From assembly GCA_013041745.1 (NCBI GenBank), contig JABDRN010000066.1, positions 1-45,976 of the forward strand: 45,976 nucleotides of DNA, in the 5' to 3' direction. This document shows, piece by piece, positions 1 through 45,976 of the stretch. Each line of letters opens with the position of its first letter. Within the stretch, counting starts at the first letter, position 1. This DNA is from Gammaproteobacteria bacterium (GTDB taxonomy: Bacteria > Pseudomonadota > Gammaproteobacteria > SZUA-229). The notes under the pieces are model-generated. The model did no database searches, was not told the DNA's origin, and saw only the letters and a list, made by a program, of their open reading frames with translations. The translations under genes and the position numbers were made by a program.

Positions 1-420
1 CTCTATGGCATTATCGAATTCGACCTCATTCATCTCCGGGTCGTCGGTCAGGCCGACACCCACCATGGTCTTCAAGCCATTCTCATGAGCGATACGCGGG
101 GTATACTGGTTACCCTCGATACATGAAAAGGTTCTTATCCATCTGGTATAGGGAGTAATGATTCCCAGCCTGGATCGAATTTGCTGTTGCGAGATTTGCG
201 TACCGTGTGATTGCCCATCCATGTATGGGCTGAAGGAAAGCCCGTGGATTTTTTTATCCAGTATTTTTTTAAACAGCGCAACCCTTTCAGCATGAGAAAT
301 ACTGGATAGATCTGACTGTGCCGCCTCTGCTTGTGTCACAGAAAAATGTTCTTTTCTGCCCCAGGGAATCGCACTCGAGCGAGAATGGACCTTAAAATAA
401 TCTCTATAACCTTTTGACAT
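1..420 (-). CDS. Glycoside hydrolase family 17-like protein (N-terminal part, cut by window edge)
   Basis: An open frame begins with ATG at 420 and stays open to base 1, giving 140 residues; the C-terminal part lies outside the window. After a basic N-terminal stretch of about 50 residues comes KIHGLSFSPYMDGQSHG, then a segment with RTFSCIEGNQYTPRIAHE and GLKTMVGVGL. This order (GLxFSPYxDGQ, alternating TRxIRTFS strand, then a GLK strand) resembles the start of the GH17 TIM barrel found in proteobacterial beta-glucan synthesis or remodelling loci. An AGGATACAGG stretch just upstream can serve as ribosome binding site. There is no obvious signal peptide. The catalytic glutamates would lie beyond the edge, so activity cannot be judged. 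Family assignment is from motif recognition only. Confidence 0.68.
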   Translation of the reverse strand, partial: MSKGYRDYFKVHSRSSAIPWGRKEHFSVTQAEAAQSDLSSISHAERVALFKKILDKKIHGLSFSPYMDGQSHGTQISQQQIRSRLGIITPYTRWIRTFSCIEGNQYTPRIAHENGLKTMVGVGLTDDPEMNEVEFDNAIE

Positions 421-734
421 TACCTGTATCCTGTTGAATTTCCTTGCATTTCTCTGTAGATGCATATCATATGGAGCGTATCTGCAAGTCGAGAAGCCTG
501 ATCGGTACAGAGCTAGCACAGTGCTGCTGCAATAGTGGCTTCGCCAATCCTGCCATATAATGCTATATAGCAGTTTGTGTGATAAGAAAACCATTGTCAA
601 ATAGCAGAAATCTGAATTCGAAAGCGATTAATGTGAAATAGCGGGATATAATTGTTTTTGATGACCGCTTATATATCAATGGGGAAGGTGCATCATTGGA
701 TAGTTAGCATGTCTGCAACACGAAAAGAGGAAAG
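421..734. other. Intergenic region between divergent genes
   Basis: This 314-base spacer separates the divergently transcribed GH17-like gene and the CoA-binding protein gene, so it should hold promoters for both. It is AT-rich between about 545 and 690, where several TATA-like hexamers occur. I see no convincing long hairpin, no recognisable operator and no coding frame with a ribosome binding site. Confidence 0.5.
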
Positions 735-1097
735 ATGAAGACTGTTGCCATAATCGGTGCCAGCGATAAACCCGGACGCTATGCAAATATGGCCATGCAT
801 GATCTGCGAGAGCATGGCTATGATGTTGTGCTGGTCAATCCATTTCGATCTGAGATAGAGGGTCACAGGTGTTTCGGATCAGTTGATGAGTATGACGGTG
901 AGATCGATACTGTAACCCTGTATGTCAATCCAGCCAGGTTTCATGGCCATATCGAAGAAGTGATCAAAGCCAGGCCGAGGCGAGTCATAATGAATCCTGG
1001 CACTGAAGATAGACAGCATGAGAGAACTCTGTCCGATGCAGGTATAGAGGTGCAAAGGGCGTGTACCCTCGTGTTGTTGTCACAGGATCAGTTCTAG
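735..1097 (+). CDS. CoA-binding domain protein (YccU-like)
   Basis: A 120-residue protein consisting of a single Rossmann-like CoA-binding domain. It opens with KTVAIIGASDKPGRYANMA, the nucleotide-binding glycine loop typical of the CoA_binding_2 family. It continues with VVLVNPFRSEIEG, and ends with a strand and turn (RVIMNPGTED) and the late IEVQRACTLVLLS. Family members are small cytosolic proteins of about 120-140 residues that bind CoA; their physiological role is largely unknown. GAGGAAAG lies just before the ATG and is a good ribosome binding site. The gene stands alone, with about 190 bases to the next gene. I infer CoA binding from the family; nothing in the neighbourhood indicates a pathway. 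Confidence 0.85.
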   Translation: MKTVAIIGASDKPGRYANMAMHDLREHGYDVVLVNPFRSEIEGHRCFGSVDEYDGEIDTVTLYVNPARFHGHIEEVIKARPRRVIMNPGTEDRQHERTLSDAGIEVQRACTLVLLSQDQF

Positions 1098-1272
1098 AGT
1101 ATCGCTTACCTCCCATCTGCTCTATCAGTCATGACCGATGCTGTCTGTCAGCTTGTAAAAGATTTGCAAAAACTCTGTTTAAAAAATGTAGATTATTAGA
1201 ATTGATTTAATTACACTAGTGTCTCTATTAACAAACCAAGGATGGTAGTTGAAGCCATCCTGGTTGCGAGCA

Positions 1273-1278
1273 TAAGGA
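1273..1278 (+). promoter_or_regulatory. Ribosome binding site deciding the peroxidase start
   Basis: AAGGAG precedes the ATG at 1288 with about nine bases spacing. An earlier ATG at 1282 is followed two codons later by TGA, so 1288 is the only usable start. Confidence 0.7.
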
Positions 1279-1287
1279 GAAAATGCA

Positions 1288-2667
1288 ATGACACATCCAG
1301 TCTGTCATCACGGTACTTCGCAGGCGCGAGGTTGTTCACATATGGGTCTAGGTAACTTTGGAAGGATGTTTCCAGAACTTGATCCACTCTATACTTCATC
1401 AGAACTCATCGAAAAGCTGGGCCGGCCGGGCGGCCTCATGGATACGACGGGTAGAAGCGCGGATAGCAGTATACCGGCAGCCTATACTTTTTTTGCACAG
1501 TTTATCGATCACGATATCACACTCGATGTGACTTCATGTCTGGAAAGCGACCGTGTGCAGGAAGCTGAGAAATTGCCCAACCTGCGTTCGGCCAGTCTCG
1601 ACCTGGATTGCGTATACGGTTTTGGGCCTGAAGCATCACCGCATCTATATGATGGCAGCAGCGGCAAACTGCTGACAGGAAATGCGACAAATCCCGATGA
1701 CCTGGCGCGTGCTAAAGATGGTACGGCATTGATCGGTGATCCGCGTAATGACGAGAACCTTTTCGTATCGCAGTTACAACTCGTGTTTATCCGTTTCCAT
1801 AATAAGCTGATCGATTCCGGACTGAATTTTGAAGAAGCACAGAAAGAAGCGCGCTATCACTATCAGTACATCGTATTGCATGATTTTCTGAAACGCGTAT
1901 GCGATCCGGTGGTATATGAGTTTGCATTGAATAACCTCTATCGTCATAACTATCCGTTTAAATCCTGTATTGATGAATGTGGCAGGCTTGCCATGCCTGT
2001 CGAATTCAGTGTCGCCGCCTACCGCTTTGGCCACTCGATGGTGCGTTCGATATACCCGATAAACAGGCTGCACAGGCGGGTTGAACTGTTTTCAGAAAGC
2101 TTTGGTACAACAGGATTTACCGCAATACCCAAGAGGCTGACGGTCGACTGGCGCTACTTGCTGGATATCGATAGTACGACGTATGCGAAGAGCAGGGCGA
2201 TCGATGAACTGTTGGCCAGGGAGTTGAATGACCTGCCATTCATGCGTGCTGGCGAGCCTGATCCGAACAAGCGATCGCTGTCATTCAGGAACCTGATGCG
2301 AGGCAGGAGCATGGGGCTTCCCTCCGGACAGGACGTGGCAGCAGCGCTGGCCGACTGCGGTTATGACATCGATCCCGGTTTCGATCTGAAGCTTTCGCAG
2401 GTCAGAGGCTACAATGCTCTGTCGCGTCATCTGAAACAGGAATTGAAAGAGAAAACACCGCTGTTCTTTTATATCTTGCGTGAGTCGAAATTCGGTGATG
2501 GCCTTGGCCGTGTCGGCAGTGCGATACTGATGGAAGTGTTCGGGGCGATGCTGACACAATGCAGTACTTCATATCTGAATGCAGAATGCTGGGAACCGAG
2601 CAGGGATATCGTCTCTGCTGATCACGAGCTATCGCTCAGAGATATCGTCACTTACATCTCTAGATAG
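1288..2667 (+). CDS. Bacterial haem peroxidase of the animal peroxidase family
   Basis: A 459-residue protein of the animal haem peroxidase (peroxidase-cyclooxygenase) superfamily. The hallmark FAQFIDHDIT places a candidate distal His at residue 75, with Asp74 as a possible haem-linked residue. LDLDCVYGFG (about residues 104-113) matches the conserved LDLDxVYG turn, and AAYRFGHSMV gives a candidate proximal haem ligand at His249. Known family members oxidise halides, thiocyanate or phenols using hydrogen peroxide. There is no signal peptide or TAT motif at the N-terminus, so the protein looks cytoplasmic unless exported by another route. It is shorter than mammalian peroxidases because the propeptide is absent. 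A hairpin follows the stop codon, and the gene appears to be monocistronic. Substrate is unknown. Confidence 0.85.
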   Translation: MTHPVCHHGTSQARGCSHMGLGNFGRMFPELDPLYTSSELIEKLGRPGGLMDTTGRSADSSIPAAYTFFAQFIDHDITLDVTSCLESDRVQEAEKLPNLRSASLDLDCVYGFGPEASPHLYDGSSGKLLTGNATNPDDLARAKDGTALIGDPRNDENLFVSQLQLVFIRFHNKLIDSGLNFEEAQKEARYHYQYIVLHDFLKRVCDPVVYEFALNNLYRHNYPFKSCIDECGRLAMPVEFSVAAYRFGHSMVRSIYPINRLHRRVELFSESFGTTGFTAIPKRLTVDWRYLLDIDSTTYAKSRAIDELLARELNDLPFMRAGEPDPNKRSLSFRNLMRGRSMGLPSGQDVAAALADCGYDIDPGFDLKLSQVRGYNALSRHLKQELKEKTPLFFYILRESKFGDGLGRVGSAILMEVFGAMLTQCSTSYLNAECWEPSRDIVSADHELSLRDIVTYISR

Positions 2668-2996
2668 CGAGAGGCCTGTCACAGGGACCTGGGAAGTGAT
2701 GTCTAACTTCCCGGTTCCTGGTTTTACTCAGAAAAATGCAGCCGTTTTTTTTCATCTGTAACAGCCTTTTTTAATTACTAGTACAATCGGAAAAAGATGG
2801 TTGAATAAGTCATAATATCTCTCTAGTGATCAGGATTGCTATGTTCGCAGGTATCGCAAGCGCTATCGTTTTCTGCTTCATGAGTGAAATTAATATTGAG
2901 AGGTGCCCTAAAAGCAGGGCTTTATACCGCAGCATTGTGAAGCAGTCGTTTCCCCTGTTATTATCTTGTATCCATTGAATCTGAAGAGAGAGTCGT
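2668..2996. other. Intergenic region between peroxidase and frmA
   Basis: A 329-base spacer. Its first part holds the terminator hairpin of the peroxidase gene. The rest (about 2760-2996) is AT-rich leader for frmA, ending in a GAGAGAG ribosome binding site. No FrmR-type regulator gene is present and I cannot recognise an operator. Confidence 0.5.
2683..2725 (+). terminator. Probable intrinsic terminator after the peroxidase gene
   Basis: The arms at 2683-2697 and 2705-2719 can pair over about 14 base pairs, with one G-T wobble and one bulge (AGGGACCTGGGAAGT against AACTTCCCGGTTCCT). A short T run (GGTTTT) follows, 16 bases after the stop codon. The structure is GC-rich and well placed, although the T tract is modest. 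Confidence 0.7.
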
Positions 2997-4106
2997 ATGA
3001 AAGCCAGAGCTGCAGTTGCATGGGCGCCAAACAAACCGCTCGATATCGAAGAAGTCGAGGTCATGGGGCCAAAAGAAGGCGAGGTCTTGCTGAAGGTAGT
3101 TGCATCCGGTGTCTGCCATACTGATGCTTTCACGCTTTCGGGTGATGATCCAGAAGGCAGCTTTCCCTGTATCCTCGGCCATGAAGGCGGCTGCGAGGTT
3201 GTCGAAGTCGGTCCGGGAGTAAAAAATCTGCAGGTCGGTGATCATGTCATACCGTTATATATTCCTGAGTGCGGTGAATGTGAATATTGTAAATCGACAA
3301 AAACTAATCTTTGCCAGTCTATCGCGTCTACCGTATGGACCGGTTATATGCCTGACGGTACGCGTCGATTTTCAAAAGATGGCAAGGATATCTTTCACTA
3401 CATGGGCTGTTCCACTTTCTCTGAATATACGGTGGTTCCGGAGATTGCCCTGGCCAGGATCAACAGAGCAGCGCCGCTGGACAAGGTCTGCCTGTTGGGC
3501 TGCGGTGTCACTACCGGTATCGGTGCGGTGTTAAATACTGCAAAGGTCGAAGCCGGTTCAACGGTCGCCGTGTTCGGTCTCGGTGGTATCGGCCTGTCCT
3601 GTATCCAGGGCGCAGTGATGGCCGGTGCCGAACGTATCATCGGCATCGATATCAATCCGGACAAGTTTAAATTTGCCGAGCAGCTGGGCGCGACTGATTT
3701 CGTAAATCCCGATGAGGTCGACGGTTCTTTCGTCGAATACATGCAGGATACTTTCGACGGTGGTCCGGACTATTCGTTCGAATGTATCGGTAATACTCAT
3801 GTCATGCGTGATGCGCTGGAATGTACTCATATGGGCTGGGGTGTGTCTACTGTTATCGGTGTTGCCGGTGCCGGGCAGACGATCGAGACTCGTCCGTTCA
3901 ACCTGGTCGTCGGTCGTACCTGGAAAGGTACCGCCTTTGGCGGGGTCAAAGGCAGAACTGAGCTGCCAGGTTATGTCGAGCGTTATATGTCCGGCCAGAT
4001 CGAACTGGACAGCCTGGTGACACATACCATGCCGCTGGATGATATCAACCGGGCATTCGAGCTGATGCATAAGGGCGAAAGTATACGCTCGGTCATCATC
4101 TTTTAA
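2997..4106 (+). CDS. frmA: S-(hydroxymethyl)glutathione dehydrogenase (class III alcohol dehydrogenase)
   Basis: This cytosolic enzyme oxidises S-hydroxymethylglutathione, the spontaneous adduct of formaldehyde and GSH, to S-formylglutathione with NAD. The 369 residues match the usual class III length. Catalytic zinc ligands are visible as Cys40 in SGVCHTD, His62-Glu63 in LGHEGG and the Cys in LLGCGVTTG. The structural zinc site is Cys92, Cys95, Cys98 and Cys106 in [15 protein letters not shown]. The coenzyme-binding Rossmann loop is [14 protein letters not shown]. The gene ends directly against the S-formylglutathione hydrolase gene, forming the standard two-gene formaldehyde detoxification unit. 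Family members also reduce S-nitrosoglutathione. The name adhC would be equally acceptable. Confidence 0.96.
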
Positions 4107-4121
4107 GTGACGGGTAACAAT

Positions 4122-4961
4122 ATGCAACAGATAGAGAGCATCAAGGAGTTCGGCGGTTATCTTAATCGCTATCACCATCAATCGGACAGCTGCCATTGCC
4201 AGATGACGTTCTCCGTCTATCTGCCGCCACAGGCTGCGGCAGGAAAAGTCCCGGCACTGTACTGGTTATCCGGGCTCACCTGTACCGATGATAATGCGCG
4301 GGTGAAGGCGGGGGCGCAGCGATATGCTGCTGAGCATGGTATCGCGCTGGTTTTCCCCGATACCAGTCCACGTGGTGATGATGTGGCGGATGAAGCAGAG
4401 CGTTATGATCTTGGCCAGGGTGCCGGTTTCTATGTCAACGCTACGCAACAGCCATGGGCCGTGCATTACCAGATGTATGATTATGTCACTCAGGAGCTTC
4501 CTGCACTACTGGAAGCAAACCTGCCCTTGTTGTCGGGCGTGAGATCGATCAGTGGTCATTCGATGGGCGGACATGGCGCATTGATCTGTGCACTCAAAAA
4601 TCCGCAGAGTTATAAGTCGGTATCAGCTTTTTCGCCGATATGTAATCCGGTCAACTGTGGCTGGGGCAGCGGCTGTTTCGATGCCTACCTGGGGGAGGAT
4701 GTCAGCACATGGCAGGCTTATGATGCTACCCTGCTGGTCGATGCAGGTGCCAGGGTTGCAGATATCCTTATCGATCAGGGAACAGCTGATGAGTTTTATG
4801 ATGACAAGCAGCTGTTACCGGAAAACTTTCGGGAAGCATGTGAGAGAGAAGGGCAGCCGGTGACCATCCGTATGCAGGAGGGGTATGATCACAGTTATCA
4901 TTTCATTGCGACTTTTATCGGTGAGCACATCGCTTATCATGCCAGGGCTTTGAAAGCCTGA
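4122..4961 (+). CDS. frmB: S-formylglutathione hydrolase
   Basis: Second enzyme of glutathione-dependent formaldehyde oxidation: it hydrolyses S-formylglutathione to formate and GSH. The 279-residue alpha/beta hydrolase begins MQQIESIKEFGGYLNRY and carries WLSGLTCTDDN (oxyanion and substrate region). The nucleophile is Ser147 in ISGHSMGGHGA, the acid Asp223 in DQGTADEF, and the base His257 in GYDHSYHF. An in-frame GTG at 4107, directly after the frmA stop, could add five residues. I prefer ATG at 4122 because it gives the N-terminus usual for the family. The gap to frmA is 15 bases, so the genes are almost certainly co-transcribed. The next feature is a tRNA gene on the other strand. Confidence 0.95.
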   Translation: MQQIESIKEFGGYLNRYHHQSDSCHCQMTFSVYLPPQAAAGKVPALYWLSGLTCTDDNARVKAGAQRYAAEHGIALVFPDTSPRGDDVADEAERYDLGQGAGFYVNATQQPWAVHYQMYDYVTQELPALLEANLPLLSGVRSISGHSMGGHGALICALKNPQSYKSVSAFSPICNPVNCGWGSGCFDAYLGEDVSTWQAYDATLLVDAGARVADILIDQGTADEFYDDKQLLPENFREACEREGQPVTIRMQEGYDHSYHFIATFIGEHIAYHARALKA

Positions 4962-4971
4962 GTTAAAATAT

Positions 4972-5048
<77 letters not shown>

Positions 5049-5150
5049 ATTAATTTCTCCTGCACCGAGTTAACTTCTGGGCACATGCAAGAAGCTTATT
5101 CTATAGTTTTTTGGCGACTAAAAAAATATCAAATCCGATGAAGTGAGCGT

Positions 5151-6023
5151 TTATTTCTCTGGGCAGATCTGCTGGTAGATCGATGAGTAGTCCATGGTAT
5201 CCATGCCATTTTCAACCGTCTGGGCGGTTATCCTCTCGATGCCTTCCAGTGCACCGGTATTCAGCCCGGCTGCTTTTGCATCCTCGATAAATAGCCGAAT
5301 GTCTTTCAGCAGGTGTCGTGTCGAGAAGTTTGCCTTGCCGAAGTCCCTGTCCAGGTATTTCTGCAGCTTCTTGTCATAGGTTTTTGCATACAGCGCGCTT
5401 TCGCGTACGGTGTCCATGAAAAGGTCAGTATCGACACCGTTCTTTATCGCATAACCCAGGCTCAGTGAAAAGCCTGCGGTCAGTGAAGCGATCAACTGGT
5501 TCATCGCCAGTTTAAGTGCGGCAGCGGAGCCGATATCACCGATACGTCTGGGTGAGGTGCCTAATACCTGTAATGTCGGCAAAGCAGCCTCGAATATGTC
5601 TCTGCTACCGCCTGCCATGATGATCAGGGTGCCGTTGTCCGCCTCAGGGATGCTGCCCAGGACGGGCGCTTCAAGGTAGTGGCCGCCATAAGAAGATACC
5701 GCCTGTGCGATCTCTTTTGACTGTGATGGTGAGATGGTGGCCATCTGTATGATAGTTTTATCCTGCAGGTTTTTTTGTATGCCAGATTGTTGCTTGAGCA
5801 GCAGTAGGTCATTTATCGCATCAGCATCACTGAGCATGAGGATGATGGTGCTGGAATTACTGATGAGATCATCAGCCGTGCTGCACAGGATGGCATCACT
5901 GTCTTCCAGGTTTTTAATATTTTCCAGAGTACGGTTATAAATCCTGACCGTAAAACCCTGTGACAGAAAGCGTTCAACGAACGCCTGTCCCATCAGGCCT
6001 ATGCCTATGATACCTATATCCAC
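5151..6023 (-). CDS. Beta-hydroxyacid dehydrogenase family NAD(P)-dependent oxidoreductase
   Basis: A 290-residue enzyme of the 3-hydroxyisobutyrate dehydrogenase/glyoxylate-succinic semialdehyde reductase family. The N-terminal Rossmann fold starts MDIGIIGIGLMGQAFVERF, followed by VRIYNRT, whose basic residue suggests NADPH preference. The substrate-binding motif appears as EAPVLGSIPEADNGTL, and the catalytic lysine should be that in AALKLAMNQLIASL. The C-terminal all-helical domain contains RHLLKDIRLFIEDA, where the conserved lysine-aspartate pair is present. Length is normal. The enzyme reduces or oxidises a small beta-hydroxyacid or semialdehyde; the substrate cannot be read from sequence. 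The gene lies alone between tRNA-Pro and a small exported protein gene on the opposite strand. Confidence 0.88.
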   Translation of the reverse strand: MDIGIIGIGLMGQAFVERFLSQGFTVRIYNRTLENIKNLEDSDAILCSTADDLISNSSTIILMLSDADAINDLLLLKQQSGIQKNLQDKTIIQMATISPSQSKEIAQAVSSYGGHYLEAPVLGSIPEADNGTLIIMAGGSRDIFEAALPTLQVLGTSPRRIGDIGSAAALKLAMNQLIASLTAGFSLSLGYAIKNGVDTDLFMDTVRESALYAKTYDKKLQKYLDRDFGKANFSTRHLLKDIRLFIEDAKAAGLNTGALEGIERITAQTVENGMDTMDYSSIYQQICPEK

Positions 6024-6189
6024 GATTCACCTTATGTCTTATATTCGAAAGCATTTATTGTAACAACTCAAGACGGCATATCTAATTATTATGGAAAAAA
6101 GAGCCAGCCAGCAACGACCTTGCGCTTGATTATGAAAGCATGTAAATATTAACCTCAATCTAGAGATACTCATTAAGAAGGAGCACCAC

Positions 6190-6603
6190 ATGAAAAAGAT
6201 AGTGATTACAATATTATGTTTACTGCCGGTAACATCTTTTGCGCAGAACCCGATGGGTATGAGTGATGAAGATATGCAGAAGATGATGCAGCAGATGCAG
6301 GAAGCGCAGGCCTGTATGGAGAAAATCGACCAGTCTGAATTAGATAGACTGGAGAAAAAAGCTGATGCATTTGAAGCTGAGATGAGATCTCTGTGCGCCA
6401 GTGGTAAGCGTGACGCAGCCCAGGACAGAGCGATGGTCTATATGAAAGAAGTTGTAAACAGTCCGGTGGTGCAGCAAGCGAAGCGATGCGGTGAGAAGAT
6501 GCAGGGTATGATGCAAGGTATGATGCAGGGAATGAATCAGCAAGGCTCACTCATGACAGAGGATAAGGATTACACCAGTATGCATGTCTGTGATTCTTAT
6601 TGA
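6190..6603 (+). CDS. Small exported Met/Gln-rich protein of unknown function
   Basis: A 137-residue protein with a clear Sec signal peptide (MKKIVITILCLLPVTSFAQ, cleavage likely after FA). The mature protein has clustered methionines and glutamines: MGMSDEDMQKMMQQMQEAQ near its start and a threefold MQGM run (GEKMQGMMQGMMQGMNQQ) near residues 105-122. Three cysteines lie in the mature part in addition to one in the terminal VCDSY. A helical charged segment (residues about 45-80) lies between. Methionine clusters of this type occur in periplasmic copper-handling proteins, but no neighbour supports that role, so I make no functional call. GAAGGAGCACCAC upstream is a strong ribosome binding site. 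Confidence 0.8.
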   Translation: MKKIVITILCLLPVTSFAQNPMGMSDEDMQKMMQQMQEAQACMEKIDQSELDRLEKKADAFEAEMRSLCASGKRDAAQDRAMVYMKEVVNSPVVQQAKRCGEKMQGMMQGMMQGMNQQGSLMTEDKDYTSMHVCDSY

Positions 6604-6707
6604 TCGGCGCTGTAGAAATATATAGCGGTATCTCAATAGAATGCCTCTGCTCACTTGTCTGTAACGTGATATGAGTCATAGCGATAGAGCGTTCATAGTG
6701 TAAACCG

Positions 6708-7682
6708 ATGAAGGCCGTTATACATACCAGGTATGGACCACCAGATATACTTAAGCTTGGTGAGATAGAGCTGCCAGTAGCGAAAGACGATGAAGTGCTG
6801 GTCAGGGTCCATGCTGCCACTGTGAATCGTACCGATTGCGCAAACCACAGGGCGAAACCGTTTTTTATGCGTTTCGTTACTGGTCTGCTCAGGCCAAAGA
6901 AGAATGTTCCGGGTACTGAGTTTGCAGGCGTGATCGAAGCGGTAGGTAACAGGATATCATCGCTCGAGCCGGGTGAGAAAGTATTTGGTTTTGATGATGA
7001 AGTTTCAGGCTCGCAAGCGCAATACCTGGCGATAACGGATGAAAAGGTAGCCAGGATGCCTGAGGGTGTAACATTTGGGCAGGCGGCGGCCAGTTCTGAA
7101 GGTTTTCATTATGCCTATAACTTTATCAATAAGGTCCGGATTGAACAGGGGCAGGATGTGCTCGTTAATGGTGCCACCGGTGCGATCGGTTCAGCGATGG
7201 TGCAGCTGCTGGAGTATTACCAAGTGAACGTAACTGCCGTTTGTGCGGCGAAGAATATAGAACTGGTGAAATCGTTAGGTGCGAATAGAGTAATCGATTT
7301 CGAAAATGAGGATTTTACAAAAGACGATAAAAGATATGATTATGTTTTTGATACAGTCGGTAAGAGTTCATTTTTTAAATGCATGAAACTGCTTAAACCG
7401 GGCGGTATATATATTTCGTCTGACCTAGGCTATATGGCGCAAAATCTCTTCCTGCCATTGATAACGCCGCTCATAAAACCATTTTTTAAAGCTAAGAAAA
7501 CTGTGTTTCCGGTACCTGTTGATATCAAGGCAAGCCTGTCTTTAGTCAGAGAACTCATCGAGCAAGGCAGGTTCAAGGCAGTGATCGATCGATCATTCCT
7601 GCTCGAGGAAATCGTCGAGGCATATAACTATGTCGAAACCGGTGAAAAGACAGGGAATGTCGTAATAACTGTCGATAATTAA
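6708..7682 (+). CDS. Zinc-independent MDR oxidoreductase (quinone oxidoreductase-like)
   Basis: A 324-residue member of the medium-chain dehydrogenase/reductase superfamily. The N-terminal GroES-like domain begins MKAVIHTRYGPPDILKLGEI and contains VNRTDCANH and GTEFAGVIEAVG. The cofactor domain has VLVNGATGAIGSAMVQLLEYY followed by CAAKNIELVKSLGANRVIDF. The structural zinc Cys cluster and the catalytic zinc ligands of alcohol dehydrogenases are absent, which points to the NADPH:quinone reductase or enoyl reductase branch. The C-terminal EAYNYVETGEKTGNVVI is typical. Short loops and a normal length suggest an intact enzyme. There is no operon partner: the next gene is convergent. The substrate is unknown. 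Confidence 0.87.
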   Translation: MKAVIHTRYGPPDILKLGEIELPVAKDDEVLVRVHAATVNRTDCANHRAKPFFMRFVTGLLRPKKNVPGTEFAGVIEAVGNRISSLEPGEKVFGFDDEVSGSQAQYLAITDEKVARMPEGVTFGQAAASSEGFHYAYNFINKVRIEQGQDVLVNGATGAIGSAMVQLLEYYQVNVTAVCAAKNIELVKSLGANRVIDFENEDFTKDDKRYDYVFDTVGKSSFFKCMKLLKPGGIYISSDLGYMAQNLFLPLITPLIKPFFKAKKTVFPVPVDIKASLSLVRELIEQGRFKAVIDRSFLLEEIVEAYNYVETGEKTGNVVITVDN

Positions 7683-7728
7683 AATCAAGCACCTGTTCTC
7701 GACTTGGCCTGGCTTTAAAAAACGGTCG

Positions 7729-8853
7729 CTAACTACAGATGATTCTCTGGTTTAACATCAACCAGTTTTTTCTCTGCTGTAAAAAGTTCGTCTTGAGCGT
7801 TTCAACTTTCGTCTTCAGTTCATCGAGGTCATAGTTTTCCAGTACAGAGTTCTTACTCGCTTCCAACCATTGTTTCTTTGCCTGAGAGAACTCATTTATC
7901 CTGTTCAGTAGTTTTTCATACTCCTGCTGTAGACGCAGGATCAACGCGTCAGCATGCGGCAGTTGTGCAAGTTTTCGAGATGTCGAGATAAGAAGCATCT
8001 GTGCTCGACAGGCCTCGATCCTCTCGCTCGGTGTGCGGTACAAATTTTTTGCCAGGCCGAGCCATGCCATGCTTCGGATCAACCATTTTGTCGGATCGAA
8101 CTGCCACCAGCGAATACCATTGCGATAGTCGCGTTGAAAACTGTGGTGGTAGTTATGGTAACCCTCACCCATGGTCAGCAAAGCGAGGACGCTGTTATCG
8201 CGCGAGGAGTTACTATCTGAATACGGCTGTTTACCCCAGATATGTGCCAGTGAATTGATGAAGAAGGTCAGATGGTGGGAGATCGCCAGTCGCGCTACTC
8301 CAGCAAGCAGCAGCATTCCCAGTATGTCACCGTGCCATACGCCAAGTGCGACAGGTATACCAAAATTAAGTGATAACACCAGTGGCATGTAATGACGATG
8401 CTGCCACATGACGATGGCATCCTGCTGCAGGTCACGACAGTTGCTGTACTGCGTGTCGTGTTCAGTATCGTAATCACGTAGCATCCAGCCGATATGGGAG
8501 TACCAGAATCCACGGCCGGCGGAGTAGGGGTCTTTCTGGTCGTCATCCACAAAACGATGGTGTCGGCGGTGATCAGAAGCCCAGTGCAGGATACTGTTCT
8601 GGGTTGCGAAGGTGCCGCCGAGGGCGAGCGCCAGTCTGAGCAGCCAGTGTGCCTCATAGGAGCGATGTGACCATAGCCGGTGATATCCGGCGGTGATGGA
8701 GATCTCACAGATCGCGATACCGATAACCATGGCGGCTATCTGCCAGCCGTCGAAACCATGTATGAAAGCATAGGCGGGTACGCCGATCAGTGTGATCAGG
8801 CCGGTCAGGGTGAAGACGCTGATATTCAGCCAGAGCAGTTGGGGTTTTTTCAT
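7729..8853 (-). CDS. Acyl-CoA delta-9-type fatty acid desaturase
   Basis: An integral membrane di-iron desaturase of 374 residues. The three histidine boxes are HRLWSH (58-63), HRRHH (95-99, within WASDHRRHHRF) and HNYHH (233-237, within GEGYHNYHHSF), as in stearoyl-CoA type desaturases; a further His204 sits in SLAHIWG. Hydrophobic helices are near residues 8-30, 37-55, 70-88, 155-175 and 178-198. Beyond the usual end of the domain (about residue 275) there is a charged helical extension of roughly 95 residues likely to form a coiled coil. The gene is divergent from a FabR-like repressor with a FabR-like operator between them, which suggests control by the unsaturated/saturated acyl ratio. 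It introduces double bonds into pre-formed acyl chains using oxygen. Confidence 0.92.
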   Translation of the reverse strand: MKKPQLLWLNISVFTLTGLITLIGVPAYAFIHGFDGWQIAAMVIGIAICEISITAGYHRLWSHRSYEAHWLLRLALALGGTFATQNSILHWASDHRRHHRFVDDDQKDPYSAGRGFWYSHIGWMLRDYDTEHDTQYSNCRDLQQDAIVMWQHRHYMPLVLSLNFGIPVALGVWHGDILGMLLLAGVARLAISHHLTFFINSLAHIWGKQPYSDSNSSRDNSVLALLTMGEGYHNYHHSFQRDYRNGIRWWQFDPTKWLIRSMAWLGLAKNLYRTPSERIEACRAQMLLISTSRKLAQLPHADALILRLQQEYEKLLNRINEFSQAKKQWLEASKNSVLENYDLDELKTKVETLKTNFLQQRKNWLMLNQRIICS

Positions 8854-8877
8854 TATGTATATCCAGGATTTACTTTA

Positions 8878-8895
8878 AGTATACAAGTGTACGCT
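8878..8895. promoter_or_regulatory. Putative FabR operator between desaturase and fabR-like gene
   Basis: The 18-base imperfect palindrome AGTATACAAGTGTACGCT resembles FabR/DesT-type operators such as the AGCGTACA half-site of enterobacterial fabA/fabB; its right half, read on the minus strand, is AGCGTACAC. It lies 25 bases upstream of the desaturase ATG. On the minus strand it contains TATACT, a possible -10 element, so binding would block that promoter. The site is inferred by similarity to the known motif. Confidence 0.65.
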
Positions 8896-9005
8896 GAAAA
8901 TTTATATATGTACAGTGATTGTAGTGATTATCGAACTAAAATAGATACGGGTGTTAGTTTGATCGCTGAAATGTGGTAAGGTTTTGAATTCAGGGGAAGG
9001 CGAAT

Positions 9006-9653
9006 ATGACAGTTAATCGAGCACAACAGAAAGAAAAAACCCGTCGCCTGATCATCGATGCGGCTTTTCGGCTGCTCAGCCAGGAGCGCAGCTATTCCAG
9101 TCTGAGCTTGCGCGAGGTGGCTCGTGAAGCGGGTATTGCACCTAACTCGTTCTATCGGCATTTCGAAGACATGGAAGAACTTGGGCTGACGCTGGTCGAT
9201 GAAGGCGGAGTTGCCTTACGGCAGCTGATGCGAAGGGCGCGACAGCGTATACGTGATGAGGGAAGCGTGATAAGTGCATCAGTCGAAACCTTCATGGAAT
9301 TCATCCATAGCAGCCCCCAGGTTTTCTATCTGCTGTTACGTGAACGTTCCGGTACGTCGATGGCTTTTCGTAAAGCCGTTTCACGAGAGCTGCAGTATTT
9401 TATCGTAGAGCTGGCTGATTATATCCAGCAAACCCAGGGGTACCCGGCTGCCGATGCAAAGATCCAGGCAGAAGCGATGGTGATACTGGTATTCAATGCC
9501 GGTGCCGACGCGCTCGATTGCAAACCGGCGGAACTTAAACAGCTGACGGATAAAGCGATTACCCAGTTACGTTATATAGCGCGCGGTGCGGATGAGTTTT
9601 TGAAAGGTCGCCGCTCAGAGTCGAAGAAGTCTGCTTCACGATCTGACAAGTAA
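9006..9653 (+). CDS. fabR: TetR-family unsaturated fatty acid regulator, FabR-like
   Basis: A 215-residue TetR-family repressor. The N-terminal DNA-binding domain runs [17 protein letters not shown], then [20 protein letters not shown], the helix-turn-helix with the FabR signature [13 protein letters not shown], then EDMEELG. The middle, [18 protein letters not shown], matches the FabR/DesT ligand-binding domain that senses acyl-CoA or acyl-ACP. Length is close to E. coli FabR. A strong ribosome binding site (GGGGAAGG) precedes the ATG. The gene is divergent from the desaturase and separated by 152 bases with a FabR-like palindrome. I infer that it represses the desaturase when unsaturated acyl chains are plentiful. 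A perfect hairpin follows the gene. The symbol reflects homology, not proven function. Confidence 0.85.
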
Positions 9654-9668
9654 GTCAGTGAAAACAAA

Positions 9669-9700
9669 GCGGGCTGGTCAGGATAAATTGACCAGCCCGC
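9669..9700 (-). terminator. Intrinsic terminator, convergent end of fabR-like and Ala/Lys-rich genes
   Basis: A perfect 12-base-pair stem, GCGGGCTGGTCA (9669-9680) against TGACCAGCCCGC (9689-9700), with an 8-base loop. Read on the minus strand it is followed by GCTTTGTTTT, a T-rich tract, so it best terminates the leftward gene at 9731-10558. On the plus strand it follows the fabR-like stop by 15 bases but lacks a T run. Confidence 0.85.
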
Positions 9701-9730
9701 ATAGGATGATATTGTCTGACAGGGTTATTG

Positions 9731-10558
9731 CTAAGGCATGCGCCGCTGGTGTGATTCCCTTAGCAGCTGTCGGATCTGTTCATGTAGCGCATAGATCTGG
9801 TCCTGCATCTCCCTTACCTGCATCCTGGTCTGCGCATGGCTTTGTCTCAGACGTTCAAGCTCTTCCCTGTGTGCTTCGGCCGCTCTTGCTATCTCCAGAC
9901 GACTGGCTGCCATCTTCGACTGCATCTGCTGCTGTCTCAGCTGCCTCTCTTTCTGCAATGCCTGGCGACGTAGCTGCATCATCTCTTCAGAGCTGCTGTC
10001 CTGTTCAGGTACTTGTGAGATGAACTTGTCATCTATTTTGTCGTTTGCAATCGACGTGTCCTGGCTGTCGTCTATGCCTGTGGCAGAGGCGTCTGCGCTA
10101 TCGCCAGAGTTGTCTTCAGAGATAACGACCTTGCTGTAATCGACTGCAGCGGCATCGATATCGCTAGCGCTAGCGCTCTCATCAGAACCTGCAGTAACGG
10201 TACGACCACCATGCTCTTCATTGAATTTATAGACAGTCAGGGCGACAAGAACGGCGACGACGACTATTACTAGCATCGAAGCTGAAGATTTTTTCTTTGT
10301 TAGCTGAGAGCTGGACGAAGCAGTTTGACTGCTGCTTTTTTTGTATGGCGCTACAGCAGCAGCCTCTGATTTGGTTTTAGCTTCTGCTTTTGTACTGGGC
10401 TTGGCTTTCGCTGCTGCTTTTGGCTTGGCTTTTTTCTTAGCCTTTGCCTTAGCTTTCGGTTTCGCTGCTGCTTTTGGTTTGGTTTCAGCTTTTTTTCCTT
10501 TACTGGATTCTGCTTTGGTGGCAGCTTCCGTCTCTTTTTCTTTGTCTGTATCAGGCAT
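9731..10558 (-). CDS. Membrane-anchored protein with histone H1-like Ala/Lys-rich N-terminus and coiled coil
   Basis: A 275-residue protein of unknown function with three visible parts. Residues 1-80 are almost entirely Lys, Ala, Pro, Thr and Glu in KPKAAAKPKAKAKAKKKAK-type repeats, like the tails of histone H1-like or AlgP proteins. A single transmembrane segment follows (ASMLVIVVVAVLVALTVYKF, about 93-112). Residues about 115-185 are Asp/Ser-rich and acidic, and from about 190 to the end lies a strongly predicted coiled coil rich in Arg, Gln and Glu. The positive-inside rule places the lysine-rich tail in the cytoplasm and the coiled coil in the periplasm. The gene has its own terminator and sits downstream of the sensor-kinase-like gene on the same strand with a gap of about 130 bases. 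Confidence 0.8.
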   Translation of the reverse strand: MPDTDKEKETEAATKAESSKGKKAETKPKAAAKPKAKAKAKKKAKPKAAAKAKPSTKAEAKTKSEAAAVAPYKKSSSQTASSSSQLTKKKSSASMLVIVVVAVLVALTVYKFNEEHGGRTVTAGSDESASASDIDAAAVDYSKVVISEDNSGDSADASATGIDDSQDTSIANDKIDDKFISQVPEQDSSSEEMMQLRRQALQKERQLRQQQMQSKMAASRLEIARAAEAHREELERLRQSHAQTRMQVREMQDQIYALHEQIRQLLRESHQRRMP

Positions 10559-10689
10559 TGTCTTCTCTCGGATGGCTCAAGTTTGTATGATCAAGGATAG
10601 ATTATTTTTTCAATTATTCGACAATCATCCTCGGAATGGTTTTATTTCTTGATTTGAGCCATTATTCGAAATCTATTATATTGCCTGTG

Positions 10690-12150
10690 TCAGTAACGGA
10701 TCGGTAGCTGTATATGGATCGTGGTGCCAAGGTTTATATCGGATGTAACTGCCATATGGCCCTGGTGTTGTTCGGTCACGATGTAATACGAGAAAGACAG
10801 CCGCTGACTGCCATCAAGGTCTTCTGCTGCCGGATCGTCTGTGAAAAAAGGCTCGAACAGGTGCATCTGTTCTTCAGCAGATAGCCCGACACCGTTATGC
10901 TGGATCTTTATCCATAGAGTATCGTAGTTCTCTGACAGGATAATCTTGATCGCCGGCTGAAATCCATCGACATCTTTTTGCTGTGCCAATGCATGGCAGG
11001 CATGTCGAAACAGACTCAGGAAGACCTGTTTTAACTCCGTGACATAGCAGGGCAGCAACGGCAGGTTGCTCTCGAATTTGCGTTCCAGTTTTATCTGCTT
11101 GAAAGGCAGGTCGCCAGAGACGGAAACGACTTCGTTGGCGAGGCTGATGGTGTTCTCCATGACATCGACTATATCGGCCATCTGTTTTATGCCGTTACGG
11201 CTGCGGGCAAAAGCCAGCAGGTTGCTGATGATGGCTGAGACCTGTTCACCCTTGCTTGACATATCGATGATTATCTCATCGAGTTTTACTGCTTGTTCAT
11301 CCTCGGAATCCTGTTGTAACTTGATGACCTTGCGATCGCTTATGATCTTCTGGAAATACCTGAGGTCGGCCATGAAAGCCTGTAATGGCAGGTTGATGTC
11401 GTGTGCCATGGTCGAGGCGAGTTCCCCCATAAATGACATCTTGTCAGTATGGATCAGCATGTTTTCAGCAGCGGTCTGCTTGGTGACGTCATCTACCAGG
11501 ACGACAACACCGGCTTCCTCTCCCTGTAACGGGTAGATGGTGATGTCATAATGGTAGAGACTGCGCAGGCTCTGCTTGAGATGGATGATCTTGTTCTGTT
11601 CGATCGACTGCTGTACCTGGTCGGGAATGACAGTCATCTGCGGATAGGCTTCCAGCAGTGTCTTGCCGAGTGCGTCTTCCGATGAGACGCCTGAAACTAC
11701 TTCGATCTGCTTGTTCCAGTGCGTGACGCGGCCATCTTTATCAAGTCCTACCAGCATCAATGGCATCGATGTCAGGATATCATTGATATAGGAGCGCGAA
11801 GACCGTAGCTGATCGGCGGTAATTACATGCTGTGCAATCTCTTCTTCCAGTAACCGGTTGCTCTCCTGTAACAGTTTATTCGACTGGTCCAGCGTGGCTG
11901 TACGTTCCTGTACCCGTTGCTCGAGTTCATTGCGAATATTCGTTAACTCACGGTTTGCATGACGCAGCCTGCGCCGTGCTATCAGCAGGTAGATGGTCAC
12001 GATTGTTAGCAGGATCAGCAGTATAGAGCCGGTATAGTTGGCCAGGTGCTGCCAGTTCCTGTTGCCCTGTTCATCTTTAAAAAGATCGGTGATCGCCATC
12101 GCAGAAGGGCTGTGCATGGCCAGGATCACTAACGTTGATATATTTTTCAT
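10690..12150 (-). CDS. PAS-domain sensor histidine kinase homologue with degenerate ATP-binding domain
   Basis: A 486-residue protein. A possible signal-like start is followed by a transmembrane helix (about 40-58), a coiled coil (60-118), a PAS domain (about 118-225), a dimerisation/phosphoacceptor region with His250 in STMAHDINLPLQAF, and a HATPase-like C-terminus. The H box is retained, but the catalytic motifs are not. The N box reads FLSLFRHACHAL with His383 where Asn is expected. The G1 box reads HNGVGL with His418 replacing the adenine-binding Asp, and the G2 region reads DGSQRLSF without its glycines. The F-box FEPFF is kept. The frame is intact, so it may be a pseudokinase that acts as partner or scaffold. 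No response regulator gene is adjacent. Confidence 0.85.
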   Translation of the reverse strand: MKNISTLVILAMHSPSAMAITDLFKDEQGNRNWQHLANYTGSILLILLTIVTIYLLIARRRLRHANRELTNIRNELEQRVQERTATLDQSNKLLQESNRLLEEEIAQHVITADQLRSSRSYINDILTSMPLMLVGLDKDGRVTHWNKQIEVVSGVSSEDALGKTLLEAYPQMTVIPDQVQQSIEQNKIIHLKQSLRSLYHYDITIYPLQGEEAGVVVLVDDVTKQTAAENMLIHTDKMSFMGELASTMAHDINLPLQAFMADLRYFQKIISDRKVIKLQQDSEDEQAVKLDEIIIDMSSKGEQVSAIISNLLAFARSRNGIKQMADIVDVMENTISLANEVVSVSGDLPFKQIKLERKFESNLPLLPCYVTELKQVFLSLFRHACHALAQQKDVDGFQPAIKIILSENYDTLWIKIQHNGVGLSAEEQMHLFEPFFTDDPAAEDLDGSQRLSFSYYIVTEQHQGHMAVTSDINLGTTIHIQLPIRY

Positions 12151-12343
12151 AGCAAAATATTACCCAGAAAAGCGGTGCATCACTATACCATGTCGCACTG
12201 GTTGAGAAAAAATGAAAACAGCTTGAATCGCTGGGCACCTGTCAGGATTGAATATTTACAGCCTGTTGGCTTGTTAGTTACAAACAGGGGCGAGCTCTAT
12301 AAAATGCTCCTTTATATGATGAAAAAGCAGGCATAATCCGGTT

Positions 12344-13789
12344 GTGGCAATTTCTAAATTCGACAAGCAGTTACAGATCGAACAGATCCGTTATATCGAG
12401 ACGGAACACCCGCTTGATTGTGATGCCGAACCCTGGTCCCTTGATCAGTCCGGGCAGGGAGATTTTGAAGAGCGCCTCTGGCGGCGGGCAAAGTGCCTCA
12501 TTCAGCAGCATGATTTCTCTGCATTGCTGGCTCGTGCGGCGCGAGTGGCTGGTTATGCAAAAGCCCTGGCTTTGATATTAGCCGTGGTGCTGGGTGCACT
12601 TGGCACCGTGTATGCGGTGACTGATAGTCAAACCATCAATATCTACTGGTTGTTGCTGGTTCTGCTTGGTTTCAATGTTGTCTCCATGTTGTTATGGCTT
12701 ACCGGCATCAGTCTCAATGTAGAGGGCCTGACTTCAGGCATGCTGGCCAGGTTAACCAGCTGGCTGCCGGGCCACCTTGAGAGTAAAGCCCTGGTCAGAG
12801 AAAACCTGGATAGAAAGAAAGCAGGTATGCTGGCCGACCGTGCGTGGCTGGCCTGCAGTTTTTCAGGTCCTGTTGGCAAGTGGCATTTCAGTAAGATAAC
12901 CCATCAATTGTGGCTGGCCTACTTATTTGCCGGACTGTTTTTTTTAGTGCTGTTGTTGATGGTCAGACAATATGATTTTGCCTGGGGCACGACGCTGTTG
13001 TCGCATAATGTCTTCGTAACACTGACGGAGTCATTAAGTGTGCCGCTGGATATGCTGGGGTTTGCGACACCCTCAGCAGAGCAGGTGCAGCAAACCCGGA
13101 TCGGGTCGTTACAGATGGAACCTGTTTCGGAATCAGGTGCTGAGTTACGTTATCTCTGGGCACAGTTCCTGATAGCTGCGTTACTCTGTTTTGGTATCCT
13201 ACCCAGGTTTATGCTGTGGTGCTGGTCTTTGTTGATGTATCACCGGGCCTGTCGTCTGTTTAAACTTGATTACTACTTGCCTTACTACATCGGTTTACGA
13301 CAGCGTATGATGCCACTGGCAAGCCATAGCGAGGTGATTGATGCCTCTTCAGCTCCGCTCGATGATTTTCACTCACCGGCGTTGCGGCCCGTCAGCCATA
13401 CCTTGCCTGCCGAGGCTCGATGGATAGCTGTTGAGCTTGGTGGCGAAATTCGCTGGCCGTTGGCATCTATCGGCGTCAACAATGATCTTGGCCAGGTCGT
13501 CGATCGTGAGACGCTGGCCAATATCATGCAGCGCCTGCGAGATAGCCAGTACCCGGTAATCGCGATTGCTGTCTCTTCAGTACGCCCTCCCGACCGCGGT
13601 GTGCAGCGTATTATCGCAAGCCTGGTATCGGCAAGTGAGCAGCGCTGGCTCGTGCTGCTGCAAAAAAATGCAGAAGAGACGGTTACGGAGAAGCGGCTGG
13701 CGAGCTGGTACCGGCTAGCCGATGGCTGCGGTATACCTGCTGATCACGTTATCAGCCTGATCCAGGGAGAAGCCAGTAATGAAGCATGA
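12344..13789 (+). CDS. DUF2868-type membrane protein partnered with a GTPase
   Basis: A 481-residue integral membrane protein that I recognise as DUF2868-like. Hydrophobic helices lie near residues 67-92, 97-118, 187-209 and 270-292, with a large soluble region after about residue 300 containing ARWIAVELGGEIRWPL and VIAIAVSSVRPPDRG, an alpha/beta-like segment. The start codon is GTG at 12344; an in-frame stop lies just upstream at 12320, so no longer start exists. The reading frame overlaps the following GTPase gene by 11 bases, indicating translational coupling. DUF2868 and DUF3482 genes are commonly paired in gammaproteobacteria, and their role is unknown. Together they look like a membrane-bound GTPase system. 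Confidence 0.78.
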   Translation: MAISKFDKQLQIEQIRYIETEHPLDCDAEPWSLDQSGQGDFEERLWRRAKCLIQQHDFSALLARAARVAGYAKALALILAVVLGALGTVYAVTDSQTINIYWLLLVLLGFNVVSMLLWLTGISLNVEGLTSGMLARLTSWLPGHLESKALVRENLDRKKAGMLADRAWLACSFSGPVGKWHFSKITHQLWLAYLFAGLFFLVLLLMVRQYDFAWGTTLLSHNVFVTLTESLSVPLDMLGFATPSAEQVQQTRIGSLQMEPVSESGAELRYLWAQFLIAALLCFGILPRFMLWCWSLLMYHRACRLFKLDYYLPYYIGLRQRMMPLASHSEVIDASSAPLDDFHSPALRPVSHTLPAEARWIAVELGGEIRWPLASIGVNNDLGQVVDRETLANIMQRLRDSQYPVIAIAVSSVRPPDRGVQRIIASLVSASEQRWLVLLQKNAEETVTEKRLASWYRLADGCGIPADHVISLIQGEASNEA

Positions 13790-15164
13790 AGCTCACGTAG
13801 TACCGATAAAAGTTGCAGTCGTCGGTCATAGTAATGCAGGTAAGACATCGCTGATCCGCACCTTGCTGCGTGACGATCAATTTGGTGATATCGATGAAGC
13901 GGCTGGCACCACGCGCTACGTAGAGAAGTCAGCGATACTGTCCGCTGATGAAGCAGTGCTGGATCTGTTTGATACGCCTGGCTTTGAAGATTCCAGCGCC
14001 CTGCTACAGGCGCTGCAGGCGTTGTCAAAAACATCCGAGAGTGGGTCGTCTGCTGATCTTTTGCTCGATTTTATAGAGCGAGCTGAAGACTATCCTGAAT
14101 TTGAGCAGGAAATAAAGGTGTTGCGGCAATCGCTGATCAGTAATGTGCTTCTCTATATCATTGATGTGCGCGAACCTCTGCTGGGCAAATATAGTGATGA
14201 AGTCGAGATATTGAGCATGGCCGGTAAGCCGATACTCCCGGTATTTAATTTTATCGCCGGCAATAGTGACGCACTTATGCGCTGGCGCCAGCAGATGGCG
14301 AAGTTCAACCTGCATGCAGCTCTCGAATTCGATACTGTCGCCTTTGAGTTTGAAGCGGAAAAACGTTTATACCAGAAACTGCAAAGCCTTCTCGAGCAGC
14401 ATTATGATGTTCTGCAGACACTTATCGATTATCGACAGGGAGTCTGGAACAACCTTAATCATGCCGCTGCCAGGCGTATATTTCAATTGATCGCAGCCGT
14501 CGCCTGTTACCGTCGTGAAATCTCGAGTGAGGCCGGCCTCTCCGAGGCTGATATCGGGTGGATGCAGGATTACGTCCGCAGCACCGAGCAGCAGGCATTG
14601 CAGGACCTGTTAACGATATTTTCTTTTACTCAGTTAGACGTCGACATACAGCAGTTGCCCGTTCGCGATGGTGAATGGGAGCTGGATCTGTTTTCTCCCG
14701 CCATGTTGAAAGACTTTGGCTTAAATGCAGGGGCAACAGCACTGAAGGGCGCAGCCGCCGGTGCCGGTATCGACCTGATGGTGGGAGGTATGAGCCTCGG
14801 TGCTGCGAGCATGCTGGGTGCAGCACTCGGAGCAGGGTGGGCGGCGGTGCGGCGCTATCAGCAAGAGTTAAAAGCTGCCTTACGCGGGCACAGGTGGTTG
14901 TGTGTCGATGATGAAACGGTAAGTCTGTTATTTCTCAGGAATCGCAGACTTCTGCACAGCTTGACGCAGCGAGGCCATGCTGCGCAGAACAAATTACATG
15001 TTATCAACGAAGTACAGAAAAAGCTGCCGGGACGATGGTATAAAGTTTTAAACATTCTGCGCCAGCATCCGCAATGGCAGCAGCTTCCGTCCTCAAATAT
15101 AGAATACACAGAGATACAGGATGAAGTAACTGGCTGGCTCATCAGTAATGAAAAGGCAGATTAG
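13779..15164 (+). CDS. DUF3482-type GTPase with membrane-inserting C-terminus
   Basis: A 461-residue protein. The N-terminal Era/TrmE-like G domain shows the P-loop GHSNAGKTS (16-24), a G2 threonine pair (GTTRY, about 43-47) and the G3 motif DTPG (65-68). The usual NKxD motif is not obvious; VFNFIAGNSD (residues about 155) may replace it. The C-terminal half holds a Gly/Ala-rich hydrophobic stretch (about 325-362, GAGIDLMVGGMSLGAASMLG) resembling a glycine-zipper membrane hairpin. The gene overlaps the upstream membrane-protein gene by 11 bases and is surely co-expressed with it. A role in membrane or envelope homeostasis is plausible but unproven. Confidence 0.83.
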   Translation: MKHEAHVVPIKVAVVGHSNAGKTSLIRTLLRDDQFGDIDEAAGTTRYVEKSAILSADEAVLDLFDTPGFEDSSALLQALQALSKTSESGSSADLLLDFIERAEDYPEFEQEIKVLRQSLISNVLLYIIDVREPLLGKYSDEVEILSMAGKPILPVFNFIAGNSDALMRWRQQMAKFNLHAALEFDTVAFEFEAEKRLYQKLQSLLEQHYDVLQTLIDYRQGVWNNLNHAAARRIFQLIAAVACYRREISSEAGLSEADIGWMQDYVRSTEQQALQDLLTIFSFTQLDVDIQQLPVRDGEWELDLFSPAMLKDFGLNAGATALKGAAAGAGIDLMVGGMSLGAASMLGAALGAGWAAVRRYQQELKAALRGHRWLCVDDETVSLLFLRNRRLLHSLTQRGHAAQNKLHVINEVQKKLPGRWYKVLNILRQHPQWQQLPSSNIEYTEIQDEVTGWLISNEKAD

Positions 15165-15293
15165 GCAAGAGGGCCTGTAACGACTATCAGTGATCTGTTG
15201 TGTCACTCAATATGGTCATCTTGTTTATCACCTTAACATTGCGCAGGTTTATATATCGTCTTTCTCGGACAGGCCACTATATTTATTTATGCT

Positions 15294-15521
15294 ATGAAAT
15301 ATCAACAACCTAATAATCCGCTTCATGGAAAAACCCTGGAGAATATCGTGACCAGCCTGGTCGAGCACTTTGGCTGGGAAGAGCTGGGTGAACGTATCAG
15401 TATCCGCTGTTTTCAAAATGAGCCTTCGCTGAAATCCAGTCTTAAGTTCTTGCGCAAAACTCCGTGGGCCAGGGAAATGGTTGAGCAGCTATACCTTTCA
15501 ATTCAACAGGATCAACCATGA
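15294..15521 (+). CDS. VF530-family (DUF2132) small DNA-binding-type protein
   Basis: A 75-residue protein that matches the VF530 family along its whole length. The sequence shows [39 protein letters not shown] and [20 protein letters not shown], which are the family's highly conserved blocks. A structure of the Vibrio fischeri member exists and was described as a compact helical protein with a putative DNA-binding role. The cellular function remains unknown. The gene stands alone, about 130 bases downstream of the DUF3482 gene. The frame is intact and the length is typical. Confidence 0.9.
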
Positions 15522-15842
15522 TGTTGGCCGCAGATATTACCGCATGACCTGCTATTGAATGAGTGGCTGCCTTTCGATGCACCGGGGCAGCCGAACCGAT
15601 GTGGTGCTCGTTGGATAACACCATGCATCATCGACCGGATTATCTGCGGACACGTCCGGCGCATGCACATGAAGGGATCTCCCCCACCGCAAATTCTTAC
15701 GCCTACCTTGTTAAAGACGTTGTCTATTAGTTTTTATTCAAAGTTTTTAAGCAGGTAGTTACACTGTAGAGATGCAACTGATTACTGGATGATTGATGCG
15801 CTGATAAGCTGACCCTGAAAACTCCTTCAGGAAAAGCTCGGA
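15522..15842. other. Intergenic region between VF530 and pilin-like genes
   Basis: A 321-base spacer between convergent genes. It contains a short inverted repeat (GGCTGCC ... GGCAGCC, around 15567-15594) that could form a weak hairpin, and T-rich DNA near 15719-15750. A reading frame of about 67 codons at 15555-15758 lacks a ribosome binding site and any recognisable features. I see no RNA gene. Confidence 0.4.
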
Positions 15843-16364
15843 TCAATAGCATGAGGCTGGCAGCAGGGATCGGTCCAGATCGGTTTTGTTCTCACCGACC
15901 GCTTCCATACCTTCGACAGGTTCATCTAAACCGCATAGCCATGAGATCGGGCTCGTTGGACTTCCGGTGACTACGGCTGGGCGAAATGTGACCGTTTTTC
16001 CATGTAGCGGTTTAGCTATCTTGTTACCCAGCTCGACATGTATCGCACCATCTTCTATTTGCATTCGAGTAAATCTGTTACCGATCAACAGCTCAGGTTC
16101 TGGCAGGCCTGCTGCTTTATTATCTGATGGAAATGCTAGATTGTGGTTGTAGTAGGCGGTGATATCCTCACGGGTAGTTTCTGTTTTACGTAAGGCTTCG
16201 GCTACCTCGCTACGCTGCCTGCTCATGTAGAATGACGGCATAGTGATCGTTGCCAGGATTCCGATTATGGCGACTACCACCATCAGCTCCATCATGGTAA
16301 AGCCTCGATATGGCAATATACGGTGCTCTTTTTCTGTTATAGCATTTGTCGTTATTTTTTTCAT
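15843..16364 (-). CDS. Type IV pilin-like protein (prepilin N-terminus)
   Basis: A 173-residue protein with a class III (prepilin) signal. A 21-residue basic leader ends in RG, followed by FTMMELMVVVAIIGILATI. Cleavage by prepilin peptidase after Gly21 would leave Phe as residue +1 and Glu26 at +5, the canonical arrangement. The hydrophobic helix runs to about residue 45. The remaining globular part has two cysteines (in WLCGL and the C-terminal ASCY) able to form the pilin disulphide loop. Such proteins are major or minor pilins or type II secretion pseudopilins. No other pilus gene is nearby, so this looks like an orphan minor pilin; which machine it joins is unknown. Confidence 0.85.
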   Translation of the reverse strand: MKKITTNAITEKEHRILPYRGFTMMELMVVVAIIGILATITMPSFYMSRQRSEVAEALRKTETTREDITAYYNHNLAFPSDNKAAGLPEPELLIGNRFTRMQIEDGAIHVELGNKIAKPLHGKTVTFRPAVVTGSPTSPISWLCGLDEPVEGMEAVGENKTDLDRSLLPASCY

Positions 16365-16492
16365 TGGTGATCTCAGCAGTATTACTGCTCTACAGTAAAA
16401 CAGGATGATAATAATTATTTTCGCTGTCTCGAGTATAGTTTTACGGTGATGAAATATTAGTGGTTAATGAGTATTGATTGTAAGATTTATTG

Positions 16493-16834
16493 ATGACCGG
16501 TTCTCAGGAAAAATTTGATAAAGCGATATGGAAAGTCGTTTCCAGAATAGCCAGCGGACGGGTCATGGCGTATGGTGAGGTTGCACGGGCAGCAGGTTAC
16601 CCGCGTCATGCGCGCATGGTGAGTAAAGCGATGGCAAGATCAGCAGAGCCACTGCCGTGGTACCGGGTGGTCCGGTCTGATCGTACGCTCGCTTTCAAAG
16701 TGGGCAGTGATGCTCATAACAGGCAGCGGAGCCTGCTGGAAAAAGAGGGTATACAATTTGTCGATGGTAAAGTCGTGCTGGTGGATTCAGGTGATGATAA
16801 GGATCTGGATGAGCTGCTCTGGGGGCCTGATTAG
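16493..16834 (+). CDS. atl: Alkyltransferase-like DNA repair protein (ATL)
   Basis: A 113-residue protein homologous to the DNA-binding domain of O6-alkylguanine-DNA alkyltransferase. The helix-turn-helix region reads GRVMAYGEVARAAGYPRHAR followed by MVSKAMARS. The active-site PCHRV of true transferases is replaced by PWYRVVRSD, with Trp in place of the acceptor Cys. That substitution defines ATL proteins, which bind O6-alkylguanine and recruit nucleotide excision repair instead of reversing damage. Length agrees with bacterial ATLs. A TTG immediately before the ATG could add one residue, but I use the ATG at 16493. No operon partner. Confidence 0.9.
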   Translation: MTGSQEKFDKAIWKVVSRIASGRVMAYGEVARAAGYPRHARMVSKAMARSAEPLPWYRVVRSDRTLAFKVGSDAHNRQRSLLEKEGIQFVDGKVVLVDSGDDKDLDELLWGPD

Positions 16835-16946
16835 TGGCTGCTAAAGATGATGTTATCTATCAGATATATACCTTGCAATCCATCAGCGATAATTGCGATA
16901 CTCTTTCTCCTGTATGACTGCTACTAATTAACCAAATGGTAATACT

Positions 16947-18221
16947 ATGAAACTTGAATCGATAGCCTTACACCACGGATATGAATCTGAAGAGACCACC
17001 AAAGCTGCCGCCGTTCCTATCTACCAGACGACCTCATATACTTTTGATGATACCCAGCACGGTGCGGACCTGTTCGATCTAAAAGTACCGGGTAATATCT
17101 ATACCCGTATCATGAATCCGACGACAGCGGTGCTGGAGCAGCGACTGGCGGAGATGGAAGGCGGTATCGGCGGACTGGTCGTCGCTTCGGGTATGTCTGC
17201 GATCACCTACGCGATCCAGTGTATAAGTGACGTCGGGTGCAATATCGTAAGCACCAGCCAGTTATATGGTGGAACATATAATCTGTTCGCACATACATTA
17301 CCGAGGCAGGGTGTCGATGTGCGCATGGTTTCATTCGATGACTTCGAAGGTTTCGAAAATGCTATCGATGAGAACACACGTGCAATTTTCTGTGAGTCTA
17401 TCGGTAACCCTGCAGGCAATGTCGTTGACATCGAAAAGCTGGCACAGATCGCACATAAGCACGGTGTCCCCCTGATGGTAGATAATACCGTTGCCACACC
17501 TTACCTGTGCCGCCCCATCGATCTTGGTGCTGACATCGTCATCCATTCATTGACTAAATACATCGGCGGCCATGGTACTGCAATCGGTGGCATCATTATC
17601 GACTCGGGCAAGTTTGACTGGGTGGCAAACAAGGCTCGTTTCCCGATGCTTAATGAGCCCGACCCGTCCTATCATGGCGTAGTCTACACCGAGGCACTTG
17701 GTCCGGCTGCTTATATCGGCCGTTGTCGCGTGGTGCCATTGCGAAATACCGGTGCTGCTATCTCACCTCACAATTCTTTCCTGATCTTGCAGGGGCTTGA
17801 GACCCTGGGCCTGCGCATGGAGCGTCATTGTGAGAATGCAGAAAAACTTGCTGATTACCTGAAGGCTCACGACAAGGTCGAATGGGTAAACTACGCAGCG
17901 CTCAGCGACAGTCCACATAAAGCCAGCTGTGAAAAGATTACTGGTGGAAAAGCATCCGGGATATTAAGTTTTGGTATCGTCGGTGGTTCTGCTGCAGGTG
18001 CACAGTTTATCGATGCGCTGCAGATGATATTGCGCCTTGTAAATATCGGTGATGCCAAGTCGCTGGCATGTCATCCAGCGTCGACGACACATCGCCAGTT
18101 AAATGAAGATGAGCTTGCTGCGGCAGGTGTCAGCTCCGACCTGGTACGTATCTCTGTCGGTATCGAGAATATCGATGATATCATCGCAGATGTCAGCCAG
18201 GCGCTTGATGCAGTAGGTTAA
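16947..18221 (+). CDS. metY: O-acetylhomoserine sulfhydrylase (aminocarboxypropyltransferase)
   Basis: A PLP enzyme of the Cys/Met metabolism family that converts O-acetylhomoserine and sulfide into homocysteine, the direct sulfhydrylation route to methionine. The 424 residues match MetY rather than the shorter MetB/MetC. Visible motifs are ALHHGYESEETTKAAAVPIY, YTRIMNPTTAVLEQRLAEME, ASGMSAITYAI, and the PLP-binding Lys204 in IHSLTKYIGGHGTAIGG. The C-terminus keeps SLACHPASTTHRQL. A hairpin 28 bases past the stop probably terminates it. No S-box or other riboswitch could be recognised in the 112 bases upstream. Use of free sulfide fits an organism living with reduced sulfur, although MetY is widespread. 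Confidence 0.94.
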   Translation: MKLESIALHHGYESEETTKAAAVPIYQTTSYTFDDTQHGADLFDLKVPGNIYTRIMNPTTAVLEQRLAEMEGGIGGLVVASGMSAITYAIQCISDVGCNIVSTSQLYGGTYNLFAHTLPRQGVDVRMVSFDDFEGFENAIDENTRAIFCESIGNPAGNVVDIEKLAQIAHKHGVPLMVDNTVATPYLCRPIDLGADIVIHSLTKYIGGHGTAIGGIIIDSGKFDWVANKARFPMLNEPDPSYHGVVYTEALGPAAYIGRCRVVPLRNTGAAISPHNSFLILQGLETLGLRMERHCENAEKLADYLKAHDKVEWVNYAALSDSPHKASCEKITGGKASGILSFGIVGGSAAGAQFIDALQMILRLVNIGDAKSLACHPASTTHRQLNEDELAAAGVSSDLVRISVGIENIDDIIADVSQALDAVG

Positions 18222-18248
18222 GCATAGTATGTGGCTCGAGTAGTATGA

Positions 18249-18294
18249 ACAGCGGCCAGTCCTTATCGACTAGCCGTTATTATCTGGCCGCTGT
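18249..18294 (+). terminator. Perfect hairpin after metY, probable terminator
   Basis: ACAGCGGCCAG (18249-18259) pairs perfectly over 11 base pairs with CTGGCCGCTGT (18284-18294), with a 24-base loop. The T-rich AATATTTTT follows about eight bases later. It lies between metY and the amidohydrolase. The location argues that the amidohydrolase starts after it, at 18314 rather than 18245. Confidence 0.65.
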
Positions 18295-18313
18295 ACTCTC
18301 GAATATTTTTATA

Positions 18314-19138
18314 ATGATGACACGCCATAAACTATATCAATTTTTGTTGCTCGCTTTATCGCTGTTACCCTTAGGACTCGTTGCCGGACCGATATTTGAC
18401 GCACACCTTCATTATGATGCAGCCGATGCCAGGGTACTCGATGCGAGAGCTGTAATAGAGATCTTTGATCGCAACGATATACGTTATGCAGTGGTTACCG
18501 GTGCGCCATCTTCACATGCAAGACAGCTATACGGTTACGCACCGGAGCGCATCGTTCCGCTGTTAGGAGTGTATCGTGATCATGCTGATAAGGCTGACTG
18601 GCATGATGATGCTTCGCTGCCATCTTATGTTGAGACGGAGCTCGAGCAGGGTGTATGGCAAGGTGTGGGTGAGTTACATCTCTTCGCCAAAGATCGTCAC
18701 AGCCCGGTTTTCAGGCGTATCGTCGAGATAGTGTCTTCACGACAGTTACCGATGCTGGTGCATGGCGATCCTGCTGTGATCGATACTGTTTTTGATATCG
18801 CGCCAAAGATGAAACTTATCTGGGCGCATGCCGGTACCTTTCCTTATCCTGATCTGATCGCTGATTATCTGCAACGTTATCCTGCTATGATCATAGACCT
18901 GTCGATGCGTGAGGAACGGATCGCACCGCAGGGCAGGCTTGATGATGCCTGGTACGAACTGTTCGTGACCCATCCTGACCGGTTCATGGTCGGGGTTGAT
19001 ACCTATAGTCTGTCGCGCTGGCAGCAGTTCGACGCTGCCAGCGAACGCATTCGCGACTGGTTGTCACAGTTGCCGGATGATGTCGCGAGGCGGCTGGCTT
19101 ATGAAAACGCAGCACGATTTTTTAATAAATCAGAATGA
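18314..19138 (+). CDS. Exported amidohydrolase-superfamily protein
   Basis: A 274-residue TIM-barrel metal-dependent hydrolase. Starting at ATG 18314 or 18317, the protein has a clean Sec signal peptide (MTRHKLYQFLLLALSLLPLGLVAG) and then IFDAHLHYD, the metal-binding HxH strand of amidohydrolases. GVGELHLFAK, MLVHGDPAV, IWAHAGTFPYPD and FMVGVDTYS supply the later metal-binding and catalytic positions (Glu, His, His, Asp). A longer reading from ATG 18245 would put 23 residues before the signal peptide and would translate through the hairpin, so I reject it. This fits the amidohydrolase_2 group, which includes lactonases and decarboxylases. The substrate is unknown. Confidence 0.8.
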   Translation: MMTRHKLYQFLLLALSLLPLGLVAGPIFDAHLHYDAADARVLDARAVIEIFDRNDIRYAVVTGAPSSHARQLYGYAPERIVPLLGVYRDHADKADWHDDASLPSYVETELEQGVWQGVGELHLFAKDRHSPVFRRIVEIVSSRQLPMLVHGDPAVIDTVFDIAPKMKLIWAHAGTFPYPDLIADYLQRYPAMIIDLSMREERIAPQGRLDDAWYELFVTHPDRFMVGVDTYSLSRWQQFDAASERIRDWLSQLPDDVARRLAYENAARFFNKSE

Positions 19139-19148
19139 AAGTCTACAG

Positions 19149-19655
19149 TTAAAATCTTTCCAACATGCCCGGCGTATATGAATCGGTTGATGTATCCATG
19201 CCAGCGTCTTCCATCCTTTTATCGAGAGCCTTTATCTTGCTGTTCAATGTTGACATGGTGATGGTGTTGTCATCGAGTTGATAGAGCTGCTTCGAACCTT
19301 TGTACATATAGTTCATTATGACCATCGCATCGTGATCGTTATTATCGATCTTTTTTTCGATATTCTTCATTTTTCGATGTATTCGATTTAACTGCTGTTT
19401 CAGCTCCCATACATAAACCACTTCAAACATGAATGGATGGCTGCGCAGTTTATTCAGGATGAGAGCAACGACAATCGCAGCGATGACAACGCCCGTCAGG
19501 TTATGCCAGAAGTGGTCCACATCAGGGGTGCTGAAAAAGTGGATGATCAGTGTTGAACTGCCAATTGCGATGATGGCCAGTGCGATTGCAATAGCAGCAA
19601 ATACTATCCTGAGATGTTTCCTGTACCTGAATTTGTCGATTTCTATCAGTTGCAT
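19149..19655 (-). CDS. DUF3087-like inner-membrane protein
   Basis: A 168-residue membrane protein that I tentatively place in DUF3087. It starts MQLIEIDKFRYRKHLRIVF, with two transmembrane segments at about residues 17-40 and 51-67. A cytoplasmic helical part follows: ELKQQLNRIHRKMKNIEKK, then YMYKGSKQLYQLDDNTIT and NSKIKALDKRMEDAG. The latter half is charged and helical, probably a coiled coil. Function is unknown for the family. The gene ends very close (10 bases) to the convergent amidohydrolase gene and is 38 bases downstream of the same-strand hydrolase/thioredoxin fusion gene, so co-transcription with the latter is possible. Confidence 0.7.
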   Translation of the reverse strand: MQLIEIDKFRYRKHLRIVFAAIAIALAIIAIGSSTLIIHFFSTPDVDHFWHNLTGVVIAAIVVALILNKLRSHPFMFEVVYVWELKQQLNRIHRKMKNIEKKIDNNDHDAMVIMNYMYKGSKQLYQLDDNTITMSTLNSKIKALDKRMEDAGMDTSTDSYTPGMLERF

Positions 19656-19693
19656 ATTTAAGTACCAGTGATAATCAATGTTATTGATGAGTA

Positions 19694-20959
19694 TTATTGG
19701 TTAACCAGTTCCTGTAATTGTCGTATGACATCCGGTTTATCCCACTCCAGCCCGCCGAAATAAGCCAGTTTGATTATGCCTTTTCTATCGATTATGAATG
19801 TTGTCGGGAAAGCGATGATCTTCCATTGTTTGACGGTGCTGCCATCAGGGTCGAGTAATACCGGAAAGTCTGCAGGTATCTTTTGCAGGAAGGATTCCAC
19901 ATCTTCTCTGCTCTCTCCGATATCGATGCTCAGCACGACCAGGTCATCATTCGAAAATGCCCGCTGTAATCGCCCCAAAGAAGGTATCTCTTCTACGCAG
20001 GGTGGGCACCATGTCGCCCAGAAGTTGAGTACGACTACTTTTCCCCGGTAGTCATGAAGACGGTGGCTAGCATCATCGGTATCGGTAAGTTCTATCGAGT
20101 GTGCAAGGGTATTACCGGGGTAGGGCTGCAATGATTCAGCGATGCTTGAGACTTTCCATGGTCTGGCTGCCGATGACTTTTGCTGTACCGCTACTTTGGT
20201 TCTGGAAAGTAGCCGAGTGGCACGCGCGATCATTTCCGGCAATTGTTTTGCCATCTGTTTTTCACTAATACTGGTGCCGGGTCTGACATGATAGCCATCG
20301 CTGGCGCCTTCGATTATCTGTGTGTAGGCCGTGCTGCCAGCCTCTGACAGCCTCGATACCAGTGTGTCGAGATACCAGTACTTGTTCGATAGTTTGGGCT
20401 GGATGATGAAGATCGGTAGCTGGACATCGTCGATGATCGGCAAATATTGCATCGCCGTTCCAGGTTCTGGTGTGTCAGCCTGAAAGTTTGGATGGATCAT
20501 TACGATGCCACCGAAACGTTCACTGCCACCGGTTTCAGACTGCCATTGATTCAGTGCCATCGCTGAAAGTACCGCAGCTCGACCAGTGCTGACGATGAAT
20601 AATTTACGTTTATCATCGGGCAGGCTGTTTTCGATGAGTGAGCTTATATCGTCGACCGGGATCTCTGTATAACTGCTACGTCCTGCAGGGATGAAGTAGC
20701 TGTCATGTAATTCTGCCAACCAGACTTCATGCTTCAGCGCGGCTAGTGACTCGAGTATGCTGTAATGTTTCTGTTTTCTGATGCCATATTCCGAGGGAAT
20801 CCAGAGTATCCTGTCACCGCCATTGCCAAACTTTGTAATGCTTACATCAGTATCCTCATTCAGCGGCAGCTCAAAATGGCCGACTTCAGTATTTTCTGCA
20901 TGGCTGGTCTGCATGCAGATGACGAATAACAGAAAAGTATATGTATATCTTGAATGCAT
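19694..20959 (-). CDS. Exported fusion of a hydrolase-like domain and a TlpA-type thioredoxin
   Basis: A 421-residue protein with signal peptide (cleavage near residue 21, SHA-EN). Residues about 25-250 resemble a divergent alpha/beta hydrolase: ILWIPSEYGI, a strand-turn-helix FIVSTGRAAVLSA where GxSxG would be expected, GGIVMIHPNF, LPIFIIQPKLS, and a late GASDGYHVRPG with a candidate histidine at 224. Residues about 275-421 are a TlpA/ResA-like thioredoxin domain with LNFWATWCPPCVEEIPSL (Cys318 and Cys321) and the cis-proline region FPTTFIIDRKG. The thioredoxin part is a likely periplasmic thiol reductant. Whether the hydrolase-like part is active is doubtful because the nucleophile elbow looks altered. 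The domain combination is unusual to me. Confidence 0.82.
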   Translation of the reverse strand: MHSRYTYTFLLFVICMQTSHAENTEVGHFELPLNEDTDVSITKFGNGGDRILWIPSEYGIRKQKHYSILESLAALKHEVWLAELHDSYFIPAGRSSYTEIPVDDISSLIENSLPDDKRKLFIVSTGRAAVLSAMALNQWQSETGGSERFGGIVMIHPNFQADTPEPGTAMQYLPIIDDVQLPIFIIQPKLSNKYWYLDTLVSRLSEAGSTAYTQIIEGASDGYHVRPGTSISEKQMAKQLPEMIARATRLLSRTKVAVQQKSSAARPWKVSSIAESLQPYPGNTLAHSIELTDTDDASHRLHDYRGKVVVLNFWATWCPPCVEEIPSLGRLQRAFSNDDLVVLSIDIGESREDVESFLQKIPADFPVLLDPDGSTVKQWKIIAFPTTFIIDRKGIIKLAYFGGLEWDKPDVIRQLQELVNQ

Positions 20960-21006
20960 GGCTTTATGTTGAGCGCAGGGTTTGTTTTATGAGTTCGATA
21001 TCGATA

Positions 21007-21192
21007 TCAGTCATGCTTATCGGAAGCGCGGCCCTTTAGCTTGCGTTTGATCGAGGGGCTGTTCTTGGCAGGGTCGGAGAATGCAAATCGCCCATAGAGT
21101 ACACATCCCTTCATTCCTGGGTCGCAGGGTATATTTTTCACCTTTGAACAAAGCCCCTTGATCTCGTGCGGGCAGCCCCATGAGCCTGACAT
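21007..21192 (-). CDS. Small four-cysteine conserved protein
   Basis: A 61-residue protein starting MSGSWGCPHEIKGLC and containing PCDPGMKGCVLYGRFAFSD. The four cysteines are spaced C-x7-C-x7-C-x6-C, which suggests a metal site or disulphides. I recall similar short proteins in beta- and gammaproteobacteria but know no function. The ATG at 21192 is supported by AAAGGT seven bases upstream. A longer version from 21231 adds 13 unlikely residues. The C-terminus is basic (IKRKLKGRASDKHD). It is a single gene between a thioredoxin fusion and an exported protein. Confidence 0.7.
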   Translation of the reverse strand: MSGSWGCPHEIKGLCSKVKNIPCDPGMKGCVLYGRFAFSDPAKNSPSIKRKLKGRASDKHD

Positions 21193-21357
21193 AACCGATA
21201 CCTTTGTGAATGAAGTAAAATGATGCAACAAGATACAAATAAATTTCTATGCTGACAAGATATCATTAGGTATATAGGATCGAGATATTAATTATTATGA
21301 TCACTGCTCCATCCTTGAGCCTCGAGCGATCTCTTACCCAGTCTTTCGATACCTGAT

Positions 21358-22377
21358 ATGAAAAAGTTTTATTTTTTTCTGCTGATCCCCCACCTCTGGA
21401 TACAGGCTGCTAATACGGCCGAGATCGACAGTGTGACACCGAGAAAAATCGAACTCGATGATAGTGCCGAAGCGATTAACAGTATCATCACTCAGCGTAT
21501 ACAGGAAGGCATAACTAACGCTAATACATACAGGGAATATATCGAGGAGATCGATGACTACCTGGAAATCGACTATGAATGTGATGAGGATGTGCTTTAT
21601 TCGGAATTAAGGAAGTCTATCTTTCAGTCCTATACTGTATCCTGGGGTCTAAGAGGGTATGCCTTGGACCTGCAACTTCGCAGTCTACTCTCAGGGCAGA
21701 GCTATTCGCTGTCATTAAATGATTCTATCTATCGTGATATCGATTACCTTGAAGGTTTTTCATTGAAGCTTAAAGAGCTGAGTGATGTGGTTAACATCGA
21801 TGGCCACCTGGTCGGGCTCGACAAGATAGGTCATTTTTTTGCTGAAGGCTGGCAATATTTCGAACTTACCCGGTATCAAGGTGAGAGTGTCGAAGCAGCG
21901 CTCGAATGGGGAAGGCTGCAGGAAATGGGTAAATATGGTTACGTCACGACCGGGATATTTTCCTATGCGGACCTTACTGCGAATCTCAATGGCTGGAGAT
22001 TCTGGAACAGGATACTGCTCGAAGAAGATGATCCTGTAAAAAGCTGGTGGGCCAATCTCTTCGAGCGGCCTTATATAAGCTGTGAGATACAGGTCATCGA
22101 ATCGATAAAAAAAATGCAGCTGGTCAAGGCCTGGGAGCAGGGTGCCCGATTCGATATCTCCGCTTATATCGATGGGGCATGGGATGAAGCTAATAACTGT
22201 AATAGTTATGCTGATCCGGTCATCGAAAACAAGGTGGTGTCACGCATAAAGCAGATCGACGCTGGCTTTCTCTGTCCGCTTAATGCTGAATATTGCATGT
22301 CTGCCCGGGAGAAGTATGGGCGTTATGCAAAGTATATCCTGCATCCCTATTGCATGATTGCGGGTGACGAAGACTGA
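21358..22377 (+). CDS. Exported conserved protein of unknown function with DKIGHF motif
   Basis: A 339-residue protein with an N-terminal signal peptide (MKKFYFFLLIPHLWIQAANTA). I do not recognise its family with certainty. The central region has LVGLDKIGHFFAEGW (residues 152-165), TTGIFSYADLTANLNGWRFW (about 197-216) and ERPYISCE, all of which look strongly constrained. The DKxGHF pattern recalls periplasmic YfiM/DUF2279-type proteins. Four cysteines in the C-terminal region could form disulphides in the periplasm. The following gene (22503) is also exported and on the same strand 125 bases away, so they may share transcripts. No enzymatic function is proposed. Confidence 0.75.
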   Translation: MKKFYFFLLIPHLWIQAANTAEIDSVTPRKIELDDSAEAINSIITQRIQEGITNANTYREYIEEIDDYLEIDYECDEDVLYSELRKSIFQSYTVSWGLRGYALDLQLRSLLSGQSYSLSLNDSIYRDIDYLEGFSLKLKELSDVVNIDGHLVGLDKIGHFFAEGWQYFELTRYQGESVEAALEWGRLQEMGKYGYVTTGIFSYADLTANLNGWRFWNRILLEEDDPVKSWWANLFERPYISCEIQVIESIKKMQLVKAWEQGARFDISAYIDGAWDEANNCNSYADPVIENKVVSRIKQIDAGFLCPLNAEYCMSAREKYGRYAKYILHPYCMIAGDED

Positions 22378-22502
22378 AGTGATGGCATGTCAGGGCTGGT
22401 CAATACTGGGCCAGGGGTTTACGGGCTGGAGATTATCCATGCACTTATGATGTTTTCTTTTTAACGTCTATAGTTATATTGTTAGCTAATGGAGGTGTGA
22501 CC

Positions 22503-23006
22503 ATGCGTATTCCTGTAGTCGTTATCCTGTTCTTTTACTCCTGTGTATGTCTGGCTGAAGGCGCCAGCCGTGTCGAGACCCCCTACCAGGAGCCTAAGGT
22601 CGTCTATGATTTTTACTTCGATGAGCCAGCCAAGATTAATTCTGCACTTTTCTGGATCCGCTCACTGATGAATCCGCTGATGGATGATCCATATGGTTTT
22701 GATCCCGAATTTATGGATATCGTCGTGGTCATTCACGGTACTGAGATAGTGACCGTCGCCAGCAAAAATTACCAGGAGTATGAAGAAGCGGTAGGGCGCA
22801 TGAAGTATTACGCAGAACTAGGCGTGAAGTTTAAGGTATGTGGCATGGCAGCGGAAGATTATGGCTATAGCGACAAGGACTTTTACGAGTTTATCGATGT
22901 GGTTCCTTCAGCCATGACCGAGCTCGTCCATTGGCAGCAACAGGGCTACGCATTGATGACGCCCGTGGTAATGGAGAAAAAATATTCGATCAATGAGATC
23001 CGCTGA
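22503..23006 (+). CDS. Exported DsrE/DsrF-like family protein
   Basis: A 167-residue exported protein. The start at 22503 is set by the strong ribosome binding site GGAGGTG and gives a signal peptide (MRIPVVVILFFYSCVCLAEG). An upstream ATG at 22479 would bury that site. The mature part has a DsrE-like alpha/beta fold pattern: KVVYDFYFDEPAKINSALFW, DIVVVIHGTEI, a helix with YAELGVKFKVCGMAAED, then DVVPSAMTELVHWQQQGYAL. The single conserved cysteine in KVCGMA is where DsrE-type sulfurtransferases carry the active Cys. Exported DsrE homologues are common in sulfur-metabolising gammaproteobacteria. The function here is inferred only from the fold pattern. Confidence 0.75.
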   Translation: MRIPVVVILFFYSCVCLAEGASRVETPYQEPKVVYDFYFDEPAKINSALFWIRSLMNPLMDDPYGFDPEFMDIVVVIHGTEIVTVASKNYQEYEEAVGRMKYYAELGVKFKVCGMAAEDYGYSDKDFYEFIDVVPSAMTELVHWQQQGYALMTPVVMEKKYSINEIR

Positions 23007-23047
23007 CACTGCTAGTGTCTGCTGCGATATCACTCTAAGTAACGATG

Positions 23048-23956
23048 CTAGACACCGTTTGTCAGGTCGGCTTCTCTCCTGTCGATCTTGCCTCGTTTCG
23101 CAAGCAGGTCGAGGATGCTCTTGGTCAGGATCAGCTCAATCGCGTAGGCCATCTTGCCACCTGGTATGACCAGGGTGTTGAAGCCCGAGATAAAAGAACC
23201 TTCGATCAGGCCGCGTAAGTTCAGTTTCTGTTTCACTGATGGTTTGTTCTTGAGGAAGTGGATCAGTACAAGGCTCTGTTCTGCTGTTGGTATGCCACGG
23301 ACATTCAACGGGTTTGATGTGTCTACCATGGGGATGCGTTGAAAGTTGATATGGGTATTATCAAACTGGGGCATGATGTAGTGCATGTAGTCGTACATGC
23401 GTCGATGGATGGTGTCGATGACATCTTCGGGTTCATAACCTCGATCCTTGGTGTCACGGTTTATCTTCTGTATCCATTCGAGATTTATCGTCGGTGCAAC
23501 GCCGATCAGCAGGTCGACATCTTCCGCTATATTGATGCCGCCAGTCACCAGCCCGCCATGCAGGCCTTCATAGACCAGCAGGTCAGAGTCGGAGGCTAGT
23601 GCTTGCCACTCGGTGAAGGTTCCAGGTTCTGAGTTGTAAAGTGCGGCCTCTTCCTCATCATGGATGTAGCGTCTGCGCATTCCGGTGCCGGTTTCTGCAT
23701 AGCTGACGAACAGTTCTTTCTGTTTCTCGAAAAGATTGCCTTCAGGGCCGAAGTGGCTGAGATTACGGCCTTCTTTCTTTGCCTTCTTCAGTTCCTTCTT
23801 CATTTCCTTGCGATCATAACGATGGAAGCTGTCGCCTTCGACATACTCGGCCCTGGCGCCAACGCGATGGAAGATATCTTCGAGTGCGCTTTTTACTGTC
23901 GTGGTCCCGGCTCCGGATGAACCGGTAACAGCTATGATCGGGTGTTTTCTAGACAT
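23048..23956 (-). CDS. prkB: Phosphoribulokinase
   Basis: A 302-residue class I (bacterial) phosphoribulokinase, which phosphorylates ribulose 5-phosphate to ribulose 1,5-bisphosphate with ATP. The P-loop is VTGSSGAGTTTVKSAL (residues about 10-25), followed by YVEGDSFHRYDRKEMK with the catalytic Asp, SHFGPEGNLFE, GTGMRRRYIHDEEEAA and LLVYEGLHGG. It is slightly longer than the 289-residue E. coli PrkB. In autotrophs the enzyme works with RuBisCO, but E. coli-type PrkB homologues exist in non-autotrophs. No Calvin-cycle gene is adjacent, so I use the symbol prkB cautiously; cbbP is the alternative. The downstream neighbour is convergent. Confidence 0.92.
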   Translation of the reverse strand: MSRKHPIIAVTGSSGAGTTTVKSALEDIFHRVGARAEYVEGDSFHRYDRKEMKKELKKAKKEGRNLSHFGPEGNLFEKQKELFVSYAETGTGMRRRYIHDEEEAALYNSEPGTFTEWQALASDSDLLVYEGLHGGLVTGGINIAEDVDLLIGVAPTINLEWIQKINRDTKDRGYEPEDVIDTIHRRMYDYMHYIMPQFDNTHINFQRIPMVDTSNPLNVRGIPTAEQSLVLIHFLKNKPSVKQKLNLRGLIEGSFISGFNTLVIPGGKMAYAIELILTKSILDLLAKRGKIDRREADLTNGV

Positions 23957-24385
23957 GATGATCTCCCAATATGAGATAACAGGTGTATGAACACTCGGTC
24001 AGTATACAAAATTATCAACTATGCTTATGGGAAATAATGGTATATGGTTTAAGCACTTACTATGGATAGCCAGACCCTATACATTGACTAGGCCACTTTG
24101 CATGCCCGCTATGGCATATTGCCGCCGTGGTCTGCTTAGCCGCGCCTGCTGATCATGCTGGCAGCATGAATAAAGTCTCGAAATTTAAAAAACATGCCAG
24201 TTGTAACACCTATTATTGGTTACCTGATATCAGGTAACGGCGTAGATAAAAACCCTGACTGGACCCGTTTAAGTCGTCATGTAATTATGGCTGTTTAAAA
24301 AATCGCTGAACGTTAAAATCATAAGCATGTCTTAAACTTTAGATAACTACCCGCAATGATAAACAACCCGTTAGAGGGGCCGACC
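23957..24385. other. Long intergenic region between phosphoribulokinase and SIMPL gene
   Basis: A spacer of about 430 bases between divergent genes. It holds promoters for both and a perfect 20-base palindrome at 24219-24238. The GCCCGC...GCCGCC-rich stretch around 24100-24160 could fold but has no clear hairpin. I see no coding frame with a ribosome binding site and no recognisable structured RNA. Confidence 0.5.
24219..24238. promoter_or_regulatory. Perfect 20-bp palindrome, candidate operator
   Basis: GTTACCTGATATCAGGTAAC reads identically on both strands with no central spacer. It lies 148 bases upstream of the SIMPL gene start and 262 bases upstream of the phosphoribulokinase start. Such uninterrupted perfect dyads suit a dimeric transcription factor; I cannot name the regulator. 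Confidence 0.5.
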
Positions 24386-25081
24386 ATGATAAAAATTCAA
24401 GCTATATTCACAGCAGTGTTCCTGCTTGCCACTATTGGTATCAATGATGCCGTGGCACACGAGGATGAGACACACTATGACCGTATCCAGCTCAGTGTCA
24501 GCGCAACAGCGCAGCTCGAAAACGATACCATGGTGGCGACCGTATCAGCCCAGGAAGAGGGCAGCCAGGCAGCGCAGCTTTCAACTCTGGTGAACCAGCG
24601 CATACGTAACGCATTAGAGCTGGTCAAGAAGCATCCGCAGATAAAACACCAGACCAACGCGTATTCCAGTAACCCGATCTATAACAAAAATAAGATAACA
24701 GGCTGGCGTGTCAGTCAGAGCCTTCGTCTGGAAAGCAGCAATATGGCTCTGATGAGTGATGTGCTGGGTAAGTTACAGGCTGACCTTGCGCTACAGTCGA
24801 TGCAGTTTACCGTTTCTCCGGCCAGCAAGGACAAGCAGGATGAGCTCCTCATAGACGAAGCCCTGGAAGCCTTTTCAAAGCGTGCGCAGCAGGTGGTTAA
24901 CAAACTCGGGCGCAGGAACTACAAGATCGTCGATATCAATATCTCGACTTCGGGTGGCAGAGGCATTCGCCCGCAATACCAGATGCGTGCCATGGCTATG
25001 GATGCAGAAAGTTCGCCAGCCATATCGGCCGGTGAACAGACGGTAACGGTAACCGTCAGTGGAAAGATCGAACTGGAGTGA
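24386..25081 (+). CDS. SIMPL-domain (DUF541) periplasmic protein
   Basis: A 231-residue exported protein. Starting at 24386 (preceded by GAGGGG) it has a clear signal peptide MIKIQAIFTAVFLLATIG and cleavage near VAHED. An earlier in-frame ATG at 24356 adds ten residues and breaks the signal peptide pattern. The mature sequence shows SIMPL features: SVSATAQLENDTMVATVSAQ, GWRVSQSLRLES, then LALQSMQFTVSPA and EALEAFSKRAQQVVNKLGR, ending VTVTVSGKIELE. Members such as E. coli YggE have been linked to oxidative stress tolerance, and others form oligomeric rings. Its exact role is not known. A GC-rich hairpin follows the stop. Confidence 0.88.
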   Translation: MIKIQAIFTAVFLLATIGINDAVAHEDETHYDRIQLSVSATAQLENDTMVATVSAQEEGSQAAQLSTLVNQRIRNALELVKKHPQIKHQTNAYSSNPIYNKNKITGWRVSQSLRLESSNMALMSDVLGKLQADLALQSMQFTVSPASKDKQDELLIDEALEAFSKRAQQVVNKLGRRNYKIVDINISTSGGRGIRPQYQMRAMAMDAESSPAISAGEQTVTVTVSGKIELE

Positions 25082-25103
25082 TTCAGGGCGTAGACAGGTA
25101 GAT

Positions 25104-25131
25104 ACCGGGGCCGGAATCATTCGGCCCCGGT
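25104..25131. terminator. Hairpin between convergent SIMPL and OmpA-like genes
   Basis: ACCGGGGCCG (25104-25113) pairs perfectly with CGGCCCCGGT (25122-25131) over an 8-base loop. The convergent position suggests transcription termination in both directions, though neither side has a strong T run. Confidence 0.65.
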
Positions 25132-25137
25132 GACAGC

Positions 25138-25821
25138 TTATTCTGTTTCTTCTTCCGTAATAGGCAGTAATGTCAGTTCAACACGACGGTTCAATGCGCG
25201 GCCTTCTGATGTATTGTTGTCAGCGATAGGGTTCTTCTCGCCGAAGCCGATGATCTCAAAACGGGCTGCAACGACTCCCTTGCCTTTCAGGTAATCGGCA
25301 ACAGATTTTGCACGCTGCTCTGATAGCGACTGGTTGTATGCATCGGAACCGACATTATCGGTATAACCTGCTACCGCGACGATAGTTTTATCGAATTCTT
25401 CCAGCACCAGCGCGACTGAATCGAGCACGTCATAGAAGTCTGTTTTCAGGTCATGCTGATTCGTAGGAAAGGTGATGTTGCCTGGCATGACGAGGTTGAT
25501 GTTGTCACCATCACGTACCACGCTTACGCCTGAGCCGCGCAGCTGCTTTCTTAGCTTGGCTTCCTGGGTGTCCATATAGTATCCGACACCGCCGCCGGCG
25601 ATAGCGCCGATACCTGCATCACGCAGCATGCGTTTATTACGTTCCGCTGAGCTCTTGTCCTTGTTCGCTATATATGAGATGACCAGTGCTGCGCCAGCTC
25701 CGATGCCCGCGCCCTTGGCGGCATTGGTGGTTTTCTCTTCGCCTGTGTATGGGTCATAAGTAGTACAACTGCTGAGTACCGTTACGCTGGCGATGCTTAA
25801 AGCCAAGATAAGTTTTTTCAT
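25138..25821 (-). CDS. OmpA-family outer-membrane lipoprotein (YiaD-like)
   Basis: A 227-residue lipoprotein. The signal peptide ends in the lipobox LSSC, with the lipidated Cys19. A glycine-zipper region (AAKGAGIGAGAALVISYIA and AGIGAIAGGGVGYYMDTQE, about residues 34-85) follows, as in YiaD-type proteins. The C-terminal OmpA domain (about 105-220) contains GNITFPTNQHDL, AVAGYTDNVGSDAYNQSLSE, the peptidoglycan-contacting LSEQRAKSVADYL and GFGEKNPIADNNTSEGRALN with NRRVEL at the end. The diaminopimelate-binding Asp and Arg residues appear conserved. The protein probably links the outer membrane to peptidoglycan. It is monocistronic. Confidence 0.92.
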   Translation of the reverse strand: MKKLILALSIASVTVLSSCTTYDPYTGEEKTTNAAKGAGIGAGAALVISYIANKDKSSAERNKRMLRDAGIGAIAGGGVGYYMDTQEAKLRKQLRGSGVSVVRDGDNINLVMPGNITFPTNQHDLKTDFYDVLDSVALVLEEFDKTIVAVAGYTDNVGSDAYNQSLSEQRAKSVADYLKGKGVVAARFEIIGFGEKNPIADNNTSEGRALNRRVELTLLPITEEETE

Positions 25822-26008
25822 GGTTTGAATTCCTGTAAGTGGTCAAAAGTCATAATTGCCTGTATTTTCGTATAACTAAGACGAAATTAATACCTAACAT
25901 TATAGATACAGAGTCGCTCCAAAGAATAGATGTGTTATGTGAGCAAATAAGGCTAATATACGATCTTCTAGATATGGTTTTAACAAGATTAATAGCAAAA
26001 GGTATATT

Positions 26009-26347
26009 ATGAAAAACGCTAGCCGTGTGCTGCTTGCAGTATCTCTCCCCCTGTCTTTAACCGCCTGCCTGAATACCACGGGTAGTCCCACCATGCAGCA
26101 AGGCAGCGTGTTGGTCAGTGAGGTGGTTTCGGTATGTGGCGCTGTCGTAGGAGACCAGGCCGAGCAGCGAATCAATGAGGAATGGGCCAAGTACCCTGAA
26201 GCAGAAGTCAGCCGTCCGATGGTCGAATCGGTGGCAAACGTGCTGCTGAGCAATCCCGAGGTTCCTGCTGAGCAGGGATCCAGTCAGTATACCAAGTACA
26301 TGACATGTGCGGCCGGCCTGTTCGCCACTAAAGAGGCGATGAAGTAG
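26009..26347 (+). CDS. Small putative lipoprotein of unknown function
   Basis: A 112-residue protein with a lipoprotein signal peptide (MKNASRVLLAVSLPLSLTAC), lipidated Cys at residue 20. After the lipobox the sequence is NTTGSPTMQQGSVLVSEV, then a helical EQRINEEWAKYPEAEVSRP and VESVANVLLSNPEV. Two further cysteines (VVSVCGAVV, MTCAAGL) could form a disulphide. I do not recognise the family. It lies between an OmpA-like lipoprotein gene and an ABC permease gene, both on the opposite strand, and begins with an AAAGGTATATT leader. Confidence 0.72.
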   Translation: MKNASRVLLAVSLPLSLTACLNTTGSPTMQQGSVLVSEVVSVCGAVVGDQAEQRINEEWAKYPEAEVSRPMVESVANVLLSNPEVPAEQGSSQYTKYMTCAAGLFATKEAMK

Positions 26348-26376
26348 CAGCGCTACTCAAGGGTGATTGATACCGG

Positions 26377-27168
26377 TTATTGCCTGAGGCGGTAGCCGGT
26401 TTTAAACATCCACCAGACGATGAGCAGACAGGCTGCCAGGAACAACAGTATCATGGCAAGACTGAGACCGACGCTGACATCGGCGACTTCAAAGAAACTC
26501 CAGCGAAATCCGCTGATCAGGTAGACCACCGGGTTGAACAGGGTGACGGTCTGCCATGCCGGTGGCAGCATGCTTACCGAGTAAAAGCTGCCGCCTAGGA
26601 ATACCAGCGGCGTGATCACCAGCATCGGGATGAGCTGCAGCTTTTCAAAATTGTCTGCCCATAAGCCGATGATGAAACCGAACAGGCTGAAGGTGATGCA
26701 GGTGAGTATCAGGAAGCTCATCATCCACACCGGGTGGGCGATATCCAGTTCGACGAAAAAGCCGGCAGTGATGAGGATGATGATGCCGATGATGAAAGAC
26801 TTGGTCGCTGCTGCCCCGACATAACCGATCAGTATCTCGACGAACGATATCGGCGCTGACATCACCTCGTAGATGGTACCGGTAAACTTGGGAAAGAAGA
26901 TGCCAAACGAAGCGTTGGCGATACTCTGCGTTAGCAGAGCCAGCATCATCAGTCCGGGGACGATGAAGGTGCCGTATGGCACGCCTTCGATGGTCTGTAT
27001 GCGTGACCCTATCGCCGAACCGAAGACGACGAAGTAGAGTGCAGTAGAGATCACCGGCGAGGCGAAGCTCTGCAGCAGGGTTTCCCAGGCGCGCAGCATC
27101 TCATACTTGTAGATCACCTTGACGGCCTGCAGGTTGATGACCGGATTTTTGCTGGATTGCTGGCTCAT
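26377..27168 (-). CDS. ABC-2 type transporter permease (YadH-like)
   Basis: A 263-residue inner-membrane permease of the ABC-2 family. It begins with a short cytoplasmic segment and [20 protein letters not shown], and has six hydrophobic helices including [61 protein letters not shown] and [17 protein letters not shown]. The conserved [17 protein letters not shown] corresponds to the coupling region. The start overlaps the end of the ATPase gene by four bases, so the two are co-translated. The pair resembles E. coli YadGH, an exporter whose substrate is unknown. Confidence 0.9.
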
Positions 27169-28091
27169 GATTTTTCTTTCACCAGGCTGACGAAGATATC
27201 TTCGAGAGAAGATTGTGATGTATTGACGTCCTGTAACGACAGGCCTGAGTCGCGCACGGCATCGAGCAGGCCAGTGATACCGGTCCTCTGTTCATATGGA
27301 TCATAGGTGTAGGTGAGCTGAGAGCCGTCACTGGATAGCTGTAGTGCCCAGGCTGACAGTGTTTCGGGTACTTCATTTATCGTCTGTTTGAGTTCGATGA
27401 TCATCTGCTTCTTGCCCAGCATATGCATTATGTTCTGCTTGTCATCGACCAGTAACAGTTCTCCATTATTGATAACGCCTACCCGGTCGGCGATCTCTTC
27501 AGCTTCTTCTATGTAGTGCGTGGTGAGGATGATGGTGACGCCAGATTCGCGCAGATCCCTGACCAGCGTCCACATGTCTTTTCTCAGCTCCACGTCGACC
27601 CCTGCAGTTGGTTCGTCGAGGAAAAGAACTTTAGGCTCATGTGCCAGTGCCTTGCCTATCAGCACGCGGCGTTTCATACCACCTGACAGGGCAAGTATCT
27701 CGCTGTTTCTCTTGTCCCATAGCGACAGCTTCTTGAGCAGTTGCTCGAGATAGCCTTCATCGGCTTTTTTACCAAACAGGCCACGGCTGAACCTGAGCGT
27801 ATTGATCACCTTATCGAAGGCGCCCAGGGTCAGCTCCTGGGGTACCAGTCCGATCATACTCCTGGTGGTACGAAACTCGGTAACGATGTCATGACCATCG
27901 ACTTTGACAGCACCGGTACTGGGATTGACGATGCCGCAGATGATCGAGATCAGAGTGGTCTTACCCGCACCGTTAGGTCCGAGTAATGCCAGGATCTCAC
28001 CGCGGTTGATATCAAGGCTCATACTCTTGAGTGCCTGATGACCACTGCTATAAGTCTTGGATAGATCTGATATCGAAACGATGTTCTGCAT
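27165..28091 (-). CDS. ABC transporter ATP-binding protein (YadG-like)
   Basis: A 308-residue ATPase that drives the adjacent permease. Walker A is GPNGAGKTT (38-46). The Q-loop region is [10 protein letters not shown], the signature is [17 protein letters not shown], Walker B is [12 protein letters not shown], and the switch histidine is in [16 protein letters not shown]. The C-terminal 90 residues after about 220 form the extension seen in YadG-type proteins of the same length. The gene is first in a two-gene unit; its stop overlaps the start of the permease gene by four bases (ATGA). The transported substrate is unknown; multidrug or lipid-linked export is typical for this subclass. Confidence 0.93.
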
Positions 28092-28289
28092 AGTTTGTCG
28101 GTGGTTTACCGTTTGTCGGAAATCGTGTGGTTAGCACGGAATGGCGTTCAGTTTACGCTATTATGAAACAGTATTTAATCTGGAGTAATCAAAATAATCG
28201 AGGTATGATTGCCCTGACTCTACTATGCTCCACCACTGGGAATGAAGGCGTGAATAGATGGTATTGATGTTGCTGCGGAATAAAGATCA

Positions 28290-29003
28290 ATGACGATCCT
28301 TTATGACATTTCAAGATTCTGTGATGCTTTCGAGGCGCAGGTCTCGGCAATAGAGCATCTCAAGCCCGAATCGATTCCAGAAAAGGATCTGGACCGCATC
28401 CAGCTGTACAAAAAATCCCTGGTCATGTCCGCTATAGATACACTTGCCGGATACCGTTTCACAAAAGAAAATTACCGGGAGCTCAACAGGCTCAATAAGA
28501 AGCGATTCGTTCGCTTTATCGCCGAATTTGGCGAATGGGAAAATGGCCCGTTGATAAGTGTTCCATACCTGCTTGAACAGCTGGCTATACGTGATCTAAG
28601 GGCATCTGAGTTATATGATTTCCTGTACACCCGGCTTTCCGGTTTTCAGGAGACTAAAAAAGGCGCCATCCTGCATATCGAAGATGTCGATGTGATGGCG
28701 GCCGAGTTATTCGATCTGGCAACCACTGAATATGAAGAGCAACTAATCCTGAAAAGCCAGCATTACTCTCTGTTCTATGAGTACAGGAATTTCAAGATGA
28801 ATACCCTTAATGAGTCTGGCGGTATGATGGAAGCATTTCAATACGCCCGTCCGAACTATTACCCTGACAATGCGGGTGACTATCATGACCTGATACGCTG
28901 GCAGCTGTCTTACCCCCTGGCACACTTCAACACGTTGTTCACCAACAGTCTGAAGAACATGAAGCAGTATTTCATCAAGATTAATTTCGAGCCTTATAGC
29001 TAA
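28290..29003 (+). CDS. Soluble protein of unknown function
   Basis: A 237-residue protein with no signal peptide, membrane segment or motif that I recognise. It opens MTILYDISRFCDAFEAQVSA, is predicted mostly helical and acidic/basic mixed (for example DRIQLYKKSLVMSAIDTLAG and KENYRELNRLNKKRFVRFIA), and ends in a Tyr-rich part (FQYARPNYYPDNAGDY and LKNMKQYFIKINFEPYS). Base composition and codon use look like the neighbouring genes, and the frame is long and uninterrupted, so it is probably a real gene. It stands between the ABC unit and a diguanylate cyclase gene without close partners. Confidence 0.7.
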   Translation: MTILYDISRFCDAFEAQVSAIEHLKPESIPEKDLDRIQLYKKSLVMSAIDTLAGYRFTKENYRELNRLNKKRFVRFIAEFGEWENGPLISVPYLLEQLAIRDLRASELYDFLYTRLSGFQETKKGAILHIEDVDVMAAELFDLATTEYEEQLILKSQHYSLFYEYRNFKMNTLNESGGMMEAFQYARPNYYPDNAGDYHDLIRWQLSYPLAHFNTLFTNSLKNMKQYFIKINFEPYS

Positions 29004-29461
29004 CGTTGTTCGATATCCGTTTCTGCGGACGAGTATAGTTGTCGAAATAATTTACATAAATCGCGCCACTCGATAGAGTGGTTTCCAATTAATTATCATC
29101 AAATCAGGTATATAGGTTATCTGTTCTAATATTGTCTGTTAATAAGCGATTGCAAAGTGATCGATTTTTTTTTAAAAAACGTCGATAGAATTTACATTAT
29201 TTCATTTTAGAAAGACTGAATTTTAATAACTGCTTGATTGTTGGTGACTTATTTATATTGGCACCATGGTTGCATAGTTACACATGTGCACCTGGTGCAT
29301 GAATAATGCAGCTACTCAGCAAAAAGATGCTGTCAAATGTGCAAAAACTTCCGTCTGAAAGCCTGTTACTCGCTTTTATGACATAAATGCTACCAATATA
29401 ACTGACTACCTGGCCCTGGATGCAGGGCCAGGTAAACAGAAATCGCCTCAAGCACGGTTAG
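29004..29461. other. Long AT-rich intergenic region upstream of diguanylate cyclase
   Basis: A spacer of 458 bases. It is AT-rich with T and A runs at about 29166-29215, and contains a small dyad TGCACC-T-GGTGCA (around 29286-29298). A perfect hairpin at 29408-29433 lies close to the next gene. I looked for a cyclic-di-GMP riboswitch and did not find its conserved bases. No tRNA or convincing small ORF was seen. Confidence 0.45.
29408..29433 (+). other. Perfect hairpin in the leader of the diguanylate cyclase gene
   Basis: ACCTGGCCCT (29408-29417) pairs with AGGGCCAGGT (29424-29433), 10 base pairs with a 6-base loop, ending 28 bases before the ATG at 29462. There is no T tract, so it may be an upstream terminator remnant or a leader structure affecting translation. 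Confidence 0.5.
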
Positions 29462-30442
29462 ATGAATACCTCAGGAGAGCGTTCTGTGCTCGAGATCTTA
29501 CCGATATCAACATTGTTAGGCAGTTGTAGTATGTATAAGTTGATGACACTAAGACCTGATTCAATGCCTGTCATTGGAAGTGTTGTCGCCTGTCTTTTCT
29601 GGTTTATCGACTCTGCAGTCGATACTTTTATCTTTCAAACTAACAGGTTATACCTGGAAGACCTGCTGGCGCCAGATGTTCCTGAACTGTGGATGCGAGT
29701 ACAGATCGTGCTGTTGCTGATGGCGTTTTCACTGCTTTCCATGTCCATGTTGAGCCGACATCAACGGGTAAGAAAAAAACTAAAAAAATATAAGACTGAG
29801 TTTGAGAATATTGTCGATCAGCGCACGGTGGATATGAGTCTGACGAACACCCAGTTGCGAGAAGAGATCCTAGAACGGCAAAAGATCGAGGAGAAGCTTA
29901 TTCAGCTTGCTACCATCGACCCGCTGACATCGATCCCAAACCGGAGGAAATTCGATGAGGTGTTAGAGTACGAGATGAACCGTGACTCACGTTACAAGAA
30001 TGAGTTATCGCTGATATTTTGTGACCTCGACTATTTCAAGAAGATAAATGATAAGTATGGCCATAAGATCGGAGACGATGCCCTGAAAGCCTTCACCCAG
30101 CTGGTTTCTGACAATATCAGAAAGACCGATGTGATCGCGCGATGGGGTGGAGAGGAATTTGCCCTGCTGCTGCCGGAGACCAGCATAATGGTGGCGGCCA
30201 GTGCCGCTGAAAAGCTACGCAGTGAAACCGAGCGATTCGATTTTCCTCATGTCGGCCATATCACAGCCAGTTTTGGCGTCACTCAGTATATCGAGGGTGA
30301 TACCGAGGCCAGCCTGATCAATCGTGCCGATGATGCCTTATATAAAGCGAAGAAAAATGGACGTAATCGGATTGAGATGTTGCCGCCGGTAAAGACCATA
30401 AAATTTGCTTGTTCAGAAAAGAGGTCAGAGGAGAAGGCCTGA
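29462..30442 (+). CDS. Membrane-bound diguanylate cyclase (GGDEF domain, with I-site)
   Basis: A 326-residue inner-membrane enzyme that makes cyclic di-GMP from two GTP. Two transmembrane helices (about 36-54 and 80-98) enclose a short periplasmic loop, followed by a coiled-coil linker (105-148) and the GGDEF domain. The domain shows DPLTSIPNRRKF, FCDLDYFKKINDKYGH (metal-binding Asp), RWGGEEFALLLPE (active-site GGEEF, 229-233) and the inhibitory I-site RKTD (220-223) five residues upstream, which predicts product feedback. Start choice is uncertain: ATG at 29462 has a weak ribosome binding site, and ATG at 29531 preceded by TTAGGCAG is possible. A hairpin lies just upstream. Confidence 0.92.
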   Translation: MNTSGERSVLEILPISTLLGSCSMYKLMTLRPDSMPVIGSVVACLFWFIDSAVDTFIFQTNRLYLEDLLAPDVPELWMRVQIVLLLMAFSLLSMSMLSRHQRVRKKLKKYKTEFENIVDQRTVDMSLTNTQLREEILERQKIEEKLIQLATIDPLTSIPNRRKFDEVLEYEMNRDSRYKNELSLIFCDLDYFKKINDKYGHKIGDDALKAFTQLVSDNIRKTDVIARWGGEEFALLLPETSIMVAASAAEKLRSETERFDFPHVGHITASFGVTQYIEGDTEASLINRADDALYKAKKNGRNRIEMLPPVKTIKFACSEKRSEEKA

Positions 30443-30463
30443 ACAGAATCAAGCTGTTCGGGA

Positions 30464-31195
30464 TTAGTGCATCTTTCTCAGTGAGCTTCTGGCGTCGGCA
30501 GGTAGTTCGTGACCGGCATGCTCCATCGCATCGAGGATCATCTCGGTCAGCTGGACTATGTCGTGGTGATCGGAGTTCAACACCAGGTCATAGTTGTCGT
30601 TGTCGTTTATATCTTCCTGGTACAGCATCTTTATGTACTCGGCACGTTCCTGGTTTACCAGGCGAAATCTTTCAATGCTTTCTTGCAATGTTATCTGTTC
30701 ACGTTCGGCTATGCGTCTGGCGCACTGTGCCTGACTGCCGCAGATGCGTACTCGAAAAGCTTTTGCTTCACCGAGGATATGGTTGGCGCCGCGGCCTACG
30801 ATGACACCACCACTGCGTGATATCGACAATATGGTTTTTACGAGATAGCGGTAATAGTCCTCGTAGGAAAAAGTATCTTTGTGCATCAGCTGCTGCCACC
30901 AGTGATCCTTGATACTGCTGACGTGCTCATCGAGCGCACTGACCAGCTGTTCATCGACATGGGCCCGTCGTGCAACCTGCTGCAGGATCGAGCGGTCGCA
31001 ACAGCGTACCTCGAGGGTGTCGGCAAGCAGCTGTGCCACCTCTTTTCCCAGTGAGCCAAAATCTCGGGATATGGTCACTACATAGACTTCGGATTTTTCC
31101 AGTCGTCTCGCTTTTTCTTCTGCCGCGCGTCGTTGCATCTGCATCACTTCGGTTGCGATTATGGCTTCGATAAGGCGTTCAGCGCTGCATCTCAT
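30464..31195 (-). CDS. Cytidylate kinase-like family protein
   Basis: A 243-residue protein of the cytidylate_kin2 family. After a helical, basic N-terminal extension (about 36 residues, including MQRRAAEEKARRLEK) comes VVTISRDFGSLGKEVAQLL, a P-loop-like segment in which the classical GxxGxGK is modified. It is followed by VRCCDRSILQQVARRA, ISRSGGVIVGRGANHIL, FRVRICGSQAQCARRIAERE and NDNDNYDLVLNSDH, the order seen in this family. These proteins are related to nucleoside monophosphate kinases but their substrate is unknown; the main CMP kinase (Cmk) is a different protein. The gene is convergent with the diguanylate cyclase gene, 21 bases away. Confidence 0.85.
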   Translation of the reverse strand: MRCSAERLIEAIIATEVMQMQRRAAEEKARRLEKSEVYVVTISRDFGSLGKEVAQLLADTLEVRCCDRSILQQVARRAHVDEQLVSALDEHVSSIKDHWWQQLMHKDTFSYEDYYRYLVKTILSISRSGGVIVGRGANHILGEAKAFRVRICGSQAQCARRIAEREQITLQESIERFRLVNQERAEYIKMLYQEDINDNDNYDLVLNSDHHDIVQLTEMILDAMEHAGHELPADARSSLRKMH

Positions 31196-31446
31196 TCGTC
31201 GATGTTCTCATAATAGTATTGAAAAAAATCATACCGGGTTCACCGTGGCCTGCTACAGACTCTATAGGTTGTCCATGCAGACAGCAACTGGCTATGTCTT
31301 CTGCGAACTTAAGCGATGCTTACTTGCTCTATGACAGGACATTTGATTTTGCCATGTAATAGGATTGCAACGTTTATCTGCTAAAGCTGTGTAACAGCCA
31401 GCTAACACGGTATTAAAACAAATTATACTGGCACTGTTTATACTTT

Positions 31447-33276
31447 ATGTTTGAATCAATCTTAATAACTGCTTTCGTCATCGGCTTGATCAGCGCAGTG
31501 TCATTGCCGATGGGCGCAATGACGACATTTTTCTGGAGTCCTTCTGAGCGAACAATCGCGATACTGATGGCTTTTGGCGGGGGCGCGCTATTAGCTGCGC
31601 TGACCATCGACCTGGTAGCCTCAGCAGTCGAGAAAGGGCATTTTTATGCGCTCGCTATCGGTGCTGTCTGCGGCGGCCTGCTGTTTGTTGGTCTCAATAG
31701 CATCGTTAATGATTATGGTGGTTTCCTGCGTAAGGCTTCGACCACGATCTATTATCTGAGGCGCAGGCAGTATCAGTGGTTGCAGCGTATCTCGAAGCAG
31801 CTAAAGCGGGTCGACCTGTTTAAGGACCTGAACAAGGATGATTACAGGGCGCTGGCTGCTTCGATCCATGCTGTTGATGTCAAAAGGGGAAGCTGGATCT
31901 ATCAATGCTGTGATCCGTCTGAAAACCTGTATATCATCATGAGCGGCCAGGTCGAGCTGATCAATCCACGTGATAACACGCAACCGCCAGAGCGTCTGAA
32001 AAAATATGATGTTTTTGGCTGGCGGGCGATCATAACCGGTTCGCCTTTCAGCTATTCAGCATTTGCCCATAGTGATGTCAGTCTGTGGATGTTACCGAAG
32101 CGCGCCTTTGAAACGCTTAACCTCAATTCGCAAGCTGCCAGGAAGAAGGTCCATGCAATGTTGCACAGTGAGGATATCCTGTCCTACCTGCAGAAAGATC
32201 AGGGGCTGAGTCAGCAACGGGCCGAGGATTGGCTTAACCTGGCTAGCGATAGCCTGATCAACACCGCAGTGGTGCCGCCGGCTAGCCGGGTTCGTCGCCA
32301 CCAGAACGCTTTTCGTAACAAGCTGGAGTATATGCAGCATATTCCACTGACCCAGGGGCTGTCGCTGGCAGCACAGCAACAGATCAGCTCACGCTTGATC
32401 TACAAACGCCACGCCCGTGGCACCAGTTTCTATCACCAGAGCGATCCTGCCGAACGCATGTTCATCATCGAACATGGCGAGGTCGATCTGATAGGTGCAA
32501 ACATGGATCGACAGAAATCACAGGTTCTGAAAGACTTTGATGCCTTCGGTGACATCTCCATGATCACCGGTGCCAGGCATTCTGTTGCTGCTGTAGCAGC
32601 GTGCGACACCACGGTATGGGAACTGCGAAAATCGGATTTTGAAGAGTTGCTGATTGAATTGCCCGAGTTGCTCGACCGTGTGCGCACCTATATCCATCGA
32701 GCCGGTGTCGAAGGCTACCTGGTCGGCCGGCATAATATGGATGAGGCGAATACCGCGCGCTGGATGCGTAAAGCGATGCGCAGCATCGATGCAGGTCTGC
32801 CGGTACCTGCAGCAGCTGATATCCGGCGTGAGATCATCGAGAACAAGGCGGCACCGCTGGCCATCTGGCTTGGTATCACGCTGGATGGTATCCCTGAATC
32901 ACTGGTCATCGGTGCCAGCATGATCGACGGTTTTATCGAGATATCTCTCATCGTTGGCCTGTTTCTCTCCAACTACCCGGAAGCATTGTCGAGTTCTATC
33001 GGAATGCGCAAGCAGGGCTTTTCGAAAGCCAGGGTGTTGATCATGTGGAGCTCGCTGATGTTATTCACCGGCGTCGGTGCAGCATTGGGCAGTGTTTTTT
33101 TCATCGGTGCATCACCGGCTAGCTATGCACTCATCCAGGGGATTGCGGCTGGCGCGATGCTGACCATGATCGCAGAGACCATGATGCCCGAGGCTTATTT
33201 TAAAGGCGGCTCCGTCGTCGGTATGTCGACCCTGCTCGGTTTTCTCGTCGCAATTTTTTCCAAGACGTTAGAATAG
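31447..33276 (+). CDS. ZIP-like transporter with two inserted cyclic nucleotide-binding domains
   Basis: A 609-residue membrane protein with an uncommon layout. Three hydrophobic helices (about 4-22, 36-60 and 66-86, the second with FGGGALLAALTIDLV) form a ZIP-type start. Two cNMP-binding domains follow in tandem: about 120-240 (SGQVELINP, DVFGWRAIITGSPFSYSA) and 295-410 (IIEHGEVDLIG, FDAFGDISMITGARHSVAAV). After a linker the C-terminal helices resume at about 469 with LGITLDGIPESLVIGAS, FLSNYPEALSSSIGM and MLTMIAETMMPEAY, matching ZIP helices 4, 5 and 7. The histidines of classical ZIP metal sites are replaced (DGIPE, SNYPEA), so the substrate is uncertain. Ligand-gated ion transport is an inference. 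Confidence 0.85.
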   Translation: MFESILITAFVIGLISAVSLPMGAMTTFFWSPSERTIAILMAFGGGALLAALTIDLVASAVEKGHFYALAIGAVCGGLLFVGLNSIVNDYGGFLRKASTTIYYLRRRQYQWLQRISKQLKRVDLFKDLNKDDYRALAASIHAVDVKRGSWIYQCCDPSENLYIIMSGQVELINPRDNTQPPERLKKYDVFGWRAIITGSPFSYSAFAHSDVSLWMLPKRAFETLNLNSQAARKKVHAMLHSEDILSYLQKDQGLSQQRAEDWLNLASDSLINTAVVPPASRVRRHQNAFRNKLEYMQHIPLTQGLSLAAQQQISSRLIYKRHARGTSFYHQSDPAERMFIIEHGEVDLIGANMDRQKSQVLKDFDAFGDISMITGARHSVAAVAACDTTVWELRKSDFEELLIELPELLDRVRTYIHRAGVEGYLVGRHNMDEANTARWMRKAMRSIDAGLPVPAAADIRREIIENKAAPLAIWLGITLDGIPESLVIGASMIDGFIEISLIVGLFLSNYPEALSSSIGMRKQGFSKARVLIMWSSLMLFTGVGAALGSVFFIGASPASYALIQGIAAGAMLTMIAETMMPEAYFKGGSVVGMSTLLGFLVAIFSKTLE

Positions 33277-33290
33277 ATACTGCTTGAGCG

Positions 33291-33731
33291 ATGGTACATC
33301 AGATGATACAGATAGATACTTCAAAAGACTTTTTACTGGCCGCAGATATCGTCCTGGCCTTGCATGTGCTATTTGTTGGCTTTATCGTTTTCGGTCTGGT
33401 GCTGGTATTTATCGGTAAGTTTTTATCCTGGTCATGGATTCGAAATCCCTGGTTCAGGCTGTTACATCTTGTCGCTATCGGGGCAGTGGTGATTCAGGCG
33501 TGGCTGGGTATCATCTGTCCTCTCACCACGCTTGAGATGGAGCTGCGAGCTCGGGCTTTCGATACTATTTATAGCGGTACTTTCATCTCCTACTGGTTAA
33601 GCAAGATCCTGTACTATCAATTCTCTCCCTGGGTCTTTACCTTTAGCTATACGCTATTTGCTGCGGCGGTGGTTTATAGCTGGTTCCTGATTCCTCCTCG
33701 CGGTTTCAGGACGATTCATAATCACCACTGA
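33291..33731 (+). CDS. DUF2784 membrane protein
   Basis: A 146-residue inner-membrane protein of the DUF2784 family. Three to four hydrophobic helices are visible: LAADIVLALHVLFVGFIVFG with VLVFIGKFL, HLVAIGAVVIQAWLGIICPL, and FTFSYTLFAAAVVYSWFLIPP. The family signature LHxxFVxFIVxG followed by WRNPWFRxLHL appears here as SWIRNPWFRLLHLVA. CPLTTLEMELR is also characteristic. Function unknown. The start lies 14 bases after the transporter gene's stop, so the two may be co-transcribed. A second in-frame ATG at 33303 is possible. Confidence 0.88.
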   Translation: MVHQMIQIDTSKDFLLAADIVLALHVLFVGFIVFGLVLVFIGKFLSWSWIRNPWFRLLHLVAIGAVVIQAWLGIICPLTTLEMELRARAFDTIYSGTFISYWLSKILYYQFSPWVFTFSYTLFAAAVVYSWFLIPPRGFRTIHNHH

Positions 33732-33916
33732 GGGCATTAGCACATCTCCTGTATTGATGCGTGTGACTGCTGCAAGACGTCCTGTGTTTCTGGTAAAAGC
33801 TGTTAGTCATCATCTTTTATGGATATATATCAATTATTTAGTGTTCGATTGGCGTTATCATCGAATTTATATGATGTTCCTACTGGTATTAATTTTTTCC
33901 GAATCGGAGAATCTGG

Positions 33917-36900
33917 ATGGATCAAACTGAAACCCTGACGATTGATGGTAACCAGGCGGCGGCAGAGATCGCACATCTGACCAACGAGGTTATCGCCATA
34001 TACCCGATCACACCGGCATCACCCATGGGTGAGTGGGCGGATGAATGGTCATCACGCAAGCGGCCTAACCTCTGGGGCAGTGTGCCGCGGATCATCGAGA
34101 TGCAGAGTGAAGGCGGTGCTGCCGGCACTATCCACGGTGCTTTACAGACCGGTGCGCTGACCACGACGTTTACCGCTTCCCAGGGACTGTTGCTGATGAT
34201 CCCGAATATGTTCAAGATCGCCGGCGAATTGTCACCCGCCGTATTTCATGTCGCCGCGCGGTCCATCGCTGCACAGGCGCTGTCGATCTTTGGTGACCAT
34301 AGTGATGTCATGGCGGCACGCACCACCGGTTTTGCTTTTCTTGCTTCCGGCAGCCCCCAGGAAGTGATGGATATGGCCTTGATAGCACAGGCGTCAACGC
34401 TGGAATCACGCATCCCCATGGTGCATTTCTTCGATGGATTTCGTACCTCGCATGAAGTGGCAAAGATCAGGGCCATCGATATCGATCTCATCAGAAAGAT
34501 GATCAGTCAGCAGAGTATCACGGCGCATCGCCAGCGTGCACTGTCACCCGAGCATCCGGTGGTACGCGGCACCTCGCAGAACCCCGACGTCTTCTTCCAG
34601 GCACGTGAATCGGTTAATCCCTATTACCTGGCGATGCCGGGCATCGTGCAGAAAGTGATGGACCGGTTCGCCGAATTGACTGGGCGCTCATACCGGCTGT
34701 TCGATTATATCGGCTCGGCGGATGCTGAAAAAGTAATCGTACTGATGGGGTCCGGTGCAGAGACAGCCGAGGAGACGGTCGGCTACCTCAACCGCCAGGG
34801 CGAAAAAACCGGCGTGCTCAAAGTGCGCCTGTTCCGCCCCTTCGATGCCGCTGCATTGCTGGCAGCCCTGCCGGTGACGACGAAATCCATCGCAGTGCTC
34901 GACCGCACCAAGGAGCCGGGTGCTGGTGGTGAGCCGCTGTATAAAGACATCGTTACCGCGCTGGCGCAAGGCGAAACGGGTTTCGAGCAGCCGCCAAAGA
35001 TCATCGGCGGACGTTACGGTCTGTCATCCAAAGAGTTTACCCCGGCGATGGTCAAGGCCATATTTGATGAGCTGGCTGCCGAGCAGCCTAAAAACCATTT
35101 TACTGTCGGTATCCATGATGACCTCACACACAGCAGCCTGGACTGGGACGAAAGTTTTCGCACCGATGCGCACGACACAACTTTCCAGGCGGTGTTCTAT
35201 GGGCTGGGCAGTGACGGCACGGTCGGTGCCAACAAGAACAGTATCAAGATCATCGGTGAGTCGACCGCTAAGTATGCGCAGGGGTATTTCGTTTACGATT
35301 CGAAGAAGTCAGGTGCAGTAACCGTCTCTCACCTACGCTTCGGTGATAAACCGATACATTCTTCTTACCTGATAGAAACCGGTGACGCTGATTTTGTCGC
35401 CTGTCATCAGCCGGTCTTCCTGGAACGTTATCCCATGCTCGACAAGGCGGCAGACGGGGCTGTGTTCCTGTTGAATACAGCGCTGGCCCCTGAGGATGTC
35501 TGGCCCAGCCTGCCGGAAAATATGCAGCAGCAGATCATCGATAAAAACATCCAGGTGTATTGCATCGATGCTTATAAGATCGCATCCATAAGCGGCATGG
35601 GTAACCGCATCAACACCATCATGCAGACCTGCTTCTTCTCGATCTCCGGTGTCCTGCCCGCTGATGTCGCGATAAAAGCGATCAAGGACGCGGTAGAAAA
35701 AACCTATGGCAGGAAAGGCAAACGCCTGGTCGAACTGAATTTCAAAGCTATCGATGAGACACTGGCAAACCTTTATGAAGTCGATATACCGCAAAAGGTC
35801 GATGCCCGTTTTGACCTGGGCAATGTCATCGCTGACAGCGCACCGGACTTCGTCAAAAAAGTTACCGGTGAGATTATCGCCGGCCGCGGTGATCAGATAC
35901 CGGTAAGCCTGTTTCCAGATGATGGTACCTATCCTCTGGGTACCGCGGCTTACGAGAAACGTAATATCGCGCAGGAGATTCCAGTGCTCGATGAGAACCT
36001 GTGTACCCAGTGCGGCAAGTGTCCGCTGGTCTGTCCGCATGGTGTTATCCGTAGCAAGGTGTTCGATGAAAGCTTGCTCAGTGGTGCTTCAGAGTCTTTC
36101 AAGTCGATGCCGATCAAGGGCAAGGATTTTCCGCAGGGCCTGCGTATGAGTTACCAGGTAGCGCCGGAAGACTGTACCGGCTGCGGCTTATGTGCTGACA
36201 TCTGCCCGATTCGCGACAAGAGCAACGCCAGCCATAAAGCCTTGAACATGGTGCCTTACACCCCCGAACTGCGGCAGCAGGAAAGAGAGAACTGGGATTA
36301 TTTTCTGACCCTTCCTGAGTATGACCGTACGGCAGTTAAAACCGGCACCATCAAAGGTGCCATGATCTTGCAGCCGTTGTTCGAATTTTCCGGCGCCTGC
36401 GTCGGCTGCGGTGAAACCCCCTACATCAAACTGGCCAGCCAGCTTTTCGGCGACCGTATGGTGGTGGCCAATGCCACCGGCTGTTCGTCTATCTATGGCG
36501 GTAACCTGCCGACCACGCCGTGGGCAAAAAATCCTCAAGGCCGTGGTCCGGCCTGGTCGAATTCGCTATTTGAAGATAATGCCGAGTTCGGTCTGGGTAT
36601 GCGCCTGGCGATCGATAAGCAGCGTGAATATGCCGCTGAGCTGTTGCAGCAGTTACAGGCTGATATCGGTGATGAACTGGTCGAACAATTACTCGATGCG
36701 GATGAAGCGACAGAAGCAGATATCGCACAGCAGCGGTCACGTATACAGACCTTGCGCAATAAATTAAAGCAACTGGAGTCTCCGGCGGCACGCGAGCTGG
36801 AGAGCGTGGCGGAGAATCTCAGCCGCAAGAGCGTGTGGATAATCGGCGGCGACGGCTGGGCATACGATATCGGTTACGGCGGACTCGACCACGTGCTGGC

Positions 36901-37573
36901 ATCCGGTGAAGACGTCAACATCCTGGTGCTCGACACCGAGGTGTATTCCAATACCGGTGGGCAGACATCGAAAGCGACTCCGCGAGGCGCGGTGGCAAAA
37001 TTCTCGGCCGGCGGCAAAGGCACACCGAAAAAAGATCTCGCCCTGCTGGCGATGGACTATGAGCATGTTTACATCGCGCGTGTCGCCTACGGTGCCAAGG
37101 ATATCCAGACCATGCATGCTTTCCATGAGGCGGAAGCGTATCCGGGGCCGTCGATCATCATCGCTTACTCACCGTGTATCGCACACGGTATCGACCTGGA
37201 GAACAACCATCTGCATCAGCAGCTGGCGGTAAACAGTGGACACTGGCCGCTGTTCCGTTACAATCCGCAGCAGGCTGCTGCAGGTAAGAACCCGCTGCAC
37301 CTGGACTCGAAACCACCGTCTATCCCATACCGGGATTTCATCGAGACCGAGATCCGCTTCAGCATGTTATGGCGCACGCATCCCGAAGATGCGGAGAGAT
37401 TCCTCGAGCAGTCGCAGCAGGAAGTGCTGCACCGTTACCATTATTATGAACAGCTGGCAGGCCTGGAGTGGCCGGAAGAGGGTGATCTCGAACCACCGCA
37501 TAGAAAGTTAAAAGCAGCAGAAAAATCTAAAGCACCGGCGGCAGCGCCAGACACCAAGGAGCAGACATTATGA
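33917..37573 (+). CDS. nifJ: Pyruvate:ferredoxin (flavodoxin) oxidoreductase, single-chain
   Basis: A 1218-residue homodimer-type PFOR that converts pyruvate and CoA to acetyl-CoA and CO2 while reducing ferredoxin or flavodoxin, or the reverse. Domain order: N-terminal TPP-binding region (IYPITPASPMGEWADEWS), CoA-binding domain, a ferredoxin domain with two 4Fe-4S motifs (Cys696, 699, 702, 706 in CTQCGKCPLVCPHG and Cys753, 756, 759, 763 in CTGCGLCADICP), and a C-terminal TPP domain with GACVGCGETPY (Cys828, 831), ATGCSSIYGG and ILVLDTEVYSNTGGQ. The proximal cluster cysteines are all present. The last 30 residues are Ala/Lys-rich. It overlaps the next gene by four bases. Confidence 0.97.
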   Translation: MDQTETLTIDGNQAAAEIAHLTNEVIAIYPITPASPMGEWADEWSSRKRPNLWGSVPRIIEMQSEGGAAGTIHGALQTGALTTTFTASQGLLLMIPNMFKIAGELSPAVFHVAARSIAAQALSIFGDHSDVMAARTTGFAFLASGSPQEVMDMALIAQASTLESRIPMVHFFDGFRTSHEVAKIRAIDIDLIRKMISQQSITAHRQRALSPEHPVVRGTSQNPDVFFQARESVNPYYLAMPGIVQKVMDRFAELTGRSYRLFDYIGSADAEKVIVLMGSGAETAEETVGYLNRQGEKTGVLKVRLFRPFDAAALLAALPVTTKSIAVLDRTKEPGAGGEPLYKDIVTALAQGETGFEQPPKIIGGRYGLSSKEFTPAMVKAIFDELAAEQPKNHFTVGIHDDLTHSSLDWDESFRTDAHDTTFQAVFYGLGSDGTVGANKNSIKIIGESTAKYAQGYFVYDSKKSGAVTVSHLRFGDKPIHSSYLIETGDADFVACHQPVFLERYPMLDKAADGAVFLLNTALAPEDVWPSLPENMQQQIIDKNIQVYCIDAYKIASISGMGNRINTIMQTCFFSISGVLPADVAIKAIKDAVEKTYGRKGKRLVELNFKAIDETLANLYEVDIPQKVDARFDLGNVIADSAPDFVKKVTGEIIAGRGDQIPVSLFPDDGTYPLGTAAYEKRNIAQEIPVLDENLCTQCGKCPLVCPHGVIRSKVFDESLLSGASESFKSMPIKGKDFPQGLRMSYQVAPEDCTGCGLCADICPIRDKSNASHKALNMVPYTPELRQQERENWDYFLTLPEYDRTAVKTGTIKGAMILQPLFEFSGACVGCGETPYIKLASQLFGDRMVVANATGCSSIYGGNLPTTPWAKNPQGRGPAWSNSLFEDNAEFGLGMRLAIDKQREYAAELLQQLQADIGDELVEQLLDADEATEADIAQQRSRIQTLRNKLKQLESPAARELESVAENLSRKSVWIIGGDGWAYDIGYGGLDHVLASGEDVNILVLDTEVYSNTGGQTSKATPRGAVAKFSAGGKGTPKKDLALLAMDYEHVYIARVAYGAKDIQTMHAFHEAEAYPGPSIIIAYSPCIAHGIDLENNHLHQQLAVNSGHWPLFRYNPQQAAAGKNPLHLDSKPPSIPYRDFIETEIRFSMLWRTHPEDAERFLEQSQQEVLHRYHYYEQLAGLEWPEEGDLEPPHRKLKAAEKSKAPAAAPDTKEQTL

Positions 37574-38565
37574 TCGATCTGAGCACTGAATACCTGGGAC
37601 TAAAGCTGGTTAATCCGCTGGTGCCTTCTTCGTCTCCGTTAACAGGCGAGCTCGACACAGCAAAGAAGATGGAGGATGCGGGTGCTTCTGCATTGGTCCT
37701 GCCATCTCTTTTTGAAGAAGTGATCGAGCATGAGCAGAAACAGCTCGAACGTTTCGTGCATTCGCAGTCACTGGGCAGTTATGAAGCACAGTCCTACCAG
37801 CCGATACCGGAAGATTACGGCAGTGAACTGGATAACTACCTGGAGCGAATCGAGCAATTTAAATCGGCACTGGGTATCCCGGTCATCGCCAGCCTGAATG
37901 GCATCTCCACCAGCGGCTGGATAGATACCGGTAAAGAGTTGCAACAGGCCGGCGCCGATGCACTGGAACTGAACGTGTATTATATTGCAGCAGATCCGGG
38001 CACCAGCGGTGAAGATGTGGAGAACCGTTACCTGCAGCTGTTGGCAGACCTGCGTGAACATATCACTGTCCCGGTCACCATGAAACTCTCATCACAGTTT
38101 TCTTCGGTGGCGAACATGGTGGCTAAGCTACAACAGGCCGGTGCACAGGGCGTATCACTATTCAACCGTTTTTATCAGCCGGACATCGACCTGGAAACAT
38201 TGCATATCAAACCGGCGCTGGAGCTGTCCAGCTCGGTAGAGTCACTGTTACGGATTCGCTGGATCGCGATGATCCGCGGACGTGTTGATCTGTCTATCGC
38301 AGCGACCGGCGGTTTTCATCAGACAGAAGATATCGTTAAGGCTTTGCTGGCAGGGGCAGATGTTACCCACCTGTGCAGCGTGCTCCTGCAAAAAGGGCCG
38401 GATCATATCGCCGTGCTTAAGCAGGAGCTGGAAGAATGGTTAGAGCAACACGAGTATGAGTCTGTTGCACAGATGAAAGGCAGCGTAAGCCAGTCATGTG
38501 CCATCAACCCGGCTGCCCTCGAGCACAGCAACTATATGCATGTGATCAAAAGTTACGGGCAGTAG
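37570..38565 (+). CDS. Dihydroorotate dehydrogenase-like protein coupled to nifJ
   Basis: A 331-residue flavoprotein-like TIM barrel related to dihydroorotate dehydrogenase. It begins MIDLSTEYLGLKLVNPLVPS, followed by ALVLPSLFEEVIEHEQKQLE, IPVIASLNGISTSGW, ADALELNVYY, VPVTMKLSSQFSS, GVSLFNRFYQPDID and LSIAATGGFHQTEDIVKALLAGA. The FMN-phosphate site appears in the last segment. Genes of this type frequently follow nifJ, and the four-base overlap here (ATGA) supports joint translation. Compared with true PyrD, the catalytic Cys/Ser loop is altered, so pyrimidine synthesis is unlikely. The partner role with PFOR is not established. Confidence 0.87.
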   Translation: MIDLSTEYLGLKLVNPLVPSSSPLTGELDTAKKMEDAGASALVLPSLFEEVIEHEQKQLERFVHSQSLGSYEAQSYQPIPEDYGSELDNYLERIEQFKSALGIPVIASLNGISTSGWIDTGKELQQAGADALELNVYYIAADPGTSGEDVENRYLQLLADLREHITVPVTMKLSSQFSSVANMVAKLQQAGAQGVSLFNRFYQPDIDLETLHIKPALELSSSVESLLRIRWIAMIRGRVDLSIAATGGFHQTEDIVKALLAGADVTHLCSVLLQKGPDHIAVLKQELEEWLEQHEYESVAQMKGSVSQSCAINPAALEHSNYMHVIKSYGQ

Positions 38566-38594
38566 CGAAGTCGATCGTTTCTAAAGTAACAGAA

Positions 38595-38618
38595 CCCGCT
38601 GCTATCCTTAGCTGCGGG
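38595..38618. terminator. Hairpin between convergent DHOD-like and glutathione reductase genes
   Basis: CCCGCTGC (38595-38602) and GCTGCGGG (38611-38618) form a 7-pair stem with one T-T mismatch and an 8-base loop. It sits in the 58-base gap between convergent genes. The hairpin is modest and lacks a T run. Confidence 0.45.
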
Positions 38619-38623
38619 CTCGT

Positions 38624-40039
38624 TCAGCTCGCTTCCAGCCACTCCAGGCCGTCATCGATGGCGTGATGCTGTAGTTGCGTGTCATTGGCAACTTTCATCG
38701 TCACCAGTTCTTCGGCGCTGGTCGGATGGATCGCCATGGTACTGTCGAAATCCGCTTTCGTCGCCCCCATGTTCAGCGCGACAGCAAATCCCTGCAGCAT
38801 CTCGTCACTGTTATCACCGATGATGTGTATGCCGACGATCTTTTCATCAGCACCTGCACATACCAGCTTCATCGCTGTTGCCTGGCCATCAGCTTTCAGC
38901 GCATGACGCATCGAAGTGAAGTCGCTCTGGTAGACGGTGATACCATCGCCATAGCGTTCACGAGCCTGGTCTTCCGTGATGCCAACGGTGCCGATCGGCG
39001 GGTGTGAGAACACGACGCTTGGGATGTTATCGTAATCCACCTTGTGATCGTGCTTGCCGTCGAACAGGCGTTCTGCCAGTTTACGGCCGGCTGCGATAGC
39101 AACCGGTGTCAGCGCGACTTTTCCGGTGATATCACCCAGTGCGTATATTCCGCTCACGTTGGTGTTCTGGTAATCATCGACAGGAATCATGCCGTTGCCC
39201 AGCATCTCAACACCGCAAGCTTCCAGGTTAAGCGTCGCAGTATTAGGTGAACGGCCAACTGCCCAGAGCACATGATCAAAACCGGCGATCTTTCTTTCAT
39301 CGCCTGATGATACGATGATGCCCTCATCAGTCTTCGACAGTTCAGTGACCTGGAAGCCGGTCTGTACCCTGATGCCCTGGCGCGTCATCTCTGAGCTCAG
39401 TACCTCGCTTATCATCGGGTCGAACAGTTCCATGATGCGATCTTCCAGCGCGATGATAGTTACCTCTGAACCCAGCGCGCGCAGCACACCGCTGAGCTCA
39501 ACACCGATATAGCCTCCACCGACGATGGCAACTTTTTCTGGCATCTCATCCAGTTCGAAGAAACCATCGGAAGTGATGCCGAGTTCAGCCCCGGGAACAG
39601 GAGGTACTATCGGCTTGCCGCCAGTAGCGATTGCTATGTGGTCGGCGCTGTAGTGCCTGCCATCGACTTCAATGGTTTTATCGCCGACGAATCTGGCATG
39701 GCCGAAGATACGATCGATATTGTTATCCTCGACATGGCCGTTCCAGTAATCATTGATATTGCGTATATAACTTTCTCGACCGCTTACCAGCCTGCTCCAG
39801 TCTGTCATGCCGCGTTTTGCGGTGATGCCGAAATCGCCGGCATCATCGACGGCATGTGCCAGGTTAGCGGCATACCACATGACTTTTTTAGGTACGCAAC
39901 CATTATTAACACAGGTACCGCCGAGACGATGTGATTCTATAATAGCTACTTTCCTGCCTAGCTGAGCGGCTTTCTCAGCGACGGCAAGGCCGCCGCTGCC
40001 GCCACCGATGGCGATCAGATCGTAATGCTTGGTGTTCAT
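38624..40039 (-). CDS. gor: Glutathione-disulfide reductase
   Basis: A 471-residue FAD-dependent pyridine nucleotide-disulphide oxidoreductase that regenerates GSH from GSSG with NADPH. The FAD motif is [16 protein letters not shown], the redox disulphide is Cys43-Cys48 in [16 protein letters not shown], and the NADPH-binding loop is [17 protein letters not shown]. The second FAD motif is [11 protein letters not shown], and the C-terminal catalytic His-Glu pair lies in [21 protein letters not shown] followed by VPKKVMW is the glutathione reductase signature. A hairpin separates this gene from the upstream peroxiredoxin-glutaredoxin gene, which depends on GSH, and an AAGGAG ribosome binding site precedes its own start. 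Confidence 0.95.
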
Positions 40040-40067
40040 AATTATTGCTCCTTATATTCAGGTGTTT

Positions 40068-40101
40068 AAACTGCCAGCTGATATTGATCAGCTGGCAGTT
40101 T
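40068..40101 (-). terminator. Strong hairpin between the Prx-Grx gene and gor
   Basis: AAACTGCCAGCTGAT (40068-40082) and ATCAGCTGGCAGTTT (40087-40101) are perfect complements, giving a 15-base-pair stem with a 4-base loop. On the minus strand the stem ends in TTTAAAC and follows the Prx-Grx stop by 12 bases. It should end most transcripts there and let gor be expressed separately or by read-through. Confidence 0.85.
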
Positions 40102-40113
40102 ATTGCCGGGGTA

Positions 40114-40863
40114 TTACGCTGCTTTCTGCAGATTTTTCGCGAGGTAGTTCTCCAGTGCTTCAGAGCCGCCTATGCAATCACCATTGATAAATACCTGTGG
40201 TACCGATGATGTCGCTGAGACTGCGCGTATGGTTGACTCGCTGAAGTCACGGTTCAGCACCAGTTCTTCAAACTCGATGCCGGCATCGTGCAGCATACCC
40301 TTGGCGCGGACACAGTATGGACAGCCCTCACGGCTGAATACTGTTACATCCAGTGGTGCCACAGCGTCCGCTGCGATATATCCCAGCATGGTGTCAGCAT
40401 CTGAGACCTCGAACGGGTCGCCTGGCTCATCCGGCTCGATGAACATCTTCTCGATGACGCCATCTTTCACCAGCATAGAGTAGCGCCATGAGCGATCTCC
40501 GAAGCCGATATCGTTTTTAGGCACCAGCATGCCCATGCCCCTGCTGAAATCACCGTTGCCATCAGGGATGAAAGTGACATTGTCAGCTTTCTGCTCACGT
40601 CGCCATTCGTTCATGACGAAAGCATCATTCACCGAGATGCAGACGACTTCATCGACACCGTGCTGTTTCAATGTCGGTGTCAGCTGGTTGTATCGAGGTA
40701 CGTGTGTCGATGAGCATGTCGGAGTGAAAGCACCCGGCAGCGAGAACACGACGACAGTCTTGCCTTTAAATATTTCATCTGTGGTTATATCGACCCATTC
40801 ATGATTGTCACGAGTATGGAAAGTAACCTGTGGGATTTTTTTGCCTTCTAAATTGTCAAACAT
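40114..40863 (-). CDS. Hybrid peroxiredoxin-glutaredoxin (GSH-dependent peroxidase)
   Basis: A 249-residue natural fusion, like the Haemophilus and Chromatium hybrid Prx5 enzymes, that reduces hydrogen peroxide and organic peroxides with GSH. The N-terminal atypical peroxiredoxin 5 domain (1-165) has the peroxidatic Cys50 in [14 protein letters not shown]. The C-terminal glutaredoxin domain (about 171-245) has the redox pair Cys181-Cys184 in [14 protein letters not shown], plus [15 protein letters not shown] with the GSH-binding VP loop. The glutaredoxin domain delivers electrons from GSH to the oxidised peroxiredoxin. Glutathione reductase is encoded next on the same strand, and an OxyR-like operator with a matching promoter lies upstream. 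Confidence 0.95.
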
Positions 40864-40937
40864 AATGTTTCTCCGTTTATTGGTTAACTATCTTCTTTTA
40901 AATTTTTTGGCCGGTGTCATCACTGACCATGGGTATA

Positions 40938-40966
40938 ATTATCAGGCAATCTGAATAATAGTTAAA
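40938..40966 (-). promoter_or_regulatory. Predicted promoter of the Prx-Grx gene
   Basis: On the minus strand TTTAAC (bases 40966-40961) and GATAAT (40943-40938) are separated by exactly 17 bases and would act as -35 and -10 elements. Transcription would begin near 40931, leaving a leader of about 70 bases. The -35 element directly abuts the OxyR-like site, the position for class I activation. Confidence 0.6.
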
Positions 40967-41003
40967 ATTGTTTATAACTAATACTTCGATAGTTTTAAGC
41001 TAT
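40967..41003. promoter_or_regulatory. Near-consensus OxyR operator
   Basis: Two 15-base motifs, ATTGTTTATAACTAA (40967-40981) and ATAGTTTTAAGCTAT (40989-41003), are separated by 7 bases, the spacing of the known OxyR consensus of paired ATAGnTnnnAnCTAT elements. The second matches all ten conserved positions and the first eight of ten. The predicted target is the peroxiredoxin-glutaredoxin gene. Confidence 0.75.
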
Positions 41004-41172
41004 AACTATGCATGCAGGATGCTGCTCGGAGGCGATAGCTGTTAATTGTGTCCCGCGCTCAGGGCGTTTATTCGCAGTAGAAATATTATGAGATCGGGCT
41101 GGCGCTAGCGGTTCGCTTGTTGTGTGTTTCTCAGGATCGCTGGAGAACTGCCAGGGAAATGCCAGGGAAATG

Positions 41173-42357
41173 CTAGTCACATACTCGATTGCGTCCTTTT
41201 GACTTTGCCCTGTATAACGCTTTATCGGCCTGTTTCAGCACATCCCAGGGTGATGAAGCAGCACTTGTCGAGTCTGCCACGCCGATAGATACGGTGACTT
41301 TGACCGATTTCTTTTTCTTTTGCCTGGACCTGTTGTCACTCTTTCTTCGACTGGCGCGGTTTATCACAAATGGCGTGCTGGCGATGGTTTCGCGCAGCTG
41401 CTCGAGATGGGGGATGGCTGTTTCATTATCCTTACCGTTGAATATGACTGAAAACTCCTCGCCGCCATAGCGGTAGCAAGCGCCACCGCCGCTCACCCTG
41501 TTCATCTTCGTCGCGATCATGCGCAGTACCGCGTCGCCGGTATCATGTCCATAGGTATCGTTGAATCTTTTGAAATGGTCGACATCCAGCATGGCAACGG
41601 TATATGTTCCGCTCATCTTTTGAAACTTTTCACGCAAGGCGCGTCTTGCAGGTAATTCGGTCAGTTCATCGAGATAGGCCATACGCCAGGATTCCTGCAG
41701 TACAGCATACAGGCACATCAGCAGCGCGGTACTGCTGAATACATTCAGGCTGCTGTCAGAATCGCCGAAATGGAGCTGAACGATCAGCATGATGAGCACA
41801 CCCAGTCCAGCTGACATGTGCGGAGACGGCCGCAGAAAGTAAAGTACCAGCATCGCGATGGACATCGCAACAGAGATAAACAGAATACTCTGTGATTGCT
41901 GTGTCCAGTCGAAATAACGTGCAGGCAGCCAGTCAGTCATCAGGATGTGGTTAAGCCATCCCGGTGATACCTTCGCTGCTACTATGGAAAAGCCGATGGC
42001 TGAAAACAGTATGACATAGGCAGGTATCGCCCTGATACTGAAGATGCCCCGATCCGGTAGTACGGTAAGCACCAGTAACAACAGTGGCAAGAAAGCGGAG
42101 AGCAGGGCATAGCTCAGACTCGACTGTGCAAGCTCTTTACCGAGTACGATATTAGCTGTGGCAATGAGAAGTACATAAAAAAATACCGAGCTGCGATTGA
42201 AATGGATAGACAAACCGAAGACCAGGGCAGCAAGCACGACCGGAAGAAAGATGATCCCGTTCAAGATGACCTGGGGTAACTGGTCATATCTCTGGTAGCT
42301 ATAGATAGAGAGTGCCAGCAGGATCAGGATTGGCAGCAGGTTTTTAATCACGCTCAT
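41173..42357 (-). CDS. Multi-spanning membrane diguanylate cyclase (GGDEF domain, no I-site)
   Basis: A 394-residue protein. Residues 5-222 form about seven or eight hydrophobic helices, a membrane sensor region without a recognised family. The GGDEF domain begins near DELTELPARRALREK and has AMLDVDHFKRFNDTYGHDTG, then RYGGEEFSVIF (GGEEF at 298-302). Four residues at the I-site position (SGGG) replace RxxD, so product inhibition is not expected. A strongly basic loop (334-350, containing RRKSDNRSRQKKKK) is inserted before SVKVTVSIGVAD. The catalytic residues are intact. It makes cyclic di-GMP in response to an unknown membrane signal. Confidence 0.9.
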   Translation of the reverse strand: MSVIKNLLPILILLALSIYSYQRYDQLPQVILNGIIFLPVVLAALVFGLSIHFNRSSVFFYVLLIATANIVLGKELAQSSLSYALLSAFLPLLLLVLTVLPDRGIFSIRAIPAYVILFSAIGFSIVAAKVSPGWLNHILMTDWLPARYFDWTQQSQSILFISVAMSIAMLVLYFLRPSPHMSAGLGVLIMLIVQLHFGDSDSSLNVFSSTALLMCLYAVLQESWRMAYLDELTELPARRALREKFQKMSGTYTVAMLDVDHFKRFNDTYGHDTGDAVLRMIATKMNRVSGGGACYRYGGEEFSVIFNGKDNETAIPHLEQLRETIASTPFVINRASRRKSDNRSRQKKKKSVKVTVSIGVADSTSAASSPWDVLKQADKALYRAKSKGRNRVCD

Positions 42358-42510
42358 TTAGATATTGTCTGTGTCATTGTGCGTCGATATACGCAGCCGC
42401 TGTTACGATATATAAATTATAGAGGGTATGAGACCTGTTTGTGAGATTGATTGGCTGCTCGTAAGTGTGATTGAATGACAGTTAAAGGGTTACTGTTATC
42501 TACAGGAATA

Positions 42511-43194
42511 ATGAATAAAACAGATCAACTACCATTCGATGAAAGCTGGGCGGAGGCGTTATTGCCTGAGTTCGACAAAGACTATATGCGATCACTCAAG
42601 ACTTTCCTGAGAGAAGAAAAAGATAAGGGCAAGGTCATCTTTCCGCATTCGTCACTCTGGTTTAATGCACTGAACAGTACGCCGCTGGACCAGGTCAGGG
42701 TGGTGATACTGGGGCAGGATCCCTATCCGACACCGGGACATGCTCACGGCCTGTGCTTCTCGGTGATGCCGGAGGTGAAACCGCTGCCGAAATCACTGAT
42801 CAATATCTTCCAGGAGCTGGATGACGACCTCGGCATTAAAAAACAGAACGGTAACCTGCAGGGCTGGGCAGACCAGGGTGTATTATTGCTGAACAGTGTG
42901 CTGACCGTCGAGAGAGGGTTGCCGAACTCGCATCAGGGTAAGGGTTGGGAGATATTTACTGATAAAGTGATCTCGGTAGTTAACGGCCTTGAGCGTCCCG
43001 TCGCCTTCGTGCTCTGGGGATCCTATGCGCAGAAAAAAGGCGCAGTGATCGATGCCTCGCACCACCTGGTGATCCGAGCGCCTCATCCATCGCCGTTGTC
43101 AGCATATCGTGGATTTTTCGGCAGCCGTCCATTCTCCAGCATCAATGGTTTCCTGAAAAAGAACGGGCAGCATGAGATCGACTGGTCTGTCTAG
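42511..43194 (+). CDS. ung: Uracil-DNA glycosylase
   Basis: A 227-residue family 1 uracil-DNA glycosylase, which removes uracil from DNA in base excision repair. The catalytic water-activating motif is VVILGQDPYPTPGHAHG with Asp70, the leucine-intercalation loop is APHPSPLSAYRGFFG with the catalytic His, and FSSINGFLKKNGQHEIDW closes the protein. The ATG at 42511 is preceded by an ACAGGAATA leader and yields a length close to that of E. coli Ung (229). An upstream ATG at 42475 adds 12 residues without support. The gene is monocistronic and followed by a convergent gene. Confidence 0.96.
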   Translation: MNKTDQLPFDESWAEALLPEFDKDYMRSLKTFLREEKDKGKVIFPHSSLWFNALNSTPLDQVRVVILGQDPYPTPGHAHGLCFSVMPEVKPLPKSLINIFQELDDDLGIKKQNGNLQGWADQGVLLLNSVLTVERGLPNSHQGKGWEIFTDKVISVVNGLERPVAFVLWGSYAQKKGAVIDASHHLVIRAPHPSPLSAYRGFFGSRPFSSINGFLKKNGQHEIDWSV

Positions 43195-43241
43195 TCAAAG
43201 ATAGCTGTGACTACCGACTGCTGCCATATCTGCAAGCAGGT

Positions 43242-43667
43242 TCACATATCTACGTAACTGACACTTATTTTTTTATCTTCTATCTCTTTCAGGTTGATGG
43301 TGGCAGGGCACAGTCCCACCCTCGCGGTGATGGATTTCACCTTTTCTTTATCCGGCGTTCCCTTTTTCAGCTTGCCGGTAAATTCGGCATGCAGAGACTC
43401 CATACTCCTGTGCTCGTCGGTGATGATGGTGATCAGTGCTTCTGCCGAGTCCATGGAGAGTCCGTATTCGGTAGAGTTATTCCTGAAGAACATGTGCTGA
43501 CAGGACAGAATTGAATAGATGAAAACATCAAATCCGGGGCTATAGATATCGAGTTTCAACTCCTGCCATTCGTCATCGACAAGGTGTTCGACATGCAGTT
43601 TGTCGACCGTGTTTTTATCGCCACTATAGTAGCAGTGCATAATCATCTGAAAAGTAAACCCGCTCAT
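43242..43667 (-). CDS. OsmC-like family protein (probable)
   Basis: A 141-residue protein when started at the ATG at 43667. The order resembles OsmC/YhfA-type thiol peroxidases: a beta-rich N-terminus, the helix SPGFDVFIYSILSCQHMFF carrying one Cys, and later ARVGLCPATINLKEIE carrying the second Cys, about 70 residues apart. The two-Cys placement, total length and alternating pattern agree with the fold, but overall similarity is low and I am unsure. A longer reading would begin with TTG at 43739 and add 24 residues without a ribosome binding site. If OsmC-like, it would act on organic hydroperoxides or as a related enzyme. Confidence 0.55.
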   Translation of the reverse strand: MSGFTFQMIMHCYYSGDKNTVDKLHVEHLVDDEWQELKLDIYSPGFDVFIYSILSCQHMFFRNNSTEYGLSMDSAEALITIITDEHRSMESLHAEFTGKLKKGTPDKEKVKSITARVGLCPATINLKEIEDKKISVSYVDM

Positions 43668-43853
43668 TCTGTACCCGCTCGTAACTGTAGATGCCCTTTT
43701 ATACACCGGATTTTGAGAACGCGTGATGATATAAGTCAAAACAGGTAATCGAGATAGTGTGCATTATAGATAGCGAGTATAGTCTTCGATTACTTATAGG
43801 AGACTGCAGTTTAGTGATAATATTTTCAGTGTCTTAGAACAGGCTTTCGTTTC

Positions 43854-44522
43854 ATGGCCAAGAGAAAGGAAATACAGCAGCTTCTCGATGAGATAGAGAG
43901 TGAGTACCGGTTTACCCGCGGCATGACCGGTAAGGCCATGCTCAGTCCAATGGTGAAGCAGGCTCTATCGAAGATACAGCGGGACAAGTTCGTGCCACAT
44001 AGCGTTGTCGATAGTGCGTTTGCTAATCATCCATTGCCTATCGGACATGGTCAGACCATCTCGCAGCCCTACATCGTGGCACTGATGACAGATTTGCTTG
44101 AACTTACCGCTGATGATGTGGTGCTGGAGATAGGTACAGGCTCCGGTTACCAGGCCGCCATCCTCTCGCTGCTCTGCCGGCAGGTGTATACTATCGAATA
44201 TGTTGAAGAGCTTGCTGATTCGGCGAAGCTTCGCTTCGAACGACTGGGTTATGGCAATATCGAAATCAAGTCAGGTAACGGCTTTGACGGCTGGCCAGAA
44301 CACGCGCCATATGACGCTATCATCGTCACTGCGGCAGCAACTCAGGTGCCCGGACCACTCCTTGAGCAACTCAAGATCGGCGGCAGAATGGTCATCCCTG
44401 TAGGCCGCCAGTATTCTCACCAGGAGTTGCAGCTGATAAGCAAAAACCAGCAGGGCGACATCGATATCAAGGATATACTGAGTGTTGTCTTCGTACCATT
44501 CCAGGGGGAAAGAAATGAGTAG
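43854..44522 (+). CDS. pcm: Protein-L-isoaspartate O-methyltransferase
   Basis: A 222-residue SAM-dependent enzyme that methylates L-isoaspartyl residues in damaged proteins for repair. Characteristic blocks are RDKFVPHSVVDSAFANHPLP, the active-site IGHGQTISQPYIVALM, SAM motif I VLEIGTGSGYQAAILS, then VYTIEYVEELADSAKLR, GNGFDGWPEHAPYDAIIV, TAAATQVPGPLLEQL and GGRMVIPVG. The length agrees with Pcm. Its last eight bases overlap the start of the patatin-like gene, so the two are co-transcribed. In many gammaproteobacteria pcm lies with surE and nlpD; that arrangement is absent here. Confidence 0.94.
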   Translation: MAKRKEIQQLLDEIESEYRFTRGMTGKAMLSPMVKQALSKIQRDKFVPHSVVDSAFANHPLPIGHGQTISQPYIVALMTDLLELTADDVVLEIGTGSGYQAAILSLLCRQVYTIEYVEELADSAKLRFERLGYGNIEIKSGNGFDGWPEHAPYDAIIVTAAATQVPGPLLEQLKIGGRMVIPVGRQYSHQELQLISKNQQGDIDIKDILSVVFVPFQGERNE

Positions 44523-45435
44523 TGATCTGAAAATCGGTCTTGCACTGGGCAGCGGATCTTCGCGTGGCTGGTCGCATATCGGTATCATCAATGAGTTGTA
44601 CAAGCTCGGTATCGAACCCGAGATCATCTGCGGTACTTCTGTCGGCGCCATGGTCGGTGCTGCTTATGCCAGGGGTAATCTGGATAAACTGGAGGAATGG
44701 GCGTGTTCGCTGACAAAGTTTGATGTGGCGAAATTTCTCGATATCAATACTTCGATGACCGGTTTTGTTCACACCGAAAGGTTTCATGAATTCCTGAATG
44801 AATATATCGCCAGTGACGAAGACAAAATCGAAGACCTTTCCAGGGTCTTTGCAGCGGTATCGACCGACCTGGAAACAGGCAGAGAGATCTGGTTGACAGA
44901 AGGTTCTCTGCTACAGGCGGTATGGTCATCGATGGCGCTGCCGGGCCTTTTTCCTGCGATCAGGTATGATCACCGCTGGCTGACTGACGGCGGACTGGTC
45001 AATCCAGTACCGGTTTCGGTGTGCCGGGCGCTGGGTGCCGATATCGTCATCGCTGTTAACCTGAACGGGGATATCGTCGGCAAACATATTGGAAAAACAG
45101 GTGTAAAAGCGCTTGAAGAAAAATCCAATTCCGGTATCGCTAAAAAGTTAACAGACCTGGTTAAAGAATATACCAGCCTGTCTTTTCTGGATGGTGATGA
45201 AGACGAGGAGCAGTCACCGGGCCTGCTCAACGCTATCGCTGCCTCAGTCAATATAACCCAGGACAGGATAACCCGCAGCCGGATGGCGGGCGACCCACCA
45301 GATATCGTTTTCTCACCCAAGCTTTCAGATATTGGCCTTCTGGAGCTATATCGTGCAAGGGAAGCGATGGCTGAAGGTGAGCAATGTGTGCAGAGAAAGC
45401 TATCCGAGATCGAATATGTGCTGGGTAAGGTGTAA
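44515..45435 (+). CDS. rssA: Patatin-like phospholipase, RssA-type
   Basis: A 306-residue patatin-family protein. The oxyanion glycine loop is GSGSSRGWSHIG (12-23), the nucleophile is Ser42 in ICGTSVGAMVG, and the catalytic Asp158 lies in WLTDGGLVNPVP. This is close to E. coli RssA (301 residues). Family enzymes hydrolyse acyl groups from lipids. The start at 44515 is preceded by CAGGGGGAAAG, and overlaps the end of pcm by eight bases; a longer form from 44482 adds 11 residues lying inside pcm. The C-terminal domain after residue 200 contains EDEEQSPGLLNAIAASVNI, seen in RssA relatives. Downstream is an insertion sequence. The physiological substrate is unknown. Confidence 0.87.
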   Translation: MSSDLKIGLALGSGSSRGWSHIGIINELYKLGIEPEIICGTSVGAMVGAAYARGNLDKLEEWACSLTKFDVAKFLDINTSMTGFVHTERFHEFLNEYIASDEDKIEDLSRVFAAVSTDLETGREIWLTEGSLLQAVWSSMALPGLFPAIRYDHRWLTDGGLVNPVPVSVCRALGADIVIAVNLNGDIVGKHIGKTGVKALEEKSNSGIAKKLTDLVKEYTSLSFLDGDEDEEQSPGLLNAIAASVNITQDRITRSRMAGDPPDIVFSPKLSDIGLLELYRAREAMAEGEQCVQRKLSEIEYVLGKV

Positions 45436-45544
45436 TAATAGTCTGGCAGAATTGTTTAGGCGTTTTTTGTCTATCTTTGTATAAAGCACCGATCTCAGAG
45501 GCTCGAAAGAGACTTTGATTGTATCAATTTATAGTCTGCTAACG

Positions 45545-45976
45545 ACTGTGACTTCAACCGGTCGACGCAACACATGCGTTAAATCGCTCTGCCGGTGTTT
45601 CAAACTCCAAGGTCTCACGCGGCCGTTCATTTAACTCACGTGCAACCCGATTTAACGTTGCCTGTGAGTGTACTGATAAATCTGTCCCTTTGGGAAAATA
45701 TTGTCTTAGCAAGCGATTAGTATTTTCATTTGAGCCACGTTGCCAGGGGCTTTGTGGGTCACAGAAGTACACATTGATATCGGTTGCCAGAGTGAAGCGC
45801 TGATGGTCGGCCATTTCTTTACCACGGTCCCAGGTTAACGACTTATAAAGCTCTGTTGGTAATTTATGAGCATGCTTGATGAGTGCCGAAATGACGGTTT
45901 CAGTATCCTTTCCTTTCACCCTGACCAGCATCACATAGCGAGTATGTCGTTCAACCAATGTGGCAATGTGACTGTT
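45545..45976 (-). mobile_element. IS30-family insertion sequence (one end, cut by window edge)
   Basis: One end of an IS30-type element including the 3' part of its transposase. The outer end should lie close to the transposase stop: TTCAACCGGTCGACGCAACA around 45553-45572 resembles the terminal inverted repeat of IS30 elements, where GGTCxACGCAACA is familiar. The other end and the target duplication are outside the window, so the exact boundary is uncertain by several bases. Confidence 0.7.
45554..45976 (-). CDS. IS30-family transposase, C-terminal part (truncated by window edge)
   Basis: An open frame enters from the right edge and ends at TGA 45554-45556, giving 140 residues. The first visible residues (NSHIATLVERHTRYVMLV) continue the strand of the DDE catalytic core, typical of IS30 family SxxATLVERxTRYVxLV. 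TWDRGKEMADHQRF holds the second catalytic Asp, and YFCDPQSPWQRGSNENTNRL holds the catalytic Glu, with the classical PWQRGSNENxN motif. The C-terminus FETPAERFNACV is usual for the family. The part seen is intact, so the element may be active. Its N-terminal helix-turn-helix lies outside the window. Confidence 0.93.
   Translation of the reverse strand, partial: NSHIATLVERHTRYVMLVRVKGKDTETVISALIKHAHKLPTELYKSLTWDRGKEMADHQRFTLATDINVYFCDPQSPWQRGSNENTNRLLRQYFPKGTDLSVHSQATLNRVARELNERPRETLEFETPAERFNACVASTG

Follow-up and report, generated by a model that had tools for sequence, protein, structure and literature searches.

Control of ZIP transporters is known to act through binding of metal to the loop between TM3 and TM4 and through protein turnover. 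BbZIP of Bordetella bronchiseptica (ZIP/SLC39 family) has a short, His-containing TM3-TM4 loop, which bends back to cover the egress site and acts as a negative regulator of zinc uptake (PMC10256678). BbZIP shares its membrane fold, and the Pro-Glu of both metal motifs, with the protein described here, in which the corresponding loop is by contrast ~370 residues long and carries two cyclic nucleotide-binding (CNB) domains. The nearest membrane domains are found in short ZIPs (e.g. L049 and the plasmid-borne L119) annotated as ‘ZIP family zinc transporter’, which is also the RefSeq name for similar short plasmid-borne proteins; they share a DG[IV]PE plus SN[IVL]PE-type motif with the present protein, but comprise only ~240-255 aa and lack the insert. 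With respect to the CNBs, the best Foldseek matches are the regulatory tandem CNBs of PKA and PKG, which differ in being soluble kinase regulators. The PKA-R of Trypanosoma is cAMP-independent, and its CNBs, having lost the Arg, bind nucleosides (PMC10959531); the likeness to the present protein rests on the altered cassettes, whereas the Trypanosoma protein gained specific Glu residues for ribose. In MloK1, SthK and other cyclic-nucleotide-gated channels a CNB is attached to a membrane ion pathway, as is the case here (Z up to 18.8, for CNB2), but there the channel is tetrameric and carries the CNB C-terminally, not inside a transporter loop. The CNNM/CorC magnesium transport proteins possess a CNB-homology domain (CNBH) without the Glu and Arg, as in the present protein, but combine a DUF21 membrane domain with a CBS pair and place the CNBH after the membrane domain. 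No fusion of ZIP and CNB was found in the open-access papers searched, and the initial annotation likewise knew of no characterised example; domain-architecture databases may nevertheless list such architectures without any accompanying study. A survey of CNBs mentions neither zinc nor ZIP in its main text (PMC2246266). Apparently, the proteins form a rare, undescribed ZIP family with one or two CNBs in the TM3-TM4 loop, and new here are seven relatives with one CNB and a canonical cassette, as against two-CNB forms that lack such cassettes at the same insertion point.

In the window, i.e. the whole stretch of 45,976 nucleotides that was analysed, the gene is a 609-codon open reading frame encoding, in this order, TM1-3, two CNB domains and TM4-8. 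Its parts and the gene that follows it are:

31447..33276, + strand: whole gene, 609 aa, ZIP fold with two CNBs in the TM3-TM4 loop (open reading frame, Pfam, AlphaFold2 model with pLDDT 80, 15 other full-length homologues)
31447..31713, + strand: TM1-3, residues 1-89 (model helices 2-17/19-29, 34-62 and 66-89)
31609..31611, + strand: Asp55 in TM2 (manual alignment to BbZIP Ser106; invariant in 16/16)
31735..31803, + strand: juxtamembrane helix after GGFLRK, residues 97-119 (AlphaFold2 model)
31804..32166, + strand: CNB1, residues 120-240 (Pfam PF00027, best stretch 144-224; model)
32014..32067, + strand: phosphate-binding-cassette region of CNB1, FGWRAIITGSPFSYSAFA (canonical Glu replaced by Trp, Arg by Phe)
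32167..32316, + strand: helical tail 1, residues 241-290 (profile match with tail 2 at 97.4% probability)
32317..32691, + strand: CNB2, residues 291-415 (Pfam; match to the MloK1 CNB, Z 18.8)
32545..32598, + strand: cassette region of CNB2, FGDISMITGARHSVAAVA (Glu replaced by Asp, Arg by His)
32692..32844, + strand: helical tail 2, residues 416-466, running into TM4 (profile homology to tail 1; Trp439 invariant)
32845..33273, + strand: TM4-8, residues 467-609 (aligned to BbZIP; 57/143 positions invariant among 16 homologues)
32884..32898, + strand: DGIPE, residues 480-484 (aligned to BbZIP H177-E181; D, G, P and E invariant)
32968..32985, + strand: SNYPEA, residues 508-513 (aligned to BbZIP Q207-G212; S, N, P and E invariant)
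33175..33192, + strand: ETMMPE in TM7, residues 577-582 (aligned to BbZIP H275-E280; E577, T578 and E582 invariant)
33291..33731, + strand: DUF2784 membrane protein, 14 bases downstream (Pfam PF10861)

The CNB fold is evident from both profile score and model: Pfam cNMP_binding (PF00027) matches two stretches (E 2.4e-31, 108 bits against a cut-off of 27.5), and a phmmer search of PDB sequences aligned the CNBs of PKA-R at residues 114-235 and 295-404. The same search placed BbZIP at 475-605 (E 1.9e-7). Pfam Zip (PF02535) matches TM4-8 with E 3.2e-6 and 27.0 bits, the gathering cut-off being 35.1, and this cut-off is exceeded in CNB-bearing relatives, namely the two-CNB proteins L075 (38.3 bits) and L070 (40.1 bits) and the one-CNB protein L106 (44.3 bits). 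In the AlphaFold2 model, a monomer built with 16 homologues, BbZIP is the top structural match (Z 24.9, 2.4 Å, 239 residues aligned), and since the match spans residues 1 to 609, TM1-3 and TM4-8 jointly form the ZIP fold. The prediction thus returned a ZIP and not another fold, and the layout proposed in the initial annotation, with ZIP helices at 4-86 and again from 469 and two complete CNBs between them, closely matches the model, in which residues 2-89 are helical, the two CNB folds occupy about 120-240 and 295-418, and the membrane helices resume at 456. A tetrameric channel pore with a C-terminal CNB is not the layout of this protein. With a pTM of 0.47 and a pLDDT below 50 in the hinges at 92-102 and 463-469, the model does not fix the position of the CNBs relative to the membrane part. 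The one-CNB protein L104, modelled without an alignment, gave an unusable prediction (pLDDT 40). A misassembly or frame error as the source of the insert was ruled out by the 15 other full-length homologues, some of which are located on single-contig genomes.

The point of insertion coincides with the autoregulatory loop of BbZIP (PMC10256678), so that the earlier suggestion of a sensor cassette between helices 3 and 4 is borne out. On balance, we favour the explanation that the gene encodes a ZIP-fold transporter for divalent metals in the cytoplasmic membrane, the TM3-TM4 loop of which is replaced by a sensor module. We infer a coupling between module and transport because the module is the direct link from TM3 to TM4 and occupies the place of the loop that closes the egress site in BbZIP; judged from this position, a movement in the CNB or tail helices would free or block the exit of the metal, and the most economical reading would be that the module acts directly on the release of the metal. 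TM1-3 has a mean pairwise identity of 61% among the 16 two-CNB homologues, and the GGFLRK motif is invariant in 16/16 of these and wholly or partly kept in the one-CNB proteins. If true, a loop-borne sensor would link metal traffic and a second messenger in a single polypeptide, and it would offer a natural test of the TM3-TM4 loop as a transporter gate.

The metal path is recognisable in the alignment with BbZIP, in which H177, E181, Q207 and E211 correspond to D480, E484, S508 and E512, N178 to G481, D208 to N509, and H275/E276 to E577/T578, while S106 and E240 were assigned by hand from the same alignment to D55 and L539. D55, D480, E484, N509, E512, E577 and E582 are invariant in 16/16 two-CNB proteins. 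BbZIP has a binuclear site that includes His177 and Gln207, the former being Asp here. Its second metal site, which we take to consist of N178, D208 and E240, is not conserved in the window protein (G481, N509 and L539), which has Leu in place of Glu240 and Gly in place of Asn178. The alignment indicates that a carboxylate-rich first metal site remains, and the conservation of D55, D480, E484, E512, E577 and E582 suggests a metal path that is still working. An HNxPE-type motif with a His in TM4 is absent, and DGIPE is found instead, as in the short ZIPs without insert. BbZIP tolerates the mutation of His177 to alanine (PMC9278863), so that DGIPE limits what can be claimed about zinc and the site, but not about the fold. 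The initial annotation gave the letters of DGIPE and SNYPEA correctly; to call these motifs changed is misleading, because insert-free relatives carry close equivalents, such as the DG[IV]PE plus SN[IVL]PE-type (SN[IVL]PEG-type) motif of the short ZIPs L007, L031, L049, L050, L051, L053, L109 and L110. The same proteins rule out a change of the metal motifs tied to the insert. A protein with an altered metal site could also be a membrane receptor, the ZIP part of which senses metal and signals to the CNBs without transporting it, and the decayed motifs of the one-CNB protein L032 (DTIPG and GGIPEA) suggest that some members may not transport. However, the carboxylates of the metal path are invariant in the two-CNB subfamily, the membrane part is the most conserved part of these proteins, and there is no output domain, which leaves this reading very improbable.

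In CNBs that bind cyclic nucleotides, the Glu and Arg of the cassette contact the ribose and the phosphate. Both residues are kept in 7/7 one-CNB proteins (e.g. FGEMALLTGDPRSATA), which are thus probably responsive to cAMP or cGMP, as far as the cassette can be read. By contrast, the 16 two-CNB proteins have, among their 32 domains, none with the Glu, two with the Arg and none with both; these counts are of related sequences and probably reflect few events. Binding of cAMP or cGMP by the window protein despite the changed cassettes would be in line with the intact CNB folds of the model, with an Arg in CNB2 that is one residue away from the canonical place, and with a genome that encodes two class III nucleotidyl cyclase domains (contig C101, 62400-62927, and contig C117, 12600-13082), so that the cell may contain cyclic nucleotides. 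Nevertheless, we regard it as improbable, given the loss of the Glu from both cassettes in 16/16 homologues and of the Arg from 30/32 domains, with CNB1 having Trp and Phe at the canonical places of Glu and Arg. Gating by cAMP or cGMP, as first proposed for this protein, is unsupported because both of its cassettes, like those of the two-CNB subfamily, lack the Glu and Arg, while the idea does fit the one-CNB relatives.

In their altered cassettes, many members of one gammaproteobacterial order share a consensus of their own, FGRMAFFTS.PNAT.AQA in CNB1 and FFGGMAFVVGG.H..TA in CNB2, and the cassettes are conserved above the remainder of the CNB (p 0.001 and 0.003). Together with a dN/dS of 0.01-0.13 for the CNBs (in pairs where dS could be estimated), this consensus indicates that selection maintains the domains despite the loss of the canonical pocket; the better conservation of the cassette hints at a role in binding, but could also be structural. 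The CNBs of the window protein would probably either sense another small ligand or act as a fixed autoinhibitory or dimerising module. The main rival, that the CNBs of the two-CNB forms are ligand-free dimerisation scaffolds, takes its precedent from CNNM4, in which the CNBH, likewise devoid of this Arg and Glu, forms dimers and fails to bind cyclic nucleotides; in CNNM2 and CNNM3, Mg2+ transport is blocked once the CNBH is removed (PMC6940986). ZIPs dimerise via TM3, TM7 and TM8 (PMC10256678), and with both cassettes degenerate such a role is conceivable; it is nonetheless rather unlikely, since the cassette loops hold a new, better-conserved consensus and the one-CNB ancestor looks ligand-binding. 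Within the preferred reading of a transporter with a sensor in its loop, a more tentative extension is that the family consists of ligand-gated secondary metal transporters, in which a second messenger might directly open or close metal uptake, the one-CNB forms being cyclic-nucleotide-gated ZIPs and the two-CNB branch answering a different intracellular ligand. The two forms make a natural before-and-after pair for the loss or change of a ligand.

Both phylogenies and the comparison of the units bear on how the two-CNB form arose. In the tree of the membrane part, the CNB-bearing ZIPs are separated as a single clade from the insert-free ZIPs (support 100/98), the two-CNB forms are nested among the one-CNB forms with modest support (81/61), and the AU test rejects a clade comprising every one-CNB form (p 0.0025). 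In the tree of CNBs only, all CNB1 and CNB2 form one clade (97/95), to which the CNB of L104 is sister (87/89). The two CNB-tail units align with each other at E 3e-41, and the tails alone with the probability given above. The trees and these alignments indicate a tandem duplication of CNB and helical tail in an L104-like, one-CNB ancestor. The two CNBs do differ from each other, as had been noticed from the outset, yet they are copies of one duplicated unit. The proposed succession, each step of which is supported by computation, would begin with the insertion of a CNB and helical tail into the TM3-TM4 loop of a DGIPE-type ZIP, a state that the one-CNB forms preserve together with a canonical cassette, and would continue in the window's subfamily with duplication of the whole unit and loss of the canonical residues from both cassettes.

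The 15 further full-length proteins with the ZIP-CNB-CNB-ZIP layout, which the homologue search retrieved from gamma- and alphaproteobacteria, align end to end with the window protein. Close relatives are encoded by a gammaproteobacterial symbiont of Ctena orbiculata (55% identity) and by an alphaproteobacterial MAG (G960; 47% identity). In the gammaproteobacterial order, a match was found in 14/63 genomes; in 13 of these it is full length and contains two CNBs, and in the fourteenth (G772, L098:3720-5543) the two-CNB gene is broken into two open reading frames, by a sequencing fault or as a pseudogene. A further 24 genomes, sampled from the genus and family to which the window belongs, gave no match. 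The two-CNB form occurs only in the window's genome and G215 among 369 Gammaproteobacteria sampled, only in G960 among 385 Alphaproteobacteria, and in none of 345 genomes of the Desulfofustis phylum. Such a rare and patchy distribution could have arisen by transfer or by repeated loss. Coverage of the query stayed below 80% in every plasmid record, and viral contigs yielded no relative. An 85-codon frame in a Desulfofustis MAG (L004:5968-6222) resembles the beginning of TM1 fused to TM7-8 of a relative, and may be what remains after a large internal deletion or an artefact of assembly. The seven one-CNB ZIPs (L032, L081 and L104-L108) have their single CNB at the same insertion point; no further one was found in the other 16 genomes of the class to which the genome of L104 belongs. 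L032 (613-2022, G337) lies on a very long branch and keeps a canonical cassette despite its decayed metal motifs, and the gene before it resembles, by eye, a chromate transporter.

The surroundings of the gene give no pointer to the substrate, as no conserved neighbour or operon partner recurs across the other loci examined. The downstream DUF2784 gene is possibly co-transcribed with the transporter gene, but is absent from the other loci examined, and a scan for promoters and terminators returned nothing above chance. An acetyltransferase-like gene (assigned by eye) follows the transporter gene in three related genomes only. Upstream of the transporter gene lies a divergent cytidylate-kinase-like gene and, further upstream on the strand of the transporter (29462-30442), a gene for a GGDEF protein (diguanylate cyclase), which makes c-di-GMP a candidate ligand. 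At the end of the contig (45554-45958) an open reading frame resembles, by eye, an IS30-like transposase.
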